DNA of 64,000 nucleotides, from contig JAENZN010000004.1 in assembly GCA_016841245.1 (NCBI GenBank), positions 127,744 through 191,743 on the forward strand, read 5' to 3'. Every line of letters begins with the position of its first letter. Position 1 is the first letter of the stretch. The DNA is from Syntrophomonas sp. (GTDB lineage: Bacteria; Bacillota; Syntrophomonadia; Syntrophomonadales; Syntrophomonadaceae). Below the pieces are notes generated by a model. It was not told the origin of the DNA and ran no database searches. It was given only the letters and a program-made list of their open reading frames with translations. This document shows, in pieces, positions 1-64,000 of this stretch. A program made the position numbers and the translations under genes.

Positions 1-586
1 CTGCTGCTTCCAGTTTAGATGAAGCCAGCTCATCGGTGGATATCTCGATTTCAGTCTCTGCTTCAATTATCATATCTATTTGACTGCTTGGTTGATCAGC
101 CTCTAAAACTGCTGCTGCTTCGTGCTCAGCTGTATCCGACTCACTAGCGGATTTCTCAATTGCAGTCTCTGCTTGAATTATCATATCTATCTGACTGCTC
201 TGGGACTCAATACTCTGCGAATCAACTATTCTTGATACGTTTTGTAAAATACCATTAGGATCCTGTATACTGTTATCCCCAATATCACCTGGGGGCAGGC
301 ATTGGCTATCTAACTTCCTTGCTATTTTATCATGTTTGATATCTTCAAAATTCAAAATTACTGCATTAAAGATAAAAAAGGATACTCCTATAGCCGCAGT
401 ATAGAATAATAGGACCCCCTTCAGAGGTATCCATATTAGCAAATAGGGAAGTGGAATAGCAAGAATATAAGCATATAGCGTAGTTAATACCAATAATTTT
501 AGCTTTGGGGGTTTTTCTTTACAAAAAAAATAAACCATTACTAGAATAGTTATATTTAACAATAATAAAATCTTTTGGTACTCCAC
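1..586 (-). CDS. Membrane protein with 37-residue repeats (3' end outside window)
   Basis: Product unknown. The frame opens at a GTG (complement of 584-586) eight bases after a GAGGAG Shine-Dalgarno sequence and runs off the left edge, so about 195 residues are visible. The first 90 residues are strongly hydrophobic, with two or three membrane segments (for example LLLLNITILVMVYFF and GVLLFYTAAIGVSFFIF). The remainder is acidic and low in complexity. It contains a 37-residue unit (111 bp) seen twice, each copy starting SSQIDMII and followed by an AET motif. The repeats may form an exposed or coiled-coil tail. No family was recognised. The open frame, codon pattern and good ribosome site make it a real gene despite the missing end. 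Confidence 0.65.
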   Translation of the reverse strand, partial: MEYQKILLLLNITILVMVYFFCKEKPPKLKLLVLTTLYAYILAIPLPYLLIWIPLKGVLLFYTAAIGVSFFIFNAVILNFEDIKHDKIARKLDSQCLPPGDIGDNSIQDPNGILQNVSRIVDSQSIESQSSQIDMIIQAETAIEKSASESDTAEHEAAAVLEADQPSSQIDMIIEAETEIEISTDELASSKLEAA

Positions 587-791
587 ACCTCACACTCCTC
601 ATAGCAATGTTAAAAGAATTTCTTCGACAAAACTTTCCTAAAATCCTTTCTAACATTTGACTAAGCAGGAATAAATTATATTTAATTATATATGTACTGT
701 AGGGTTGATTAACATTAAGTCTTAATTTATGAAACATAAGCATATAGAAATATTGTCGGATCCTTTCCTGTTTTGATCATAGAGCGTTCTA

Positions 792-1739
792 TCATGTACT
801 TAAATCCGCACCGACTTTACTTAATATTTTATTTTCAAGACCCGCCAGCACACGGGTTCTGGCCATTGAGAAAATAATTAATCCTATCCAGATTACTACA
901 AACGACATTAAGTGCCCCCTGGTAAATGGCTCATGATAAATAAAAACACCTAATAATAAGGTCATGGTAGGGCTTATATACTGTAAAAATCCAATTACAA
1001 ACAACGGGAGACGCCTTGCACCTGCTGCAAACAGAAGGAGGGGTATCGCAGTTACTATTCCTGCTCCGGCTAATAGAAATGTAGTTTGGGATGGAAAAAA
1101 ACGAAATACTCCCATACCTATATTATTTAGATAAACTAAATAGATAACGGCAGCAATGCTGGTCAGCATAGTTTCCAGAGTTAAGCCGGTAATAGATCCG
1201 ATATTTATAAGTTTCTTAAACAAACCATATAATCCAAAAGATAGAGCTAGAATTACTGCCACCCAGGGAAAAGCACCATACTGTATAGTGAGACTTACTA
1301 CTCCTGCTGCAGCCAAAATGAAAGCTAGCAACTGCCAGAGAGACAATCGCTCATGCAAAAATATCATACCCAGCATTACACTCACCAGGGGATTAATATA
1401 GTAACCCAAGCTGGTCTGAATAATATGGTTATGGTTGACTGCCCAGATATACGTACCCCAGTTGAGATTAAGAATGAGACCAGCTATGAAAATACCCAAT
1501 AAAATCCGAGGGCGGCGAACTAACTCCTTTATTTCAGTTAAGAAAGAGGATATATTTCCCTTAATGGTCAGAAGCCCCCACAAGAAAACAACAGACCAGA
1601 CTATCCGGTGTGCTAATACTTCGAGTGCAGGCACACTATGCAGAAGCTTCCAATATATTGGCAGTATACCCCATAATATATAGGCGCCGCTGGCAAATAT
1701 TATCCCTTTATACTTTTCGCTATCTGTTATGGGCTCCAT
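792..1739 (-). CDS. rarD: RarD-type EamA-family permease
   Basis: Predicted inner-membrane transporter of the drug/metabolite superfamily, RarD branch, about 315 residues with some ten membrane segments. The N-terminal pattern GIIFASGAYILWGILPIYWK is typical of RarD, as are the conserved HNHIIQTSLGYYINPL and IQYGAFPW stretches. The start is placed at the ATG complementing 1737-1739 because GGAG lies seven bases upstream; an ATG 11 codons earlier has no ribosome site. RarD proteins are named from a chloramphenicol-sensitivity phenotype, but their substrate is not settled, so none is proposed. It is a lone gene on this strand. Confidence 0.85.
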   Translation of the reverse strand: MEPITDSEKYKGIIFASGAYILWGILPIYWKLLHSVPALEVLAHRIVWSVVFLWGLLTIKGNISSFLTEIKELVRRPRILLGIFIAGLILNLNWGTYIWAVNHNHIIQTSLGYYINPLVSVMLGMIFLHERLSLWQLLAFILAAAGVVSLTIQYGAFPWVAVILALSFGLYGLFKKLINIGSITGLTLETMLTSIAAVIYLVYLNNIGMGVFRFFPSQTTFLLAGAGIVTAIPLLLFAAGARRLPLFVIGFLQYISPTMTLLLGVFIYHEPFTRGHLMSFVVIWIGLIIFSMARTRVLAGLENKILSKVGADLST

Positions 1740-1981
1740 ATTTTTTCTCCATAATTCATAGTACTTCAACAATTATATGCATGTATATTATTGAGAGCAA
1801 TGATTTTTCCATAAAAAGAGAGATACTTTATAGATAAATTGTTGTCTAACCCAATATGAGAACAAATATCGTTTTATAACAAGGTGACTTTTTCCCTGGT
1901 TTATTAACTTCTGCGGCAGGGAAATATCAGGACAATTACGAATATATATAATGTAATTAATACACAGAGGAGGAGTAGTTA

Positions 1982-2413
1982 ATGTTTAAGAAAATCCTGG
2001 TTCTGGTTGATGGATCGGAATTCTCTTTAAACGCTGCCCGGGCAGCTGCATCTATAGCAGATAATTTTTCAGGAAAACTAACGCTGCTTCATGTAGTAAG
2101 CAAATCTTTTACCAAAACTACCATGCCTGATCTGGAACAGGAAATTGCCGGACTCAGAGCGGAAGGCAGTCAAATATTGGCTGCTGCTATGGATGCCATA
2201 GGAAAGACTGAAGATGAATTGGATACAGTTCTGTCATGGGGAAACCCAATGGATATAATTTTAGAGGAAATCGAAGATGAGGGCTATGATTTAATTGTGA
2301 TGGGAAGTCGGGGATTGGGTGCTATAAAAGGTCTGCTGATGGGCAGTGTCAGCGAACGTATAAGCAGGTCAGTTAAGTGCCCGGTATTGATAGTTAAGGA
2401 GCTTTGCGAATAA
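1982..2413 (+). CDS. Universal stress protein, UspA family
   Basis: A 143-residue single-domain Usp protein. It begins KKILVLVDGSEFSLNAARAA, the usual first strand and helix, and ends with the ATP-binding signature GSRGLGAIKGLLMGSVSERI, followed by CPVLIVK. These G-x2-G-x9-GS residues place it in the nucleotide-binding branch. Such proteins are cytoplasmic and rise in stress or growth arrest; the exact role here is unknown. An AGGAGG ribosome site sits just before the ATG. It stands alone, and a hairpin follows its stop codon. Confidence 0.92.
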   Translation: MFKKILVLVDGSEFSLNAARAAASIADNFSGKLTLLHVVSKSFTKTTMPDLEQEIAGLRAEGSQILAAAMDAIGKTEDELDTVLSWGNPMDIILEEIEDEGYDLIVMGSRGLGAIKGLLMGSVSERISRSVKCPVLIVKELCE

Positions 2414-2424
2414 AAGAGGTTAAC

Positions 2425-2456
2425 AGAGGCTATCGTATTTTACTCCAATAGCCTCT
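2425..2456. terminator. Hairpin between convergent usp and CAP genes
   Basis: Nine-base stem AGAGGCTAT/ATAGCCTCT with a 14-base loop lies between two convergent genes. There is no clear T run on either strand (AAAAATATAT on the plus side), so its role as a bidirectional terminator is only probable. Confidence 0.45.
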
Positions 2457-2555
2457 AAAAATATATCTAGTTATCCATGTGAAAACACTCCTGGATTGGT
2501 GGAATAATTAATGGTTGATCTCAGATCATAATCAATTGTTGATTTTCTCGGCACC

Positions 2556-3332
2556 TTAATTGGTGAACCACTGGGTAACGTAGAGATAATATCCATCCTT
2601 ATAGAAGCCCAGTCCAACTTTGGTAAAACTCGTATTGAGAATGTTGGCCCTATGTCCAGATGAATTCATAAATGCATCATGGGCGCCTTTCACACTGTTG
2701 TTTTTAGCAATATTTTCCCCCGCCGAACTGTAAATAATACCAAGGTTTTTCATCATATCAAAGGGACTGCCATAAGTGGGTGAAGTGTGGCTGAAATAGT
2801 TATTTGCGGCCATATCTTCTGATTTGAGCAAAGCTCCCTGGCATAGTTTGTCATCCAGCACTAATGGTGCTAAATTGTAATTGGCGCGTGCGGCATTAAT
2901 GTACCCCAGCATCTCACTCTGCAAAGACGTCTGCATAGTACCTGTCTCAGTCTGCGGACTGGGAGCAGGCTCCGGTATCGATACCGTTGCCGTAGGTTCA
3001 GGCACAGTCAGGAATACTTGTGGTTCTGCAGATTGTATATCTGGAGTCTGTATTCCTGGGTATATGTTTTCCACACTGAGGGGAACGCCGTTGATTTTGA
3101 TTATCGGCAACGAATATTTTGTGCTTTTATTAATCTGGGTTTTCTCTTCCTGGATAATTTTGAACATTCCTATATTATTGTTAAAATAGTTAATATATGG
3201 TGATGCAGAGTTATACCGTACTGTTTTTACAGTACTGGTAGTAGGGGTTGGGATGGTACATGCTATGATACTGCTAACCGGCAACAATATGAATATTAGA
3301 ATTAATAGACTGATTAGAAATTTTTTTGTCAT
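2556..3332 (-). CDS. CAP/SCP-domain lipoprotein (YkwD-like)
   Basis: A 258-residue secreted protein. A hydrophobic signal segment (residues 4-24) ends in the lipobox-like IIAC, so it is probably a lipoprotein anchored outside the membrane. A proline-rich linker (about 110-135, with PEPTATVSIPEPAPSP) leads to a C-terminal CAP domain at about 137-258. The canonical CAP motifs are present: the histidine in YFSHTSP, GENIAKN, and SSGHRANILN. Bacterial CAP proteins of this kind are common in spore formers; their activity is mostly unknown. The start is followed directly by MTKK and preceded by an AAGGAGG site. Confidence 0.88.
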   Translation of the reverse strand: MTKKFLISLLILIFILLPVSSIIACTIPTPTTSTVKTVRYNSASPYINYFNNNIGMFKIIQEEKTQINKSTKYSLPIIKINGVPLSVENIYPGIQTPDIQSAEPQVFLTVPEPTATVSIPEPAPSPQTETGTMQTSLQSEMLGYINAARANYNLAPLVLDDKLCQGALLKSEDMAANNYFSHTSPTYGSPFDMMKNLGIIYSSAGENIAKNNSVKGAHDAFMNSSGHRANILNTSFTKVGLGFYKDGYYLYVTQWFTN

Positions 3333-3928
3333 TTGATTACCTCCTTGTCCGTACCTTAACCTATCTGAATATTCCTGGCTAGTTGTATATTTTACCAGCT
3401 ATCTTACAGTGGTGCCGTATTAAGGTGCTATTGGGCATTAGTAGTGTTTGGAGGAAATTATTTACAGCGTAAGGCCTATAAAGAAAACAAAAAGGCCCAG
3501 AGCGAAACAAGTAAGAGAGCAAATAACAAGCTGAATAGAGTAATGTATTGAAAATGTCGGTATATTTTAGGCAATTATATATTTAATGCAAAACACTGCA
3601 GTAGGCAGTATATTTAGTGCTGATACCCGAAGCATTTTTGGGGGCCACTTAAAGTTTCAGCCCAGAATCACTGAAGTTTATTGCGCCATCCGGGTTAATT
3701 AGCGATAATGATAATATTGGGATAATATGATAAAACAACAATGTTTTAATTTAAATTGTATTAAAATATTTTCTTCACTATTTATTGTTCCTTGTATAAG
3801 GATGCCAGTCTAAAGTTTTCTATATGCGAATAATAATGGTGCAAAATAATGCTTGGACCAGGAACGAATCCGAATCCCAAACATGTAAAAAAATAACTCA
3901 TATAATCAATAAGGAGATGCCTATACCA
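3333..3928. other. Intergenic region between CAP gene and alcohol dehydrogenase
   Basis: About 600 bases, AT-rich, between divergent genes. No conserved gene, strong hairpin or riboswitch was recognised. An in-frame extension of the dehydrogenase begins at 3824, but it lacks a ribosome site and is probably untranslated leader. The promoters of both flanking genes should be here. Confidence 0.5.
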
Positions 3929-5095
3929 ATGTATATGCAGTATCAATCAGAACTAAGGAAATATGTTATTCCGGAGCTCATATTTGGCTCTGGAGCTCTA
4001 CATCTGGCCGGGCGTTATGCCAGAAATTTCGGAGCACGCAAAGTACTGGTGGTAACTGATTCCGGAGTCGTTAGGGCAGGATGGACTGAGCAGGTTACAA
4101 AAAGCCTGGAATCTGCTGAAATACCTTATACTGTTTTTTCGGCAGTTAGTCCTAATCCGCGGTCGGAAGAGGTTATGGAAGGAACCGAAGTCTACCTTAG
4201 TCAGCACTGTAATGTGATTGTAGCAGTTGGTGGGGGCAGTCCTATGGATTGTGCCAAGGGAATAGGAATTGTAAGTTCTAATTCCAAGCATATCCTTAAT
4301 TTTGAGGGTGTTGACAGAGTATTTGCGCCTATACCACCACTGATTTGTATACCAACTACAGGAGGCACTTCTGCGGACGTTTCGCAATTCGCAATTATTA
4401 GAGACGTACAGAATAGGGTTAAGGTTGTCATTGGCAGTAAAGCGGTAGTACCTGATGTGGCATTGGTTGATCCGGATACTCTGACCACGGCCACCCCTTA
4501 CCTGATGGCTTGTACTGCTTTGGACGCCTTGACTCATGCCATTGAAGCGTTTGTTTCAAATGCCTGCTCCCCGTTAACTGATGTGCATGCCCTGGAGGCA
4601 ATTAGAATTATTTCCTCCAATCTGGTTCCCGCCATTACTGATCCTGATAATCATGCTGTTCACAATCAAATAATGCTGGGTAGTCTTGAAGCTGGAATGG
4701 CGTTTTCTAATGCCATACTGGGGGCAGTTCATTCCATGGCACACAGTCTGGGAGGGTTCCTGGACCTACCGCACGGCGAGTGCATATCTATATTACTAAA
4801 CCATGTTATCGCCTTCAACTATCCATCGTCGGTTGAGAGATATGAACGTATTGGTCAGGCCATAGGATTAGATTTACGTGGAATGAGTTCTAAACAAATT
4901 AAAAATGCTATTCTATCCAGGTTAAGTATTCTTCGGAATGCAGTTGGCATGGAGCGTACCCTGGGACAGCATGGGATAAATCCCAGCGATATTCCCAAAC
5001 TAGCCCGAAATGCAATAAAGGATCCCTGCATGGCTACTAATCCCCAGCGAGCCAACCAACGAGATGTTGAGGTGATTTATGAAGAAGCCTTTTGA
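3929..5095 (+). CDS. Iron-containing alcohol dehydrogenase
   Basis: Group III (iron-dependent) NAD(P)-linked alcohol dehydrogenase, 388 residues from the chosen start, the usual family length. The dinucleotide-binding loop GGGSPMDCAKG is present. The metal ligands fit the D-x3-H, H, H pattern: DALTHAIEA, AHSLGGF and LPHGE. The substrate cannot be read from sequence; family members act on short-chain alcohols, butanol, 1,3-propanediol or 4-hydroxybutyrate. The start is uncertain. AAGGAG at 3911-3916 suits the ATG at 3929 (12-base gap) better than the ATG abutting it at 3917. The 3' end overlaps the downstream histidine kinase gene by 17 bases, so the two are probably co-transcribed and translationally coupled. 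Confidence 0.9.
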   Translation: MYMQYQSELRKYVIPELIFGSGALHLAGRYARNFGARKVLVVTDSGVVRAGWTEQVTKSLESAEIPYTVFSAVSPNPRSEEVMEGTEVYLSQHCNVIVAVGGGSPMDCAKGIGIVSSNSKHILNFEGVDRVFAPIPPLICIPTTGGTSADVSQFAIIRDVQNRVKVVIGSKAVVPDVALVDPDTLTTATPYLMACTALDALTHAIEAFVSNACSPLTDVHALEAIRIISSNLVPAITDPDNHAVHNQIMLGSLEAGMAFSNAILGAVHSMAHSLGGFLDLPHGECISILLNHVIAFNYPSSVERYERIGQAIGLDLRGMSSKQIKNAILSRLSILRNAVGMERTLGQHGINPSDIPKLARNAIKDPCMATNPQRANQRDVEVIYEEAF

Positions 5096-7043
5096 AACTC
5101 AGGATTTATCCTCTCTTAGAGAAAAACTGATAGGTTTGGGGGAACAATCGTTTCGTAAAAGCTATTATCCCGAGCTTCAAAATAGCATTGAGGAATTGGA
5201 AAGGTTCAGAGCCCTTCTGGACCAGACCAATGATACCATTTTTTTGGTTCATATTTCAACCGGTCGACTGGCTGATGTTAACCAATCTGCCTGCAGACAG
5301 CTGGATTATTCTCGAGAAGTACTGCTTACTCTATCCTTGGATGATCTAGTGCAACTTAATGGAAACGAGAAACTAAGCGAGTTGTTTTTTTCTCCAGACT
5401 CGGGTGAACAAAATACAGGCATGATTACAGCTATGATCATGAAACGCAATGGTGACCCAATACCAGTAGAAATCACTCTGCGGGTAGTTACTTTTGACGA
5501 GAATATATACGGTGTTGCAGTTGCACGTGATATTACGGAAAGAATTAAGTACCAGCAGGAAAGAGAAAAACGGGCTTGGCACAATGCTTCCCAGGCGGCA
5601 GAGGCTGAACGGCTAAAAACTGAAGAAGAATTGCAAGAGAGCGAAGAAAAATATCGACTGCTGGTGGAGCGAATGAATGAGGGTATTTTGGTTCTGGATT
5701 CTCAAGGCAGGATAATTTTTACCAATTCTGCCATGAATAAAATGCTTGGTTACGGTGTTGGCGAGTTACTGGGAGAATCCTTATTTTCGATCATTTCTCA
5801 AAGCGATATGTATAATGCAGTCTTTTATAGGAATAAGTTTGTTCATTTGGAGCAGCTTAACAGCAGGCAATATGAAGTACCTCTAATTAACAAGGAGGGT
5901 CATCAAATATTTGCCTTACTCTCGCAATCACCGTTAAAAGACAAGGATGGTAACATAACCGGCTCTATGGCTGTTGTTACTGATATAACAGAACGCAAAA
6001 AGATAGAAGAAACATTACGTTTAACCGAGGAAAGATTTTCTAAAGCATTTAATGCCAGTTCCAGCCTGATGTGTATCAACTCGGTGGATGAGGAACGATA
6101 TATAGATGTTAACGATACCTTTGCAAATATTACTGGATTTACTAAAGCAGACTTAATAGGAATTACCCTTCTGGAGTCCAATATACTTAAGCAAGATGAT
6201 TATATAATTCTAAAACAAGAATTTATAAATGAAGGCTATATCTTAAATGTGGAAACTAGTTTCTTCACCAGAACAGGGGTAATACGTCAAGGACTTTTTT
6301 CTATAGAAAGAATCAAGCTTAATGATATGGAATGTCTGCTTATTACCATAAATGACATCACCGAATACAACCAGATGGAAGAAAAACTTGCCCACCTTAA
6401 TAAACTTAGATTAATAGGCGAAATGGCAGCCGGCATTGGTCATGAGATACGAAATCCAATGACTACTGTTCGTGGTTTTTTACAAATGTTGGGTTCGCAA
6501 GATGATTCGGCTAAAAACAAGAGATATTATGACCTGATGATAGAAGAACTTGATCGAGCCAACACTATTATAACTGAATATCTTACCCTGGCCAAAATGA
6601 AAACCATAATAAAAAAAGACCTCAACTTGAACGACATATTAGATGCCATATTACCATTAATCATGGCTAATGCAAGTAAAAATGATATTTATGTAGAGGT
6701 CGAACAAAATTATATTCCCAATCTGCTGCTGGATGAAAAGGAAATCCGTCAGATCATTCTTAATCTGGTTAGTAATGGACTGGAGGCTATGACGCCAGGA
6801 GGCAGATTGAAAATTAGTACTTACATAAAAAACCAGGAAATAGTCTTGGCGGTGCAAAATCAGGGGCCCGAAATACCACCGGATATATTGGCCAAACTGG
6901 GCACTCCTTTTTTTACTACTAAAGAAACGGGAACCGGTTTGGGACTGGCCATCTGTTACAGCATTGCAGACAGGCATAACGCTGCTATAAAAATAGAAAC
7001 CAACCCCAAGCAAACAACTTTTTTCGTAGTTTTTCACCCGTGA
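5079..7043 (+). CDS. PAS-PAS-PAS sensor histidine kinase
   Basis: A 654-residue cytoplasmic kinase with no membrane segment. Three PAS domains lie at about 40-160, 190-305 and 315-430, followed by a HisKA dimerisation helix with the phospho-acceptor H455 (GHEIRNP) and a C-terminal HATPase domain (about 535-652) ending GTPFFTTKETGTGLGL. The H, N and G2 boxes resemble Bacillus sporulation kinases. The D/G1 box is unusual: VQNQGPEIPPD replaces the normal DxGxGI, with Asp changed to Asn and the second Gly to Glu. ATP binding may be weak or altered. No response regulator is adjacent, so this is an orphan kinase. It overlaps the alcohol dehydrogenase gene, so its signal may relate to alcohol or redox state; that is inference. 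Confidence 0.9.
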   Translation: MKKPFETQDLSSLREKLIGLGEQSFRKSYYPELQNSIEELERFRALLDQTNDTIFLVHISTGRLADVNQSACRQLDYSREVLLTLSLDDLVQLNGNEKLSELFFSPDSGEQNTGMITAMIMKRNGDPIPVEITLRVVTFDENIYGVAVARDITERIKYQQEREKRAWHNASQAAEAERLKTEEELQESEEKYRLLVERMNEGILVLDSQGRIIFTNSAMNKMLGYGVGELLGESLFSIISQSDMYNAVFYRNKFVHLEQLNSRQYEVPLINKEGHQIFALLSQSPLKDKDGNITGSMAVVTDITERKKIEETLRLTEERFSKAFNASSSLMCINSVDEERYIDVNDTFANITGFTKADLIGITLLESNILKQDDYIILKQEFINEGYILNVETSFFTRTGVIRQGLFSIERIKLNDMECLLITINDITEYNQMEEKLAHLNKLRLIGEMAAGIGHEIRNPMTTVRGFLQMLGSQDDSAKNKRYYDLMIEELDRANTIITEYLTLAKMKTIIKKDLNLNDILDAILPLIMANASKNDIYVEVEQNYIPNLLLDEKEIRQIILNLVSNGLEAMTPGGRLKISTYIKNQEIVLAVQNQGPEIPPDILAKLGTPFFTTKETGTGLGLAICYSIADRHNAAIKIETNPKQTTFFVVFHP

Positions 7044-7112
7044 ATTATTTGAAGAGCATCAAATGAAATGTATTAGGTATCTGGTATCGCCCAAGCTATC
7101 AGAAAGCATAAA

Positions 7113-7138
7113 AAGAGCCTTTTTATATAAAGGCTCTT
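7113..7138 (+). terminator. Terminator-like hairpin after the histidine kinase
   Basis: Ten-base perfect stem AAGAGCCTTT/AAAGGCTCTT with a six-base loop, 70 bases after the kinase stop. The following bases are TA-rich (AATAGTTGTTTATTTTA) rather than a pure T run. Confidence 0.65.
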
Positions 7139-7221
7139 AATAGTTGTTTATTTTAGGGCGGCGGAGAAAGGGTTTGGACTTCACAGGTGTTGCATAGTCT
7201 TTCTTCTTTAAACCACCGAAT

Positions 7222-7394
7222 TTAACCTGACTTGGATTAATTAACTTGAATTAACTAACTTGGGTTAACTAACTTGATTAACTGCTTTTGACTCATTGAT
7301 TTTGGCTAACTAACTTGTATTAACTAACTTGAATTAACTAACTTGGGTTAAATAATCTGGGCTAACTAACTTGGTTTTACTAATTTGGATTTGG
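7222..7394. repeat. Degenerate 14-bp tandem repeat array, unit TTAACTAACTTGRR
   Basis: About ten to twelve imperfect copies of a 14-bp unit, some 13 or 15 bp long, interrupted once by a diverged stretch near 7282-7305. A 14-bp period is not a multiple of three, so the array does not encode a peptide repeat. It is bracketed by short inverted sequences, GGCGGAGAAA near 7157 and TTTCTCCGCC near 7448, about 290 bp apart. The core ACTAACTTACTAACTTA also occurs in the palindromes at 7830-7906, which suggests a common origin. Confidence 0.8.
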
Positions 7395-7523
7395 ATTTAA
7401 TAACATTTCCTGGGTATAGAGTCTTTCTTACCTTGAGATACATTATTTCTCCGCCACCTGAGTCTATTATATTTTCATCTTGATAAAAAATCAATAGGCA
7501 GTAACATTATTTATTCATTTTAT

Positions 7524-7751
7524 TTATTTATATCCACGGTCTCTATCGATTGCTTCGTCCCTGATTTCATCTCGAAAGCCTTCCAGTGCTTCTTCTCTTC
7601 TTTCATTTTTTGCTTTAAGTGATTTTTTTGTTTTTTCATCATCAGATAAAACTATCATTTCTTCTGCCAGTTCCATGTTTTTTATAGTGTGGTCTATGCT
7701 GGCCTGTATTTTTTCCACATTATCTCGGCGATCATCGGGCTTATGTTTCAT
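7524..7751 (-). CDS. tlp: Small acid-soluble spore protein Tlp
   Basis: A 75-residue, highly charged alpha-helical protein with the Tlp family signature: an N-terminal KPDDRRDNVEKIQ and a C-terminal KNERREEALEGFRDEIRDE. Tlp proteins are made in the developing spore and stored in the spore core. The ATG complementing 7749-7751 is chosen as start because AAAGGAG lies ten bases upstream; an ATG seven codons earlier includes the ribosome site within the frame. Its presence is direct evidence that the organism comes from an endospore-forming lineage. Confidence 0.9.
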   Translation of the reverse strand: MKHKPDDRRDNVEKIQASIDHTIKNMELAEEMIVLSDDEKTKKSLKAKNERREEALEGFRDEIRDEAIDRDRGYK

Positions 7752-7829
7752 ATTATCTAGTCTCCTTTCCATCTAATTAAGGTGATTTTGATAATATTCT
7801 TTGAAAATAATCGTTACTTTATACTATGA

Positions 7830-7906
7830 GCGGGGTCAGGCACTAACTTACTAACTTATGCCCAAATCTATAAAGCATAAGTTAGTAAGTTAGTGCCTGA
7901 CCCCGC
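7830..7906. repeat. 32-bp perfect palindromic element (REP/MITE-like)
   Basis: Two perfect 32-base arms (7830-7861 and 7875-7906) separated by 13 bases. Each arm starts GCGGGGTCAGGCACTAAC. The element ends two bases from the stop codon of the DNRLRE gene and could also act as its terminator. A diverged second copy lies 600 bp away at 8493-8563. Confidence 0.9.
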
Positions 7907-7908
7907 GC

Positions 7909-8451
7909 CTACTGATTCACATAATTTACGATCAATTTTGGTGCCTTCCCAGATTCTCCGCTGTAAAAACCTACCAGAGAATTTTTGTATTCGTTACCCC
8001 GGAGCATTATTCCCAGATTTGAACTGCGTACACGGTACCATCTTCTTACTAGAGAAGTTACATTAAGGGTTATGGTAGACCCTGGAGACCTGGCAGAATT
8101 AATTCTGAAGTTGAATACTCTCCTGGATCCAGGCTGGTTATTCCAGGTGACAGTAGATTCCCGCCAGTATCGCAGGTTGCGCCGCAGACTAGCTCTAATA
8201 CTTGAACCATAGGGGATTTCATTGCGATAAATGGTAAGCTGCAGGTAAGCAGATATAATACGCCTGTGAGCAGGAATAGATTTCAGCGAAAACTGCAGCA
8301 AGGAACGGTAATCGTCTCCGCTTTGCTTGTATTGGCTGATATACAAATAAGAGCTGCCACCAAAATTTTGATTAGGATAATACTGAGATATATAGGCGTC
8401 TTTGATTGGAGTTATAATTTTAACGGCCAGTATAATTACCCCTTTCTTCAC
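7909..8451 (-). CDS. DNRLRE-domain surface protein
   Basis: A roughly 180-residue protein made almost wholly of one DNRLRE domain, the beta-sandwich type found in secreted and cell-wall proteins of Firmicutes. Family-like segments are PIKDAYISQYYPNQNFGG near the start, SLLQFSLKSIP, WNNQPG, and the C-terminal GFYSGESGKAPKLIVNY. There is no obvious signal peptide, so its route outside, if any, is unclear; spore coat location is another possibility. The start is ambiguous. A GTG at 8451 lacks a ribosome site, while AAAGGGG lies eight bases before an in-frame CTG at 8430. The stop codon abuts the palindrome to its left. Confidence 0.75.
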   Translation of the reverse strand: MKKGVIILAVKIITPIKDAYISQYYPNQNFGGSSYLYISQYKQSGDDYRSLLQFSLKSIPAHRRIISAYLQLTIYRNEIPYGSSIRASLRRNLRYWRESTVTWNNQPGSRRVFNFRINSARSPGSTITLNVTSLVRRWYRVRSSNLGIMLRGNEYKNSLVGFYSGESGKAPKLIVNYVNQ

Positions 8452-8492
8452 TTTAGTACATATTATTAAATCTGGTATAATTTTGTGTCTTT

Positions 8493-8563
8493 TGGGGTCA
8501 GGAACTAATTAACTTAAAATAAATTAATAAGTTAGTAAGTAATTTAGTAAGTGCCTGACCCCA
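8493..8563. repeat. Imperfect palindromic element, second copy
   Basis: Outer arms TGGGGTCAGG and CCTGACCCCA are perfect; the inner parts (ACTAATTAACTTA and TAAATTACTTACT-like) are diverged. A further half-site resembling the right arm, TAACAAGTTGGTG followed by TTTGACC, lies at 8581-8600. The family is the same as at 7830-7906. Confidence 0.75.
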
Positions 8564-8652
8564 TATAAATGTTAGGAAATTAACAAGTTGGTGTTTGACC
8601 TTAGATGATAGGGTAGAATAATTAGGAATAAAAACAGAACGGGGTGTATAAC

Positions 8653-9909
8653 TTGGCAATCGGTTATGCCTGCCTGGTAATCGGAGATATCAATACTTCG
8701 CTTTCCCGCTGCCGTTTGAAAAACGCTGCCGATAGCAATCTGCGGGCTATTGCTCTAGCCAACCTGTTGGCCCTGGAAGCCATGATAGATTACAATATTA
8801 AACAGGGAATATCGCTTTTTCGCATTAGCTCGGACATAATACCATTTGCGTCTCACCCAGAAATAGAATTTGACTGGCAGAATGAATTCAGGGAGCTTTT
8901 GGACAGAATGGGCAGCAAGATAAAAAGTGCAGGAATAAGGGTGTCAATGCATCCGGGGCAATATACGGTATTGAATTCTCCTCACACGCGGGTTGTGGAA
9001 AATGCAGCAGCAGATTTACAGTATCATGCGGAATTTTTAGATGCCCTATCAGCTGGATGGGAGAGCAAAATCATACTTCATGTAGGTGGAGTATATGGTG
9101 ACAAAAACAAAGCTGCTGCATCCTTCATAGAAAATTTTAACAGGTTGCCTGAACCCATACAGAGTAGGCTGGTGATAGAAAACGACGACAAGAATTACTC
9201 GGCGGAGGATGTCATGGAAATATCGCAAGTTACTGGCATACCCATGGTGTTTGATAACCTGCACCACTTGCTGAACCCCTCCTCAAATCAGCTCAGCCAG
9301 TATAAATGGATAGAATTATGCAGAGCTACCTGGAAAGCTGCGGATGGGAAACCTAAAATTCATTATTCTCAGGAAAAAGACGGAGGAATCAGAGGCGCCC
9401 ATTCTAATACCATCAATGCCCGCAGATTTGTGGATTTTTATAATGGCCTTCCAGATAAGAATATAGATATTATGTTGGAGGTAAAGGATAAAAACCTTTC
9501 GGCTATTAAATGTATGAATGCGGTTAATCCAGATCTGCCCGTCTGGCGGCTGGAAGAAGAGTGGGCCCGATATAAATATCTGGTCATGAGCAGAACTGCT
9601 TCCGTTTATAAAGAAATAAGAGATATGCTTAAAAACAATCACCAAGTTGACACGCTTGCCTTTTATGAGATGATCGATAGGGCAGTGGAACAGCTAAAAG
9701 ATCCAGAAGCGCAGGTGATTGCAGCCCAACATGTGTGGGATCATTTGAGCAAGAATTGCTCTGACACTGAAAAGAAGCGGTATCATAAGATTTGTAGACA
9801 ATATATAGAAGGTGCCGCACGTGTCCAAGCACTTAAAAAACATTTATTCAAATGTGCTGTGAATCAGGACGTTCAATGTTTAAAAAAATCTTATTACTTT
9901 TATTTCTAG
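8653..9909 (+). CDS. uvsE: UV DNA damage endonuclease UvsE/UVDE
   Basis: A 418-residue TIM-barrel nuclease that nicks DNA 5' of UV photoproducts and starts an excision repair route independent of UvrABC. Family features include AIGYACLVIGD at the N-terminus, FRISSDIIPFASHP, SMHPGQYTVLNSP, LHVGGVYGDK, RLVIENDDKNYS and GIPMVFDNLHH. These supply the His, Glu and Asp metal ligands. A TTG start at 8653 is chosen because GGGGTG lies six bases before it; a GTG at 8644 is the alternative. The gene is monocistronic. UVDE is frequent in spore formers, which must repair UV lesions on germination. Confidence 0.9.
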   Translation: MAIGYACLVIGDINTSLSRCRLKNAADSNLRAIALANLLALEAMIDYNIKQGISLFRISSDIIPFASHPEIEFDWQNEFRELLDRMGSKIKSAGIRVSMHPGQYTVLNSPHTRVVENAAADLQYHAEFLDALSAGWESKIILHVGGVYGDKNKAAASFIENFNRLPEPIQSRLVIENDDKNYSAEDVMEISQVTGIPMVFDNLHHLLNPSSNQLSQYKWIELCRATWKAADGKPKIHYSQEKDGGIRGAHSNTINARRFVDFYNGLPDKNIDIMLEVKDKNLSAIKCMNAVNPDLPVWRLEEEWARYKYLVMSRTASVYKEIRDMLKNNHQVDTLAFYEMIDRAVEQLKDPEAQVIAAQHVWDHLSKNCSDTEKKRYHKICRQYIEGAARVQALKKHLFKCAVNQDVQCLKKSYYFYF

Positions 9910-9919
9910 TTTGTAAAAC

Positions 9920-9966
9920 GGCTCACCTCTTCGATGGTTATCTAGTTACCCATCAAATGGTGAGCC
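9920..9966. terminator. Hairpin between convergent uvsE and beta-propeller genes
   Basis: Outer stem GGCTCACC/GGTGAGCC and inner stem GATGG/CCATC form a long hairpin between two convergent stops. Only a short T run (CCGTTTTAC) exists, on the minus side. Probable bidirectional terminator. Confidence 0.5.
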
Positions 9967-10015
9967 ACTAATTAAATGTATCCTATAAAGAAATCGAGTA
10001 CCCTCTTCTTTGACA

Positions 10016-11083
10016 TCAGAGTACTGCCAAACCCTGTGCACCCAAGATCGGTAGTCCTGTATCCCTGATTACCTGCAATAGGATAAGACAGCCATTACGG
10101 ATAAGAAACACAGATATTGAACCCTGGTTGCCGTTCAGGACGTAAAAATTACATCCATCCCGGCTTACTCCGGAATCAATCGGTGCAGCTATTTCTCTCC
10201 GGGTACTATATACGATGTCTTCAAGCACTAGTGATCCGTTGTTACTAACGCAATAGGTTGTAATTGTACCGCTGCCGGTGTTGGAAGTAAAGGCATAAGG
10301 CTTACACCTAGAGGCTGCAACCCAGCATACTGCCGACTGTCCATTCGGAACCGAACCGCTAATGGTATTCAGCGATCCACCCCCAGTGACGTTATATGAT
10401 GACAGAGCATTGGCGCCTGCCTCTGAAACCAGTAAAAGCCCTGTATAGAGGAAAACGGAGCCGAACGGCCCTCCTCCACTGGAGTTGTTAATTGTTGGTC
10501 CGTTAAGAGTACCATCAATATTAACCTGGAACACAATGATACGGTTGGTATTCACTTCGGAGACAACAAGTTGACTGCCGTCAGGACTGAAAACAACACA
10601 AGCCGGCTGAGCAGTGGTAGTACTTAACGGGTAGGTGGCACCTATAATCGGGGTAAGAAAACCATCGTTATCAATACGGAAACCGGTGATGTTGGACGCT
10701 ATGCTGTTAGAAGCGTTCCCCACATTGGAGACATAGAGGAGGTTGCCGGAAACGCTCAGACTGTTGGGCTTGACACCCCCGGAGGGTTCCACATCTACCA
10801 GGGTAAGTGTACCATGGGCACCCACACGAAAACTACTGATACTATCGCTCTCGGCATTAACAGCGAAAAGGAAGCAACCGTGATGAGACAAGATAAGAGA
10901 TCCTTGTGACGCGAGTGGGTCGATCACAGCTGTACCAGTACCGCTGCCACCTGTCGCATAGGACTGTATGCGGGTCAGTCTACCGCAATCACCCCGATGA
11001 AATAAAATAACTTCATTGTTTACGGATGCATTGGTCATGGCATATACCATACCTCCGCACCGTCTATCTTTCTTTCTTTTCAT
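10016..11083 (-). CDS. Lactonase-like seven-bladed beta-propeller protein
   Basis: About 355 residues of repeated blade motifs of the YncE/6-phosphogluconolactonase-like superfamily, such as NSLSVSGNLLYVSNVGNAS, ACVVFSPDGSQLVVSEVNTNRI and GVSRDGCNFYVLNGNQGSISVF. No catalytic assignment is justified; many such proteins are binding scaffolds. There is no signal peptide. The ATG complementing 11081-11083 (MKRKKDRR) is favoured since AAAGGA lies about 11 bases upstream; an earlier ATG 15 codons upstream contains that site. No operon partner is seen. Confidence 0.75.
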   Translation of the reverse strand: MKRKKDRRCGGMVYAMTNASVNNEVILFHRGDCGRLTRIQSYATGGSGTGTAVIDPLASQGSLILSHHGCFLFAVNAESDSISSFRVGAHGTLTLVDVEPSGGVKPNSLSVSGNLLYVSNVGNASNSIASNITGFRIDNDGFLTPIIGATYPLSTTTAQPACVVFSPDGSQLVVSEVNTNRIIVFQVNIDGTLNGPTINNSSGGGPFGSVFLYTGLLLVSEAGANALSSYNVTGGGSLNTISGSVPNGQSAVCWVAASRCKPYAFTSNTGSGTITTYCVSNNGSLVLEDIVYSTRREIAAPIDSGVSRDGCNFYVLNGNQGSISVFLIRNGCLILLQVIRDTGLPILGAQGLAVL

Positions 11084-11591
11084 TTTAATGATCATCCTTT
11101 CAAAAAACTGTTTCGATAATATTTTCACTATTTATCAAATTCTACGTTATTTGTTCTTCAAAAATTTTCCGACGATATATAATATGAATTAACTAGGTAA
11201 TATGTTATATTATGTAATATTATTGAAAGAGATTGTCGTGATATCCCTTTAACCCTATCCTAAATCAATTTCATCAGCAGGTCTCAACGCGAATAGGTTC
11301 AGTAGCAAGAAACACTCCTTCAGACCGAAAGCCTGCTGCCTATATGTCCTCTCCATTCTATTTATCACGGATAAGGAAACCACATTCCAGATGGTCGGTT
11401 TTACTTCCAATAGGGCCATCATGTTTTATAAATAGTAATATTTACTGCATTATCATGTTAATCAAATCCGTAACATTATGATATGATTTATATATGAATA
11501 TTCCCGATGTAATATTAATGCGATAGTTTATTAACTATTATGTCATTTTATGTAAGCAGAATGCTGTGAGATATATTGTGTATGCTAAATA
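11084..11591. other. Gene-poor AT-rich stretch upstream of the sigma-54 activator
   Basis: About 500 bases with no recognised gene. A 55-codon open frame on the minus strand (about 11255-11422, starting MMALLEVKP) lacks a ribosome site and matches no family I know. It may be chance or a decayed gene. Confidence 0.4.
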
Positions 11592-11809
11592 TTAAATGAA
11601 GGGAGCCTTAATATCCAGGGTAACTTTTAAGTGTGTATTCGGAGACTGCTCAGGATATATGCCATCAATAATAAATGAATTATCCTGGTGGTTAATAAAA
11701 TAATATATCCGTTCACCATTAATTGGATATGCATGGGTTATGGTCAATTTACCTGCTTTATTGGTCGGTAAAGCAAAAAGGTTAATGCTTTTCTGGATTT
11801 GAGGAACGT
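11592..11809 (-). pseudogene. Possible 3' remnant of an unknown gene
   Basis: A minus-strand frame ends with TAA at 11592-11594. It is open back to the start of the neighbouring activator gene but has no start codon. The codon choice looks natural (for example AYPINGERIYYFINHQDNSF and HLKVTLDIKAPFI). This may be the tail of a gene truncated when the activator gene arrived, or chance. No family is recognised. Confidence 0.3.
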
Positions 11810-14497
11810 ATGGATAATTTAATTGAAGTAATTGGGATTAGGGAAGAAAACTGTACTAATTGCCATCAGTGTATAGCGGTGTGTCCGGTGAAAATATGCA
11901 GTGATGGCAGCGGAGATGTCGTAAAATTCAATAATAATCTGTGTATAGGATGTGGGCGATGTATTGAGGCCTGTATAAAAAGCCACGGAGGCATAGTTGA
12001 AAAGAGTGCCCGTTTTGCCATCGATGATGCTCCCCAGTTCACACTGGATTTGCCCCGGCATAATATTGCTGCCCTGATAGCCCCTTCAGCCCAGGGTAAT
12101 TTTAATCTGAGAAAATTAATAACTGCCCTAAAACTGTTGGGAGTCACAGACGTATATGATGTATCCCTGGGTGCAGAAATAACTGTAGCTTGTTACCATG
12201 ATCTCATACAGAACCAGAATGTCAAAACACCGGTTATAGCACAACCCTGCCCGGCAGTAGTTAAGTATATAGAACTCCATCATCCACATCTAATAGAATA
12301 CCTGGCACCAGTAGGCAGCCCGGTTCATAACCTGGCCGTTTATGTTAAATCACTGCATCCTGATAGTGAACTGGCATTTATATCTCCCTGTCTGGCCAAA
12401 CGCCGTGAATTCCAGGACAGCGGATTGATCAAATACAATGTAACCTACCAGTCAATTGCAAAAATCCTGCAGGAGAATAATATAGATCTGGATTTGCTGG
12501 AAGACGGGCAATTTGACAATATGGTTACGGCTGGGATAGCTACCAAGTTTTCAGCTCCCGGTGGTTTAAAAGAATCTTATCTGTACCACTATCCGGAAAC
12601 CTCGGACAGCAGTATTGCTAAAGTGGGAGGATCAGATGTTTACGGTAAGTACCTGGTTGAACTCGAAAGATGTATTAAAAAGGACAGTCCTTATTTACCT
12701 CTGATAGTAGATATACTTAGTTGTGCTAACGGATGTAATATCGGACCTGGTTGCATTAACAAATCACTGTCCGAAGTTGAATACTCGGTATCCAAACGCG
12801 CGGAAATAGAAACCAGTAATGATGAAACAAACCAGCAGTTGAAAGATTTTCTTGATGACATTACCCGAAAACTTAATTTCGATTATCATCAGTACAGTGA
12901 TTTATCTCGACAGAACAAGCTTAGATTTCCTACGGAAAGCGAATTGCAGAATATATACATTGAAATGCATAAGCTGGAAGAAAAGGATTTCAGGAATTGT
13001 GCGGCTTGTGGTTATAATTCCTGTTATCACATGGCATTAGCTGTTTTTAACGGTTTAAACAAAGTTGAAAACTGTCACCTTTATCAGGAAAAGGAGCTGC
13101 AGATAGAACAGCAGGCTTTGAGAAACATGCATAATGAATTGAGCAATGTTTTCGATACTATGTCTGATGGTGTAATCGTGCTTGATACCCATGGAACAGT
13201 ATCCCAGTATAACCCCGCTGCCCTTAACATTACTGGTTATTCAGACGAGACACTCATAGGTATTCATGTGGTGGATCTGTTCAGTGGGAAAGCCCCCTAT
13301 ACTCTTAAACTGCTGCAAACCGGACATCCCTTTTACGATAAAGAGATTCTGCTGGATGGCAAGCTCCGGCAAATTCATGCTACGGCCACAGGCAAACCCA
13401 TATTTGATGAATATAACCGGGTCAACGGTGCTACTATAATCCTGAGACCGATAGCACAGGTGCAGCAGTTGGTAAACACCTTGACCGGAGCTCAGGCCAG
13501 TTTTACATTTGACTCCATAATCGGAGAAGACAAACAGCTGAAAAAATCGATTAAGCTTGGCATGATGGCAGGTACTAATGATTCTAATGTACTTCTTCAA
13601 GCTGAAAGCGGAACTGGTAAAGAAGTATTTGCTCAGGCTATTCATAATCACAGCTTACGCAAGAACGGCCCTTTCGTAGCTCTCAATTGCGCAGCCCTGC
13701 CCCGGGAACTGATAAGCAGTGAATTGTTTGGCTATGCTGAAGGGGCTTTCACAGGAGCGAGACGAGGGGGAAGACCAGGTAAATTTGAATTTGCCAACGG
13801 GGGAACGCTCTTACTGGATGAGATCGGTGATATGCCTCTGGAGCAGCAGGCCACTTTACTGCGGGCTATACAGGAGAAAGCGATTTTACGAGTAGGAAGC
13901 AATACTCTGATAAAAGTTGATGTAAGAATAATTGCAGCTACCAATCAAGACCTGCTGGATCTAGTTGAGCAGGGAAGGTTTCGAGCTGATCTTTACTATA
14001 GGCTCAACGTAATTAACATCTTTATTTCGCCGCTTCGTGAAAGACGCAAAGATATTGAACTTCTTTTCCAGCATTTCTTGAAAGAGATGGCCCCTAAATT
14101 TAACCGTCATATTACCAGGGTCGATCCAGCAGTAATAAAAACCCTGGAAAATTATGATTGGCCAGGTAATGTTCGTGAACTGCAAAATGTAGTGGAAAGA
14201 ATTCTTCTTTTCGCTGAGGATGAACAGATCACTATTGATCATCTCCCTAAGGAAATTGCCGGTGCAGGTACAGTTCATTCAGAAAATACCTGGAAAGTCA
14301 GACCTGAAGCTGATAGCAATAATCCCAGTCTATCCAACCGGGATGCAAGAAAACTATATTTGCTGGAACAGGAGAAGGAGCGTATTCTATGTGCACTCAA
14401 CATGCATGGTGGTAATGTCACCAAGGCTTCAAGTGAGCTGGATATTTCACGTAATACTTTGTACCGGAAGATGAAAGCTCTAAACATCCATAACTAA
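11810..14497 (+). CDS. Sigma-54 activator with [FeFe]-hydrogenase-like H-cluster domain
   Basis: An 895-residue one-piece sensor and transcription activator. Two [4Fe-4S] clusters come first (C15, C18, C21, C25; C45, C48, C51, C55). A hydrogenase large-subunit domain follows, at about 70-325. Its H-cluster cysteines are kept: C147 (AQPCPAV), C194 with K197 (SPCLAKRRE), C305 and C309 (LSCANGC). The proton-relay cysteine before C147 is proline, as expected for a sensor rather than an enzyme. Next come a third cysteine cluster (C397, C400, C405, C422), a PAS domain (about 435-560), a sigma-54 AAA+ domain (Walker A ESGTGKE, GAFTGA loop) and a Fis-type helix-turn-helix (about 855-893). A GAGGA site precedes the ATG. 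It probably activates the sigma-54 promoter 180 bp downstream of its own stop in response to hydrogen or redox state. The domain assignments are clear; the signal is inference. Confidence 0.92.
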   Translation: MDNLIEVIGIREENCTNCHQCIAVCPVKICSDGSGDVVKFNNNLCIGCGRCIEACIKSHGGIVEKSARFAIDDAPQFTLDLPRHNIAALIAPSAQGNFNLRKLITALKLLGVTDVYDVSLGAEITVACYHDLIQNQNVKTPVIAQPCPAVVKYIELHHPHLIEYLAPVGSPVHNLAVYVKSLHPDSELAFISPCLAKRREFQDSGLIKYNVTYQSIAKILQENNIDLDLLEDGQFDNMVTAGIATKFSAPGGLKESYLYHYPETSDSSIAKVGGSDVYGKYLVELERCIKKDSPYLPLIVDILSCANGCNIGPGCINKSLSEVEYSVSKRAEIETSNDETNQQLKDFLDDITRKLNFDYHQYSDLSRQNKLRFPTESELQNIYIEMHKLEEKDFRNCAACGYNSCYHMALAVFNGLNKVENCHLYQEKELQIEQQALRNMHNELSNVFDTMSDGVIVLDTHGTVSQYNPAALNITGYSDETLIGIHVVDLFSGKAPYTLKLLQTGHPFYDKEILLDGKLRQIHATATGKPIFDEYNRVNGATIILRPIAQVQQLVNTLTGAQASFTFDSIIGEDKQLKKSIKLGMMAGTNDSNVLLQAESGTGKEVFAQAIHNHSLRKNGPFVALNCAALPRELISSELFGYAEGAFTGARRGGRPGKFEFANGGTLLLDEIGDMPLEQQATLLRAIQEKAILRVGSNTLIKVDVRIIAATNQDLLDLVEQGRFRADLYYRLNVINIFISPLRERRKDIELLFQHFLKEMAPKFNRHITRVDPAVIKTLENYDWPGNVRELQNVVERILLFAEDEQITIDHLPKEIAGAGTVHSENTWKVRPEADSNNPSLSNRDARKLYLLEQEKERILCALNMHGGNVTKASSELDISRNTLYRKMKALNIHN

Positions 14498-14547
14498 AAT
14501 ATGTGCTGGGAAAGTTCTATTTTTCTGTGTTACGGTGTAGCTATATG

Positions 14548-14573
14548 CGACATTTTACGACATTCTTTCGACA
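14548..14573. promoter_or_regulatory. Candidate activator binding site: phased CGACA repeats
   Basis: Three direct copies of CGACA start at 14548, 14558 and 14569, spaced 10 and 11 bp, so they face the same side of the helix. They lie 106-131 bp upstream of the -24 element, the usual distance for a sigma-54 enhancer site. Confidence 0.5.
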
Positions 14574-14619
14574 ATTGCTAATTTAAAGAAGATAAAATAT
14601 TTTATTAATATTCATTTTG

Positions 14620-14648
14620 CGTCCCAAACAGGGGCGTTTTCTTGTTTT
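14620..14648 (+). terminator. Terminator of the hydrogenase-domain activator gene
   Basis: Stem CGTCCC/GGGGCG (one G-T pair) with loop AAACA, followed by TTTTCTTGTTTT. It ends the activator transcript just before the next sigma-54 promoter. Confidence 0.75.
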
Positions 14649-14678
14649 GAATTAATTTTTTCATAATTATTCTATTCT

Positions 14679-14695
14679 TGGCATGATATTTGCAT
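14679..14695 (+). promoter_or_regulatory. Sigma-54 promoter (-24/-12)
   Basis: TGGCAT, five bases (GATAT), then TTGCAT: the GG and GC dinucleotides are at the required spacing, and the match to TGGCAC-N5-TTGCA is nearly full. The start site would fall near 14707, ahead of the small frame at 14758 and the acyl-CoA dehydrogenase gene. Confidence 0.88.
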
Positions 14696-14757
14696 ATACT
14701 CCAAAGGAGACATGCGAAAGAAATAACAAGCATAAAAGGAAAGGAGAGGAAAAGTAT

Positions 14758-14937
14758 ATGGCTAAAGTATTAGAAAAAACACCGAGTCTCTGTAACAACG
14801 CTGTCAACAATACTGTAGAATCTATTCCTTGTCTTTGCTGCATGAATGAGTGTGCCGGCAGGTATCATTCTTCAATAAAAAAGGGGGCACAGTGTTTGAG
14901 CCGCCATGCAGAATCTGTATGCTATGGGAGCTCGTAG
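14758..14937 (+). CDS. Short MAKVLE-family protein, probably truncated
   Basis: A 59-residue frame with an excellent AAAGGAGAGG ribosome site. Its first 35 residues are clearly homologous to the 183-residue protein at 17765: MAKVLEKTPSLCNNAVNN here against MAKVLERTLNYRNNAVND there, and a later shared SIPCxxCMN/SCPRYMN step. After residue 35 the similarity ends, and the sequence runs into thiolase-derived debris. It is either a short cysteine-rich product or the broken N-terminal part of a former gene. It is the first frame after a sigma-54 promoter. Confidence 0.5.
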   Translation: MAKVLEKTPSLCNNAVNNTVESIPCLCCMNECAGRYHSSIKKGAQCLSRHAESVCYGSS

Positions 14938-14949
14938 TTTTGCAGCTCT

Positions 14950-15222
14950 TGATCAGTTTCGAATCCAGCAGACTCGGCAGAATCGTTATGGAAGAGTCCA
15001 TTAAATGAGCTGGAATAAAACTGTAACAGATAGAGGCAGCTAATCTTCGGATTTGTATTATATGGTGGACATGAACAAAATATTTACCGTCATTGTATGA
15101 TGCATGCTGGAATTCCAAAGAAAACTAATGACTTTACTATTAATAAGTTTGCGCTTTAGGAATGAGAGCAATTAAGTTGGCAGACCAGGTTATTAAAGCC
15201 GGGGATGCTGTAGTTTACTTAT
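14950..15222 (+). pseudogene. Acetyl-CoA acetyltransferase (thiolase) remnant
   Basis: Translation in shifting frames recovers successive thiolase segments in the right order: LGRIVMEESIK, AGIKL-x-QIEAA, GGHEQNIYRHCMMHAGIPKK, TNDFTINK and MRAIKLADQVIKAGDAVV. These match the stretch around and after the family's nucleophile region (normally INKxCGSGxRAI). They are broken by stops near 15000, 15030 and 15159, and by at least one frameshift between 15157 and 15162. The catalytic cysteine motif is lost. The downstream two thirds of the gene are gone. It lies between a sigma-54 promoter and an intact acyl-CoA dehydrogenase, so a thiolase-dehydrogenase operon probably existed here. Confidence 0.85.
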
Positions 15223-15324
15223 AACATATGGCCTTCCAGATGGAAGCCGCTGGCAGATCCATTCGACAAGGTGACCACGGAATTGGTCATGAATAAATGA
15301 ATAAAAAAACAGGAGGTAATTATA

Positions 15325-17157
15325 ATGCCACATAATAATTATTTGTATCAGTTACGGGACATTAAGTTCCAGATGAAAGAATGGCTCGACATAGAAAAGC
15401 TCCTATCCTGTAATGCATATAAAGACTACTATGGAGCTGAAGACCTGGATGCATTTCTGGATGTTAACTATAAAATCTGCCGCGATGTGATATGCCCGGC
15501 CAATAAAGAATCTGATGAAATCGGTTTTAGACATGTAGGAGGAAACGAAAACGCTGTAGTCAGCCCCGATGTCTTCAAAGTTGTCTACAACACGGTTATG
15601 GACGCGCAACTTGGCCCCCATTTCGGCGACCGCGAAGTTGAAGGCCGTGTACCCCTGGCCTGGTATGCTCCGATTCTGGAAATGCAGACCGCTGCATCCC
15701 CAGCCATGGTTATGCTGTGGTGTCTGACCCAGGGTGCTACCACCGTTATCCAGGATAATGCTGCGCAAAAATTTAAAGACCTCTACCTGCCTAAAATGTA
15801 CTCGGGTGAATGGGGCGGCTCCATGTGTCTGACCGAGCCCGGCGCAGGCTCTGACGTCGGCGCTGTTCAGACCAAGTGCTTCCCCACCGATACCCCTGGT
15901 TTATACAAGATTAAAGGCCAGAAGTGCTTTATCACTACCGGAGATAATGACTGCGTTTCGAATCTTATCCATCTGGTGCTGGCCAAGACCCCGGATGGAA
16001 AACCTGGTACTGGCGGTATTAACTGTTTAATGGTTCCTAAATTTTGGGTTAACGACGATGGCAACATTACCAAATGGAATGACGTAACCACGGTAGGTAT
16101 CGAGCATAAGCTGGGCATACATGGTTCTGCCACCTGTACCCTGGCCTTTGGAGAAAACAACGATTGCTATGGCTGGATGATTGGCGATGGCCCGATAGAC
16201 GGACGCGGCAAAGGTATGACCCAGATGTTCCAGATGATGAATGAAGAACGTATCAATACTGGTATTTTCTCATTGGGCTGCATGGGTGCAGCTTACTACG
16301 CAGCTCTGGATTATGCCAGGGTTCGCGTACAGAGCAGAAAGGCCACCGATCCCAAGGGGCCCAGTGTCCGGATTATCGAGCATGAAGACGTCCGGCGCAT
16401 GCTAATGCTGCAGAAGTCCATGATGGAAGCCTGCCGGGCGTTGGTATACTCCTCCTACTACTATATCGACATGTCCAAAGAAGCTGCTACTGAGGAAGAA
16501 AGGGAGCTCGCCGATGACTTCTTCATGATTCAAAATCCGATGGCCAAGGCCTTTATATCCGACATGGCATGGGTTATGACCTCAGAATCGATGCAGGTCC
16601 ACGGCGGCTACGGCTTCATGGAAGAGTATGCTCCAGCCTCCCTGGCCCGGGACTGTAAGATCTACTCCATCTGGGAAGGCACCAATTTCATGCACGGGCA
16701 AGATTTAACCGGACGCAAATATACCATGAAGAAAGGCGAACCATTCAAGAAATGGCTGGCTCTAACCGAAGATTTCATTAACACCAAAAAGATTGCGGAA
16801 CTCGAAAAAGAATTTGCCATGTTGGCAGATGCTTTCGCTGCCTTCAAAAGTATGATGGACCTGAATGGAGACTGGATAAAGAACCATTTTGAACTGAAAC
16901 AGCTGTACGCTACCCGCATGCTGCATTCAGCCGCCAAGGTTGTAGGCGGCAGGTTCTTGCTCGAACAAGCTGTAATAGCTGCCGGCAAGCTTGCGGAACT
17001 GGGCGAAGACCACTACGATGCAAACTTCTATAAGGGCAAAATCGCCACTGCCAGGTTCTTTGTGATGAACGTTGTTCCCGAAGTATTTGGAGTTCTGAAA
17101 TCCATGCAGAATCCTGACACCAGCTGCATTGACTTGGCCGAAGAAGCGTTTATGTAA
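15325..17157 (+). CDS. Acyl-CoA dehydrogenase, long (about 600-residue) type
   Basis: FAD-dependent enzyme of 610 residues that would oxidise an acyl-CoA (butyryl-CoA or similar) to the enoyl-CoA. It has the flavin and substrate motifs SMCLTEPGAGSDVGAVQ and CFITTGDNDC, and the C-terminal catalytic region IYSIWEGTNFMHGQDL, whose WEGTN supplies the active-site glutamate. An extra C-terminal domain of about 120 residues (from about 490) marks the long subfamily. The start has an AGGAGG site nine bases upstream. GC content is visibly higher than in the debris on both sides. It is paralogous to the acd at 37181, shares the KYTMKKGEPF/KMTMKKGAVF step, and is probably driven by the sigma-54 promoter at 14679. 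Confidence 0.93.
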   Translation: MPHNNYLYQLRDIKFQMKEWLDIEKLLSCNAYKDYYGAEDLDAFLDVNYKICRDVICPANKESDEIGFRHVGGNENAVVSPDVFKVVYNTVMDAQLGPHFGDREVEGRVPLAWYAPILEMQTAASPAMVMLWCLTQGATTVIQDNAAQKFKDLYLPKMYSGEWGGSMCLTEPGAGSDVGAVQTKCFPTDTPGLYKIKGQKCFITTGDNDCVSNLIHLVLAKTPDGKPGTGGINCLMVPKFWVNDDGNITKWNDVTTVGIEHKLGIHGSATCTLAFGENNDCYGWMIGDGPIDGRGKGMTQMFQMMNEERINTGIFSLGCMGAAYYAALDYARVRVQSRKATDPKGPSVRIIEHEDVRRMLMLQKSMMEACRALVYSSYYYIDMSKEAATEEERELADDFFMIQNPMAKAFISDMAWVMTSESMQVHGGYGFMEEYAPASLARDCKIYSIWEGTNFMHGQDLTGRKYTMKKGEPFKKWLALTEDFINTKKIAELEKEFAMLADAFAAFKSMMDLNGDWIKNHFELKQLYATRMLHSAAKVVGGRFLLEQAVIAAGKLAELGEDHYDANFYKGKIATARFFVMNVVPEVFGVLKSMQNPDTSCIDLAEEAFM

Positions 17158-17166
17158 AAAGCAGAT

Positions 17167-17262
17167 GGGCTCTGTCTGAAAGCCCATCCCGATTTCAGAG
17201 ACGAATTGATCAAGGAAGCAGATAAAATGAATATCTGGCGGAAAATTAATAAAATGAAATAG
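17167..17262 (+). pseudogene. 3' tail of a CoA-transferase gene
   Basis: The 31 codons before TAG at 17260-17262 read AHPDFRDELIKEADKMNIW and on to the stop. This matches the C-terminus of the intact CoA-transferase at 45771 (AHPSFRDELIKEAGKFKIW) almost residue for residue. Nothing upstream of it is CoA-transferase; the acyl-CoA dehydrogenase stop is only nine bases away. It is a deletion remnant, showing that a CoA-transferase gene once lay directly downstream or was fused here by recombination. Confidence 0.85.
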
Positions 17263-17295
17263 ATTCAAGTCACAAAATTATCTATATTACCAGAA

Positions 17296-17320
17296 GATGG
17301 CAGGGGTTACCCCTGCCATC
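17296..17320 (+). terminator. Terminator after acyl-CoA dehydrogenase locus
   Basis: An eleven-base GC-rich stem, GATGGCAGGGG/CCCCTGCCATC, with a three-base loop, followed by TCAATTTGTTG. Confidence 0.7.
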
Positions 17321-17471
17321 TCAATTTGTTGATAAATTTGGCAAACCACCATGTTACATAGTATTTAGGGCACCTGGCACCTTCATAATAAGGTGCCATA
17401 TTTTGATGGAAATGAATATTGCACTCGATATCTGGTATCTAAAAATGAAAAACCTAAACAGTCATACCAAA

Positions 17472-17539
17472 AGAAGTGTTGCAAAAGTGTAATGATATTG
17501 TTCCCGGTAAATATATGGTGACACTTTTGGCACACTTCT
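17472..17539. promoter_or_regulatory. Candidate activator binding site: 19-bp inverted repeat
   Basis: Left arm AGAAGTGTTGCAAAAGTGT (17472-17490) and right arm ACACTTTTGGCACACTTCT (17521-17539) are inverted copies with two mismatches. Each arm holds two AAGTGT half-sites 11 bp apart. The dyad lies about 109-176 bp upstream of the -24 element at 17648, as expected for a sigma-54 enhancer. Confidence 0.55.
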
Positions 17540-17583
17540 GGAGCATTGTTTGCTTACAGAGATGGTGATTGATAATATTTTTC

Positions 17584-17612
17584 AAAAGCCCCTTGAACAG
17601 GGGCTTTTATGC
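17584..17612 (+). terminator. Terminator insulating the sigma-54 promoter at 17648
   Basis: Perfect ten-base stem AAAAGCCCCT/AGGGGCTTTT with loop TGAAC, running into TTTTAT. It sits between the putative enhancer and the promoter, the same arrangement as at 14620-14679. Confidence 0.75.
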
Positions 17613-17647
17613 ATATTCATATAGAAAATAATATGTTTTTCTTTGGT

Positions 17648-17664
17648 TGGCATGTTAATTGCTT
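17648..17664 (+). promoter_or_regulatory. Sigma-54 promoter (-24/-12)
   Basis: TGGCAT, GTTAA, TTGCTT: correct spacing with GG at -24 and GC at -12. It would start transcription near 17676, ahead of the 17765 gene. Confidence 0.85.
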
Positions 17665-17764
17665 TAAATAAAGACAAAAGACAATGTAATAAAAATTTAT
17701 TACTACATGTGAATCTATTAACAAGTTGTAAGCTAGACCAACTTAAGTAAAGGAGATGGTAATT

Positions 17765-18316
17765 ATGGCTAAAGTACTGGAAAGAACACTGAATTACCGT
17801 AACAATGCTGTGAACGATGTGGTAAAAACTATTTCTTGTCCTCGCTATATGAATGACGTGTATACTATAGGCACTGATCTTCAGGATTATATTGTTGGCA
17901 GTTACCTGGAGTTAGCTGAAATGAACCATGGAGACCTCAAGATCCAGTATAGAAAGATGGCGGCAGAGCAGATAGAAGTCAAGCAGAATATAAAAGATAT
18001 TAGTATGGCTCGTTTGAATGAATCGCTGTGGCATTTCTATAATGATGGGGGTCCAGTTACCGAATTACCAGTATCTAATCTTGAGGCTAAGGAAAAGCAG
18101 CCCTTTTTTAATCGGATTAAGGACAACTTCTTTGAAAATGTGCAGGATTCACTCGCATTGGCTGCCGATGGCAGTATCAGCTCCGGTAAGCTGGAAAGTA
18201 TTATTAACTATAACGTTATTGCAATGTATATTAACATGAGCAAATTATTCAATGTGGATGAGATGACCCAGGCTTTTAATCAGTTGATCGTTATCCGAAA
18301 ACCGTTTCAGGAATAG
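17765..18316 (+). CDS. Unknown helical protein, MAKVLE family
   Basis: Function unknown. A 183-residue soluble protein without signal peptide or membrane segment, rich in predicted helix (for example IQYRKMAAEQIEVKQNIK, and a C-terminal KLESIINYNVIAMYINMSK). The start at 17765 follows AAAGGAG by nine bases; an ATG at 17756 abuts the site. Its N-terminal 35 residues are shared with the short frame at 14758, which also follows a sigma-54 promoter. A structural or granule-associated role (phasin-like, given the short-chain acyl-CoA context) is one possibility but has no direct support. It is followed 65 bp later by a small membrane protein, probably in the same transcript. Confidence 0.75.
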   Translation: MAKVLERTLNYRNNAVNDVVKTISCPRYMNDVYTIGTDLQDYIVGSYLELAEMNHGDLKIQYRKMAAEQIEVKQNIKDISMARLNESLWHFYNDGGPVTELPVSNLEAKEKQPFFNRIKDNFFENVQDSLALAADGSISSGKLESIINYNVIAMYINMSKLFNVDEMTQAFNQLIVIRKPFQE

Positions 18317-18381
18317 TAAGAAAACAGAAATCCCAACATGTAAATCAGATTAACCTATATTTTAAAGAAAGGTGTGAGATT

Positions 18382-18645
18382 ATGTTAAGTTCAAAAAGTG
18401 TTATTATTCGCTACGCAATATGTTTATGCTGCTTCCTGCTTTCAGGCAGTGGAACAATTACCGGCTGGCCGGCTACAATATGCGGAGTTATTGGAACTAT
18501 AGAATTAGGAACCGCCTTACTCCAGTATTCACCCCTTTGTGAAATATTGGCCGGTTCAGATGTAAAAGCCCCGGGATCCATGGAAGATAAACCCAGCTAC
18601 AGTAATTATCCGAATGTTCAGCCAAATTTAAATAAAGCTGTGTAA
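18382..18645 (+). CDS. Small two-helix membrane protein, DUF2892/YgaP-like
   Basis: An 87-residue protein with two membrane segments separated by a short GW turn: YAICLCCFLLSGSGTITGW, then ATICGVIGTIELGTALLQY, closing with SPLCEILAG. This matches the DUF2892 pattern, where the second helix ends in CPLYxxLG. The polar tail of about 30 residues is rich in Pro and Asn. An AAAGGTG site precedes the ATG. It lies in the same direction as the 17765 gene with no terminator between, so it is probably part of the same sigma-54 unit. No function is known for the family. Confidence 0.75.
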   Translation: MLSSKSVIIRYAICLCCFLLSGSGTITGWPATICGVIGTIELGTALLQYSPLCEILAGSDVKAPGSMEDKPSYSNYPNVQPNLNKAV

Positions 18646-18672
18646 CTAAAAGGATTTTCACACTCTCTGAGT

Positions 18673-18716
18673 ACCTCGGCGGGAGTACCTCCCCCCGGGG
18701 TATTCTTTTCTCTTCT
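18673..18716 (+). terminator. Strong terminator after the 17765-18645 unit
   Basis: The hairpin 18673-18701 pairs ACCTCGG-GGGAG with CTCCC-CCGGGGT (one mismatch, one G-T pair, TAC loop), followed by ATTCTTTTCTCTTCT. Confidence 0.8.
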
Positions 18717-18862
18717 GCCCAATAAGCCTGAAGTTTGTTCCTAAACAGTTTAAATCGAAACCGCTCCAGCATTCCGGACGAGGCTAAAATATAATATAAA
18801 TATTATAATATCAAGGAAACGATTGCTTAAAGATTAATGAATTTTAAAACCAGAGGTATTAA

Positions 18863-20095
18863 TCAATTATCTTGAATTTCATTGAGTTCAATAATCCGCA
18901 TAATTACTCCTACAGCCTTTTCCATTGATTCCAGACTAATAAACTCGTATCGGCTGTGGAAGTTATGACCGCCAGTGAAAATATTAGGACAGGGGAGTCC
19001 CATATAAGAAAGGCGAGCACCGTCTGTACCACCTCTAATTGGTTTTATCTGAGGAATGATCCCATTATCTGCTATTGCTTGCTCTGCTAAGTCAATTATA
19101 TAAAACACCGGTTCAATTTTTTCTTTCATATTGTAATATTGATCCGATATCTTGATATTAACTGTTTTTTCACCATGCTTGCTGTTCAGAAAGGCTGCGC
19201 ATCTTTCAAAATATGCCTTCTTATGTTCAAATTTAGCCATGTCATGATCTCTAATAATATAGGTCATTTTAGCTGATTCAACACTTCCTTGAAGTTTGTT
19301 AAGATGATAAAATCCTTCATAATCGCGGGTGTATTCTGGACGTTCATGCCCCGGAAGCAGAGTATTGAATTCCATGGCAATATATAGGGCGTTTTTCATA
19401 CGCATATAAGCTGAACCAGGGTGCACATTAATTCCTTGAATATCGACATGGGCAATCGCTGCATTGAATGTCTCATACTCCAGTTCTCCTAAAATGCCCC
19501 CATCAACTGTATAAGCGAAATCCGCTCCAAAGTCAGCTACATCAAAAAAATCTGCACCCTGACCTATTTCCTCGTCCGGAGTAAAACCTATAACTATCCT
19601 GCCATGTTTGGATTCCGGTTTATCCATAATATTAGCTATCGCAGTCATGATGGCTGCTATCCCTGCCTTATCATCAGCCCCCAGCAAAGTAATCCCATCG
19701 CTGGTAATAATAGTCTGGCCGACATAATCATTGAGCTCTGGATACTCTTGAACATTCAAGACGATGTTTTCAGCCTTATTCAGAATTAAATCCTGCCCAT
19801 CATAGTCCGCGAATACCTGCGGTTTAACGTCCTTGCCTGATACATCAGGGCTGGTATCCAGATGCGCTATAAAACCAACCGTCGGAAGATTTTTATCGCT
19901 GTTAGCAGGCAGCTCGGCCATTAAATAACCTTTATTGCTAAGCCTGATATTACTTAAACCTAGTCCCTGTAGCTCTTTTTCCAGCAGCCTGGCTAATTCC
20001 AGCTGCCCGGGTGTACTCGGATGAGCAGCCGAGCCCTCATCTGACTGAGTATCGATTTTTACATATCTCAAGAATCTATCCAGTAATGTATCCAT
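18863..20095 (-). CDS. pepT: Peptidase T (tripeptide aminopeptidase)
   Basis: A zinc aminopeptidase of the M20 family that releases the N-terminal residue of tripeptides in the cytoplasm. The 410-residue length is typical. Metal and catalytic motifs are all visible: AHLDTSPD near residue 80, the Glu pair in FTPDEEIGQGADFFD, YTVDGG, and the C-terminal GGHNFHSRYEF. The PepT-specific GGTDGARLSYMGLPCPN is also present. GGAGGT lies five bases before the ATG. The gene is single, with its own upstream region. Confidence 0.95.
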   Translation of the reverse strand: MDTLLDRFLRYVKIDTQSDEGSAAHPSTPGQLELARLLEKELQGLGLSNIRLSNKGYLMAELPANSDKNLPTVGFIAHLDTSPDVSGKDVKPQVFADYDGQDLILNKAENIVLNVQEYPELNDYVGQTIITSDGITLLGADDKAGIAAIMTAIANIMDKPESKHGRIVIGFTPDEEIGQGADFFDVADFGADFAYTVDGGILGELEYETFNAAIAHVDIQGINVHPGSAYMRMKNALYIAMEFNTLLPGHERPEYTRDYEGFYHLNKLQGSVESAKMTYIIRDHDMAKFEHKKAYFERCAAFLNSKHGEKTVNIKISDQYYNMKEKIEPVFYIIDLAEQAIADNGIIPQIKPIRGGTDGARLSYMGLPCPNIFTGGHNFHSRYEFISLESMEKAVGVIMRIIELNEIQDN

Positions 20096-20360
20096 ACCGT
20101 ACCTCCATATAGCATATTTACTCTATTTTGCGATTTCTTACTAATTTATACTACAAAAATCTCTGTTTAATGGCAAATAAAGAAAATTAGCATCATTGGC
20201 AGCCACAGGCGATATTGGAGGAACCGCTACACCTGTGGCGCAGTATACGGTGGAATAATGATAAAATTTATTGTCTTAGTTCCTGGTGGTTTTCTTTTTG
20301 CCAACTGAACTGCGTGGTAAAATATTGTACAGTAGGGTTTTGAGATGTTAGGTGGTATAA

Positions 20361-20726
20361 ATGAAAATCAGGCTTTTTTACTTTATGTTTCCGATGCTGC
20401 TGCTCCTGTTGGGAGTTATTATTCATCTTAGTGGTCTTTTTCATTTATTTAGGGGTAATATTACCCTTTGGAATTTATGGGTACATTTTTCTATGCTCTT
20501 CATTGATATATCAGCTATTTTGGGCCTCGTCCTAAGAAAAAAGTGGGGTCACTATGAAGCTCTGGCGATATTTGTTTTGTTTGCGATAGTCCAGTTAGCT
20601 CTGGCTGTTTTGCATATTATTTCAGATGGCCCATTCGGTATTCAAAACACTGGGACTTTCTTTTTATGTATATTGGCAGTATATTGCATTTACAAGAATG
20701 GTCTGGAAAAGGGCCTTAATCTCTAA
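20361..20726 (+). CDS. Small membrane protein, unknown
   Basis: A 121-residue protein with four predicted membrane segments (FMFPMLLLLLGVIIHLSG; LWVHFSMLFIDISAILGLVL; ALAIFVLFAIVQLALAVLHI; GTFFLCILAVYCIY). AGGTGG lies five bases before the ATG. No family was recognised. The next gene begins three bases after its stop, so the genes at 20361, 20730 and 21093 probably form one operon. Confidence 0.65.
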   Translation: MKIRLFYFMFPMLLLLLGVIIHLSGLFHLFRGNITLWNLWVHFSMLFIDISAILGLVLRKKWGHYEALAIFVLFAIVQLALAVLHIISDGPFGIQNTGTFFLCILAVYCIYKNGLEKGLNL

Positions 20727-20729
20727 AAA

Positions 20730-21089
20730 ATGAAAGGTTGTGTAATACAGTTGAATATTCAGATTTTCGGAAGAAAAAAATGCTTTGATACCCAGAAGGC
20801 TGAACGATATTTTAAAGAAAGAAACATTAAATACCAATTTATAGACCTTAATCAAAAAGGTTTAAGTAAAGGTGAACTTGCCAACGTTAAGTCAGCTGTC
20901 GGACTGAAAGATATAATTAACCCAAAGGTAAAGGACTATACCAGATTACATATGGACCGAATTGGCAGCAGCAGTATGAGGGAAGAAATACTATTAAATA
21001 ATCCAAATCTTTATAATACTCCTATTGTACGCAATGGCAAATTGGCAACCGTGGGATACCGGCCTGATATATGGAAAGAATGGGAATAG
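20730..21089 (+). CDS. ArsC/Spx-family protein
   Basis: A 119-residue thioredoxin-fold protein. It has the single active-site cysteine in FGRKKCFDTQKAERYF and the family's second half, NTPIVRNGKLATVGYRPDIWKEW. There is one cysteine rather than the CxxC of Spx, and the R-P-x2-W ending is typical of ArsC-like proteins of the YffB type. Arsenate reduction is not implied without the full arsenate site. The ATG has only a weak ribosome site; a TTG seven codons later is an alternative. It follows the membrane protein by three bases. Confidence 0.8.
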   Translation: MKGCVIQLNIQIFGRKKCFDTQKAERYFKERNIKYQFIDLNQKGLSKGELANVKSAVGLKDIINPKVKDYTRLHMDRIGSSSMREEILLNNPNLYNTPIVRNGKLATVGYRPDIWKEWE

Positions 21090-21092
21090 ATA

Positions 21093-21719
21093 ATGATTTT
21101 CAAGACCATCAGTGATTTAATCGAACTGGAATTAACTGAGAAGAAGTCCAGGTTTATATGCATCTTATCCCCGGTTATTGAACCGCAGGATATAGAGAAA
21201 ATTCTTCAAGCTGCCAGCCAAAAATATTCCGGGGCCAGACATTATTGTTTTGCTTATAGACTAAGGCAGGACACCGGTATCCTGGAACGGTGCAGTGATG
21301 ATGGCGAGCCCAATGGTACCGCTGGTTGGCCAATTCTAAATGTCCTCAATAAAAGAGAATTGGAAAATATCATAGCTGTGGTAGTACGTTATTTTGGGGG
21401 AACCCTGCTTGGAACCGGGGGATTAGTAAAGGCATACACCCAGGTGGTTCAATCTGCCCTGGACGAAGCCCAGGTCGTAAACATGGAATACTCACAGAAT
21501 ATCATAGTCACCCTGGACTACAGCTATTATGGCAGTTTCCAAAATCTACTCCTCAAGTCACTTAATCAGGTAACGAATATTCGATATACTGACCGGATCA
21601 GCTTAGAAGCCTGGATTACTCTTGAGCAACTTCCCAGCTTCATGGCAGAAGTCGATAATCTTACCGGGGGAACAGCATCTATCGAACTCCATGAAGAAGG
21701 TTTTGTTCTTCAACGATAG
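21093..21719 (+). CDS. YigZ/IMPACT family protein
   Basis: A 208-residue member of the UPF0029/IMPACT family with an N-terminal domain containing EKKSRFICILSPV, GARHYCFAYRL, and the signature DDGEPNGTAGWPIL, followed by VVRYFGGTLLGTGGLVKAY. The C-terminal half is the usual ferredoxin-like extension. The eukaryotic relative IMPACT modulates GCN2; the bacterial role is not settled. It is the last gene of the apparent operon begun at 20361, starting three bases after the preceding stop. Confidence 0.9.
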   Translation: MIFKTISDLIELELTEKKSRFICILSPVIEPQDIEKILQAASQKYSGARHYCFAYRLRQDTGILERCSDDGEPNGTAGWPILNVLNKRELENIIAVVVRYFGGTLLGTGGLVKAYTQVVQSALDEAQVVNMEYSQNIIVTLDYSYYGSFQNLLLKSLNQVTNIRYTDRISLEAWITLEQLPSFMAEVDNLTGGTASIELHEEGFVLQR

Positions 21720-21982
21720 AGATTACTTGAGCAGCGCATGATGATTTTTACGAATTTACACATAATATCAAGGGAAAATCCAGTTGTGGCAGGATTTCCC
21801 CTTACCCTGCGTAATAGGAAAGATGCTCTCAGATTTCTTAACAAACACCCAAAATCGTAAGGCTGCAATAATTTACACTTTAAAGTGCTATTATTTACAT
21901 TTATCTAACTAAAGATTAACTCAATATCCGTATACTAGAGATGTAAGATTAAACGCTTTGCGTAACGGGAGGAGGTGAAATA

Positions 21983-22726
21983 ATGAGATTGGAAGCAGAT
22001 CTTCATACCCATACTATAGCCAGCGGTCATGGTTATAGCACAGTAAAGGAAATGGTGCAATCTGCCCACGAAAAAGGCCTGCAAATGATTGCGATAACTG
22101 ATCATGGATTGAATATGCCAGGAGCACCGCATGTCTACTATTTTACTAATATGATAACCTGGCCGCGGGTAATGGAAGAGGTCGAGGTTCTTCGGGGGGT
22201 TGAAGCCAATATTATCAGCACTACAGGTAAACTAGACATGCCAGACGATGTATTATCGAATCTGGACATTGTATTGGCCGGATTTCACCATGGGACAGGT
22301 TATTTATCGAACTCCATAGAAGAGAATACCCGAGCTATGATAGCTGCCATTATGAATCCCTATGTGCATGTTATTGTCCATCCTGGTAATCCCGAATTCC
22401 CAGTAGACCTGGAAAAGGTCGTGCTAGCTGCACGTGCTTTCGGTAAGGCCCTGGAGATCAATAATAATTCTCCGCTGGTGCGTCCCGGCAGTACCCCTCG
22501 ATGCCAGCTTCTGGCAAAACTAGTGAAAAGACATGAAGTAATGGTAGCCCTTAACAGCGACTCTCATCTCTGTTATACGATAGGAGAGTGCATGAACTCA
22601 ATTCAGACCGTAATCGATGCCGGAATTGATGAAAAATATATACTCAATTTGTCCACTGATAGAATTAAGGACTTCCTGGCTGGGAAAAAGAGCTGGGTTG
22701 AGCATTCCCGAACCAGCCATGGATAA
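21983..22726 (+). CDS. PHP-domain metal-dependent phosphatase, YcdX type
   Basis: A 247-residue PHP hydrolase. Metal-binding motifs are DLHTHTIASGHGYST at the N-terminus, ITDHGLNMPGAPH, RGVEANI, LAGFHH, VHPGNP and NSDSH. The length and order fit the YcdX branch, which binds three metals and hydrolyses phosphoesters; the physiological substrate is unknown. A GGAGGAGGTG site precedes the ATG. It is a single gene, followed by a strong terminator. Confidence 0.9.
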   Translation: MRLEADLHTHTIASGHGYSTVKEMVQSAHEKGLQMIAITDHGLNMPGAPHVYYFTNMITWPRVMEEVEVLRGVEANIISTTGKLDMPDDVLSNLDIVLAGFHHGTGYLSNSIEENTRAMIAAIMNPYVHVIVHPGNPEFPVDLEKVVLAARAFGKALEINNNSPLVRPGSTPRCQLLAKLVKRHEVMVALNSDSHLCYTIGECMNSIQTVIDAGIDEKYILNLSTDRIKDFLAGKKSWVEHSRTSHG

Positions 22727-22771
22727 TATTATGTATTCCCAGTTACACATTATAACTATCCCTGAATATAT

Positions 22772-22796
22772 CCGCCTATGAGGGCGGTTTTTCATT
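22772..22796 (+). terminator. Terminator after PHP phosphatase
   Basis: Stem CCGCCT/GGGCGG around a short loop, then TTTTTCATTT. Confidence 0.8.
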
Positions 22797-22827
22797 TAAG
22801 AGCATATTTACCGCCCTGTATGCAACC

Positions 22828-23367
22828 CTAGGAGATATATCGCTGGAGAGTATGCACATGATTCAGCGGCCAGTAGGTAACAAAAGCTTTGCCAATAATA
22901 TGGTCACGGGTAAGCCAGGCACCCCACAGGTGGCTGTCAAAACTTGAATTACGATTATCTCCCATTACGAAATAGCTGTCCGGAGGAACGACTATTGGGC
23001 CGAATATATAATCCATAGGTGCGGCTACATAGGGTTCCTCTTGTACCTGGTCATTAACATAGAGCTGACCTTTTTTAACTTCTACTGTATCACCTGGCAC
23101 AGCAACCAGTCTCTTTACGAAATCATCTTTGGCATTGATTTCAGCAGGGGGGTGGAACACTATAATATCTCCTTTCTGCGGTTCTTCAAAGTAGTATACT
23201 AATTTGTTAACCATAAGGCGGTCCTGGAGTTGGATAGTAGGCAGCATTGATCCGGTCGGCACTATTCGCCCTTCAATGATCCAGGTTCTTAAAACCATAG
23301 CCAGAACAAAGGAAATAAGTATTATACTGAAAAACTCTTTTATAAACCCGCGAAATTCATTACTCAT
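22828..23367 (-). CDS. lepB: Type I signal peptidase
   Basis: Membrane-bound serine protease that removes signal peptides from exported proteins. It has 179 residues, with one N-terminal membrane anchor (about 11-27), the catalytic serine in PTGSMLPTI (about residue 40), the catalytic lysine in DDFVKRLVAVPGD (about 85), and the conserved box YFVMGDNRNSSFDSHLWG. The single anchor and short length fit Gram-positive SipS-type enzymes. Its start overlaps the preceding gene by eight bases, so it is translated with the sigma/anti-sigma-like genes upstream, an unusual partner set for a signal peptidase. Confidence 0.95.
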   Translation of the reverse strand: MSNEFRGFIKEFFSIILISFVLAMVLRTWIIEGRIVPTGSMLPTIQLQDRLMVNKLVYYFEEPQKGDIIVFHPPAEINAKDDFVKRLVAVPGDTVEVKKGQLYVNDQVQEEPYVAAPMDYIFGPIVVPPDSYFVMGDNRNSSFDSHLWGAWLTRDHIIGKAFVTYWPLNHVHTLQRYIS

Positions 23368-23728
23368 AATTCACCTCGAAACATTTTCTGATCTGGATCG
23401 AACCACGATACTTCAGGAAAAGATAGGTCATAACAAGAGTTAAAGCTAATGTTTGAGCCAGCGCAAATTGTGGTTGAGAAATATCGCTGCCCAGGTAAGC
23501 AGCGGCAGCAACCGGGCAGCTGGCAAACAAGAGCCATATGCAGGCCATGACAGCTGCTGCAAATCCACAAGCAGTACGGGTCAAACGCCTTTTTCGTTCC
23601 TGTAATGCTAAATGGGTAATCATGTTATGCAGCTGTGCAGACTTTCCTGATGGTAAATCCCCTTGTTCAGCCCAACTATTCAAAGCGGTTTTCATCCATA
23701 TATCCATATCATCTGGTGCTGATTTCAT
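23360..23728 (-). CDS. Putative membrane anti-sigma-like protein
   Basis: A 122-residue protein with an N-terminal soluble part of about 50 residues, then two membrane segments (FAAAVMACIWLLFASCPVAAA and ALAQTLALTLVMTYLFL) and a short tail. No zinc-binding HxxxCxxC motif is seen. The assignment as regulator of the adjacent ECF sigma factor rests on position and topology only. It starts two bases after the sigma reading frame ends, with GGAGC eight bases upstream, and overlaps lepB. Confidence 0.55.
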   Translation of the reverse strand: MKSAPDDMDIWMKTALNSWAEQGDLPSGKSAQLHNMITHLALQERKRRLTRTACGFAAAVMACIWLLFASCPVAAAAYLGSDISQPQFALAQTLALTLVMTYLFLKYRGSIQIRKCFEVNYE

Positions 23729-23729
23729 T

Positions 23730-24163
23730 TTAGTTTGCTCCTTTCAAGTTATTGTCCTGCAGCTTTTGCCGCATGCGGGTATGAGCAGTATTCAGACGAG
23801 ACTTGACTGTTCCCAGGGAGATGCCCAGGTCTCTAGCGATCTCGTTCAGGGTAAGGTCACCCAGATATCTCAGTATAATTACTTTGCGGTGTTCCTCTCC
23901 CAGTTCCAGGACTACATCCCATACCAAACTGATATCCGGTCCATCATGTTCAGGAATCTCCAGGATACCCATCATTTTCTCTTTATCCAGGCCGGAAAGG
24001 CAGCAGCTCCACCTTTTAAAGTACTCCGTTTTGTCCAGGCTTTTTCGACAGTCTGCTGCATAGAATCCCATGCATCCTCTTCATTACCTAGTACAGCCAG
24101 GGCGATGCGAAAGAGTTTGCCTTCTTCCTTTTTCAATAATCTTAAAAACTCGTCCTCAACCAA
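23730..24163 (-). pseudogene. ECF sigma factor, frameshifted
   Basis: Region 2 and region 4 of an extracytoplasmic-function sigma factor are both present but in different frames. The first part (from about 24163, possible TTG start) reads EDEFLRLLKKEEGKLFRIAL, then FPAWIKRK and a stop at 23972. The second, in another frame, reads GPDISLVWDVVLELGEEHRK, then TLNEIARDLGISLGTVKSR. The usual linker after W-I-K-R (normally about 20 residues with an N-x-C step) is missing. A deletion with frameshift near 23975-24000 is therefore likely. Whether it is dead or expressed as a separate region-4 protein cannot be told. Confidence 0.75.
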
Positions 24164-24476
24164 TACCTTGCTAACCCCGCAATCCAGAGTGTTTTTTTCA
24201 CGTATATATAAAAAGACAATACAAAACGCAAAAAGGTTCATTAAAATAGAAATATCACAGCTATAGAGCACAATATTCTATTGCTATTATATAAGTTTTC
24301 AGATAAAAACTGGATAGGGGAGAGGACTGGCATCGGTATTATATAACTTAAAATGGATAAATGACGGTTTAGATATAATATAATGACACAACTAATGAAC
24401 CCATCTCACCGTGTATGAGAGGATTCATTTACGGTACAATCTAATTATTAGTAACTCAATTAAAGGAGCTAATGAC

Positions 24477-24956
24477 ATGTCTAAAAAAAGAACATTCAGC
24501 AACTTCGGCCAGTTCTGGCAGGAACTGTTTTTCATATTTAGAAAGCGTAAACAGATCAGGGCAGCAATGCGAAATAGTCGTATCTCGCCAGCCTTCCGGG
24601 AGCGGCTTATGCTGGCGGTGACCTCAGTTAATGATTGCCGTTATTGTTCTTATTATCATACCCAGCTGGCTTTACAGGAAGGTATAAGCGCTGAAGAAGC
24701 CGGTAAACTCTTGGAAGGCAGCGTGGATAATTGTCCGCCTGAAGAAGCTCCAGCCCTGCTGTATGCCCAGCACTGGGCAGAAAGCGATGGCAAACCCAAC
24801 CGGGAAGCTGTTCAAAGAATTATTGATAATTATGGTGAACAGACCAGGCATGACATTGATATACTTCTGCATATGATCCGGATGGGTAATTACATGGGAA
24901 ATGCAGTAGATATTATTCGAGAAAAGATGCCTCTAAGAAAAAAACACCGTCGTTGA
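24477..24956 (+). CDS. AhpD/carboxymuconolactone decarboxylase-like protein
   Basis: A 159-residue all-helical protein with the AhpD-like redox signature CRYCSYYHTQLA (C-x2-C-x3-H), preceded by SPAFRERLMLAVTSVND. AhpD-like proteins use the two cysteines and histidine in peroxide defence or electron transfer; the branch here is unassigned. The start at 24477 follows AAAGGAG by eight bases; an upstream in-frame ATG at 24411 has no site. An imperfect hairpin (about 24393-24430) lies in the leader. It is a single gene. Confidence 0.82.
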   Translation: MSKKRTFSNFGQFWQELFFIFRKRKQIRAAMRNSRISPAFRERLMLAVTSVNDCRYCSYYHTQLALQEGISAEEAGKLLEGSVDNCPPEEAPALLYAQHWAESDGKPNREAVQRIIDNYGEQTRHDIDILLHMIRMGNYMGNAVDIIREKMPLRKKHRR

Positions 24957-25123
24957 TTATCTCAAGGACGTCAAATCTGATACACAAGCAGGGATAAAAC
25001 TTGTATAACAAGGAAGGGGAATAAGCGTTTGCTTCTATGTTATTACTTCGGTGAGATTATATAGTTTTCTTAATAATCTCGGTAAAAGCAGATACAGATA
25101 TTATAATAAAATGGATACCACAT

Positions 25124-27079
25124 ATGAAAGGATTGATTGTTATCATCAATAAAAACATAGCTTTAACGAATAGATTGATACGCGCTATGGCGATTGCCGC
25201 GATTCTTATTATGTGTACTTTGCTTTTATCATCTTGCACATCCGAAAATACAAGTGAGTCTGACAACCAGGGTGAATCTCAAATTACAAATAAATCTAAC
25301 AGCTATATTAGTGATTTTTTTGTTGCATATGACGCTGATAATAATGAAGATTCCAGCTGGAACAGCTCCGAAGCGGCCAATATAGCATTAAATGGCAATT
25401 CCATCAGCGTTGACGGAACCGGCACCACCGTGGAAGGCAGTACCGTTACCATATTGTCTGGAGGAACCTACAGCATAGAGGGCACCCTGAATGACGGACA
25501 GATAATAGTAAATACAGCAGACAAACAGGTTGTCAAGCTGGTTTTGAATGGAGCGGATATTAGCTGTTCTTACAGCGCTCCTATTTATGTCGTAAAAGCT
25601 GAAAAAGCTATTATCATCCTGGCAGATGGAACTGACAACCGAATAACTGATGGAGATTCATATGTATATTTATTAGAAGATTCGCAAGAGGATGAACCCA
25701 ATGCCGCGATTTTCAGCAAATGTGATTTGATTATAAATAACAGCGGTTCACTGACAGTAGATGCCAACTTTAAACATGCCATTAACAGCAAGGACCAGCT
25801 TATAATCACCGGCGGTAATATCACGGTTGATTCTGCCGCAGATGGTATAAGGGGCAGAGACTGTATTGCTGCCCGGGATGCAAATATTACAGTGAATGCA
25901 AAAGGAGACGGTTTAAAATCCAATAATGATGAAGACGCTGATAAGGGCTTTATTATCCTGGAGGATAACACCCTAGATATAACAGCCGGAGAAGATGGCG
26001 TTCAAGCCGAAACCAATCTATTAATAAATGGCGGGAAGATGACAATATCTTCAGGAGGCGGAAGCGGCGATAGTATTATTTCCTTGCCAACAGATAAGCG
26101 TATGCCCAATAACTTCAACAATGATGACAGCGATTCCGTCAGTACTAAGGGAATAAAAGCGGGTGTTTATCTAACCATTGAGGGCGGTACATTCAATATA
26201 GATTCTGCCGACGATTCCCTCCATTCTAATGACAGCCTGACCATCAACAGCGGAGATATCACAGTCTCCTCCGGAGATGATGGCATTCATGCCGATTCCA
26301 CTCTTTTAATCAACAACGGAGACATAAACATCACCCAATCCTATGAGGGGATCGAAAGCGCGGTTATCACCATTAACGATGGTAACATCCATATTGTCTC
26401 CGGCGATGACGGGATAAATGTTGCCGGAGGAAATGACAATTCTGGAATGGGAGGACGTCCGGGGCAGGACAGCTTTAATGCTTCCAGTAATCAATATCTC
26501 AATATTAACGGCGGGTATATTGCAGTTGATGCCAGTGGAGATGGCATTGATGTAAACGGTCCCGTCACTATGACCGATGGGGTTGTGATCGTTAACGGTC
26601 CAACCAGTAATGGTAATGGGGCTTTGGATTATACGGGTTCATTTAAAGTAACCGGGGGGTATCTGGCAGCGGCAGGCAGCGCAGGTATGGCCCAGGCTCC
26701 TGACCAATCATCCACTCAGAATTCAGTAATGATAAACTTTACATCAGCAATGACAGCAGGTACCATAGTTCATATCGAAACTGACAAAGGTGAAGAAGTG
26801 CTTACTTTTGCACCCACAAAACAATTTCAGAACCTGGTTTTATGCTCAGCAGAACTGATAAAAGGAACCACTTATAATATATATTATGGAGGCAGCTCAA
26901 CCGGTACCGCTAAAGACAGTCTGTACTCAGGCGGCACTTATACTCTCGGCACTAAATATGAGAGCCTTACCATATCCGATACTGTAAGCAGAGTTGGTTC
27001 ATACAGCGGAAGAATGGGGGGCGCTGGCGGCGCTCAACCTGGAGGAAAAACAAAAGACAGGAGAGCTCCGGGGCAATAG
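25124..27079 (+). CDS. Carbohydrate-binding beta-helix lipoprotein (Cthe_2159-like)
   Basis: A 651-residue secreted protein. A basic N-terminus and hydrophobic stretch end in the lipobox LLSSC (about residue 38), so it should be lipid-anchored outside the cell. The body is a right-handed beta-helix of repeated rungs such as GDGIHADSTLLINNGDINI and SGDDGINVAGG, with many Asp-Gly turns that could bind calcium. The order resembles the Cthe_2159 domain family (PF14262), whose type member binds polysaccharide. The C-terminus is Gly/Gln-rich. The ribosome site is weak, so the start is uncertain. A cell-surface sugar-binding or adhesion role is likely; the heparinase-like gene nearby may belong to the same function. 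Confidence 0.82.
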   Translation: MKGLIVIINKNIALTNRLIRAMAIAAILIMCTLLLSSCTSENTSESDNQGESQITNKSNSYISDFFVAYDADNNEDSSWNSSEAANIALNGNSISVDGTGTTVEGSTVTILSGGTYSIEGTLNDGQIIVNTADKQVVKLVLNGADISCSYSAPIYVVKAEKAIIILADGTDNRITDGDSYVYLLEDSQEDEPNAAIFSKCDLIINNSGSLTVDANFKHAINSKDQLIITGGNITVDSAADGIRGRDCIAARDANITVNAKGDGLKSNNDEDADKGFIILEDNTLDITAGEDGVQAETNLLINGGKMTISSGGGSGDSIISLPTDKRMPNNFNNDDSDSVSTKGIKAGVYLTIEGGTFNIDSADDSLHSNDSLTINSGDITVSSGDDGIHADSTLLINNGDINITQSYEGIESAVITINDGNIHIVSGDDGINVAGGNDNSGMGGRPGQDSFNASSNQYLNINGGYIAVDASGDGIDVNGPVTMTDGVVIVNGPTSNGNGALDYTGSFKVTGGYLAAAGSAGMAQAPDQSSTQNSVMINFTSAMTAGTIVHIETDKGEEVLTFAPTKQFQNLVLCSAELIKGTTYNIYYGGSSTGTAKDSLYSGGTYTLGTKYESLTISDTVSRVGSYSGRMGGAGGAQPGGKTKDRRAPGQ

Positions 27080-27211
27080 GGGGAAACCAAAATACGTGAT
27101 AATAAGGGGCAGAGTATGAATGTGCCATAAAACATCAACTACAGTCCAGGAACACTAAAGAGGAGAAAACAAACTCCCCTCTTTAGTGCTCGCATATAGA
27201 CCATACTATGG

Positions 27212-27721
27212 CTAAACTTCGATCCACGTAACACCTATTGAAATCTTATTGGTCTCGCTGGTATCATTGTTTATTCGTATTATAAACCTTTTATCGGTAG
27301 AATCGTCAGGTATAATAAATTCACCATCGTATTTTATATCAAGTGATCCGCCTAATATTGTAAATGAAGTTAAGATGTCTCCTCCTGAAACCGGATCAGA
27401 TGCCTGAGAAATATACTCAACTATCATCGAGCTGTTGTCTGAATAATCCCAGTTTCTATTACACGGGGACAGAGTAAGCCCGGAAACGGAAAGGGCAGCA
27501 TTGCGCAATACATCCAGGGTCATGGTACCGGTAGATCCTCCCTCAACTCTAATAATATCAATCATATTATTCGAATTAGCCGGATTAGTAAGCTTCAAAG
27601 CCATATAGCCGCTGGCGTTGACTGTTTGCAAACCGGTGGTTACTGAATATATTTTCCCTTCCTGATTTAATATTTGAGCCTGAGAATCCCTGGTATTGTC
27701 GAGAAAATATTTAGTTGCCAA
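27212..27721 (-). CDS. Unknown beta-rich protein, paralogue A
   Basis: Function unknown. A 169-residue protein without signal peptide, rich in Ser, Thr, Asn and Gly. It shares the whole of its length with the divergent neighbour at 27971. Common elements, in order, are YxxTTG, a YMALKLTNPANS-like strand, IIRxxGGST, LDxxRNAA, NWDYSDxS, SGGxLxxS, and a final IPxxSTDxxFxIRxxNxT. The pattern suggests a compact beta-sandwich. Secretion-independent, Ser/Thr-rich proteins of this size are often spore-surface components, which is a guess here. The ribosome site GGAGGGAG lies eight bases upstream of the ATG. Confidence 0.7.
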   Translation of the reverse strand: MATKYFLDNTRDSQAQILNQEGKIYSVTTGLQTVNASGYMALKLTNPANSNNMIDIIRVEGGSTGTMTLDVLRNAALSVSGLTLSPCNRNWDYSDNSSMIVEYISQASDPVSGGDILTSFTILGGSLDIKYDGEFIIPDDSTDKRFIIRINNDTSETNKISIGVTWIEV

Positions 27722-27970
27722 TTCACTCCCTCCCTCCTTCTCATTTAGATCATTCCAGGATCTGCAATTTTCTTATCCTTTTATCAAATACTTATGCACT
27801 GATAGTTAATTAGCAGGTTATTAGTCATAAAGGTAGTCATTCACCATTCTCGCAAGATGCCATAAAATGTTATTAAATTACATTTTAGTTAAACATTACA
27901 TGATTATCATATTCAATAAAAAGACTTTCGGGAATATGCATACACTGATAAAGTTTTAGAGGGGATTTCT

Positions 27971-28501
27971 ATGACGAATTATAAAATAATCAACAGTAAT
28001 GAAGAACCACTTTTTACTGACAGTACCCCAAGTTATATATACGGAGCAGACCAGGGACAGGTTTATGATATTACAACCGGGGGGATAAATGTAGCTGCCA
28101 ATGGATTTCTTCTGTTTCAATTGACGAATACGTCAAATTCCGGCAAGACTATCAATATTATTAGGCTTGCGGGAGGATCTACTGTTAATACAACATTAGA
28201 TATAATGCGTAATGCCGCTTTTGCAAGTTCCGGAATCGGCATAACCCCTCACAATAATAACTGGGATTATAGCGATACCAGTGTTTGTTCTGCTAAATAT
28301 CTTACTTCAGGCTCAGACGTAACTTCCGGCGGTTCGCTCCTGATCTCCTATATTCAGACAGGCGGCCAAACGCTTTTTCCCTTCGATGGCAGGCTGGTAA
28401 TTCCCAGCTCCACCAGTGACAGGCAGTTTTATATACGTTTAACCAACAATACTAATCAAGTCAACAGATGCTCATTGAGCCTTGCATACTGGGAAAAATA
28501 A
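27971..28501 (+). CDS. Unknown beta-rich protein, paralogue B
   Basis: A 176-residue paralogue of the protein encoded divergently at 27212, about one third identical by eye and collinear throughout. It keeps NNNWDYSDTS and the IPSSTSDRQFYIRLTNNTN step. A GAGGGG site precedes the ATG. The pair arose by duplication and inversion, or by duplication in a divergent layout, and the 249-bp space between them must hold both promoters. No known family was recognised. It is followed by the heparinase-like gene in the same direction after about 200 bp. Confidence 0.7.
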   Translation: MTNYKIINSNEEPLFTDSTPSYIYGADQGQVYDITTGGINVAANGFLLFQLTNTSNSGKTINIIRLAGGSTVNTTLDIMRNAAFASSGIGITPHNNNWDYSDTSVCSAKYLTSGSDVTSGGSLLISYIQTGGQTLFPFDGRLVIPSSTSDRQFYIRLTNNTNQVNRCSLSLAYWEK

Positions 28502-28699
28502 TCGACTTATTGCATTCCAAACTTTTCAACTGAATATCTCACTGCTGTGGAAGCGGTTACTTATATCATGTTGTTTGCCGGGGCAGGGCAATACGAGTCA
28601 GAAACCATCCTCGGTTTGTATGCATTAACACCTGCTATTGTTTTTCCGTAAAATACAGCATACCAGTATATGGCAAAATATTTAATGGAGGTATGAATA

Positions 28700-30529
28700 A
28701 TGAAATCTACTGATTTGGGAAATAAAAACAGTCCGGCTTCAAAAGTTTTCTTTATTAGCAATGTGATGGGAACCGACCAGGTTGAAGAGATAGCTGATGG
28801 ACTGCTGGTAAATCGAATTTTTATAAATTACAATTTCCCGGTTGCGGATATTGATGTTAATGAAGCCTGGTTGAGTGACCCCTTTTCTAACCGCAGTTGG
28901 AGGTTCTGGCTGCATACCCTAATTATAGTGGAATACCTGATCAGAGCATACGAGATCTTTAATAACCAAGACTACTTTGATAAAGCGCTGGATATATATG
29001 TTGACTGGGAAACTAATAATTTCCCGGACTCGGAATCAGAGATGGTCTGGCATGATCATTCTACTGCATTGAGACTAATTATAATCAGCAAACTTTATGA
29101 ACATTGTCTGCACCTCTTTACCGATAAGCAGAGTATTCCGGGAGATTTACCGTTAGTTGCCGCGGAACACTGCCGCAAACTGGCGACCCCATCTTTCTAC
29201 CGGCCTACTCACAATCATGGACTTTATCAGGATACAGCTCTTTATGTAGGATCAGTAATATTTTCTGAACTCCCGGAATCTGAATCATGGAGAATGCTGG
29301 CTAAAAAGAGACTCGACATTCAGTTAGAGCAGTTATTCCTTTCTGATGGCAGTTATTTAGAACATACACCATCATATAATTATCTGCTTTGTATGCACCT
29401 AAATAAATTTGCGGCTTTTCTGAAGCGGGTAAACGAATCTGATAATAGAAAACTTCAGGATATTATCTTAAAACAAATCGAATGTTTCACTTATATGATT
29501 CAACCGGATGGGCTTATCCCGCCTTTGGGTGACGGTAATGGTGATCGATTTGAAATTCTAAATGTCAGTTATGCCTTCCCCGATAGAATGGATGAGCTGC
29601 AATATGCTGTCAGCGGCGGAAAAACCGGAATATCTCCAGCAGAACTGGACCATATATTCCCTGCGGGAGGATATGCGGTCCTGCGCAATCAGTGGAAATT
29701 CACTTCTGAAACAGTACAGCTAATCTTTTACAGTGCATTTAACAGTAAAGTGCATAAACACCATGATGATCTTGCCCTTATACTATTCGGACATGGTCAG
29801 CAGTTATTGATTGATCCCGGGAAATACAATTACATCTACGATAGCCCGGGCAGACAATTCGTAGTATCATCAATCGCTCATAACAGCGTAACAGTTGATG
29901 ATGGAGATACGCTTATTGATAACAGAAATAAAGGTAAATCCGGACTTACTTCATACTATTGTGACGGAGCTGTGGCATACCTCAGTGGAGCTCACAGGCT
30001 TTACCCTGGGGTTTTGCACAGGCGGATTGTTATTTACCTGAAACCTCATGATATCCTGGTATTGGATCTGCTGGATGGAGAAATAGAGCATAAATATGAG
30101 CAGGTTTTTAATTTTCATCCAGATGTGGATTGCGTTATTAACAAGCATAATGTGATTGGTACCATTAACAACAAGGAATGTATTATCGTGAAACCGCTGC
30201 ATACTCCCGATAATCTGGAAAGCACAATTGTCAGAGGGTGCGAAGCTCCCTGGCGTGGATGGTGCTGTCTGGAATACAGCAAACTTGCCCCGGCCTATTC
30301 GCTGGGATTTATTCAACATGGCAATAATGTTCGTTTTGCAGCCCACATCAGCCTGGCCCCCTATTATGAATCGGTGGACTCCTTTGCCTGGAATGGTCCA
30401 ACCATTAATATAACGATTAAAGGTAAGACTTTTGATATAGATTTATCCGGTGAGCAGGATACTATTAATATAGATAATCGGAGTATAGAATTAAACAGGG
30501 TAAACAGTGCATTCTATCACCCAAGGTAA
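28700..30529 (+). CDS. Heparinase II/III-like polysaccharide lyase
   Basis: A 609-residue protein with the two-part heparinase II/III layout. An alpha-barrel N-terminal half (about 60-330) contains RPTHNHGLYQDTALY and YLEHTPSYNYL. A beta-sandwich C-terminal half (from about 335) contains KVHKHHDDLALILFGHGQQLL, IDPGKYNY and SSIAHNSVTVD. The His and Tyr residues in these motifs are the usual catalytic ones. No signal peptide is visible, so it may act inside the cell, be spore-associated or modify exopolysaccharide. The substrate is unknown; relatives cleave uronic-acid polymers. GGAGG precedes the ATG, and a strong terminator follows. Confidence 0.85.
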   Translation: MKSTDLGNKNSPASKVFFISNVMGTDQVEEIADGLLVNRIFINYNFPVADIDVNEAWLSDPFSNRSWRFWLHTLIIVEYLIRAYEIFNNQDYFDKALDIYVDWETNNFPDSESEMVWHDHSTALRLIIISKLYEHCLHLFTDKQSIPGDLPLVAAEHCRKLATPSFYRPTHNHGLYQDTALYVGSVIFSELPESESWRMLAKKRLDIQLEQLFLSDGSYLEHTPSYNYLLCMHLNKFAAFLKRVNESDNRKLQDIILKQIECFTYMIQPDGLIPPLGDGNGDRFEILNVSYAFPDRMDELQYAVSGGKTGISPAELDHIFPAGGYAVLRNQWKFTSETVQLIFYSAFNSKVHKHHDDLALILFGHGQQLLIDPGKYNYIYDSPGRQFVVSSIAHNSVTVDDGDTLIDNRNKGKSGLTSYYCDGAVAYLSGAHRLYPGVLHRRIVIYLKPHDILVLDLLDGEIEHKYEQVFNFHPDVDCVINKHNVIGTINNKECIIVKPLHTPDNLESTIVRGCEAPWRGWCCLEYSKLAPAYSLGFIQHGNNVRFAAHISLAPYYESVDSFAWNGPTINITIKGKTFDIDLSGEQDTINIDNRSIELNRVNSAFYHPR

Positions 30530-30646
30530 TTCGGTGAAACATGACCCTTCTTAGAAGAAGCTGCACCGGCAGCATTACTGCCTTAAGCCAATATATTGCC
30601 GTGAGTATTAATAAAACAGTTCAATCTGACCGATGGAAATAAGTTG

Positions 30647-30676
30647 ACCCCGACCACAGGTCGGGGTTTATTTTTA
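30647..30676 (+). terminator. Terminator after the heparinase-like gene
   Basis: Nine-base stem ACCCCGACC/GGTCGGGGT with loop ACA, followed by TTATTTTTA. Confidence 0.87.
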
Positions 30677-30714
30677 CTGCTAGCTAAAAGAAGAGACCCA
30701 TGGTTAATTTCCCG

Positions 30715-30831
30715 GGTGTCAAGGGGACGGGGTTGTTGACAACCTTTAGGCTTTTCAGGACTACGCCTCTATTAATACCAATAAGCCTCTACAATTAGGT
30801 AGGTTGTCAATAACCCCGTCCCCTTGACACC
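30715..30831. repeat. 117-bp palindromic element with 31-bp arms
   Basis: Arms 30715-30745 and 30801-30831 are inverted copies with one mismatch; the outer sequence is GGTGTCAAGGGGACGGGG. The 55-base centre has its own short stem (AGGCTT/AAGCCT). It is a different family from the GGGGTCAGG palindromes at 7.8 kb but has the same architecture. Such elements are often moved by REP-associated (Y1) transposases, none of which is in this window. Confidence 0.85.
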
Positions 30832-31226
30832 ATAGGAATTATAATAATTGTTGGTAACATCAGGATTAGTTAATAGGTTACTTTTCTTGTTTGCCTTTGT
30901 ATGGAAAATTTTACTTCTGTTGTTCACATGAAAATCTCTATGTTAACGAGAAATTGTCGGACATTGAAGGTATATAAACAAATATAAAGAATTTGCAGCG
31001 CGAATTAACCGACATAAGACTTTAGACGCAAATTAACAAGATGTTGACAGCCCACCCATTCGCGGTTGCGGCCCCTTTAAGATGTCGGTCCTGATAATCG
31101 ACATTATATAAGCATAACTAAAGAAATGATACAGAGGAGAATTCATTCTCCTCTGCTTGGAATCCCAGCAGTATTTTTGTGAAATAGGGGAGTGGATAAC
31201 TATTAGATGTAAAAGATAACTTTAAG
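30832..31226. other. Non-coding stretch with scattered TGTCG/CGACA dyads
   Basis: About 400 bases between convergent genes with no recognised gene. It holds TTGTCGGACATTG near 30952, CCGACATAAG near 31011 and the dyad ATGTCG-N11-CGACAT near 31082-31104. The motif resembles the phased CGACA sites upstream of 14679, but the location downstream of both neighbours makes a promoter role unclear. Confidence 0.4.
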
Positions 31227-31889
31227 TCATTTGGATTTAGGGAGATCAAAGCGATAACCGATCTTGTAAATAGTTACGATGGCATCCTGTAAGCCTAACT
31301 TGCTGCGCAGACGCTGAACATGCATATCGACAGTCCGGGTCTCTCCTAAATAATCAAAGCCCCACACATGATCGAGGATTTGTTCACGTGACAGAGCGAT
31401 GGCCTGATTTTGAATAAAGAGGGACAGAAGTTCAAATTCCTTATGAGTCAGGTAAACTTCTTGTCCCTTCTTTCGAACCACTCGTTCGTCCAAACAGATC
31501 GCCAGGTCGCGAATGAATATGCTGTCATTACTGCGATAACGCCGTAAGACCGCAGTCATCCGGGCAATCAGTTCAACAGCTTCAAAGGGTTTGACCATAT
31601 AATCATCCGCTCCCAGATTGAGAGCCCTGACCTTATCGCTCATCTGATCTTTGGCAGTAAGAAAAATAACCGGCAGACCTCTCCTTTTTAGCTCCTGCAG
31701 GATATCGAAACCACTCATTCCCGGCAGCATCACATCTAAAATCACGATATGCAACACTTCTCTGTCCAGGAAATCAAGGGCTTCCCGACCATCATAGGCC
31801 TGTAAGGTTTCATAGCCGGCGATTTCCAGATTCATTCTGATCAGATCAGAAATTGACTGATCATCCTCTACAACCAAGACCTTCAACAA
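31227..31889 (-). CDS. OmpR-family response regulator
   Basis: A 220-residue two-domain regulator. The receiver domain (1-115) has the acidic pair in VVEDDQS, the phospho-acceptor Asp in VILDVMLPG (about 52), FLTAKD and the lysine in DDYMVKPF. A winged-helix DNA-binding domain follows (about 125-217; LTHKEFELLSLF, VWGFDYLGETRTVDMHVQRLR). The likely start is TTG (complement of 31887-31889), nine bases after GGGAG. It is last in an operon of kinase, lipoprotein and regulator, 14 bases after the lipoprotein stop. Confidence 0.93.
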   Translation of the reverse strand: MLKVLVVEDDQSISDLIRMNLEIAGYETLQAYDGREALDFLDREVLHIVILDVMLPGMSGFDILQELKRRGLPVIFLTAKDQMSDKVRALNLGADDYMVKPFEAVELIARMTAVLRRYRSNDSIFIRDLAICLDERVVRKKGQEVYLTHKEFELLSLFIQNQAIALSREQILDHVWGFDYLGETRTVDMHVQRLRSKLGLQDAIVTIYKIGYRFDLPKSK

Positions 31890-31903
31890 AATAAAACGCT
31901 CCC

Positions 31904-33016
31904 TTATTTAAATTCTACAAAGGATAAAAAACAAACGTTCTCATTAAATCGATCCACATATACCTGCAGCAGTAAATCCACCTTGCTCCGGTAGCACAGG
32001 GCTCCCAGTTCCTCGTCGAAGGCTTCGAAGCGGTAGTCTGACAGGTTCTTCTGCTCCATAAACCGGTCCGCAATCTCCCGCAGTTTTGTTTCATTGATTT
32101 CAATGAGTTTCGGTGCAGTTTCATAGAGCGGATGATTTACTCCCTCAACGGCACAGACCGTCCCGCTAAGTGCATCTATCTGAGCACCAAATCTTACGCA
32201 CTTATTGTCAAGCACAGCAATGTTTTTCCAATAGACAAACCAGGTTTTTTCCCCATTATTTCCTTCCACTAACTGAACCTTCTCGATAAGTCCGCTGGTA
32301 TCTGTCTGGTCAAAATACTGCTTGATACTTGCCCGGGCTATTTCGATCGCTTCCGCCCGGTCCACTTTCAAATCATCTCCCTGCAAAGTGTAAGCGACCT
32401 GTTGTGAAAATGCGAATCCAGATACATCGCCGGCCTCGTTAAAGTAAAGCGTGACAAATCTATCCGGTCCATAGCGAAATTCCACTAAAATTCCCTCGAA
32501 ATAAGAACTACTGGCTTCAAAGATAGTTAAGGGAGCTTCCTTGAGTAAAGCAAACTGGTCGATAAAGGCCAAGGCAGTATCCTGGCAGGCCAGCACATCT
32601 TCTCTGTAGATAATCTTATGAAACAATTTTGGCTGGTAACGCAGCTGCACCACTTCTCCGGTTTGAGCGTCGATCTCAGCCGAGTATACCGGTTTTTTGG
32701 CATCTTCAGCCAGCCAACTGAGCTTCCAATAAGGGCTCATCCACAGAATCCCGTCGTCTTCAATCAGAGCCGCCTTTAGAACCAGACTTTGGTCAATGTT
32801 CTTCATATCGAAATACTTGCCAAAAGCTGCTTCGGCTTTCTCCACAGCTTCCGCCTGCCGAATGGAAGGGGTTGAATGGCTGGCATTACCGCCTTCATCG
32901 GCCACTTCGAGTTCTTGGGAAAATACGACATCCTTTGCCGTGCCTTCCGCCTGACACCCACCCAATGTTATCAGCAGCAGCAATATCAAACCTACACTTA
33001 GCTTTTCCTTAAACAT
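31904..33016 (-). CDS. Lipoprotein with PepSY-like repeats, between kinase and regulator
   Basis: A 370-residue exported protein. The signal segment ends in the lipobox ITLGGC, giving a membrane-anchored lipoprotein. The body has repeated sections resembling PepSY/YcdB domains: YWKLSWLAED-x-KKPVYSAEI-x-AQTGEV early, and TWFVYWKNI-x-FGAQIDALSGTV later. Such domains are often inhibitory or sensory. Its position between a membrane kinase and its regulator suggests an accessory sensor. The start is the ATG complementing 33014-33016, preceded by GAGGAG; an earlier ATG includes the ribosome site. Confidence 0.75.
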   Translation of the reverse strand: MFKEKLSVGLILLLLITLGGCQAEGTAKDVVFSQELEVADEGGNASHSTPSIRQAEAVEKAEAAFGKYFDMKNIDQSLVLKAALIEDDGILWMSPYWKLSWLAEDAKKPVYSAEIDAQTGEVVQLRYQPKLFHKIIYREDVLACQDTALAFIDQFALLKEAPLTIFEASSSYFEGILVEFRYGPDRFVTLYFNEAGDVSGFAFSQQVAYTLQGDDLKVDRAEAIEIARASIKQYFDQTDTSGLIEKVQLVEGNNGEKTWFVYWKNIAVLDNKCVRFGAQIDALSGTVCAVEGVNHPLYETAPKLIEINETKLREIADRFMEQKNLSDYRFEAFDEELGALCYRSKVDLLLQVYVDRFNENVCFLSFVEFK

Positions 33017-33058
33017 AAACTCTCTCCTCGCTTTCATTTATTAGAATCTGATGAAAGC

Positions 33059-34516
33059 TTACTCCGTGTATATATCGGAATCTTGTTGGACTTGTAAAAT
33101 ACTTGTATCCTCATCTTGCATGATTATTTTGACCAGAGTACCCTCTCCGGACTTACTCTCTACCTCTATCTTCCAATTATGAAGATGGGCAATCTGAGCA
33201 CATATGGCCAAGCCAAGCCCCAAACCATTCTGACCGGTTCGAGATTCATCCGTGGTATAAAAGGGCTCAAATAGCTTGGTGAGTGCTTCTGAGGGAATTC
33301 CTGTACCTTCATCTCTTATAAAAATTCCGCTCTGCACCGCTTGCCTGAATACGCCCAAGGTAACATGACTATTTGGGGGAGAGGCTTTCAAGGCGTTCTC
33401 CAGCAGATTGTCAAGTAAAATGACGCACAGCTCGGGGTCCCCGTTAAATATATAATCGTTCGGTTCAATGAGCAGCTTTACTCGGTCATTTTCCGACCAC
33501 ATTCCGAACGGATGCGCCGCCTGGGCCATGATTTCCTGAGCCTTTAGCTTTTCCGGATTGAGATTCGACTGTCTTAGCCTGACCAGCTTCAGCATGTTTT
33601 CCGATAAATGCTGAATTCGCTTGCCTTCACGGTAAATATTGTCAATGCTGATTTGAAAATGCTCCGGGGTCAAATCCTGGGTTTTTAACAGTTTGGAATA
33701 GCCGATAATCGAGGTTAGCGGGGTTCGCAGTTCATGGGTAAAATTATCAATGAACTGCTGTTTCTGCCGGGTAGATTCATTTAATTCGTCTATTTTATGT
33801 TGAACAAGGTCAGCCATACGGTTAAAATTCAGTGCCAAAATACCTATTTCATCATTTTGATTATAAGTAACTCGTTGTGAATAAGTTCCCTGAGCAATTT
33901 CCTGAGCGCGCCGGGTAAGTTCTTCCAGCGGATAAGTAATTCTCCTGCTGATAAGGTACATGCCGAGGCCGAAAAGCAGACATGTAAAAAGGTCAATCGC
34001 AATAAAATAGGCATATTCCTTATATCTCTTCTCGTAGATGCTGCTGATATCTTTGATATAACTAACATAGATATCTTCTCCGCCCACAGTAAGTAAAGAC
34101 GCAGCAAATAAATAACTTTCATCACCTAGGTCGCTAATGATGTAGTTCTGCATATCAGGCTTTATGTTCTGCAATTCGGGCCGATCTGGGCTTAACTCCC
34201 AGGGATAACTCTTATAGAACAACTTACCATCTTGCCGCAATACTTCCAGGTAGGAGCCTGGCGGTATTACCTTACGAGTATAGCTGGCAACATAATTCTG
34301 AAGTATTTGCAATTCAAAACCTTCGGTATATGCAAGCCTGTCTTGAAGGAGGACTTCAATCCCTGAACTCAAGGCCTGCTGCTGCTCCAAAACTCTGCCC
34401 AGCTCGCCTCGCAGTTCTGAAGAATGACTGCTCTCAATGATCGCTACGCCAGAGATATTGAAAATAACAATAAAGAGAAGCAAAGACCACAAGACCATTT
34501 TTTTCCATAATTTCAT
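33059..34516 (-). CDS. Membrane sensor histidine kinase
   Basis: A 485-residue two-component kinase. Two membrane segments (about 8-28 and 162-184) enclose an extracytoplasmic sensor of about 130 residues; a HAMP linker (about 185-235), a HisKA domain with NFTHELRTPLTSI (His near 269) and an HATPase domain follow. The N box LLDNLLENALKA, G1 box IRDEGTGIP and G2 box GLGLGLAI are all intact. AAAGGA lies eight bases before the ATG. It is the first gene of the three-gene operon and should phosphorylate the OmpR-type regulator at 31227. The stimulus is unknown. Confidence 0.93.
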   Translation of the reverse strand: MKLWKKMVLWSLLLFIVIFNISGVAIIESSHSSELRGELGRVLEQQQALSSGIEVLLQDRLAYTEGFELQILQNYVASYTRKVIPPGSYLEVLRQDGKLFYKSYPWELSPDRPELQNIKPDMQNYIISDLGDESYLFAASLLTVGGEDIYVSYIKDISSIYEKRYKEYAYFIAIDLFTCLLFGLGMYLISRRITYPLEELTRRAQEIAQGTYSQRVTYNQNDEIGILALNFNRMADLVQHKIDELNESTRQKQQFIDNFTHELRTPLTSIIGYSKLLKTQDLTPEHFQISIDNIYREGKRIQHLSENMLKLVRLRQSNLNPEKLKAQEIMAQAAHPFGMWSENDRVKLLIEPNDYIFNGDPELCVILLDNLLENALKASPPNSHVTLGVFRQAVQSGIFIRDEGTGIPSEALTKLFEPFYTTDESRTGQNGLGLGLAICAQIAHLHNWKIEVESKSGEGTLVKIIMQDEDTSILQVQQDSDIYTE

Positions 34517-34657
34517 TTTCGTTGTCCTTTCGAATATGCTGCTATCTCTTAAAAATATCTTAATAAAGTAATATATGGTTTTTCAACTATTATATTGTAA
34601 CACAGCCCTCTGCTGCTCATTATAAACTGTTGGTCCTTTTGCCCATGATAACTAACC

Positions 34658-34688
34658 TTGACTCTCCAGTAACTGGAGATAATAAGAT
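34658..34688 (+). promoter_or_regulatory. MerR-type promoter with 19-bp spacer
   Basis: TTGACT (-35) and TAAGAT (-10) are separated by 19 bp containing the perfect dyad CTCCAGT-AACTGGAG (one shared base at the centre region). A long spacer with a dyad is diagnostic of MerR-family control. It lies 40 bp upstream of the MerR-family remnant at 34728. Confidence 0.85.
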
Positions 34689-34727
34689 ACTTATGTAAGC
34701 TTACTAAGACGGCGGGAGGAATTCCTT

Positions 34728-35247
34728 GTGTTTAAAATAGGTGACTTTTTAAGTTTAACCAAGGTCAGATATTGATAAAGAGAGTGAAACCCCTCACGGT
34801 ATATTCAAAAAGGCGAATTCTACCTTCGCAGGATATTGATGTACCGCTATTGGAAAGTGCATGGAACGATATCATGGCAACCAATGTTCATAAAATCGGA
34901 CCATCTATGACTATATACCATCAGTCCGAATACAAGGAGCGGAATATTGACATGGAAGCAGCTATACCAGTTGCACCAGACTGTGGATTAGAAACCTGTG
35001 AATTGCCAGCAGCCATTGAAAAGGCTGCCTGCCTGGTTTATTATGGAAGTTATGAAGGGTTAAATTCGGCATATAATGACCTGGCCCGATGGATTGAGGA
35101 TAACCGCTGCTGGATGAATGGTCGGTGCCGCACACTATTTCTGACCTGCGGTGAACACGGGGAAGATCCGTAACTGAGATCCAGGTACCGGTGGGCAGCA
35201 GGGTAGAAGGCTTTAATTGTGGGTCCTTAAACTTAGGAAATGTATAA
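34728..35247 (+). pseudogene. MerR-family regulator with GyrI-like effector domain, broken
   Basis: A GTG with an excellent GGGAGGA site begins FKIGDFLSLTKVRY, the start of a MerR DNA-binding domain. Stops (TGATAA at 34773-34778) follow, and the rest of the DNA-binding domain and the linker helix are missing. From about 34790 the effector-binding domain is recovered (VKPLTVYSKRRILP, SMTIYHQSEY, DMEAAIPV, YYGSYEGLNSAYNDLARWI). A second frameshift at about 35170 separates the final TEIQVPVGSRVEGFN. A 100-codon internal deletion plus frameshifts make it inactive as a transcription factor. The effector domain alone could still be made from an ATA or ATG-less start, but there is no ribosome site. 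Confidence 0.82.
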
Positions 35248-35468
35248 AGAGGCAATTCTTTCAGTTCCTTTTAAAAAAGCTCTGACTAAGTGTTAGCACA
35301 AAATAAAAGACAAAAAAGTTATAACTGTTACGGTTGTTCTTCCTAGAATCCCAAATAAGTTAAATTTTATTAGTAGTCATAGCTCAGGCATATTAAAGAA
35401 TACGCCTGAGCTATCTCAAACCGTCCCCTCGATACACTTAATATAAAATCAACACAAAGGAGCAGAAA

Positions 35469-36146
35469 ATGGATTTCGATATAAACACTTGGATAAACGG
35501 ATACTTGGAGGAGCTGAAATCTCTGTTCGGTGCTCACCTGCTGTTTGTCGGACTTCAGGGAAGTTATGGTCGTGGCGAAGCAACGGACAGCAGCGATATT
35601 GATGTAGTTGTCATACTCAACCATATGACTCCGTTAGATCTTAAAGCATACAGCACTATGCTGGACACACTTCCGAACAGGGAAAAAGTGTGTGGATTTA
35701 TCTCCGGTCGGCAGGAGTTAATAAATTGGGAACGCTCCGATCTGTTCCAGTTCTATCATGACACTACGCCGATTTTCGGCAGCATTGATTTTCTGCTGCC
35801 GCTGATCGGCAAGGAGGATATTCAACGTGCCGTCCGGATTGGGGCCTGCAACATCTATCACATGTGTGGCCACAACATGGTGCATGAAAAAGATGCGGAG
35901 ATATTGAAAGCTCTTTATAAATCAGCCGCCTTCACCGTGCAGGCAATATATTACGACCAAACCGAAACCTACATAAAGCAAAAGGCCGAGCTTATCCCAG
36001 CGTTGCAGCCACAGGAACAGGAGATTTTGCAGACCGGCATTACGTTCATGCAACAGCCGAATATGGCCCAGACTGAGTTTGAACGACTTTCTGAACTGCT
36101 TTTCATTTGGGCAGCGGGGTTGATTATCAAATATAAAGCCGAATAA
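35469..36146 (+). CDS. Nucleotidyltransferase-domain protein
   Basis: A 225-residue protein of the polymerase-beta-like nucleotidyltransferase superfamily. The hallmark is GLQGSYGRGEATDSSDIDVVV, whose GS and D-x-D residues bind the nucleotide and metals; a helical C-terminal half follows. The superfamily includes aminoglycoside-modifying enzymes and toxin-antitoxin MNT proteins. At this length, with no HEPN partner, a small-molecule adenylyltransferase is likely but the substrate is unknown. AAAGGAG lies eight bases before the ATG. A long imperfect hairpin (35379-35414) precedes it. Confidence 0.85.
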   Translation: MDFDINTWINGYLEELKSLFGAHLLFVGLQGSYGRGEATDSSDIDVVVILNHMTPLDLKAYSTMLDTLPNREKVCGFISGRQELINWERSDLFQFYHDTTPIFGSIDFLLPLIGKEDIQRAVRIGACNIYHMCGHNMVHEKDAEILKALYKSAAFTVQAIYYDQTETYIKQKAELIPALQPQEQEILQTGITFMQQPNMAQTEFERLSELLFIWAAGLIIKYKAE

Positions 36147-36284
36147 AATTGACCGAAGAACAGGGATTTAACGAGTGTTTTAGGGTTCGGATTATTTATG
36201 TAATTCAAGGTTGGTGATAAAGTGAAAATGTGCATTGTAGTTACTGGAATAGTTGAATAAGGAGTAAAATATAGGAGGATTTTT

Positions 36285-36920
36285 ATGACTATTCCAGATG
36301 AAAAAATATATCCGCGAACCAATGACTTTGAAACAGTATATTTGAAAAGTATAATCACAAATCCCAATATTATAGTTGGCGATTATACTATGTATAATGA
36401 CTTTGTTTCTGGCCCCACGCAATTTGAAAAGAATAATGTGTTATATAACTATCCTATCAATAATGACAGATTGATTATTGGCAAGTTTTGTTCCATAGCA
36501 TGCGGAGCAAAGTTCCTATTTACCAGTGCCAATCACACGCTCAAATCACTTTCAACTTATCCATTTCCAATATTCTTTGAAGAATGGAATTTGGATCATA
36601 AACATGTTAAGTCTGCATGGGATAATAAAGGTGATATTGTAATTGGCAATGATGTTTGGATAGGATATGAAGCAGTTATCTTGTCCGGCGTTCATATTGG
36701 CGACGGTTCAATCATAGGAACAAGAGCGGTTGTGACAATGGATATTCCTCCATATACAGTCGTTGGTGGTATTCCTGCGCAGGAAATCAAAAAGCGTTTT
36801 GATGATGAAACAATAAATAAATTACAGCAGATACAATGGTGGAATTGGTCTTTTGATAAGATACAGCAATTTTTACATTATATTATGAATGGAGAAGTTG
36901 ATAAACTATGTCTTTATTAG
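36285..36920 (+). CDS. Vat/CatB-like xenobiotic acetyltransferase
   Basis: A 211-residue left-handed beta-helix acetyltransferase of the xenobiotic (streptogramin A / chloramphenicol) branch. Visible motifs are GDYTMYNDF, IIGKFCSIACGAKF, the catalytic histidine in TSANHTLKSLSTYPF, the hexapeptide rungs DIVIGNDVWIGYEAVILSG, and the C-terminal VVGGIPAQEIKKRF. Family members acetylate antibiotics, but resistance cannot be claimed without testing. AGGAGG precedes the ATG. The gene is clearly more AT-rich than its neighbours, which with the adjacent nucleotidyltransferase suggests acquisition by transfer. Confidence 0.88.
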   Translation: MTIPDEKIYPRTNDFETVYLKSIITNPNIIVGDYTMYNDFVSGPTQFEKNNVLYNYPINNDRLIIGKFCSIACGAKFLFTSANHTLKSLSTYPFPIFFEEWNLDHKHVKSAWDNKGDIVIGNDVWIGYEAVILSGVHIGDGSIIGTRAVVTMDIPPYTVVGGIPAQEIKKRFDDETINKLQQIQWWNWSFDKIQQFLHYIMNGEVDKLCLY

Positions 36921-36982
36921 CAGAAGGAGAACAGAATGTCCTGATCAATACGTACTGGCGTGTGAACTGCTTCCCGGTGCTC

Positions 36983-37065
36983 TGCAAGAAGTCAATGGAA
37001 CCATCGACTTTTCTTAAATTAGTGGCCGGACAGCACGTGAATTTTGCAGGAGTTTGATTCTTCTT
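36983..37065. repeat. 83-bp direct repeat, left copy
   Basis: Identical over 83 bases to 47298-47380, starting TGCAAGAAGTCAATGG and ending GATTCTTCTT. The two copies bracket the beta-oxidation module (about 10.3 kb). In this copy a 49-codon frame from ATG 36908 to TGA 37057 runs through the repeat, with ribosome-site-free start, so it may be the tail of a decayed gene. Confidence 0.9.
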
Positions 37066-37112
37066 ACATCGTATCTGGAAATGTTTCTGTCAGTTGCTAG
37101 GCAAACAAAAAT

Positions 37113-37151
37113 GGGCTGCGCACTAATGGCTTAGTGCGACAGCCCCTTTTT
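37113..37151. terminator. Bidirectional terminator
   Basis: GGGCTG-GCACTAA pairs with TTAGTGC-CAGCCC around a four-base loop. The plus strand continues CTTTTTG; the minus strand continues ATTTTTGTTTG. It can end both the acetyltransferase side and the acd operon. Confidence 0.82.
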
Positions 37152-37180
37152 GAACATTACGTAGGCTTTTCATAGCAGGC

Positions 37181-39019
37181 TTAATATTCAAATGCCTCCA
37201 GGGCAATATCCAGAGCCGAGGTATCTCCGTCACTGATGATGTCGGCGACGGTGCATACATTGGGTACTACATTGCACAGATAATAGCGGGCGGCTTCTAC
37301 TTTCCCGGTATAGAAATTATAGTCATAGTGCTCCGGCCCGACTTCTTTGGATCTCCGAGAGGCCAGCAGGGCCTGATCAAGAAGCAGGCTGCCGCTGTAA
37401 AGCTGAGAAAGGGCGGTTAGGATGCGGCGGGAGTAAAGAGGAATCATACTGAAGGCTTTATTGCCGGTAAATTCCGTCATGGCTTTTTGAATCTCAGCAA
37501 AAGCGGCCAGGGCTTTCCGCAGGTTGGCAAATTCCTTTCCAAACCCCTCAGCATCCTGGTTGCTTTCATAAAAATTTTGGATTTCTTTCATAAACTGGGC
37601 AAAGACCGCACCCTTCTTCATGGTCATTTTGCGGCCGACCAGATCCATGGACTGAATAAAATTGGTTCCTTCCCAGATGGAATAAATTTTAACATCCCGG
37701 GCTATCTGAGCCACCGGATATTCTTCACAATAACCATATCCGCCATAGGCTTGAATCGCCTCACCGATCAGCCACCAGGCTTCATCGGTAGGATAAGCCT
37801 TGCATAAGGGCGTGGTGACTTCGATCAGCGCGTTGGCCTGGGCCGCCTTTTCGGGGTCTTGATCATGATGTCGAACATCAAAGGCAAAGTAGGTTTTGTA
37901 CAACATGGCCCGCATGGCTTCCACGTGGGCTTTCCCCATCAAAAGAGTTCTTCTGATATCCTCGTGATTGATAATGCTTGTGCGGCCAGCCTTGGGGTTG
38001 GTCATAAGGCGCCCCTGGATTCTTTCCTTGCAATAGTCACGGGCGTTATAATAAGCGTTGGCCAGGCAGGAAAGGGCCATATGACCGGTTTCCATCCGCG
38101 CCATGTTCATCATCTGGAACATCTGGGCCATGCCTTCTCCGATACCCTCATTTTCGAGCGGGTTTTTCCCCAGGAGCCAGCCACGGCAATTATTATCTTC
38201 CCCCATGGCCAGGGCGGCGGTGCAGGAGCCATGCTGCCCCAGCTTGTGTTCGACTGCCGTGGTGATAACATCATTGTCTTCCAGGCTGCCGTCTTTATTG
38301 ACCCAGTACTTGGGCACGACAAAAAGAGAAATGCCTCCGGTACCGGACCGGGCTCCCTCTACCCGCGCCAGGTAGAGGTGGATGATATTGTCGGTAAAGT
38401 CGTTGTCTCCGCCGGTAATAAATATTTTGCTGCCTTTTATCTTAAAAATACCGGGGTCTTCAGTAGGATATGCTTTGGAAAGGATGTCGCCCACATCCGA
38501 CCCGGCGGTAGCCTCCGTCAGGCACATGCTGCCCGCCCAGGTTCCATCCATCATCTTGGGCAGGAACAGGGCTTTGACTTCTTCCGAGGCAAAGCTTTGA
38601 ATAAGACCGGCGGCACCGCTGGTCAAAACGATATATGGAGCAAAGGTAGGGTTGGCAGCTTGCAGCATTTCCCAGACCATGGAATGTAGAATATGGGGCA
38701 GAACCATGGCGTCTTCCGATTCGTCGATATTGCTGGTTCCCCAACCTTCCGACTGCAATTGCTTGAAAAGTGGTCCAACGCTGGGCGGCAAGGTTACCTT
38801 TCCATTTTCCAGCTTGACCGGGTGACTGTCGCAATCTTCATTAGTTGCCTCTACAACCTCTTTGCACATTTTCAGAATGGGGGCAAGAACTGATTTGATA
38901 TCTTCTTTGGAATAATAATCGGCAAATTGGGGATAGTTGAATATTTCATCAGTAGGCAACCATTCCTGAAGGATAAACTCAAAGTCTCGGGTATTCTTAT
39001 AAGCAAAATTAGCTGACAT
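37181..39019 (-). CDS. Acyl-CoA dehydrogenase (long type), beta-oxidation operon
   Basis: A 612-residue flavoenzyme, here most likely butyryl-CoA dehydrogenase. Motifs are AGSMCLTEATAGSDVGDI, IFITGGDNDFTDN, EHKLGQHGSCTAALAMG and the catalytic IYSIWEGTNFIQSMDL. The C-terminal 120 residues form the extra domain of long acyl-CoA dehydrogenases. The start (complement of 39017-39019) has AAAGGAG seven bases upstream; the frame is open for 50 more codons but without a ribosome site. It is the last gene of hbd-crt-thl-acd. The electron acceptor (normally EtfAB) is not encoded in this window. It is paralogous to the 15325 gene, about half identical by eye. Confidence 0.94.
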   Translation of the reverse strand: MSANFAYKNTRDFEFILQEWLPTDEIFNYPQFADYYSKEDIKSVLAPILKMCKEVVEATNEDCDSHPVKLENGKVTLPPSVGPLFKQLQSEGWGTSNIDESEDAMVLPHILHSMVWEMLQAANPTFAPYIVLTSGAAGLIQSFASEEVKALFLPKMMDGTWAGSMCLTEATAGSDVGDILSKAYPTEDPGIFKIKGSKIFITGGDNDFTDNIIHLYLARVEGARSGTGGISLFVVPKYWVNKDGSLEDNDVITTAVEHKLGQHGSCTAALAMGEDNNCRGWLLGKNPLENEGIGEGMAQMFQMMNMARMETGHMALSCLANAYYNARDYCKERIQGRLMTNPKAGRTSIINHEDIRRTLLMGKAHVEAMRAMLYKTYFAFDVRHHDQDPEKAAQANALIEVTTPLCKAYPTDEAWWLIGEAIQAYGGYGYCEEYPVAQIARDVKIYSIWEGTNFIQSMDLVGRKMTMKKGAVFAQFMKEIQNFYESNQDAEGFGKEFANLRKALAAFAEIQKAMTEFTGNKAFSMIPLYSRRILTALSQLYSGSLLLDQALLASRRSKEVGPEHYDYNFYTGKVEAARYYLCNVVPNVCTVADIISDGDTSALDIALEAFEY

Positions 39020-39221
39020 TTTATAACTCCTTTCACAGGGAAGCTCCCTTTCCATGATTAACCAACGAAGGGAGCTCGGCTTGATAACATTTGGGCACGG
39101 GAATTGTTGTCTAAATGTAAGTTCGGCTCCAGAGGTTGCTGCTTGGGAGATGAGTGACCCATCTCCCAAGCAGCTTAAATATGTATGAAAAAAGTAAAGG
39201 GGGCTGCTTAAAGTTTATCGT

Positions 39222-40454
39222 TTAGATATCTCTGGTCCACAGGGAAGCCATAGCCGGTCCGCCGCCTACGCAGAGGGAGGCACCGCCTACAACGGCTCCG
39301 ATTCTTTCCATTTCATAATAAAGGCTGACAATGATACGCAGTCCCGTGCATCCTACCGGATGGCCCAGGGCGATCCCGGAGCCGTTGTTGTTGATGTTGC
39401 CGTCCTTTTCTACGGTGCCCATGTTTGTTTCGATACCCTGTTCTTCTTTAAGCATCTTTTTGACTCCCAGCACCTGCGCGGCGAAAGCTTCATTGATTTC
39501 CCAGTAATCAACATCTTCATATTTCATCCCGGCTTGCTGCAGGCATTTGGGAATGGCCACCGCCGGGCCCAAGCCCATGTAGTAGGGATCTACACCTGCA
39601 GTACATATGTTTATCAGCTTCATTAAAGGCTTAATTCCCAGTTCGTCAGCTTTCTTTCGGGTCATGAACACGGCTGCTGCCGAGGCATCGTTAAGTCCTG
39701 ATGCATTGGCGGCGGTAGTTACGCCGTCCTTGCTGAAGGCGGTGGGCAGCTTACCCATAGCTTCCATATTAGCGCCTCGAATGGGGTGCTCGTCGGTATC
39801 GAAAACCGTAACTTTCCCCTTTTTGCCAGGGACTTCTACCGGTACGATCTCGCGTTTAAAGCGGCCTTCATCGGTGGCTCTGGTTGCCCGGGTATGGCTT
39901 ATCAAAGCTACTGTGTCAGCCTCCTCCCGGCTGATGTTATACTTTCTGGCGATATTATCAGCAGTTCCACCCATGTGACTGCCGGCCAGTGAGCAAACCA
40001 GACCATCGGAAAGCATGGCATCCTGAATTTTGCCGTCACCCATGCGGTAGCCCCAGCGGGCGTTCTGCACCAGATAAGGAACATTGCTCATGCTTTCGGT
40101 TCCCACTACCAGAGCGATCTCGGTTCTGCCCAGCATAAGATTGGCGGTGGCGATATCGGTAGCCCGCATAGCGGAGGCGCAGTTCTGCTGCACCGTACAG
40201 GCGCCTGAGCTATGTTCCATACCTATTCCCATGGCCACGATGCGGGAGGGCAGCGAGCCGTTGCCCTGCATCAGGCCCATGCCCATAACCAGTTCGTCTA
40301 TCTGGGAGGGCTGAATCCCCGCCCGTTTGACAGCTTCAGCAGCGGCTATTTTGGAGAGGTCATTAGCCCGCATGGATTTCAGTGATCCACCATAATCACC
40401 AATGGGGGTTCTGCAGGCGGAGACCATTACCACCTCGTTAAAGTTGTTTGTCAT
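39222..40454 (-). CDS. Acetyl-CoA C-acetyltransferase (thiolase)
   Basis: A 410-residue type II thiolase. In beta-oxidation direction it cleaves acetoacetyl-CoA with CoA to two acetyl-CoA. The nucleophile is C92 (VQQNCASAMRA); the second half has NEAFAAQ, the histidine in GSGIALGHPVGCTG and the second active cysteine in SLCVGGGPAMA. AGGAGG lies ten bases before the ATG. It is third in the operon, 136 bases after crt and about 200 bases before acd. Confidence 0.95.
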   Translation of the reverse strand: MTNNFNEVVMVSACRTPIGDYGGSLKSMRANDLSKIAAAEAVKRAGIQPSQIDELVMGMGLMQGNGSLPSRIVAMGIGMEHSSGACTVQQNCASAMRATDIATANLMLGRTEIALVVGTESMSNVPYLVQNARWGYRMGDGKIQDAMLSDGLVCSLAGSHMGGTADNIARKYNISREEADTVALISHTRATRATDEGRFKREIVPVEVPGKKGKVTVFDTDEHPIRGANMEAMGKLPTAFSKDGVTTAANASGLNDASAAAVFMTRKKADELGIKPLMKLINICTAGVDPYYMGLGPAVAIPKCLQQAGMKYEDVDYWEINEAFAAQVLGVKKMLKEEQGIETNMGTVEKDGNINNNGSGIALGHPVGCTGLRIIVSLYYEMERIGAVVGGASLCVGGGPAMASLWTRDI

Positions 40455-40590
40455 TATACGTATTCCTCCTTTTTTGCGTAATGGTTTTAGTTATTTTATA
40501 TAATCAAACGTTTTTTGCTTGCCGTTTAAATGGCATAAATTATTCCATATAGCTTTGGCACAATGGGTGCGGCCTTTCAGACATTACTGC

Positions 40591-41373
40591 CTATTGTCCC
40601 TTAAATTGCGGCTTTCTCTTTTCAGCAAAAGCCTGGGTGCCCTCTTTCATATCTTCCGTACTCGTACAAAGTCCGAAAAATTCCGATTCAATCTTCAGGC
40701 CACTATCGATGCCCCCTTGCAATCCCTGTCCGATGGCGATTTTCGAAAATCCCACGGCCAGGGGGGCGTTCTTCAGTATTTTTTTTGCAAGTTTGCGGGC
40801 CTGGTCCATCAATTCCGCTGCCGGGTAGACATGATTGACCAGACCGATCCGGTAAGCTTCGGCCGCATCGATATTTGAACCGGTGAAAGTAAGTTCCTTG
40901 GCACGGCCTTCTCCTATTAAACGAGGAAGTCTTTGGGTGCCGCCATAACCGGGAATAACCCCCAGGGCCACCTCCGGCTGGCCGAAAACCGCGTCTTCGG
41001 CTGCCAGACGGATATCGCAGGCCATGGCCAGTTCGCAGCCGCCCCCCAGGGCAAAACCCTTGACAGCGGCAATGACCGGTTTCTCCAGAAAATCTATTTT
41101 CCGGAAGGTTAGTTCTCCCTCTTCACTAGCCTGGCGAGCTTTAGCGGCTGAAAAGCCCATGAAACCGATGATATCTGCGCCGGCTACAAAAGCTTTATCT
41201 CCGGCACCGGTAATGATCAAGGCTTTTATGGCCTCATCCTCTTTAACTTCATCAATCGCCCTGCCGATTTCGCGTATAGTTTCAACATTCAAGGCATTCA
41301 GGGCCTTGGGGCGATTGATATACAGAATAGCCAGGTTATCCTCTCTTTCCAAAATTACGTTTTTATATTCCAT
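40591..41373 (-). CDS. crt: Enoyl-CoA hydratase (crotonase)
   Basis: A 260-residue crotonase-fold enzyme hydrating crotonyl-CoA to 3-hydroxybutyryl-CoA. The oxyanion-hole segments are AGADIIGFMGF and KGFALGGGCELAMACD; the catalytic glutamates lie in GGGCELA and GQPEVALGVIPGYGGTQ, the full crotonase signature. The start (complement of 41371-41373) follows GAGGG by seven bases; the frame extends further back into hbd without a ribosome site. The gene begins 58 bases after the hbd stop. Confidence 0.95.
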   Translation of the reverse strand: MEYKNVILEREDNLAILYINRPKALNALNVETIREIGRAIDEVKEDEAIKALIITGAGDKAFVAGADIIGFMGFSAAKARQASEEGELTFRKIDFLEKPVIAAVKGFALGGGCELAMACDIRLAAEDAVFGQPEVALGVIPGYGGTQRLPRLIGEGRAKELTFTGSNIDAAEAYRIGLVNHVYPAAELMDQARKLAKKILKNAPLAVGFSKIAIGQGLQGGIDSGLKIESEFFGLCTSTEDMKEGTQAFAEKRKPQFKGQ

Positions 41374-41431
41374 ATTTGATCCCTCTTCTTTTCGGCGCAT
41401 TCCCGCAGTGAAAGTGCGGTCGCAATCCAAA

Positions 41432-42286
41432 TTATTTGTTGTAGTCAAAAAATCCCTTTTTACTCTTCATACCCAACCAGCCGGCCCGAACCAATTGTCT
41501 GAGGGGCGGGGCAGGGCGATACTTGGGATCTCCGGTTTCATTGAAGAGAGTGTTGCAAACGGCCAGAGCGATATCCACCCCCACCAGGTCGGCCAAAGCC
41601 AGTGGTCCCATGGGCCAGCCCGCACCAAGTTTCATGGCGGTGTCGATATCGGCTGCCGATGCCAGTCCTTCATAAAGGATATAAGCAGCTTCATTTATAC
41701 CCGGAATTAGAATACGGTTTACTACGAAGCCGGGACCTTCTTTGACCTGAACCGGTTTTTTGCCGATCTCCCTGGCCAATTCAGTAACTATGTCGATAGT
41801 CGCCTGTGATGTCTGAATGGCGGGAATGATCTCAACTAGTTTCATAACATTGGCCGGGTTGAAGAAATGCATGCCAATGACCTTGTCCGCCCTTTCTGTA
41901 ATGGCGGCAATTTCGGTCAGGGAAAGCGATGATGTGTTGGTGGCGATGATAACTTCCGGTTTTAGCAAGTTATCCAACTTGGTATAGACTTCCTTTTTAA
42001 CATCCATGTTTTCAAAAACGCATTCCACAATAAAGTCAACGCCGGCCAGATCATCTAAGTTCCCGGTGGGTTTGATCTTACTAACCACTGCCTCCATGGT
42101 TCCGGCGGCAACTGATCCTTTTTCCTCAGCTCGGGTAAGGCTTTTTCCTATTTGAGCCACTGCTTTGACACAGAATTCCTCTTTAATGTCATACAGAACG
42201 ACTTCTTTTCCTGCCGCCGCCAGGGCCCAGGCAATGCCCTGACCCATGGTTCCGGCACCTAATAGACCGATTTTATTAATATTCAT
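41432..42286 (-). CDS. hbd: 3-hydroxybutyryl-CoA dehydrogenase
   Basis: A 284-residue NAD(P)-dependent dehydrogenase that oxidises 3-hydroxybutyryl-CoA to acetoacetyl-CoA. The Rossmann motif GLLGAGTMGQGIAWALAAAG opens the protein. SSLSLTEIAAITERADKVIG-type and GMHFFNPANVMKLVEIIP supply the substrate side and the catalytic His; FVVNRILIPGINEAAYIL starts the C-terminal dimer domain. The length is normal. AGGAGG lies eight bases before the ATG complementing 42284-42286; a TTG precedes it directly. This is the first gene of the sigma-54-driven operon. Confidence 0.95.
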   Translation of the reverse strand: MNINKIGLLGAGTMGQGIAWALAAAGKEVVLYDIKEEFCVKAVAQIGKSLTRAEEKGSVAAGTMEAVVSKIKPTGNLDDLAGVDFIVECVFENMDVKKEVYTKLDNLLKPEVIIATNTSSLSLTEIAAITERADKVIGMHFFNPANVMKLVEIIPAIQTSQATIDIVTELAREIGKKPVQVKEGPGFVVNRILIPGINEAAYILYEGLASAADIDTAMKLGAGWPMGPLALADLVGVDIALAVCNTLFNETGDPKYRPAPPLRQLVRAGWLGMKSKKGFFDYNK

Positions 42287-42400
42287 CAATTACACCCCTC
42301 CTATGATTAATTTATCGCTATGTTGCTTTCATGTTTGCTAACTCCCTTACGTATGCACCTCCTGTTTATAGTTTTTTATATGGATGATGCTTTTGTTAAT

Positions 42401-42417
42401 TTGCAAAACACATGCCA
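42401..42417 (-). promoter_or_regulatory. Sigma-54 promoter of the hbd-crt-thl-acd operon
   Basis: On the minus strand: TGGCAT, GTGTT, TTGCAA, with correct spacing. The expected start site is near 42389, about 100 bp before the hbd ATG. Confidence 0.88.
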
Positions 42418-42776
42418 GGGGATAAATTTGATGTAAAAAGGAGGGGGAAATTGTTTTTATATTAGAATTCCAGCAGATAATTCCAGGCCGGTAACCATAG
42501 CAAAAACGAAGGAATATATCGTAAGATAGAAAACAAAAGCAGGAACGAACAGGCGCTACAAGCCTTTGCCCATTGCGTTTTCGCGATATCGGAGGGCAGT
42601 TTGATGAGATGTTGTCAAATCCGAAGGGTTATGGTGGTTTAAATAGTTGTATGCCTAATTAAATAATTAAATATGGAGCAAGTCTCGGCTAAGATCTGCC
42701 CCATATACCGGCTTACTAAGGTAAGGCCTCTTCCATTTGGCACAAAATTTATAACCAACAGGGCGGCTGATAACGG

Positions 42777-42919
42777 CTATGGTTCAAAATATGGATTGCT
42801 GATAAGGTATGCGATGGCAAAAACCATTGCATAACCGATGGGTGCAATCGGAGTGACAACCGAAAACAGAACTAATCGCATATAATAAAGCCCATTAGCA
42901 CTGACATTTGCAAAAGCGA
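42777..42919 (-). pseudogene. Possible membrane-protein remnant
   Basis: A 47-codon minus-strand frame ending at TAG 42777-42779 reads hydrophobic sequence (VTPIAPIGYAMVFAIAYLI). It has no ribosome site and no recognised family. It may be the C-terminal scrap of a transporter in the long space between the hbd promoter and the activator gene, or a chance frame. The rest of 42418-42776 holds only AT-rich sequence with two AATTCCAG copies at 42466 and 42479. Confidence 0.3.
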
Positions 42920-42959
42920 AGGGTAATTATAATTATATTGTCGAAAACGGATGGGGAAA

Positions 42960-45086
42960 CTAATTAATATCATATTTACTGAGTTTCCGGTATAAAGCAG
43001 AAATATTTATACTCAATATTCTGGCGGCCTGCATTTTATTCCCCCCGGTTTTAGACAGAGCCTGAACGATCAACTCCTTTTCCAGGTTGTGCAGAGTTTC
43101 GGTAAGACTTCGGTGTTTATTTTGCACCTGGGCTATTTCTATTAAGGAGGTTTCGAGCAGTGAGGGAAAATGGACCATGCTCAAGCAGCGTTCCTGATTC
43201 ATAAAGGCCAGGTTGATGGCTCTTTCCAATAAATTCTCCAATTCCCTTACATTACCCGGCCAGTCATGATTCTGCAGTAATTCCAGGGCCTGGGGGGAGA
43301 TGAGAAAGACATCTGTACCTAATTTGTGATTGATCCGTTCCATCAAGTTTTCCACCAGTAAAGGCAAGTCTTCCATCCGGCTGCGCAGGGGAGGAATATC
43401 CAGCCTGACTACGTTGAGGCGGTAGTAAAGGTCTTCCCGAAACTGGTTCTCGGCTACCATCTTTTCAAGATCCCGGTTGGTGGCGGCAACCACTCTTACA
43501 TCAACGGGAATAGGTTTGGTACCTCCTAAGCGTTCGGTGACCTTTTCCTGTAAAACATTCAAAAGTTTAATTTGCATGGAAATAGGCATATCTCCGATTT
43601 CATCCAGAAAGATAGTACCCCCGCTGGCTAACTCGAATTTCCCCGGTTTCCCCCCTTTTTTAGCCCCGGTAAATGCTCCTTCTACATAACCAAATAGTTC
43701 CGATTCCAGGAGGTTTTCCGGGAAGCTCACACAGTTAACGCGGATAAAAGGACCGTATCTGCGGTAGCTGGAATTATGGATAGCCTGGGCCACCAGTTCT
43801 TTACCGGTACCGCTCTCGCCGGTGATAAGAACCGTTGAAGTGGTAAACGAAAGGCGTTCGATCACGGTTCTGACCCATGCAAAAGACGGACTATCACCGA
43901 TCAGATCGCTTATATCCCAATTGGCACTGTAAATCTCCCTGATTTCTTCTTTATAGTGCTTCAATTGCTTTTCCATTTCCTGAAGCTTTTTGGAAAGGAG
44001 TTTGGCTCCCGACATGTCAAGAAAAAGACTATAACCGATGGCTCCGATAATTTCTCCCTCCTTGGTTATGGGAGTCCGGTTGACGATGGTGTCATGGCCG
44101 TTAATCGGGAAAAATTCAGCACGGTCGGTTCGGCCGGTTTTTAGTATCTGGGGCAGTTCAGAATTGGGCAGGACTTCCAAAACATATTGACCCATCGTAT
44201 CCTTTTTTTCTATTCCCAGTATTTCCAGACAGGCCTGGTTGATGGCAGTTATGTAGCCTTCCTGATCAACAATGGTATAGGCCAGGTAAGGGTTTTCCAG
44301 CAGTCCCTGCAGGAAGTCATTGAATTCTTTTTCTCGTTCCTGCATCTTCTTTATAAAAATCTTGGCCCCCGATATGTCCAAAAACAAGCTGTAACCTATG
44401 GCACCAATGGGTTCCCCGTCCTTTATAATAGGCACCCGGTTAACTATGGTATCGTGACCGTTAATCGGGAAAAATTCAGCACAATCTGTTCGACCGGTTT
44501 TAAGTATTTGCGGCAACTGGGAGTTAGGAACCACATCCAGTATATGTTTTCCCAGTGCGTCTTGTATTTCTATTTCCATAATATCCAGGTAAGTCTGGTT
44601 AATGTCGCGGATATACCCTCCCTTATTGACGATAATATACGCCAGGTGGGGATTTTGCACTAATCCCTGCTTGATAATCCCAGGCTCTTTTTCTTCATCC
44701 AACAATTGTCCGGAGTGATCCATATAACTCAACATATTCTGGTAACCGCTGTGCTGGTCGGAGCCAATAATCTTAGCAATGCTGTCCGGTGGTATATCCC
44801 CTTTGCCAACTAAAAGACTGATCATACTCCGCCGGATGTCTTCAATAAGAGGGGACGAGGTTCTTACTTCAATTCCCTCCCTGACCGCATAAGTGCAGGA
44901 TTCCACCAATCTAGTTCCAGATGTTGTTTTAACTTCCACTATGCAGAGACGGCACATGCCGTTACTGCTGCAAGCGTTCGGTTGATGGCAAAGGTTGGGA
45001 ATAAGAATGCCAGCGTTTTTTGCTGCCTGTAAAATAGTATCGCCAGGATTGGCTTCCACCCGTTGCTTATCGATGGTGATGATCAT
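42960..45086 (-). CDS. Sigma-54 activator with [2Fe-2S] and tandem PAS domains
   Basis: A 708-residue enhancer-binding protein. Residues 1-90 form a ferredoxin-like [2Fe-2S] domain of the Fer2_4 type with ligands C33, C45, C48 and C64. Two PAS domains (about 125-235 and 250-360) are nearly identical in part, sharing GHDTIVNR and IGAIGYSLFLD. The AAA+ domain (about 385-625) has Walker A GESGTGKE, the sigma-54 contact loop GAFTGA, and LDEIGDMP. A Fis-type helix-turn-helix (about 665-705) closes it. There is no receiver domain, so it probably senses redox state or a ligand directly. It lies between two sigma-54 promoters (42417 and 45400), the obvious targets. AGGAAG and GGAG precede the ATG. 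Confidence 0.93.
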   Translation of the reverse strand: MIITIDKQRVEANPGDTILQAAKNAGILIPNLCHQPNACSSNGMCRLCIVEVKTTSGTRLVESCTYAVREGIEVRTSSPLIEDIRRSMISLLVGKGDIPPDSIAKIIGSDQHSGYQNMLSYMDHSGQLLDEEKEPGIIKQGLVQNPHLAYIIVNKGGYIRDINQTYLDIMEIEIQDALGKHILDVVPNSQLPQILKTGRTDCAEFFPINGHDTIVNRVPIIKDGEPIGAIGYSLFLDISGAKIFIKKMQEREKEFNDFLQGLLENPYLAYTIVDQEGYITAINQACLEILGIEKKDTMGQYVLEVLPNSELPQILKTGRTDRAEFFPINGHDTIVNRTPITKEGEIIGAIGYSLFLDMSGAKLLSKKLQEMEKQLKHYKEEIREIYSANWDISDLIGDSPSFAWVRTVIERLSFTTSTVLITGESGTGKELVAQAIHNSSYRRYGPFIRVNCVSFPENLLESELFGYVEGAFTGAKKGGKPGKFELASGGTIFLDEIGDMPISMQIKLLNVLQEKVTERLGGTKPIPVDVRVVAATNRDLEKMVAENQFREDLYYRLNVVRLDIPPLRSRMEDLPLLVENLMERINHKLGTDVFLISPQALELLQNHDWPGNVRELENLLERAINLAFMNQERCLSMVHFPSLLETSLIEIAQVQNKHRSLTETLHNLEKELIVQALSKTGGNKMQAARILSINISALYRKLSKYDIN

Positions 45087-45399
45087 AACTCCACTTCCTT
45101 ATGTTCAGGTAATTGAGGATTATGGATAATTAACTCTGGTCAAAATGCTGTTCAATATATAGGTGGATTAAAGGAGGCAACAAAGCTGCATATTGTGCCC
45201 TATCCCAATGATTCTGCACTCAAATTATTGAACTATTCAAAATCCTCAGTTAGTTTATGTTTAATATATTTATGCTTAATATATTAATATTTAAATTATT
45301 ATTTAAATTCTAAATTTTATTTTACTTTTTAGCAAGAGCACCTTTTCCCAGATGATAAATAGGATTGCCAACCGGCAAGTTTTCCTTATAAATCCAAAT

Positions 45400-45416
45400 T
45401 GGCATGTTTATTGCAC
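45400..45416 (+). promoter_or_regulatory. Sigma-54 promoter of the CoA-transferase gene
   Basis: TGGCAT, GTTTA, TTGCAC: an excellent -24/-12 match with correct spacing. Upstream, the dyad TTGAA-CTA-TTCAA near 45227 is a possible activator site. Confidence 0.88.
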
Positions 45417-45770
45417 TTCAAAAAGACAAACGTTTTTTGGCTTGTCATTTTTATACCATGGCAAAGGAGTTGGTGTACTACATTTTTAAGCAACGCAAGC
45501 ACTCTGCGAGCACCACAATTAGGGTTCGCAGGCTCAAAAGTATAAGGAAGAAATTGCAGAGCAGTTTCAACCCACCGCTGCAACGAGGCGGGAGATTAGA
45601 ATACGGCCGCTTAAAGAAGCGGAGGACATCTTTTCACCTCGATCGTCGAGAACCCCGATGCTGATTCCATAATTTTCAATAAATTGTACCAAAATCTAAA
45701 CCAGGGAACCATAAAATGAAATATTGTGATATCAAGAGATAATTAAAGATAATCAAGGGAGGTTAAATAA
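45417..45770 (+). other. Long leader of the CoA-transferase transcript
   Basis: About 340 bases between promoter and gene. A frame from ATG 45458 (starting MAKELVYYIFKQ) recalls the MAKVLE starts seen after the other two plus-strand sigma-54 promoters, but it has no ribosome site. Another frame further on reads AQKYKEEIAEQFQP between stops. It may be a decayed gene; no intact product is supported. Confidence 0.4.
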
Positions 45771-47132
45771 ATGACTTTTAAATCGGGCACCTTTATGGAA
45801 GAATACAAGAAAAAATATATTTCTCCTGATCAAGCGGCCCAACTGGTAAAATCGGGTGACTGGGTCCAGTTCGGTGAATTTGTATGCCAGCCCCAGACAT
45901 GCGAGGCGGCCCTGGCCAAACGCAAGGATGAACTGGAAGACGTTAAAATTCGCCTGGTTACCATGACCTGGATGCCTGAAGTTTGCAAGGTAGATCCCGA
46001 AAGAAAAACTTTCATCATGAATGATTGGCATTTTTCTGGGGTTTCCCGCAAGCTCCAGGAATCGAATTTATGCAATTACATTCCGGTAACTTACCATGAA
46101 GGCCCCACTATTTATGACCGGGGATATATACCACTGGATGTATCGTTTCAACCGGTGACTCCCATGGACAAGAACGGCTTTTTTAATATCAGCACCTCCA
46201 ACTCGCTGAGTGGTTGTGTCAATCGGAATGCCCGGATCAAAGTAGTCGAAGTCAATAGTTCGCTTCCGGTTTGTCTGGGCGGCTATGGGGAATCTATACA
46301 TATTTCGGATATCGACTATATTGTAGAAAGCCCGGATAATCCTCCTCCGGTTAACCTTCCGGAAATTGCCCCTACTGCGGTTGATAAAAAAATTGCGGAA
46401 TCGATCCTGGAAGATATGAAAGATGGCGATTGCATACAGCTGGGAATCGGAGGCATGCCTAATGTGGTCGGAGCCTTGATAGCAGAATCCGATCTCAAAG
46501 ATCTGGGCGTACACACCGAAATGCTGGTTGATTCTTTTGTGGACATGTACGAAGCCGGTAAGTTGAGCGGCAAACACAAAAATATCGACCCCGGCAAAAT
46601 GGTTTATACCTTTGCCATGGGCACCAAAAAGCTCTATGATTTCCTGGACCACAATCCGGCTTGCGCGATTTACCCAGTCAATTATACCAATGATCCATAT
46701 CTCATTGCCCGGATCGATAATATGGTTTGCATCAACAATGCAATTGAGGTTGACCTGTTCGGGCAGGTAGCTTCGGAAGCCTCGGTAGGCAGAAACATCT
46801 CTGGAACCGGCGGGCAGCTGGATTTTATCCTGGGCTCTTTTGATTCCAGGGGCGGTCGGGGTTATGTGGCCCTTGCTTCCACTTTGACTAAAAAGGATGG
46901 TTCCCTGGAATCCCGGATAGTGCCGGGACTGCTGCCGGGAACAATCGTTACGGTTCCCCGTTCTATTGCTTTCACGATTATTACCGAGTACGGCAAATTT
47001 AATTTGAAGGGCAAATCAACCTGGGAACGAGCCGAAGGTCTTATCAATCTGGCCCATCCCAGTTTCCGGGATGAGTTGATCAAAGAGGCCGGCAAATTCA
47101 AAATATGGAGGAACAGTAACAAGATTTCTTAG
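45771..47132 (+). CDS. Butyrate-type CoA-transferase (acetyl-CoA hydrolase/transferase family)
   Basis: A 453-residue family I CoA-transferase. It most likely activates butyrate by moving CoA from acetyl-CoA, or does the reverse. N-terminal and C-terminal transferase domains are both complete. QLGIGGMPNVVGALI and the catalytic glutamate in NNAIEVDLFGQVASE are visible, followed by SGTGGQLDFILG. Sequence style is that of 4-hydroxybutyrate/butyryl-CoA:acetate CoA-transferases rather than two-subunit enzymes. AAGGGAGG lies nine bases before the ATG. It is divergent from the activator gene and completes the pathway of the hbd operon. Its C-terminal 30 residues recur as a remnant at 17167. Confidence 0.93.
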   Translation: MTFKSGTFMEEYKKKYISPDQAAQLVKSGDWVQFGEFVCQPQTCEAALAKRKDELEDVKIRLVTMTWMPEVCKVDPERKTFIMNDWHFSGVSRKLQESNLCNYIPVTYHEGPTIYDRGYIPLDVSFQPVTPMDKNGFFNISTSNSLSGCVNRNARIKVVEVNSSLPVCLGGYGESIHISDIDYIVESPDNPPPVNLPEIAPTAVDKKIAESILEDMKDGDCIQLGIGGMPNVVGALIAESDLKDLGVHTEMLVDSFVDMYEAGKLSGKHKNIDPGKMVYTFAMGTKKLYDFLDHNPACAIYPVNYTNDPYLIARIDNMVCINNAIEVDLFGQVASEASVGRNISGTGGQLDFILGSFDSRGGRGYVALASTLTKKDGSLESRIVPGLLPGTIVTVPRSIAFTIITEYGKFNLKGKSTWERAEGLINLAHPSFRDELIKEAGKFKIWRNSNKIS

Positions 47133-47215
47133 CAGTAGATAAGAAGAGGCTGTCCCCGAAGTAAGAAGAGAAAAATTTTGCCCCACCTGGAAACAAAAAG
47201 GAATATTAAGTAAAC

Positions 47216-47256
47216 TAGCCCGTACCGCTTTTTTTGGTGATACGGGCCTATTTTTT
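47216..47256 (+). terminator. Terminator after CoA-transferase
   Basis: TAGCCCGTA pairs with TACGGGCCTA (one bulge), followed by TTTTTT. Confidence 0.82.
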
Positions 47257-47297
47257 AAACCAACACGATAACCATAACTCGATTGACGTATAATTTT

Positions 47298-47380
47298 TGC
47301 AAGAAGTCAATGGAACCATCGACTTTTCTTAAATTAGTGGCCGGACAGCACGTGAATTTTGCAGGAGTTTGATTCTTCTT
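47298..47380. repeat. 83-bp direct repeat, right copy
   Basis: Identical to 36983-37065. Sequence beyond both ends differs, so the repeat borders are sharp. Here the open frame of the left copy is not continued upstream. Confidence 0.9.
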
Positions 47381-47460
47381 GTAGAAATATTAAAAATAAT
47401 GGGATAGCAGAAGCTATCCAGCGAGGATTAGTATACCCGGTATTATAGTCTGATAAATAT

Positions 47461-47517
47461 CGACCATGAAGGTCTTTTCTGTGTTTTTTGAAAAGATTGG
47501 ATTGGTCGTTTTTTTTA
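47461..47517 (+). terminator. Terminator/attenuator-like hairpin before trmO
   Basis: CGACCA pairs with TGGTCG and an inner GTCTTTTC pairs with GAAAAGAT, followed by eight Ts. It ends only about 12 bases before the trmO ribosome site, so it would lie in the trmO leader if transcription starts upstream. No upstream gene on this strand needs it (CoA-transferase already has a terminator), which favours attenuation. Confidence 0.65.
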
Positions 47518-47538
47518 TGCAGAAAGCAGGTGAGAAAC

Positions 47539-47997
47539 ATGGAACTCAAAGCAATTGGGGTAATCCACAGTCCATATATTGAACCGGATGATGCACCCAT
47601 TCAAGGACGACCGGCAGAAGAAATATTGGAGATTGAGGTCTTTCCCGAGTATATGGATGGAATGAAGGGTATTGACCAGGTCAGCCACTTGATTGTCTTG
47701 TACTGGTGCGACCGGGTTGACCGGGGGATACTGCAATCCATCACCCCGTTTAGCAACGACCCTAAAGGCGTCTTTGCCTGTCGTGCTCAAATGCGTCCTA
47801 ACCCGATAGCCTTTTGTATTGCTGAAGTGCTGGAACGGAATGAAAATATCCTGCGAGTTAAGGGGATCGAGGCGCTGGAGGGAAGCCCTTTACTGGACTT
47901 GAAGCCCTATTCCAGTGCAATAGACAGCATCGAAGGCATTCGCATCGGCTGGATGCCCGCGGACGCGTTTGCTTCCAGACGCAAGTACCGCGAATGA
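47539..47997 (+). CDS. trmO: tRNA (N6-threonylcarbamoyladenosine-37) methyltransferase TrmO
   Basis: A 152-residue SAM-dependent methyltransferase of the TrmO/TsaA (UPF0066) family, which N6-methylates t6A37 in some tRNAs. Typical segments are IGVIHSPYIEPDDAPIQGR near the N-terminus, SHLIVLYWCDR, and RPNPIAFCIAEVL followed by LEGSPLLDLKPY. AGGTGAG lies seven bases before the ATG at 47539. Archaeal and clostridial TrmO-like genes often sit with metal transport genes, as here with the FecCD-type transporter 66 bases downstream, so a role in metal physiology is an alternative. Confidence 0.85.
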   Translation: MELKAIGVIHSPYIEPDDAPIQGRPAEEILEIEVFPEYMDGMKGIDQVSHLIVLYWCDRVDRGILQSITPFSNDPKGVFACRAQMRPNPIAFCIAEVLERNENILRVKGIEALEGSPLLDLKPYSSAIDSIEGIRIGWMPADAFASRRKYRE

Positions 47998-48063
47998 TGA
48001 TAACTTGTACAAGAAGCATTTGAGGATGGCAAGATAGTTTGAAGGTAAGGATTACTATTTATT

Positions 48064-49113
48064 ATGACAAAAGATTATGCAAAATACACGACTAGAAAGA
48101 AGCTTATTATCCTGTTGTTAATGGCAGCGACTCTTTTAGTAGGATTGTATGCCATCGCGCGCGGTTCCATGAATTTGACCATATCGGAGGTGGTTTTAGC
48201 CATTATAGGTCAGGGCGATCCCGCTTCTCATGCTGTAGTGCGAAATATCCGCCTGCCCAGAGTTTTAGTCGGGATTCTGGCCGGAGCAGGTCTGTCGGCA
48301 GCCGGGTGTGTAATGCAGAACAATTTGAGAAACCCGCTGGCTTCTCCGTTTACCCTGGGTTTATCCCATGCTGCAGCCTTTGGCGCTACATTCGCTATTG
48401 TTGTGCTGGGAGTGGGCACGATTCAGAATTCCTCCACCGATGCAGTGATAATCAATAATCCTTATCTGGTCACTACTTCGGCTTTTATCTGGGTTATGGT
48501 GGCAACGGCGACCATCCTTATGCTGGCCAAATTTCGAGGAGTATCCCCGGAAGCTATGGTGCTGGCAGGGATTGCCATGGGTTCACTTTTCACGGCGGGA
48601 ACTACTATAATTCAATATTTTGCTCCGGATGTGCAGGTGGCAGCTACTATTTTTTGGACTTTTGGCGACCTGGGCAGAGCCTCCTGGAAGGAGGTTGGGA
48701 TTATAGCTGTTGTTGTCGTACTGTCCTTAATTTATTTTCTTTTCAAAAGATGGGATTATAATGCCCTGGACAGCGGAGAGGAAACTGCCAAAGGACTGGG
48801 GGTCAATGTGGAAAGAGTTCGCATGGCAGGCATGTTCGTAGCTGCTCTGACGGTTGCGGTGCTGACCTCCTTTCTTGGTATTATTGGTTTTATTGGCCTG
48901 GTGGGACCGCACATGATGAGGAGAATCATCGGCGGAGACCATCGTTTTTTAATCCCGGCTTCAGCGTTATGCGGCTCGCTGCTGCTGCTGGCGTCCGATA
49001 CCCTGGCCAGAACTATTATGTCGCCAGTTGTACTCCCCGTAGGGGCTATAACTTCATTTATGGGTGCACCGTTGTTCTTATATCTACTAACCAGGGGGTA
49101 TCAGAAAAGATGA
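48064..49113 (+). CDS. FecCD/BtuC-family ABC transporter permease
   Basis: A 349-residue inner-membrane permease with about ten membrane segments. Diagnostic stretches are IRLPRVLVGILAGAGLSAAG, MQNNLRNPLASPFTLGLSHA and FIGLVGPHMMRRIIGGDHRFL. The family imports iron siderophores, haem, cobalamin or, in the MolB branch, molybdate and tungstate. Its stop overlaps the ATPase start (ATGA at 49110-49113), so the two are translationally coupled. Confidence 0.92.
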   Translation: MTKDYAKYTTRKKLIILLLMAATLLVGLYAIARGSMNLTISEVVLAIIGQGDPASHAVVRNIRLPRVLVGILAGAGLSAAGCVMQNNLRNPLASPFTLGLSHAAAFGATFAIVVLGVGTIQNSSTDAVIINNPYLVTTSAFIWVMVATATILMLAKFRGVSPEAMVLAGIAMGSLFTAGTTIIQYFAPDVQVAATIFWTFGDLGRASWKEVGIIAVVVVLSLIYFLFKRWDYNALDSGEETAKGLGVNVERVRMAGMFVAALTVAVLTSFLGIIGFIGLVGPHMMRRIIGGDHRFLIPASALCGSLLLLASDTLARTIMSPVVLPVGAITSFMGAPLFLYLLTRGYQKR

Positions 49114-49862
49114 TATTGGACATTAAAGGACTTGCATTTAACTACCCCGGCCGATCGGTGCTGCAGGATATTAATTTCCGGGTGGAAAAGGGAGATTTTT
49201 TAGCTATTCTGGGTACCAACGGAGTGGGCAAAACCACTATGCTAAAATGCATTAATCGTATCCTAAAACCCTGTGAGGGGGTGGTTCTGGTAGAAAATGT
49301 AGAAGTCTGCAAGCTCAGCCGGCTTGATCTGGCCAAGCGCATAGGCTATGTTTCACAGCGCCAGGAGACTCCCTGCTGCACTGTTTTTGATGCGATTTTG
49401 CTGGGGCGAAAACCTTATATTAAATGGGATGTTTCCGACCAGGATCTGGAAGTAACCCAGCAGGTTATGGAATTACTTGAGTTAACCGACTATTCGCTGC
49501 GATACCTGGATGAACTCAGCGGTGGAGAACTGCAGAAAGTGGTTATCGCCCGGGCATTAGCACAGGAGCCGGATGTATTGCTTTTTGACGAACCAACCAG
49601 CAGCCTTGATTTGAAAAATCAGTTTGAAGTCTTAAAACTGATTAATAAAGTGGTAAAAAGCAAGCAGGTCGCCGCTATTGTAACCATGCATGATCTCAAC
49701 CTGGCTATTCGATTTGCTGAAAAGTTCCTGATGCTTAAGGACGGTGGGATTTTTGCCGCGGGCGGTCTGGAGGTGATTACTCCGGCCAATGTTGAAAGTG
49801 TTTACTCAATTCCCGTTAATGTGGAACAATTTGGTGGTGTTCCGGTGGTGTTACCAATATAG
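49110..49862 (+). CDS. ABC transporter ATPase of the FecE/BtuD type
   Basis: A 250-residue ATPase that powers the neighbouring permease. Walker A is GTNGVGKTT (about residues 37-45), the signature is LSGGELQKVVIARAL, and Walker B is VLLFDEPTSSLDL; a switch histidine lies in VTMHDLNLA. The frame is open upstream within the permease gene, but the ATG at 49110 gives the standard N-terminus MILDIKGLAFNYPG. GGGGG lies about 11 bases before it. Confidence 0.93.
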   Translation: MILDIKGLAFNYPGRSVLQDINFRVEKGDFLAILGTNGVGKTTMLKCINRILKPCEGVVLVENVEVCKLSRLDLAKRIGYVSQRQETPCCTVFDAILLGRKPYIKWDVSDQDLEVTQQVMELLELTDYSLRYLDELSGGELQKVVIARALAQEPDVLLFDEPTSSLDLKNQFEVLKLINKVVKSKQVAAIVTMHDLNLAIRFAEKFLMLKDGGIFAAGGLEVITPANVESVYSIPVNVEQFGGVPVVLPI

Positions 49863-49926
49863 TACCAAGCTCGGCTTTGCTCCAGCAGCATGATAGCCCG
49901 ATAATGTGTAAAGGAGTGTAGAAAAT

Positions 49927-51030
49927 ATGAAAAAAAGAAACCTGGCCCTGATACTGATTGTCCTCTTACTTGGTGTCGCTGCTTTGGGAGGCTGCGCTTC
50001 CCAGGAAAGCAGCACACCTGAGGCCCAGCAAATTACGGTGACTGACACTCTGGGCAGAGAGGTTGCCGTAACTACTCCGGTTGATGCAGTGGTAGCAGTT
50101 GGCCCTGGTTCCCTGAGGCTTTATTGTTATGTTAATGGTATGGACAAGGTGGTAGGTGTGGAAAACTTTGAAAAGAAAGATTCGACTGGGAGGCCTTATA
50201 TGCTGGCTTACCCGGATCTGGCCAACCTGCCTGTTATAGGCAGCGGTGGTCCCAGCTCCACACCCGATGCTGAACAAATAGTGGTCGTGCAGCCTGATGT
50301 AATTTTTGCCGACGGTTCATTGGATAAAGCAGCAGCCGATATTCTTCAGGACAAGACCGGGGTGCCGGTCGTGGTGTTGAATTACGGTGATTTAGGAACC
50401 TTTAATGAATCTGTATATGCTTCCATAAACATGATTGGAGAGGTCATGGGCATGGAACAGAAGGCACTGGAAGTGGTTGATTATATCAAGGCTTGCCAGC
50501 AGGATCTCGAAGACCGGGTTAAAGATATTGCCGAGGAAAACAAACCCACTGTTTATGTTGGTGGTCTGGGCATGAGAGGCACCCATGGAATTCAAAGTAC
50601 TCAGGCCCAATTCCCTCTGTTCACAATAGTAGGAGCCCGCAATGTAGTTGATGAGACAGGAGAAACAGGATCGCTTATGATTGATCCGGAAAAGCTGATC
50701 GAATGGGATCCAGACAAAATATTCATTGACGGGAGCGGTTACAGCCTGGTAGTACAGGACTATGAGAAAAACCCGACTTTTTACCAAACCCTTTCCGCAT
50801 ATCAGAACGGTGAAATTTACGGACAGCTTCCCTTCAATTATTATGCTACCAACATAGATACGGCTCTGGCCGATGCTTATTACATAGGTAAAGTTACTTA
50901 CTCGGAGCAATACCAGGATATAGACCCGGAAAAGAAAGCTGACGAGATTTATACCTTCCTGCTTGGAAAGCCGGTATATGAGCAAATGAAAGCGGATTTC
51001 GGCGGGTTTAAAAAGCTGAATCTGGAATAA
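49927..51030 (+). CDS. Periplasmic-type substrate-binding lipoprotein of the ABC transporter
   Basis: A 367-residue class III (TroA/FecB-like) binding protein. The signal peptide ends in the lipobox LGGC (residue 23), so it is anchored on the outer face of the membrane. ITVTDTLGREVAVTTPVD is the usual opening, then an alpha-helical backbone linking two lobes. The style (PDVIFADGS, IDPEKLIEWDPDKIFID) resembles MolA/iron-complex proteins; the substrate cannot be decided. AAAGGAG precedes the ATG, 64 bases after the ATPase gene. Confidence 0.9.
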   Translation: MKKRNLALILIVLLLGVAALGGCASQESSTPEAQQITVTDTLGREVAVTTPVDAVVAVGPGSLRLYCYVNGMDKVVGVENFEKKDSTGRPYMLAYPDLANLPVIGSGGPSSTPDAEQIVVVQPDVIFADGSLDKAAADILQDKTGVPVVVLNYGDLGTFNESVYASINMIGEVMGMEQKALEVVDYIKACQQDLEDRVKDIAEENKPTVYVGGLGMRGTHGIQSTQAQFPLFTIVGARNVVDETGETGSLMIDPEKLIEWDPDKIFIDGSGYSLVVQDYEKNPTFYQTLSAYQNGEIYGQLPFNYYATNIDTALADAYYIGKVTYSEQYQDIDPEKKADEIYTFLLGKPVYEQMKADFGGFKKLNLE

Positions 51031-51410
51031 ATGGTGCTTAAGTTTCAAACATCTAATAAGGTGGGCCGATTATCAAGTCGGTAAGATTATCCGATGATCC
51101 CTGTGGTTTTGTGTTTATTGAGAGAATGAAAACCCAGGCAAGAAATCTGAGCCCTCTATAATAACACCTTATCATCGGCTTCATTGCCGTATTTTTTTAA
51201 CGTGATATCATAAAATCACAAAAAACAGGTATGTAATTAACCGGTTCTTGTTCGCACCGCTGTCATAAATTAATCATTATTTAATTAATGCTCAAGCCTA
51301 TGATTACGCTAGGGAAATATTCACATAATATAGAAAGGTTAAATAGGTTCATATAAATAATCAGTAAATAGCCTTAATTTTATTGATAACAGAGCAGAAA
51401 GGGGAAGTTT
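51031..51410. other. Intergenic region after the ABC transporter
   Basis: No gene recognised. A weak hairpin CGGC/GCCG at 51176-51189 followed by seven Ts (51192-51198) is a probable terminator of the transporter operon; the rest is AT-rich and should include the promoter of the 51411 gene. Confidence 0.5.
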
Positions 51411-51896
51411 ATGAAAAAGCAAAATCTTATACAGCGTATCGCTGTGATAGAACCTAATAAAATAATGTCTATCGGATTTGGGGCTATCATAATTACTGGT
51501 TTTTTAGGTGAGCTATTTTCCTGGCAAAGGATATCCTGTCATCCTGCAGTAACAATATTGGGATGGATATTGGTGGTATCCGGTTTGGTGCTGCACATCT
51601 GCTGCCATAATTATCATAAAAAGGCCCATGAATCATCAAAGAACATAGACGTAATTGTTCAATCAGGACCATTCGGCATGATTCGTCATCCGATGTATCT
51701 CAGTCTTATTTTTTTGTATCTGGGTACAGCCTTGGCATGGGGGATTATATGGATTTTTATCCCTTCAATCCTTTTTACTATGCTGATACCAATTATGGCG
51801 GTAAGCGAAGAGCGTTTTCTATTGAGTAAATTAGGGGATCAATACCAGAATTATATGCGGCAGGTGCCCTGGCGTTTCATACCCGGAATATTTTGA
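51411..51896 (+). CDS. Isoprenylcysteine methyltransferase-like membrane protein
   Basis: A 161-residue membrane protein with about four membrane segments and the C-terminal signature of the ICMT/PEMT superfamily: GPFGMIRHPMYLSLIFLYLG, then EERFLLSKLGDQYQNYMRQV. These form the SAM-binding site in characterised members. The bacterial substrate (lipid, quinone or protein) is unknown. AGAAAGGGG precedes the ATG. It is a single gene followed by a group II intron remnant. Confidence 0.82.
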   Translation: MKKQNLIQRIAVIEPNKIMSIGFGAIIITGFLGELFSWQRISCHPAVTILGWILVVSGLVLHICCHNYHKKAHESSKNIDVIVQSGPFGMIRHPMYLSLIFLYLGTALAWGIIWIFIPSILFTMLIPIMAVSEERFLLSKLGDQYQNYMRQVPWRFIPGIF

Positions 51897-52190
51897 TTGA
51901 TGGAAGGCTTAATGGACTATTAATATAAAATGACAATAAATATTAGTTTCAGGATTTGTTAATTACTAGAAAAATAAATATAAAAGAAAAAGTACCAGTG
52001 ATACACGGCGGGACAAGAAAATACAATAATTTGCAGTTAGTACATGGATATTGTAATAGACAATATAATAAAATGTTCCCGTCAAAAGGTGAGCTTCCCA
52101 AAAAACATTAAATACAGGAAGGCTGTAAAACCATAAGACAACTGAGATTAGCGGAAATATCATAAAAGACAGACGGATAAATGAGAGCTT

Positions 52191-52265
52191 GAGCTGTATG
52201 TCTTGAAAGGGACACGTACAGTTCTTAGGCGAGAAGGAGGGAGTAATCCCTCTGACTTAGCCGAC
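52191..52265 (+). mobile_element. Group II intron 3' remnant (domains V and VI)
   Basis: Bases 52191-52224 fold as domain V: GAGCTGTATGTC pairs with GGACACGTACAGTTC around a TGAAA loop. Bases 52231-52265 fold as domain VI (GGAGGGA/TCCCTC with a bulge) and end in the usual 3' border CCGAC. No reverse-transcriptase gene is present, and no clear 5' end was found. A sequence near 52010-52190 may be diverged domains. This is a truncated, immobile copy. Confidence 0.8.
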
Positions 52266-52429
52266 AACCCGGATAAGTCATGAGATACTTACTCTTACGT
52301 TGGGGAGGAAGAATCATTGCCATATATCAAATTAGCGGATTCTGCTAAGCTATTAACGAATTTTTTAATGGTATCAATTGGTATAATATAAAATGTAATC
52401 CGAATTACTTTTAAAAGGAGCTGGAAAAG

Positions 52430-53359
52430 ATGCCAATCGTAACTTCAACTGAAATGTTTAAAAAGGCTTATGAAGGTGGCTATGCAATCGGAGCATTTAA
52501 TGTCAATAACATGGAGATCATTCAGGGGATAACTGAAGCCGCCAAAGAAGAGAATGCGCCGCTGATATTGCAAGTTTCTGCCGGGGCCAGGAAATATGCC
52601 AATCATACCTACCTGATGAAACTGATTGAGGCTGCTGTAATAGAAACCGGGCTGCCGATTTGCCTACACTTGGATCACGGCGACACCTTTGAACTGTGTA
52701 AATCATGTATCGATGGCGGTTTTACTTCGGTAATGATAGACGGCTCACATTTCTCCCTTACGGAAAACATCAAGCTCACCAAGCAGGTGGTTGATTATGC
52801 CCATGACAAGGGTGTAGTGGTTGAAGGAGAACTGGGCAGACTGGCAGGTGTAGAAGATGAGGTAAACGTATCTGCCAAAGACTCTTCCTATACCGACCCG
52901 GACGAGGTTGAGGAATTTGTTACCAAAACAGGTGTGGATTCTCTGGCCATTGCCATTGGAACCAGCCACGGTGCATTTAAATTCAAAGGTCAGGCGAGCC
53001 TGCGGTTTGACATTCTGGAAGAAGTTCAAAGAAGACTGCCGGGGTTCCCCATCGTTCTTCACGGTGCTTCCTCAGTTATTCCTGAATTTGTAGATATGAT
53101 TAACACTTATGGCGGCAAAATGTCCGGAGCCCAGGGAGTGCCTGAAGACATGCTCAGAAAAGCTGCTTCCTTGGCCGTATGTAAAATTAACATCGATTCT
53201 GATTTACGGCTGGCTATGACCGGAACCGTCAGAAAGTATTTAGCTGAAGACCCTGCAGAATTCGATCCCCGGAAGTATCTGGGACCGGCCCGAGAGGCCA
53301 TAAAACAATTGGTCAAAAACAAAATTGTCAATGTATTGGGCTGCAACGGAAGGGCATAG
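52430..53359 (+). CDS. fba: Class II fructose-bisphosphate aldolase
   Basis: A 309-residue zinc aldolase interconverting fructose-1,6-bisphosphate with two triose phosphates. Zinc-binding histidines are in LHLDHGD, IGTSHGAFKF and VLHGASSV; SVMIDGSHF and NIDSDLRLAMT are family hallmarks. AAAGGAG lies nine bases before the ATG. It is a single gene with its own terminator and probably works in gluconeogenesis from acetyl-CoA in this lifestyle. Confidence 0.96.
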   Translation: MPIVTSTEMFKKAYEGGYAIGAFNVNNMEIIQGITEAAKEENAPLILQVSAGARKYANHTYLMKLIEAAVIETGLPICLHLDHGDTFELCKSCIDGGFTSVMIDGSHFSLTENIKLTKQVVDYAHDKGVVVEGELGRLAGVEDEVNVSAKDSSYTDPDEVEEFVTKTGVDSLAIAIGTSHGAFKFKGQASLRFDILEEVQRRLPGFPIVLHGASSVIPEFVDMINTYGGKMSGAQGVPEDMLRKAASLAVCKINIDSDLRLAMTGTVRKYLAEDPAEFDPRKYLGPAREAIKQLVKNKIVNVLGCNGRA

Positions 53360-53412
53360 AAAATGCTGAGAGGATTCTTTCCGCTTGATAAATTTTAATA
53401 TATCATTCAACG

Positions 53413-53447
53413 GCTCGCTGGAAATTTGTCCCCTGCGAGCTTTTTTT
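53413..53447 (+). terminator. Terminator of fba
   Basis: GCTCGC/GCGAGC stem with a 16-base loop, followed by seven Ts. Confidence 0.8.
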
Positions 53448-53821
53448 ATCCGGTTTGTTAAATCCTTCAAGTGCTCGTTCCCTTCAAGAAAAAGCAAGCA
53501 GGTTTTTCCCGAATATGCAAATAAAAAAGAATTTTGGATATAAGTGCAGGAAAACCTGGTAAATATTGAAAGGATAAAAAAGGAAGATTTGAAAAAATCG
53601 GGGTTGGGTAGAGGGATTTCGGTATGAAAACAAGAGGATAGTGCTACCGGTTTCCGGGTTTTATTAAGTGGATTACTGTCTATTAAGCGAAGTTGGATTT
53701 TTAAGATTAATAGCAGCCAATTCATGCATCAATACCACTGATATTTCTATCAGTACCACCTTCCTGTAAAATTAGGTTGGCATTTTTATAGCCAAAACAC
53801 TACAGGAAGGAGGCCACAACT
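53448..53821. other. Non-coding stretch before the IS21 fragment
   Basis: No gene recognised. The left end of the insertion element may lie in 53730-53800, where GATATTTCTATC is a short inverted repeat, but no terminal TG/CA repeat could be set. Confidence 0.4.
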
Positions 53822-54364
53822 ATGGTCAACAAAATCAAGGTGAAGCTCATACTTGAACTTCATAAGGCAGGTATGTCTAGAAATACCATTGCTGACAACC
53901 GTCATATGTCACGTTCCTCTGTTACTGACGTAATCCGTCTCTCCAAGGAAATATCCATTGCCTTTGACGATGTCAAGGATAAGGGCGAAAAACAAGTATA
54001 CTGCCTATTCTATCCGGGCAAGCATGCAGAAGAAACTGTGTATAAGAATCCGGATTACAAATATGTCCACTCCGAGTTGAAGAAGGTAGGCGTAACACTC
54101 AAACTTCTGTGGGAGGAATACCGTGACAAATGCAATAAGGAATGCTCTATTCCCATGGGCTACACAAAGTACTGTAACGAATATGTGGAATACACGATTA
54201 CAAACACCCTAACCAACCACCTGATACATAAGCCAAACTATCAATATATTTTGCCATATGAGGCCGAAGCGGTCAGCGGCAGATATTATGCTATAATTTA
54301 TTTGTGCTGTTTATGTAAAAGCGTTTCTAAGTTATATTTCGCTTTGGGGATAGCTTATCGATAA
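53822..54364 (+). pseudogene. IS21-family transposase (IstA) N-terminal fragment
   Basis: A 180-codon frame whose first 130 residues are a typical IS21 IstA N-terminus: a helix-turn-helix (LILELHKAGMSRNTIADNRH, then SRSSVTDVIR) followed by ELKKVGVTLKLLWEEYRD and GYTKYCNEYVEYT. It then loses the family pattern before the DDE core (a normal IstA is about 400-500 residues), and no IstB follows. It is a truncated, inactive remnant that ends 30 bp before the M24 peptidase gene. Confidence 0.85.
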
Positions 54365-54393
54365 TAAATTAGAAATATGGGGAAAAGGAGATA

Positions 54394-55464
54394 ATGAAAA
54401 AACAACGGATTAATAGTGTTACGGAAAATATGAAAAAAGCGGGGCTTACACAGATTATTGTATCTTCTACTGCATCGCTTTATTACCTGACTGGTTTTTG
54501 GGTTGAGCCTCATGAACGTATGATTGCGCTGTATCTCGATATTTCGGGTAAAGCGATACTGTTTGGCAATGAAATTTTTGGGCTTGAAAGCATGCCTGAC
54601 TTGCCTCTGATTAACCACAAGGACGGGTATCATCCAATTGAGGGACTTGCAAAGGTTGTCAAACCCGGTAAACTAGGCATTGATAAGTCCTGGACCAGCA
54701 ATTTCCTGATCGAACTGATGCAGCTGAGAAAGGATATTATCCCTGTTCAGGGTTCTGCACCTGTGGATTTGGCAAGAAAGTTGAAGGATGAAACCGAACA
54801 AACGCTCATGCGCAAGAGTTCCCGCATCAACGACCAGGTTGTCGGATCAGTGATTGCCATGATCAAAGATGGCGTAACCGAGAACTATCTTGCTTCACAA
54901 GTGAATAAACAGTTTATTAAAAACGGCGCGGATTGTGAGGGCACCCAGCTCGTCTGCTTTGGTGCCAATTGCGCTGATCCTCATCACAACAGTAACAACA
55001 CAATACTAAAGGTAGGGGACAGTGTGCTTTTTGATATTTTCACCCCCATAAACCGCTATTGGTGCGATATGACAAGAACCGTCTTTTATAAAACCGTCAC
55101 AGATAAGCAGCGCCAGGTTTATAACCTGGTCAAACTTGCCAATGAAACGGCTATTTCCAAGATAAAACCCGGGGTACTGCTTTCAGAAATCGATGAAACG
55201 GCTAGAAATATTATTACGCAGGGCGGGTATGGCGAATACTTTACCCACCGTCTGGGTCATGGAATCGGCCTCGATTGTCACGAACCCCCTGATGTAAGCC
55301 TTGCCTCGGATACGTCGCTTGAAGTCGGGATGATGTTTTCGGTGGAACCCGGGATTTATTTGCCAGGGGAGTTTGGGGTAAGAATTGAAGACCTCGTGAT
55401 GGTTACCGAGGATGGCTATGAGGTTCTGAACCGGTATCCAAAGGAACTGCAGGTAATCGATTAG
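54394..55464 (+). CDS. M24-family Xaa-Pro aminopeptidase-like hydrolase
   Basis: A 356-residue pita-bread hydrolase with a creatinase-like N-terminal domain and a C-terminal catalytic domain. The five dinuclear metal ligands are visible: Asp in VLFDIFTP, Asp in WCDMTRT, His in HRLGHGIGL, Glu in SVEPGIY, and Glu in VRIEDLVMV. The closest match by pattern is Xaa-Pro dipeptidase (PepQ). AAAAGGAG precedes the ATG. It lies next to the HyuAB operon; creatinase shares this fold, so a role in amide or hydantoin breakdown is possible but not shown. Confidence 0.9.
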   Translation: MKKQRINSVTENMKKAGLTQIIVSSTASLYYLTGFWVEPHERMIALYLDISGKAILFGNEIFGLESMPDLPLINHKDGYHPIEGLAKVVKPGKLGIDKSWTSNFLIELMQLRKDIIPVQGSAPVDLARKLKDETEQTLMRKSSRINDQVVGSVIAMIKDGVTENYLASQVNKQFIKNGADCEGTQLVCFGANCADPHHNSNNTILKVGDSVLFDIFTPINRYWCDMTRTVFYKTVTDKQRQVYNLVKLANETAISKIKPGVLLSEIDETARNIITQGGYGEYFTHRLGHGIGLDCHEPPDVSLASDTSLEVGMMFSVEPGIYLPGEFGVRIEDLVMVTEDGYEVLNRYPKELQVID

Positions 55465-55488
55465 AACGAAAATTAATATGATGATTAG

Positions 55489-55528
55489 ACGCTGACTATT
55501 AGGATTTCCAGCGTACTTCTTTTTTTTT
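55489..55528 (+). terminator. Terminator of the M24 peptidase gene
   Basis: ACGCTG/CAGCGT stem with a 14-base loop, then ACTTC and nine Ts. Confidence 0.8.
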
Positions 55529-55544
55529 GTGAAACATCAACACA

Positions 55545-55580
55545 GAAAAAGCAAAAGAACTGTTGCACACTTTGCAACAG
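55545..55580 (-). terminator. Terminator of the HyuAB-cupin operon
   Basis: On the minus strand, CTGTTGCA/TGCAACAG with a five-base loop is followed by GTTCTTTTGCTTTTTC. Confidence 0.65.
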
Positions 55581-55618
55581 CTCCTTGATTTCTTTTCAAT
55601 CAGAAATACAACAATAAA

Positions 55619-55951
55619 CTATTTCTTCTCAATAAGCATCCATACAACTTCTGCATTGCTGTTACTGTCATTGATGCTGCTATGTTCTTCGCCTGCAGGA
55701 ATAAAAGATGCAGAACCTTCTCTCATTGCAAAGATTTGATCTCCTACTTTGCATTTAACATTCCCGGAGAGCACATAACTGTATTCATCTCCGCTATGCG
55801 CAGCCGGCGGAACCACCGTATCCGGTGGGAAGATGGCATGACCCATGGTTACACCTTCTCCAGCTTTTACTGTATCACCGAACAGATCCCGCATGGTAAC
55901 CCCATCAGCGCGAACGTTTCCTTCAATTTCATTTATATTTCTTACGATCAT
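55619..55951 (-). CDS. Cupin-domain protein
   Basis: A 110-residue single-domain cupin. Motif 1 is HSGDEYSYVLSG and motif 2 is PAGEEHSS, giving a small beta-barrel with a probable metal site (His, Glu, His). The function is unknown; small cupins near hydantoinase genes may bind or process the substrate. Its ATG follows the hyuB stop by two bases, so it is the last gene of the operon. Confidence 0.85.
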   Translation of the reverse strand: MIVRNINEIEGNVRADGVTMRDLFGDTVKAGEGVTMGHAIFPPDTVVPPAAHSGDEYSYVLSGNVKCKVGDQIFAMREGSASFIPAGEEHSSINDSNSNAEVVWMLIEKK

Positions 55952-55952
55952 T

Positions 55953-57668
55953 TTAGTTTTCTTCCTTTCTAACAGCCTCGAAGGTTACCGGGTCAACATC
56001 AACCCCATAATCTTTTTTGGCCTGTGCTAAGGTAATGTAGCCATTGCGAACATCGCTGGCAACACGGTTTACATCTCTTTTGAGCGGATCTCCATATCCA
56101 CCGCCGGTACAGGTGACCATGTTGACGACGTCATTCGTATTTAATACTGCACGGGCAGTGATCCCCATGGGCCCTTCGTGGGTACCGTCTGCTCTGAAAA
56201 TTTCAAAATAATTATAGGAACCATCTTTGCCGCCGGCTGTACCCCAGGCAGGATATTTGTTTCGCCCGAAGGAAGCCGTAAAGGACTGATTATCGCTCAT
56301 TGCACGGTATTTTCGTACCGAACCGCTGCCACCTCGGAATCTGCCACAACCGGCCCCATCGGTATGGAGGCTATATTCATCGATCATAATGCCATAACGG
56401 GTTTCTGCCATTTCAACCGGTACATTATAGGTTTCGCCATCACCAACACAGAATTGGCCCACTTCACCATCTTTTGCAGCGCTTGCACCCCAACCGCCGC
56501 CAGTTGGTTCAACAATGAGGAAGGGGACACCAGTATCTTGATGATTACCGGCCAGTACAACAGCGCATACCGAAAGCATATGACCCGCACCTAGATATTC
56601 TGGGAATACAGGCGCCATAGCTTTCCAGAGGACATCAGCCGCATAGAGCATACTCTCGAAGTAACAAGAAGTGGGCGCCGGAGCATTGCACTCTAAAATG
56701 GAGCCTGGCTCCGTAATCACCCGCAGAGGCCGAAAGACTCCATCATTTATCACCAGCTCTGGATCAATAATAGACATATATACGATTTTAGCACCTGCAC
56801 AGAGGGAGGTGTAACCGGTATTGATTGGACTGACCACCTGCGGACTGCTACCAGAATAATCAGCAATGAATTCATCATCCGTAATGGTCACCTTAACTTT
56901 AATAAGTACAGGATTTCCATATCCATCATCATCCATATATTCTTCCATTTCCCATGTGCCATTGGCGCATTCGGAGAGGCGCTTTCGGGCTACGATCTCG
57001 CCCTGATCCAAAAGACGGCGCATGGATTCACGAACCGTACCAGCTTCATATTTTTCACAAAGCTCAATAATTCTCTTACTACCAGTACGAAGAGAAGCAA
57101 TCTGTCCCCACATATCGCCCTCCGCAGCAACAGGGAAACGGACATTTGATTTGATCATATCTACGATGGGCTGACAGATTTCTCCGGAATCCATTAACTT
57201 CACTCCTGAGAAACGCAAGCCTTCCTGAAATACCTCGGTAGAATCGGTCGTGAAAGAACCGGCTGCCATTCCGCCAACGTCAGACCAATGGGCTTTGTTT
57301 CCCAAAAAGGCGATGATTTCTCCGTTATAAAATACCGGCATCATCATACCGATATCGGACAGATGAGAACCACCCCCCATATACGGGTCATTGATCATAT
57401 ACACATCGCCAGGTTTAATGTTTTCTTTGCCGAATTTATCAATAACCGCCTGTATCATGGGGGAAATGAGTCCGATGAAACCACATGCACCATTTCCCTG
57501 AGTAAGCAGGTGTCCATCACTATCAGCAATCCCGCAGGCATAGTCAAGGGTCTCATAGATTATAGGACTCATAGATGTACGCGCAAAGGAATAAAATACT
57601 TCATTACCAATGGCAATTAATGAATCCTTTACGATATCGAGGGTTACTGAATTTATTATTTTCGTCAT
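55953..57668 (-). CDS. hyuB: Hydantoinase/oxoprolinase subunit B (HyuB)
   Basis: A 571-residue B subunit of the ATP-dependent hydantoinase/5-oxoprolinase/acetone carboxylase superfamily. Conserved stretches are YETLDYACGIADSDGHLL, DVYMINDPYMGGGSHLSDIGM, NTGYTSLCAGAKIVYM and GGGWGASAAKDGE. The B subunit forms the active enzyme with HyuA. Which cyclic amide is opened cannot be decided. GAGGAGG precedes the ATG, which starts one base after the hyuA stop, so the two are coupled. Confidence 0.92.
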   Translation of the reverse strand: MTKIINSVTLDIVKDSLIAIGNEVFYSFARTSMSPIIYETLDYACGIADSDGHLLTQGNGACGFIGLISPMIQAVIDKFGKENIKPGDVYMINDPYMGGGSHLSDIGMMMPVFYNGEIIAFLGNKAHWSDVGGMAAGSFTTDSTEVFQEGLRFSGVKLMDSGEICQPIVDMIKSNVRFPVAAEGDMWGQIASLRTGSKRIIELCEKYEAGTVRESMRRLLDQGEIVARKRLSECANGTWEMEEYMDDDGYGNPVLIKVKVTITDDEFIADYSGSSPQVVSPINTGYTSLCAGAKIVYMSIIDPELVINDGVFRPLRVITEPGSILECNAPAPTSCYFESMLYAADVLWKAMAPVFPEYLGAGHMLSVCAVVLAGNHQDTGVPFLIVEPTGGGWGASAAKDGEVGQFCVGDGETYNVPVEMAETRYGIMIDEYSLHTDGAGCGRFRGGSGSVRKYRAMSDNQSFTASFGRNKYPAWGTAGGKDGSYNYFEIFRADGTHEGPMGITARAVLNTNDVVNMVTCTGGGYGDPLKRDVNRVASDVRNGYITLAQAKKDYGVDVDPVTFEAVRKEEN

Positions 57669-57669
57669 T

Positions 57670-59718
57670 TTATTCTGCCTCCTCAGTAATGATTAGATTC
57701 CCGTATTGATCAACGTTCACATTTTGTCCCGGATAGATAACGGTTGAAGAACTTTTTTCTTCAATGACCACAGGTCCGGAGAACTTGGCACCAGAGCCTA
57801 ATTTTGACCGATTATACACGGGGGTATCTAGCCACCCACTTTCATTAAAACAAACCGGACGGACAGATATCTTCGCATCTTCTGTATCACTAGTCTGGGG
57901 AGATATTTTTTGCAGCTTCGGACGGGTAAGACCACCATTGCCAACAAAATGATAATTTACGATTTCTACACCGGAATTAGGAAGGCGGAAGGTGTAGGCT
58001 TGCTCATGGGCTTCATGGAAACGCTGTTTGATTACTTCTTTGTCTTCTTCCTTAAGGGGAACCGTGGGGACGGAAACCTTCACAGTGTGTTCTTGCCCTA
58101 TATAACGCATATCTACGTAATACTGACAAATCATCTGAGCAACAGGGATTCCTTCATCTGAAAATTGCTTTTCAGCCTGTTCTTGCATTCCTTGCCAAAT
58201 GTCATTGATTTCCTTAACCGGGGCTTCTGCCAGAGGAGATATGTGAGTCCTGATATAGTCATGGCGAAGATCGGTCATCAACATTCCCCATGCAGCAAAT
58301 ACCGAAGCCGCCACAGGAACGACGATTTTCTTAATATTTAATTCTCTCGCCAGAGAAGCACAATGCATAGGCCCGCCACCTCCGAAGGCTACCATGGTGA
58401 ATTCTCGTGGATCATACCCACGACGAATGGAGATAAGTTTCAGAGCATTGTACATATTGGATTCTGCCACTCGAATAATGCCCATGGCCGCTTCATTGGC
58501 ATTTAAACCAAGGGGTTCTCCTACATTTTTAACGACAGCATCCTTCACGGCATCTAAATCTACGAGATTGTCAAAATTATCGGCAGAGAGACAACCCGTC
58601 AACAGACAGGCATCAGTGGTCGTTGGTTTGGTTCCTCCGATTCCGTAAGCAACCGGTCCGGGAAGAGCACCGGCAGACTCGGGCCCCACACGCAGAGATC
58701 CTGCCTCATCGATCCAAGCTATGGAACCGCCGCCATTCCCGATTTCTACGATATCAACGACAGGAGACATGATTGGATATCCTGCATAGCTGTCGGTTCT
58801 TTCAATTCGATATTCGGTAGTGACCTTAACTTCTCCATTGTCAACGAGAGAGCATTTGGCAGTAGTACCACCGACATCGAAGGCGATCAGGTTGTCTTCT
58901 CCTATGATCTGCCCGAGGATTGCAGCACCATACACACCGGCTACAGGACCTGATTCCACCATGTTAACAGGAGCCTGTTTGGCTTGATCAAAGGTGGTTG
59001 TTCCGCCGTTTGACTGCATTATATAGCTTTTGCCTTTAAATCCTATACCTTCCAATTTTTCTGACAAATTGTTCAGATATGAAGAAGCGGTTGGCATTAC
59101 ATATGAATTTAAGGCAACAGTGGAGGTGCGTTCAAATTCCCGCCATTCACGAGTAACTGTAGAGGAAGTAGTAATAAAAACTTCCGGCCATAGAGACCTG
59201 ATGATCTCAGCGGTCTTATGTTCATGTTCGTCATTGGCATAGGAATTAATGTAACAGATTCCGATGGATTCGACTTCCTGTTCCTTGAAGTATGTAACTG
59301 CTGCATTTATATCTTCAATATTTAAAGGCTCTGCCTCTTTTCCTTTATAAGTCATTCTTCCCGCAACCTCCTGGCGAAGATAACGCGGAATGAAAGGTTC
59401 GGGTTTATGAAACACCAGATTGAACAGGTCAGGACGGTTACATCTGGCGATTTCCAGCACATCACGGAAGCCCTTGGTTGTTATTAAACCAGTTTTGCCT
59501 CCCTTACGTTCAGTAAGAGCATTAATAATCGTGGTTGTTCCATGAATGAAAGTATCTATGCTTTTAGGAGATAACTCACTTTTCTTAATGACATCGAGCA
59601 CACCATGTTCAAAGTTTGGCGGTGTTGTATGACTTTTTTGGTTCACCATGCAGCCATTGTTTTCATCAATGGAAACTAAATCGGTGAACGTTCCGCCAAT
59701 ATCGGTTGCGATACGCAT
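57670..59718 (-). CDS. hyuA: Hydantoinase/oxoprolinase subunit A (HyuA)
   Basis: A 682-residue A subunit, the ATP-using part. It opens with the phosphate-binding motif ATDIGGTFTDLVSID and contains TTIINALTERKGGKTGLITT, the second phosphate loop IAFDVGGTTAKCSLV, and GGGGPMHCASLARELNIKK. The acetate/sugar kinase-like fold binds ATP for amide hydrolysis. AAGGAGG lies eight bases before the ATG. It is the first gene of hyuA-hyuB-cupin. Confidence 0.92.
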   Translation of the reverse strand: MRIATDIGGTFTDLVSIDENNGCMVNQKSHTTPPNFEHGVLDVIKKSELSPKSIDTFIHGTTTIINALTERKGGKTGLITTKGFRDVLEIARCNRPDLFNLVFHKPEPFIPRYLRQEVAGRMTYKGKEAEPLNIEDINAAVTYFKEQEVESIGICYINSYANDEHEHKTAEIIRSLWPEVFITTSSTVTREWREFERTSTVALNSYVMPTASSYLNNLSEKLEGIGFKGKSYIMQSNGGTTTFDQAKQAPVNMVESGPVAGVYGAAILGQIIGEDNLIAFDVGGTTAKCSLVDNGEVKVTTEYRIERTDSYAGYPIMSPVVDIVEIGNGGGSIAWIDEAGSLRVGPESAGALPGPVAYGIGGTKPTTTDACLLTGCLSADNFDNLVDLDAVKDAVVKNVGEPLGLNANEAAMGIIRVAESNMYNALKLISIRRGYDPREFTMVAFGGGGPMHCASLARELNIKKIVVPVAASVFAAWGMLMTDLRHDYIRTHISPLAEAPVKEINDIWQGMQEQAEKQFSDEGIPVAQMICQYYVDMRYIGQEHTVKVSVPTVPLKEEDKEVIKQRFHEAHEQAYTFRLPNSGVEIVNYHFVGNGGLTRPKLQKISPQTSDTEDAKISVRPVCFNESGWLDTPVYNRSKLGSGAKFSGPVVIEEKSSSTVIYPGQNVNVDQYGNLIITEEAE

Positions 59719-59961
59719 ACTATTTTCCTCCTTGAATAATAAGTTTTATGAAGTAGGATTATGGCAATTTCTATATATTATAGATTTAATTTTCAAATAA
59801 CACAATTATACTGCCTTTGAAGAAAAAGCTGAAGATCTTAGGGTAAAGGTCATAAGGAAGCACACGAAATTATCAGGTCAACCAGTCAAGCAGATAAAGT
59901 GTGCAGCAGCCAAAACCTAAACGTACCAATGGATTCAGGGCAACAACCTAACATCAGGAAT
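59719..59961. other. Junction between hyu operon and mobile element
   Basis: About 240 bases. A 39-codon plus-strand frame (about 59803-59920, containing EEKAEDLRVKVIRKHTKL) ends in TAA and lacks a start; it may be a scrap of a gene cut by the element. No integrase or clear attachment site is seen. Confidence 0.4.
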
Positions 59962-59994
59962 GAAGGACGCCACAGATCGGCGTCCTTCTTTCTT
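59962..59994 (+). terminator. Terminator at left side of the mobile element
   Basis: Perfect ten-base stem GAAGGACGCC/GGCGTCCTTC with a seven-base loop, then TTTCTTTTCC. Confidence 0.78.
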
Positions 59995-60055
59995 TTCCAC
60001 GGAACTGTAAACCAATCGAAAAAATTGAACATGATACATCAATGCGCCGAAACCG

Positions 60056-60088
60056 AACCGCTTATGTGAAAACATAGGCGGTTTTTGT
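60056..60088 (+). terminator. Hairpin just upstream of the ParB-like gene
   Basis: AACCGC-TATGT pairs with ACATA-GCGGTT around a GAAA loop, followed by TTTTGTATTTTG. It lies 25 bases before the gene and may act as an attenuator or insulate it from upstream transcripts. Confidence 0.72.
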
Positions 60089-60112
60089 ATTTTGAAGTAA
60101 AGGAGAATTCCA

Positions 60113-61048
60113 ATGAATAACGAAAGCACCAGAAAAAGCGCCACCGTTGATGATCTGCTCGGACCTGTCGAAAAGACAAGAAGTAAAAATGAAGAAATCA
60201 CATTCGTGCCTTTGTCGGACCTTCACTCTTTCCCGAATCATCCATATCAGGTCAGGCAGAATGAAACGCTGACCGAACTTGCCGACAGCATCAGAGAATC
60301 CGGGGTGCTCGTGCCTGCGCTCGTGCGGCCCCGTGCGGGAGGAGGATATGAACTGATTTCCGGACACCGCCGCAAAACGGCCTGCGCAATCGCGGGCGTG
60401 TTTGAAATGCCGGTCGTCGTACGGAATATGGACGACGACACCGCAATACTGGCAATGGTAAACAGCAATTCACAGCGTGAAAACCTGCTGCCGAGCGAGA
60501 AGGCATTTGCGTATAAAATGAAGCTTGAGGCAATAAAACGTCAGGCCGGACGACCAAAAAATAATCCAGACCAAATTGGGCTGAATTATGGAGGAAAGCA
60601 ATCCAGTGAGATTTTAGGTGAACAAATCGGTGAAAGTAAAAATCAGATACAGCGCTATATCCGCCTCACGTATCTCATTCCTGAAATTCTGAAAATGGTC
60701 GATGACAAGCGCATCGCCTTCAATCCGGCTGTTGAGCTGTCTTACCTTGACGGGAAAGAACAAAAATCGCTGCTGGAAACCATGGAGAGCGAGGAATGCA
60801 CGCCGTCGCTCGCCCAGGCACAGCGGATGAAAAAGCTCAGCCGGGACGGCAAACTCGACACGGACGCCATTTTCGCCATTATGACCGAGGAAAAAGCAAA
60901 CCAGGCGCAGAAAGTTACCCTCAGGTTCAGTGCGTTACAGAAATTCTATCCGGACGGAACCACGCCAAAGCAGATCGAGGACGACCTGCTGAAGCTTCTG
61001 GAGGACAGGCAGCGCCGCCGTCAGCGGAGTAAGAAACAGGAACGATAG
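60113..61048 (+). CDS. ParB-like partition protein of a mobile element
   Basis: A 311-residue protein with a ParB N-terminal (CTP-binding) domain: VPLSDLHSFPNHPYQVR, LADSIRESGVLVPALVRP, and the nucleotide box ELISGHRRKTAC. ENLLPSEKAFAYKMKLEAIK leads into the helix-turn-helix (IGESKNQIQRYIRLTYLIPE). The C-terminus is basic. It is the type found in integrative elements of Firmicutes rather than chromosomal Spo0J. AAAGGAG precedes the ATG. No ParA is in the window, so the cluster is partial or ParA-less. GC content rises clearly here. Confidence 0.9.
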   Translation: MNNESTRKSATVDDLLGPVEKTRSKNEEITFVPLSDLHSFPNHPYQVRQNETLTELADSIRESGVLVPALVRPRAGGGYELISGHRRKTACAIAGVFEMPVVVRNMDDDTAILAMVNSNSQRENLLPSEKAFAYKMKLEAIKRQAGRPKNNPDQIGLNYGGKQSSEILGEQIGESKNQIQRYIRLTYLIPEILKMVDDKRIAFNPAVELSYLDGKEQKSLLETMESEECTPSLAQAQRMKKLSRDGKLDTDAIFAIMTEEKANQAQKVTLRFSALQKFYPDGTTPKQIEDDLLKLLEDRQRRRQRSKKQER

Positions 61049-61113
61049 TCCGCACCTTTGCGGTTTGCCGGCCGCCCTGCTACACTTGAGAAAAATAGTA
61101 AGGAGGCCTGACG

Positions 61114-61458
61114 ATGGAACTGACATATACAAAGTGCGGAGACTATCTGCTGCCGGACCTGACCCTGCCGAAGCAGACGTCCATCGGTAAATATGGGATG
61201 CTTCTCAAGACTTATCTGAAAACGTACAGGCCGGCAGCCTACACAGCCCTTCTTATCTCGGGCCGGTTGCAGGAACATCTTGCGGAGATCGACAGAACGG
61301 CAAAGGAACGCATCGAGCTGATAACAGCCCGGATGGCGGCGGCTCAAAATGTGACCGAGTCCCTGAAAGCAAACGATCAAATGAAATGGGTCGGCAGAAT
61401 GAACGCAATCCGGCAGAGCGCCGAAGAAACTGTCCTTGCAGAGGCGGTGTATCTATGA
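61114..61458 (+). CDS. tnpV: TnpV-family transposon-encoded protein
   Basis: A 114-residue protein of the TnpV family (PF14198), carried by many clostridial transposons and integrative elements. It shows the family opening GDYLLPDLTLPKQ, GKYGMLLKTYLK, then LQEHLAEIDRTAKERIE and the end MKWVGRMNAIRQSAEE. Its role is unknown. AAGGAGG lies eight bases before the ATG. Its stop overlaps the next start (ATGA at 61455-61458). Confidence 0.88.
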   Translation: MELTYTKCGDYLLPDLTLPKQTSIGKYGMLLKTYLKTYRPAAYTALLISGRLQEHLAEIDRTAKERIELITARMAAAQNVTESLKANDQMKWVGRMNAIRQSAEETVLAEAVYL

Positions 61459-61616
61459 GACGGGACAGGAGATACATACGGCTGGATACCAGCGAGCATC
61501 GGCTGCTCATCTTCGCACTCAATAAAATGCGAAACCGGCTTATCGGCGAACATCGTCCCACTGACGTAGTGGACGAACTATTGATGAAGGTAATTGATGC
61601 ACCGGTGAAAAAGTAA
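61455..61616 (+). CDS. Small basic protein of the mobile element
   Basis: A 53-residue, Arg-rich protein of unknown function that starts at the ATG overlapping the tnpV stop. The frame reads RRDRRYIRLDTSEHRLLIFA and then a helical DVVDELLMKVI. Similar short frames commonly follow tnpV in related elements. Translational coupling supports it as real. Confidence 0.65.
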   Translation: MRRDRRYIRLDTSEHRLLIFALNKMRNRLIGEHRPTDVVDELLMKVIDAPVKK

Positions 61617-61702
61617 ACAGCCATCGGAATTGAGGAGAGCAGAAATGCTCTCCTTTTTCATGCCTGAAAACGTGGCTGCGGTGTGTCCATTCATTTAGCG
61701 AG

Positions 61703-61775
61703 CATTGGGGATGTATAGCGCTTTGCGCCATCCATCCCCCCAAATGTCGCGACATTTGCGCAGGGATAATCCCTG
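61703..61775. other. Candidate oriT: cluster of three inverted repeats
   Basis: Three inverted repeats lie in a row 36 bases before mobC: GGGGATG/CATCCCC (61705-61711, 61731-61737) enclosing GCGC-TTT-GCGC; the 16-base palindrome AAATGTCGCGACATTT (61740-61755); and GCAGGGAT-A-ATCCCTGC (61758-61774). Origins of transfer of MobC/relaxase systems usually have this position and structure. The nick site is not identified. Confidence 0.6.
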
Positions 61776-61810
61776 CAGCCCTTATTTCTGACGAAAGGAA
61801 TCATAACAAT

Positions 61811-62101
61811 ATGAACAAGAACAAACAACTCAATATCCGCATGACACAGAGCGAATTTCGCGACTTTCAGAAAAAAGCAGCGAAGTCCGGACTATCCCAG
61901 TCTGCCTATATCCGTATGCTGATCAGCGGCAATGTACCGAAACCCATACCGCCGCTGGAATATGATAAACTGATGCAGGAGCTTTACGCTGTTGACGTTT
62001 CGCTGAAACGGCACGGAGCAAAACCGGAGACGATCGACGAGTTCAATCAGATATTGCTTGCCATACAGGCGGCGGTGCTGCTTCCGGACAGAATGGAATG
62101 A
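61811..62101 (+). CDS. mobC: MobC-like relaxosome protein
   Basis: A 96-residue accessory protein that helps the relaxase at oriT. The N-terminal part is a ribbon-helix-helix (LNIRMTQSEFRDFQKKAAKS, then SQSAYIRMLI), as in plasmid MobC proteins. The C-terminal half is helical. GAAAGGA precedes the ATG. The relaxase ATG follows its TGA by one base. Confidence 0.87.
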   Translation: MNKNKQLNIRMTQSEFRDFQKKAAKSGLSQSAYIRMLISGNVPKPIPPLEYDKLMQELYAVDVSLKRHGAKPETIDEFNQILLAIQAAVLLPDRME

Positions 62102-62102
62102 C

Positions 62103-63467
62103 ATGGCAACGACAAAAATCTGGCCGGTCAAAGGATGGGTCGGGCAGGCCGTGGACTACGTGGAGAATCCTGAGAAAACCAGAAACCCGTACTATGGGCA
62201 TGGCCTCTATGAAGTCATGCTCTATGCCACCAACCCGGAGAAAACGGAGCGGCAATACTATGTTGGTGGAATCAACTGCATTCCCGAAATCGCACGGCAG
62301 CAGATGACGATGTCGAAAAAAAGATACGGCAAGGAATACGGCAATGTCGCCTTCCACGCTTATCAAAGCTTTGCACCAGGCGAGGTAACGCCTGGCCAGG
62401 CGCACAGAATAGGAATGCAGTTGGCTCAGGAATTGTGGGGCCACAGATTTGAGGTGGTCGTTGCGACGCATCTCAATACCCATTGCTATCACAATCATTT
62501 TCTGATCAATTCCGTCTCTTTCGCGGACGGCAGGCGTTACAACGACTGCAAAGAAACCTACAAACTGCTCCGCGACACTTCCGACCGAATATGCCGTGAG
62601 CACCAACTGTCGGTTATCGCAAAGCCGTCGAAAACGAGGACTCCGCGCAACATTTACCTGGCCGAAAAGAGGGGCGAACCGACGCTGTACAACCTGATCC
62701 GAGCCGATGTCGACGAAGCAATTGCACAGTCTATTGTACCTAATCAGTTTTATATGGCGCTGGACCGGAAGGGTTATGAGGTGAAACGCAATGGGAAATA
62801 TGTAGCTGTTCGCCCGCCCGGAAAGGAGCGGTTTACGCGATTGAAAACACTTGGGGAAAACTACACCGAAGAGGCCATCAGACAGCGCATTCTGCGAAAC
62901 CCGCCGATTATGGGCGTCAGGCAGCCTGCAATGCAGCCACGCGAAAACACAGTTCGGCGATTTAACGGCCGGTTCAGGGACGTGAAGAAAATTTCCGGCC
63001 TGCGGGCGTTATATCTCAGTTACTGTTATAAAATGGGCATCCTGCCGAAGCGGGACCAATCGACTAAGAAGCTGCACTTTTTACTGCGTGAGGACCTGCG
63101 GAAGATGGACGAACTATTTGAACAGACAAAGCTGCTCTGCACGCATCGGATCGATACTGCAGAACAGCTTTTGTTATTTGCTGAGAACGTTCGAAATGAG
63201 ATGACGGTTCTGACCGACGAGCGCACAAGCATAATCAACAAACTCCGGCGTTGCAAAGATGCAAAGAAAACACCCGAATATAAAAATCGACGTAAAATGC
63301 TGACTAAGCGTATTGTAGAATGCCGCCGGGAACTCAAATACGTCGGCGGTATTCTCGAACGAAGCGAGTATATGAAAGAAAATCTGATAAAGATTGCTTC
63401 TGAAAAAAGTATCGAAACCGTACGCTCAGCCAACAGAGATAAAGAGCTCGGCAGATATGTGAGATGA
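62103..63467 (+). CDS. MobA/VirD2-like relaxase
   Basis: A 454-residue conjugative relaxase that nicks oriT and stays bound to the 5' end. The catalytic tyrosine is probably in VDYVENPEK near residue 18. The three-histidine metal site is in ATHLNTHCYHNHFLINS (motif III). The C-terminal half is helical and basic, about 150 residues of coiled-coil-like sequence (LLLFAENVRNEMTVLTDE). The ATG at 62103 is chosen because MobC ends one base before it. The frame opens 15 codons earlier within mobC. Confidence 0.9.
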   Translation: MATTKIWPVKGWVGQAVDYVENPEKTRNPYYGHGLYEVMLYATNPEKTERQYYVGGINCIPEIARQQMTMSKKRYGKEYGNVAFHAYQSFAPGEVTPGQAHRIGMQLAQELWGHRFEVVVATHLNTHCYHNHFLINSVSFADGRRYNDCKETYKLLRDTSDRICREHQLSVIAKPSKTRTPRNIYLAEKRGEPTLYNLIRADVDEAIAQSIVPNQFYMALDRKGYEVKRNGKYVAVRPPGKERFTRLKTLGENYTEEAIRQRILRNPPIMGVRQPAMQPRENTVRRFNGRFRDVKKISGLRALYLSYCYKMGILPKRDQSTKKLHFLLREDLRKMDELFEQTKLLCTHRIDTAEQLLLFAENVRNEMTVLTDERTSIINKLRRCKDAKKTPEYKNRRKMLTKRIVECRRELKYVGGILERSEYMKENLIKIASEKSIETVRSANRDKELGRYVR

Positions 63468-63519
63468 AGTGAAGAGCATTTTTCCCCGTGAACGATAACG
63501 ACCGCAAATCAGGCTGGAG

Positions 63520-63573
63520 AAATCCCCATGACGCGGAGCCTGATAACTCCATGTCATGGGGATTTTTATTTGA
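63520..63573 (+). terminator. Terminator at right end of the mobile gene block
   Basis: Thirteen-base perfect stem AAATCCCCATGAC/GTCATGGGGATTT with a 20-base loop, followed by TTATTTG. Confidence 0.85.
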
Positions 63574-63579
63574 TGGAAA

Positions 63580-64000
63580 TTACTCGGACAGCAGATTATA
63601 CAGCACCTGCGCCAGCTGGGCTCGAGTAGAGCTTCCCAGCTGGTCGAGTTTTCCGCCGCTGCCGGATATGACGCCCGCCGCGACGAATGTCTCCATTGCT
63701 TCTTCGGCGTAATCGGAAATCTCATCAGCATCGCTGAAATCCGAAAGGGAAGCGGTACCGTCCGTTTCAGGCAGCTCACCGAGAATATCCAGCGCACGGT
63801 ACAGGAGTGTGAACATATCCTGCCTTGTTATGTTCTCTTCAGGCGCGAACAGATTGTCGCCTACGCCGGTCGTTATGCCGAGACGTTTTGCTGATGCAAG
63901 GTAATCTGTGTAATACGTATCTCCCGCGTCATCAAAGTGATCTGTCGCACCTTCATCCGCTTCAATGCCGTATGCCCGCATGAGCATGACGATAAACTGC
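63580..64000 (-). CDS. S-layer-homology domain protein (5' part outside window)
   Basis: The C-terminal 140 residues of a larger exported protein. At least two SLH modules and part of another are seen: FIVMLMRAYGI at the edge, then FDDAGDTYYTDYLASAKRLGI with ITRQDMFTLLYRAL, then FSDADEISDYAEEAMETFVAAG with TRAQLAQVLYNLL. SLH domains bind cell-wall polymers. The frame is open to the right edge, so no start can be given. It lies convergent to the relaxase gene, outside the mobile block. Confidence 0.88.
   Translation of the reverse strand, partial: QFIVMLMRAYGIEADEGATDHFDDAGDTYYTDYLASAKRLGITTGVGDNLFAPEENITRQDMFTLLYRALDILGELPETDGTASLSDFSDADEISDYAEEAMETFVAAGVISGSGGKLDQLGSSTRAQLAQVLYNLLSE

Follow-up and report, generated by a model that had tools for sequence, protein, structure and literature searches.

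What is the role of a set of inverted repeats standing directly in front of mobilisation genes in Syntrophomonas sp., and to what kind of element do these genes belong? In a stretch of 64,000 nucleotides (the window, part of contig C21), the first-pass annotation had pointed to three consecutive inverted repeats upstream of mobC and a relaxase gene as a candidate origin of transfer (oriT). It had suggested that the block around them (59.96-63.57 kb), in which it saw no integrase and no transfer apparatus, may be mobilised in trans or may be the end of a larger element. The repeats were confirmed at 61707-61776, with mobC starting at 61811 and the relaxase gene at 62103. From comparison of sequences, the most fitting interpretation is that they form part of a divergent Tn1549-type MOBP oriT, which is a known kind of site and not something new.

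The genes of the block lie on the plus strand. A ParB-like protein (60113..61048; PF02195, PF17762 and TIGR00180) is followed by TnpV (61114..61458; PF14198, 140.8 bits) and by a 53-aa open reading frame (ORF; 61455..61616) with no Pfam match. Beyond the repeats come a MobC/NikA-like relaxosome protein of the RHH type (61811..62101; PF21983, 45 bits) and a MOBP-type relaxase of 454 aa (62103..63467, with its ATG at 62103; PF03432, 130.3 bits), both scoring above the cut-off. The relaxase retains Tyr19, His123, His130 and His132, which are invariant in a 14-row alignment and which we take to be the catalytic residues, and its reading frame looks intact. Its best relatives among the matches listed are 50-53% identical and several of them adjoin ICE genes; a tree of the 14 rows gave it no settled position. 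A terminator-like hairpin found by the repeat search (61633..61654, plus strand) forms a fourth repeat after the run of ParB, TnpV and the 53-aa ORF, and is absent from the calls of the terminator scan. That scan, which finds no more sites than it does in shuffles, placed a terminator-like site after the relaxase (63547..63561, plus strand). Rfam gave no match at E <= 1 in 59000-64000.

Relatives of the 53-aa ORF occur in two settings elsewhere. They adjoin VirD4, downstream of the relaxase, in loci L004 (6496-6654) and L031 (15254-15412), and lie about 1 kb before ParB in L079, L080, L089 and L092. In the window the ORF stands before the oriT.

The three repeats, none of them assigned to a strand, were delimited by repeat search and folding. 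The first (61707..61739), the inner stem of what would be a nic-adjacent hairpin, has perfect 7-nt arms, GGGGATG...CATCCCC, and a 19-nt loop containing GCGC/GCGC. The second (61741..61758), for which shuffles were also used, is a perfect 18-bp palindrome, CAAATGTCGCGACATTTG; the AAATGTCGCGACATTT of the first-pass annotation corresponds to 61742-61757. The third (61760..61776), a distal hairpin, reads GCAGGGAT-A-ATCCCTGC and its last base lies 34 nt upstream of mobC. Three non-overlapping repeats with arms of at least 7 and loops of at most 19 within 73 nt, limits chosen to fit the observed repeats, occur in one place in the window and in 0 of 60 dinucleotide shuffles. When arms of at least 8 were required, the best cluster in the window within 85 nt held two repeats and eight shuffles gave one or two, so that the window did not separate from the shuffles.

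Taken singly, perfect palindromes as large as this one are not unusual in a sequence of 64 kb, with 0.33 per shuffle. When up to 1 mismatch is allowed, the 18-bp palindrome has only one location in the genome, and its pattern had 0 matches in viral contigs. With up to 2 mismatches, the 18-nt core pattern matched in 6 of the 63 available genomes of the class, the genome itself included, and a reversed-pattern control matched in 2 of these. Within mobC, AATTTCGCGACTTT (61854-61867) resembles the palindrome at 12 of 14 bases, perhaps by chance.

Directly to the left of the repeats is a nic-proximal core (61694..61706, minus strand; bottom strand 5'-AATGCTCG|CTAAA) that is conserved in related loci. 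The window and 25 of 29 related loci have its pattern AGC[AG]AG[CT] no more than 1300 nt before the relaxase; it is missing in L010, L011, L033 and L059, of which L033 has a near variant. A strict signature, AGC[AG]AGCA together with a perfect hairpin (stem of at least 6) no more than 1300 nt upstream on the relaxase strand, is present in 24 of 38 related loci and missing in the other 14; many of these loci are near-copies of one another, and one of the 24, L070, is doubtful, its site being 63 nt before the relaxase. Elsewhere the signature has 2 sites in 1,209,776 strand-bases. In the window, with both strands counted, there is one site, at 61697, against 0.15 expected per shuffled window (400 shuffles). 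When the 194-nt spacer was shuffled 20,000 times, a fraction of 0.0007 carried the signature, and 0.0003 at a stem of at least 7. The proposal of an oriT is supported by comparison with known oriTs, in that the nic core of Tn1549-like ICEs and its hairpin fall in the spacer that precedes mobC, with the strand as expected.

Among the closest known systems is Tn1549 (pMG2200, locus L030), which, like Tn1549-like ICEs and the window, has MobC and a MOBP relaxase. The core and hairpin are equally spaced in the two, 409 nt before the relaxase in Tn1549 and 406 nt in the window, and the hairpin stands directly 5' of the core on the predicted cut strand of the window. The available part of one source tabulates the Tn1549 nic as RYGCTTG|C (PMC7755788); by our reading, the L030 core matches this on its bottom strand. 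The window core, ATGCTCG|C, is one base off, having GCTCG in place of the GCTTG of Tn1549, and the GCTCG variant is also present in L005-L008, L032 and L035. From its position, the nic of the window is predicted on the bottom strand at GCTCG|CTAA, opposite 61698/61699. The predicted nic lies outside the interval first proposed for the oriT, 61703-61775, to its left.

In other respects the window departs from Tn1549. The relaxase shares 30% identity with its L030 counterpart and about 50% with its nearest relatives, and no T4SS genes stand beside the block. The second arm of ICE oriTs, GCTTGTTAGGGG..CCCCTAA, is absent from the oriT region of the window, where the palindrome and another hairpin replace it. 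This distal hairpin, the third repeat, occupies the position of the TTAGGGG..CCCCTAA found in many ICE oriTs and differs from it in sequence. Taking likeness and difference together, we consider 61694-61776 a strong candidate and very probably the origin of transfer for the adjoining MobC and MOBP relaxase.

Folding bears on how such a site might work. Folded as DNA, the bottom strand of 61690-61780 has a predicted energy of -27.8 kcal/mol (z = -7.15), with a distal hairpin followed by an outer stem, made of half the palindrome and the nic-proximal bases, that encloses the inner hairpin. Of the 26 reference loci that were folded, namely those having the core with L070 excluded, 24 show a stem with its end at the predicted nic (offset 0 to +2), and among distinct loci the figure is 22 of 24; the window has +1, and the predicted folds of L009 and L050 have no stem ending at the nic. 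By computation, one half of the palindrome can form pairs with the nic-proximal core, or the entire palindrome can pair with itself. It is the core and the inner hairpin that carry the case for an oriT, and not the outer stem, because 373 of 3000 shuffles of the remaining sequence give the latter as well, so that it is not significant alone, and because the fold with the palindrome paired on itself is only 1.3 kcal/mol weaker.

The palindrome is also a possible dimer-binding site. RHH proteins bind palindromes. Together with the place of the repeats directly before mobC, this would fit a reading in which they are not an oriT at all and instead serve, with MobC bound to them, as operator and attenuator for the operon of mobC and the relaxase gene; in the available part of the literature on plasmid RA3, MobC autoregulates its operon. 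We find this reading quite improbable, as it leaves unexplained the nic core and hairpin common to ICE loci; the roles of oriT and operator may coexist.

A second reading takes the palindrome as a parS-like loading site of an orphan ParB, adjoining the oriT and separate from it. The palindrome is perfect and has, as noted, one genomic place, and the ParB is encoded within 1 kb and without a ParA: a search for the ParA-type Walker motif KGGxGK[ST] gave nothing at 59-64 kb of the window or onward to C21:202.8 kb. Counter to this, no near-palindrome centred on TCGCGA was found in the loci covered by that comparison, 16 ParB loci included, and we consider a parS role improbable. A parS common to the ParB relatives was rejected, as the compared loci gave no match. 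The two foldings could also be combined in a model of an oriT switch, in which the palindrome either pairs with the nic-proximal strand, so that the nic lies within a stem, or pairs with itself, leaving the nic region open, and in which MobC or the orphan ParB binds the palindrome and couples cutting to a partition function that the ParA of a resident ICE would lend. We rate this switch as very improbable.

If the repeats are the oriT of a Tn1549-type relaxase, the question becomes what the block belongs to. The reported lack of an integrase holds inside the window, where profiles PF00589 and PF00239 have no match, and fails beyond it. On the same contig, 8.1 kb past the right edge of the window, lies a large serine recombinase (C21:199,844-201,482; L094:3845-5483) with domains PF00239, PF07508 and PF13408, followed by DUF4368 in another frame, so that the gene is frameshifted as assembled. 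A TnpW-like ORF precedes it (22.4 bits, just under the Pfam cut-off of 25). The missing integrase may thus be an effect of the window edge, and the two genes favour the idea of the first-pass annotation that the block is the end of a larger element, with mobilisation in trans. By our reading of the annotation, two close relatives of the recombinase stand at the outer end of their elements, one beside a two-component system and one with TnpW on its inner side; the third close relative, L103, is without annotation. A two-component system is also on the inner side of the C21 recombinase, and loci such as L059, L069 and L085 combine a recombinase of this family with ParB or a relaxase.

We lean towards the view that the block is the left part of an integrative mobilizable element (IME) of about 14 kb, predicted from sequence to span about C21:187.7-201.5 kb, or from about 59.9 kb of the window to about 10 kb past its end. 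The G+C content is 0.46-0.55 at 188-201 kb, 0.36-0.49 to the left (176-187 kb) and 0.28-0.38 to the right along C21; the fall on the right, where the recombinase ends, is clear, and the rise on the left is modest, the plateau and left ranges overlapping. This left-side range, the relatives of the 53-aa ORF near ParB elsewhere and the test with arms of at least 8 lean slightly against an IME. No convincing end repeats of the putative element were found: an 11-mer (59972 and L094:5678) was judged too weak, as was a 12-mer (63469 and L094:6548) that would sit at the end of the relaxase and not at the left end of the block. A search of 4 same-genus genomes, run without a positive control, did not recover the left flank. 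In relaxase-driven integration, an element end is expected at the nic. Integration by the relaxase was set aside, as the oriT is internal rather than at the element end. The frameshift in the recombinase also counts against an IME, as does the lack of a second copy of the block among the matches listed. Such an IME is perhaps unable to excise by itself any more.

Between the block and the recombinase lie an SLH-domain protein and a 1046-aa beta-helix/cadherin-like protein (L003:11324-15931; C21:191.3-195.9 kb). The surface-protein and two-component genes suggest cargo of the element of about 14 kb; these same 8 kb may instead be chromosomal, and the SLH protein has 19 matches in the same genome. 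The ORFs scanned from the block as far as the recombinase, among them part of the intervening small ORFs, gave no T4SS family. Right of the recombinase, where Rfam gave no match at gathering score, are SIR2 and HerA defence proteins and a pair matching the PADLOC candidate PDC-M62 (L094:6773-9741 and 12805-15820; C21:202.8-211.8 kb).

The same genome carries a Tn1549-like ICE on contig C16, with VirD4, PrgI, a VirB4-like ATPase, DUF3801, a relaxase 51% identical to that of the window, ParA-ParB and an oriT of the same type (locus L004). Its ParB, which has ParA upstream, is 56% identical to that of the window. We infer that this ICE could mobilise the block in trans. Its oriT has a perfect palindrome of 26 bp, placed on the opposite side of the predicted nic (L004:10602-10627; C16:198601-198626). 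Beside its mobC are a cytosine methyltransferase, Vsr, LmuA/LmuB-like proteins and an ATPase matching several defence families (L004:11115-19214; C16:199.1-207.2 kb).

In an alternative history, the block is the remnant of a decayed Tn1549-like ICE that kept its oriT, MobC and relaxase, lost the rest by deletion, and came to lie near a serine recombinase from another insertion. On C16, relatives of ParB, TnpV and the relaxase are in the same order and direction, spread over 33 kb, as decay of this kind would have it. Arguing in the same direction are the lack of a ParA beside the window ParB, the frameshift in the recombinase and the fact that no second copy of the compact block was present among the matches listed in the relaxase, ParB, TnpV and MobC searches. 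Against it, the block holds five compact open frames and the G+C content drops where the recombinase ends. Moreover, deletion alone does not yield the order in the window, since the 53-aa ORF is before the oriT here and by VirD4 in L004 and L031; this argument is weakened by the four loci with a relative of the ORF before ParB. We regard decay of an ICE as possible, if rather doubtful.

Returning to the IME, elements with serine recombinases and canonical relaxases are already known, according to the available parts of four papers (PMC5704250, PMC5357655, PMC3158075, PMC12904643), and a literature search of partial coverage found no description of this element. IME_Rho_tet is likewise a small element that has mobC and a relaxase gene followed downstream by a serine recombinase; as far as the available part of its description goes, it differs from the proposed element in having a tetracycline resistance gene and all its ORFs in one direction (PMC12904643). 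Elements of the Tn6106/Tn4451 type share with the proposed element TnpV, a large serine recombinase at one side and a mobilisation gene, in the excerpts available (PMC3158075, PMC5704250). Membership of the Tn4451 family was rejected, as Tn4451 is listed with a MobV relaxase in the portion seen of PMC5704250 and the window relaxase is of the MOBP type (PF03432). PF03432 stands for MobP in a survey available in part, where MobP makes up 1 of 154 IME relaxases and 62 of 105 ICE relaxases in streptococci (PMC5357655). SGI1, from what is available of PMC10954446, uses the parABS of its helper; like the proposed element, it is mobilizable, has partition-related parts and may exploit a helper. It carries parS-like sites, whereas the window has a putative orphan ParB gene.

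Looking across the entire analysis, the best explanation, and one that we consider probable, is a Tn1549-type oriT on an IME of about 14 kb that is helped by the resident ICE. Here we infer binding, cutting, strand, helper and element ends as follows. MobC would bind near the repeats, and the relaxase would bind the nic-adjacent hairpin and cut the bottom strand at the predicted nic. With the relaxase-bound 5' end leading, the TnpV/ParB side would enter the recipient first and mobC and the relaxase last. The TnpW-like ORF and large serine recombinase would form the right end of the element, and the secretion system would be borrowed from a Tn1549-like ICE such as that on C16.

The comparison yields a base-exact nic prediction for a divergent MOBP relaxase, and the rule of core plus hairpin provides a simple finder of such oriTs in unannotated Firmicutes elements. 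If the IME reading is true, Syntrophomonas sp. would carry in one genome an uncommon mobilizable element, made of mobilisation genes of the ICE type, and its likely helper.
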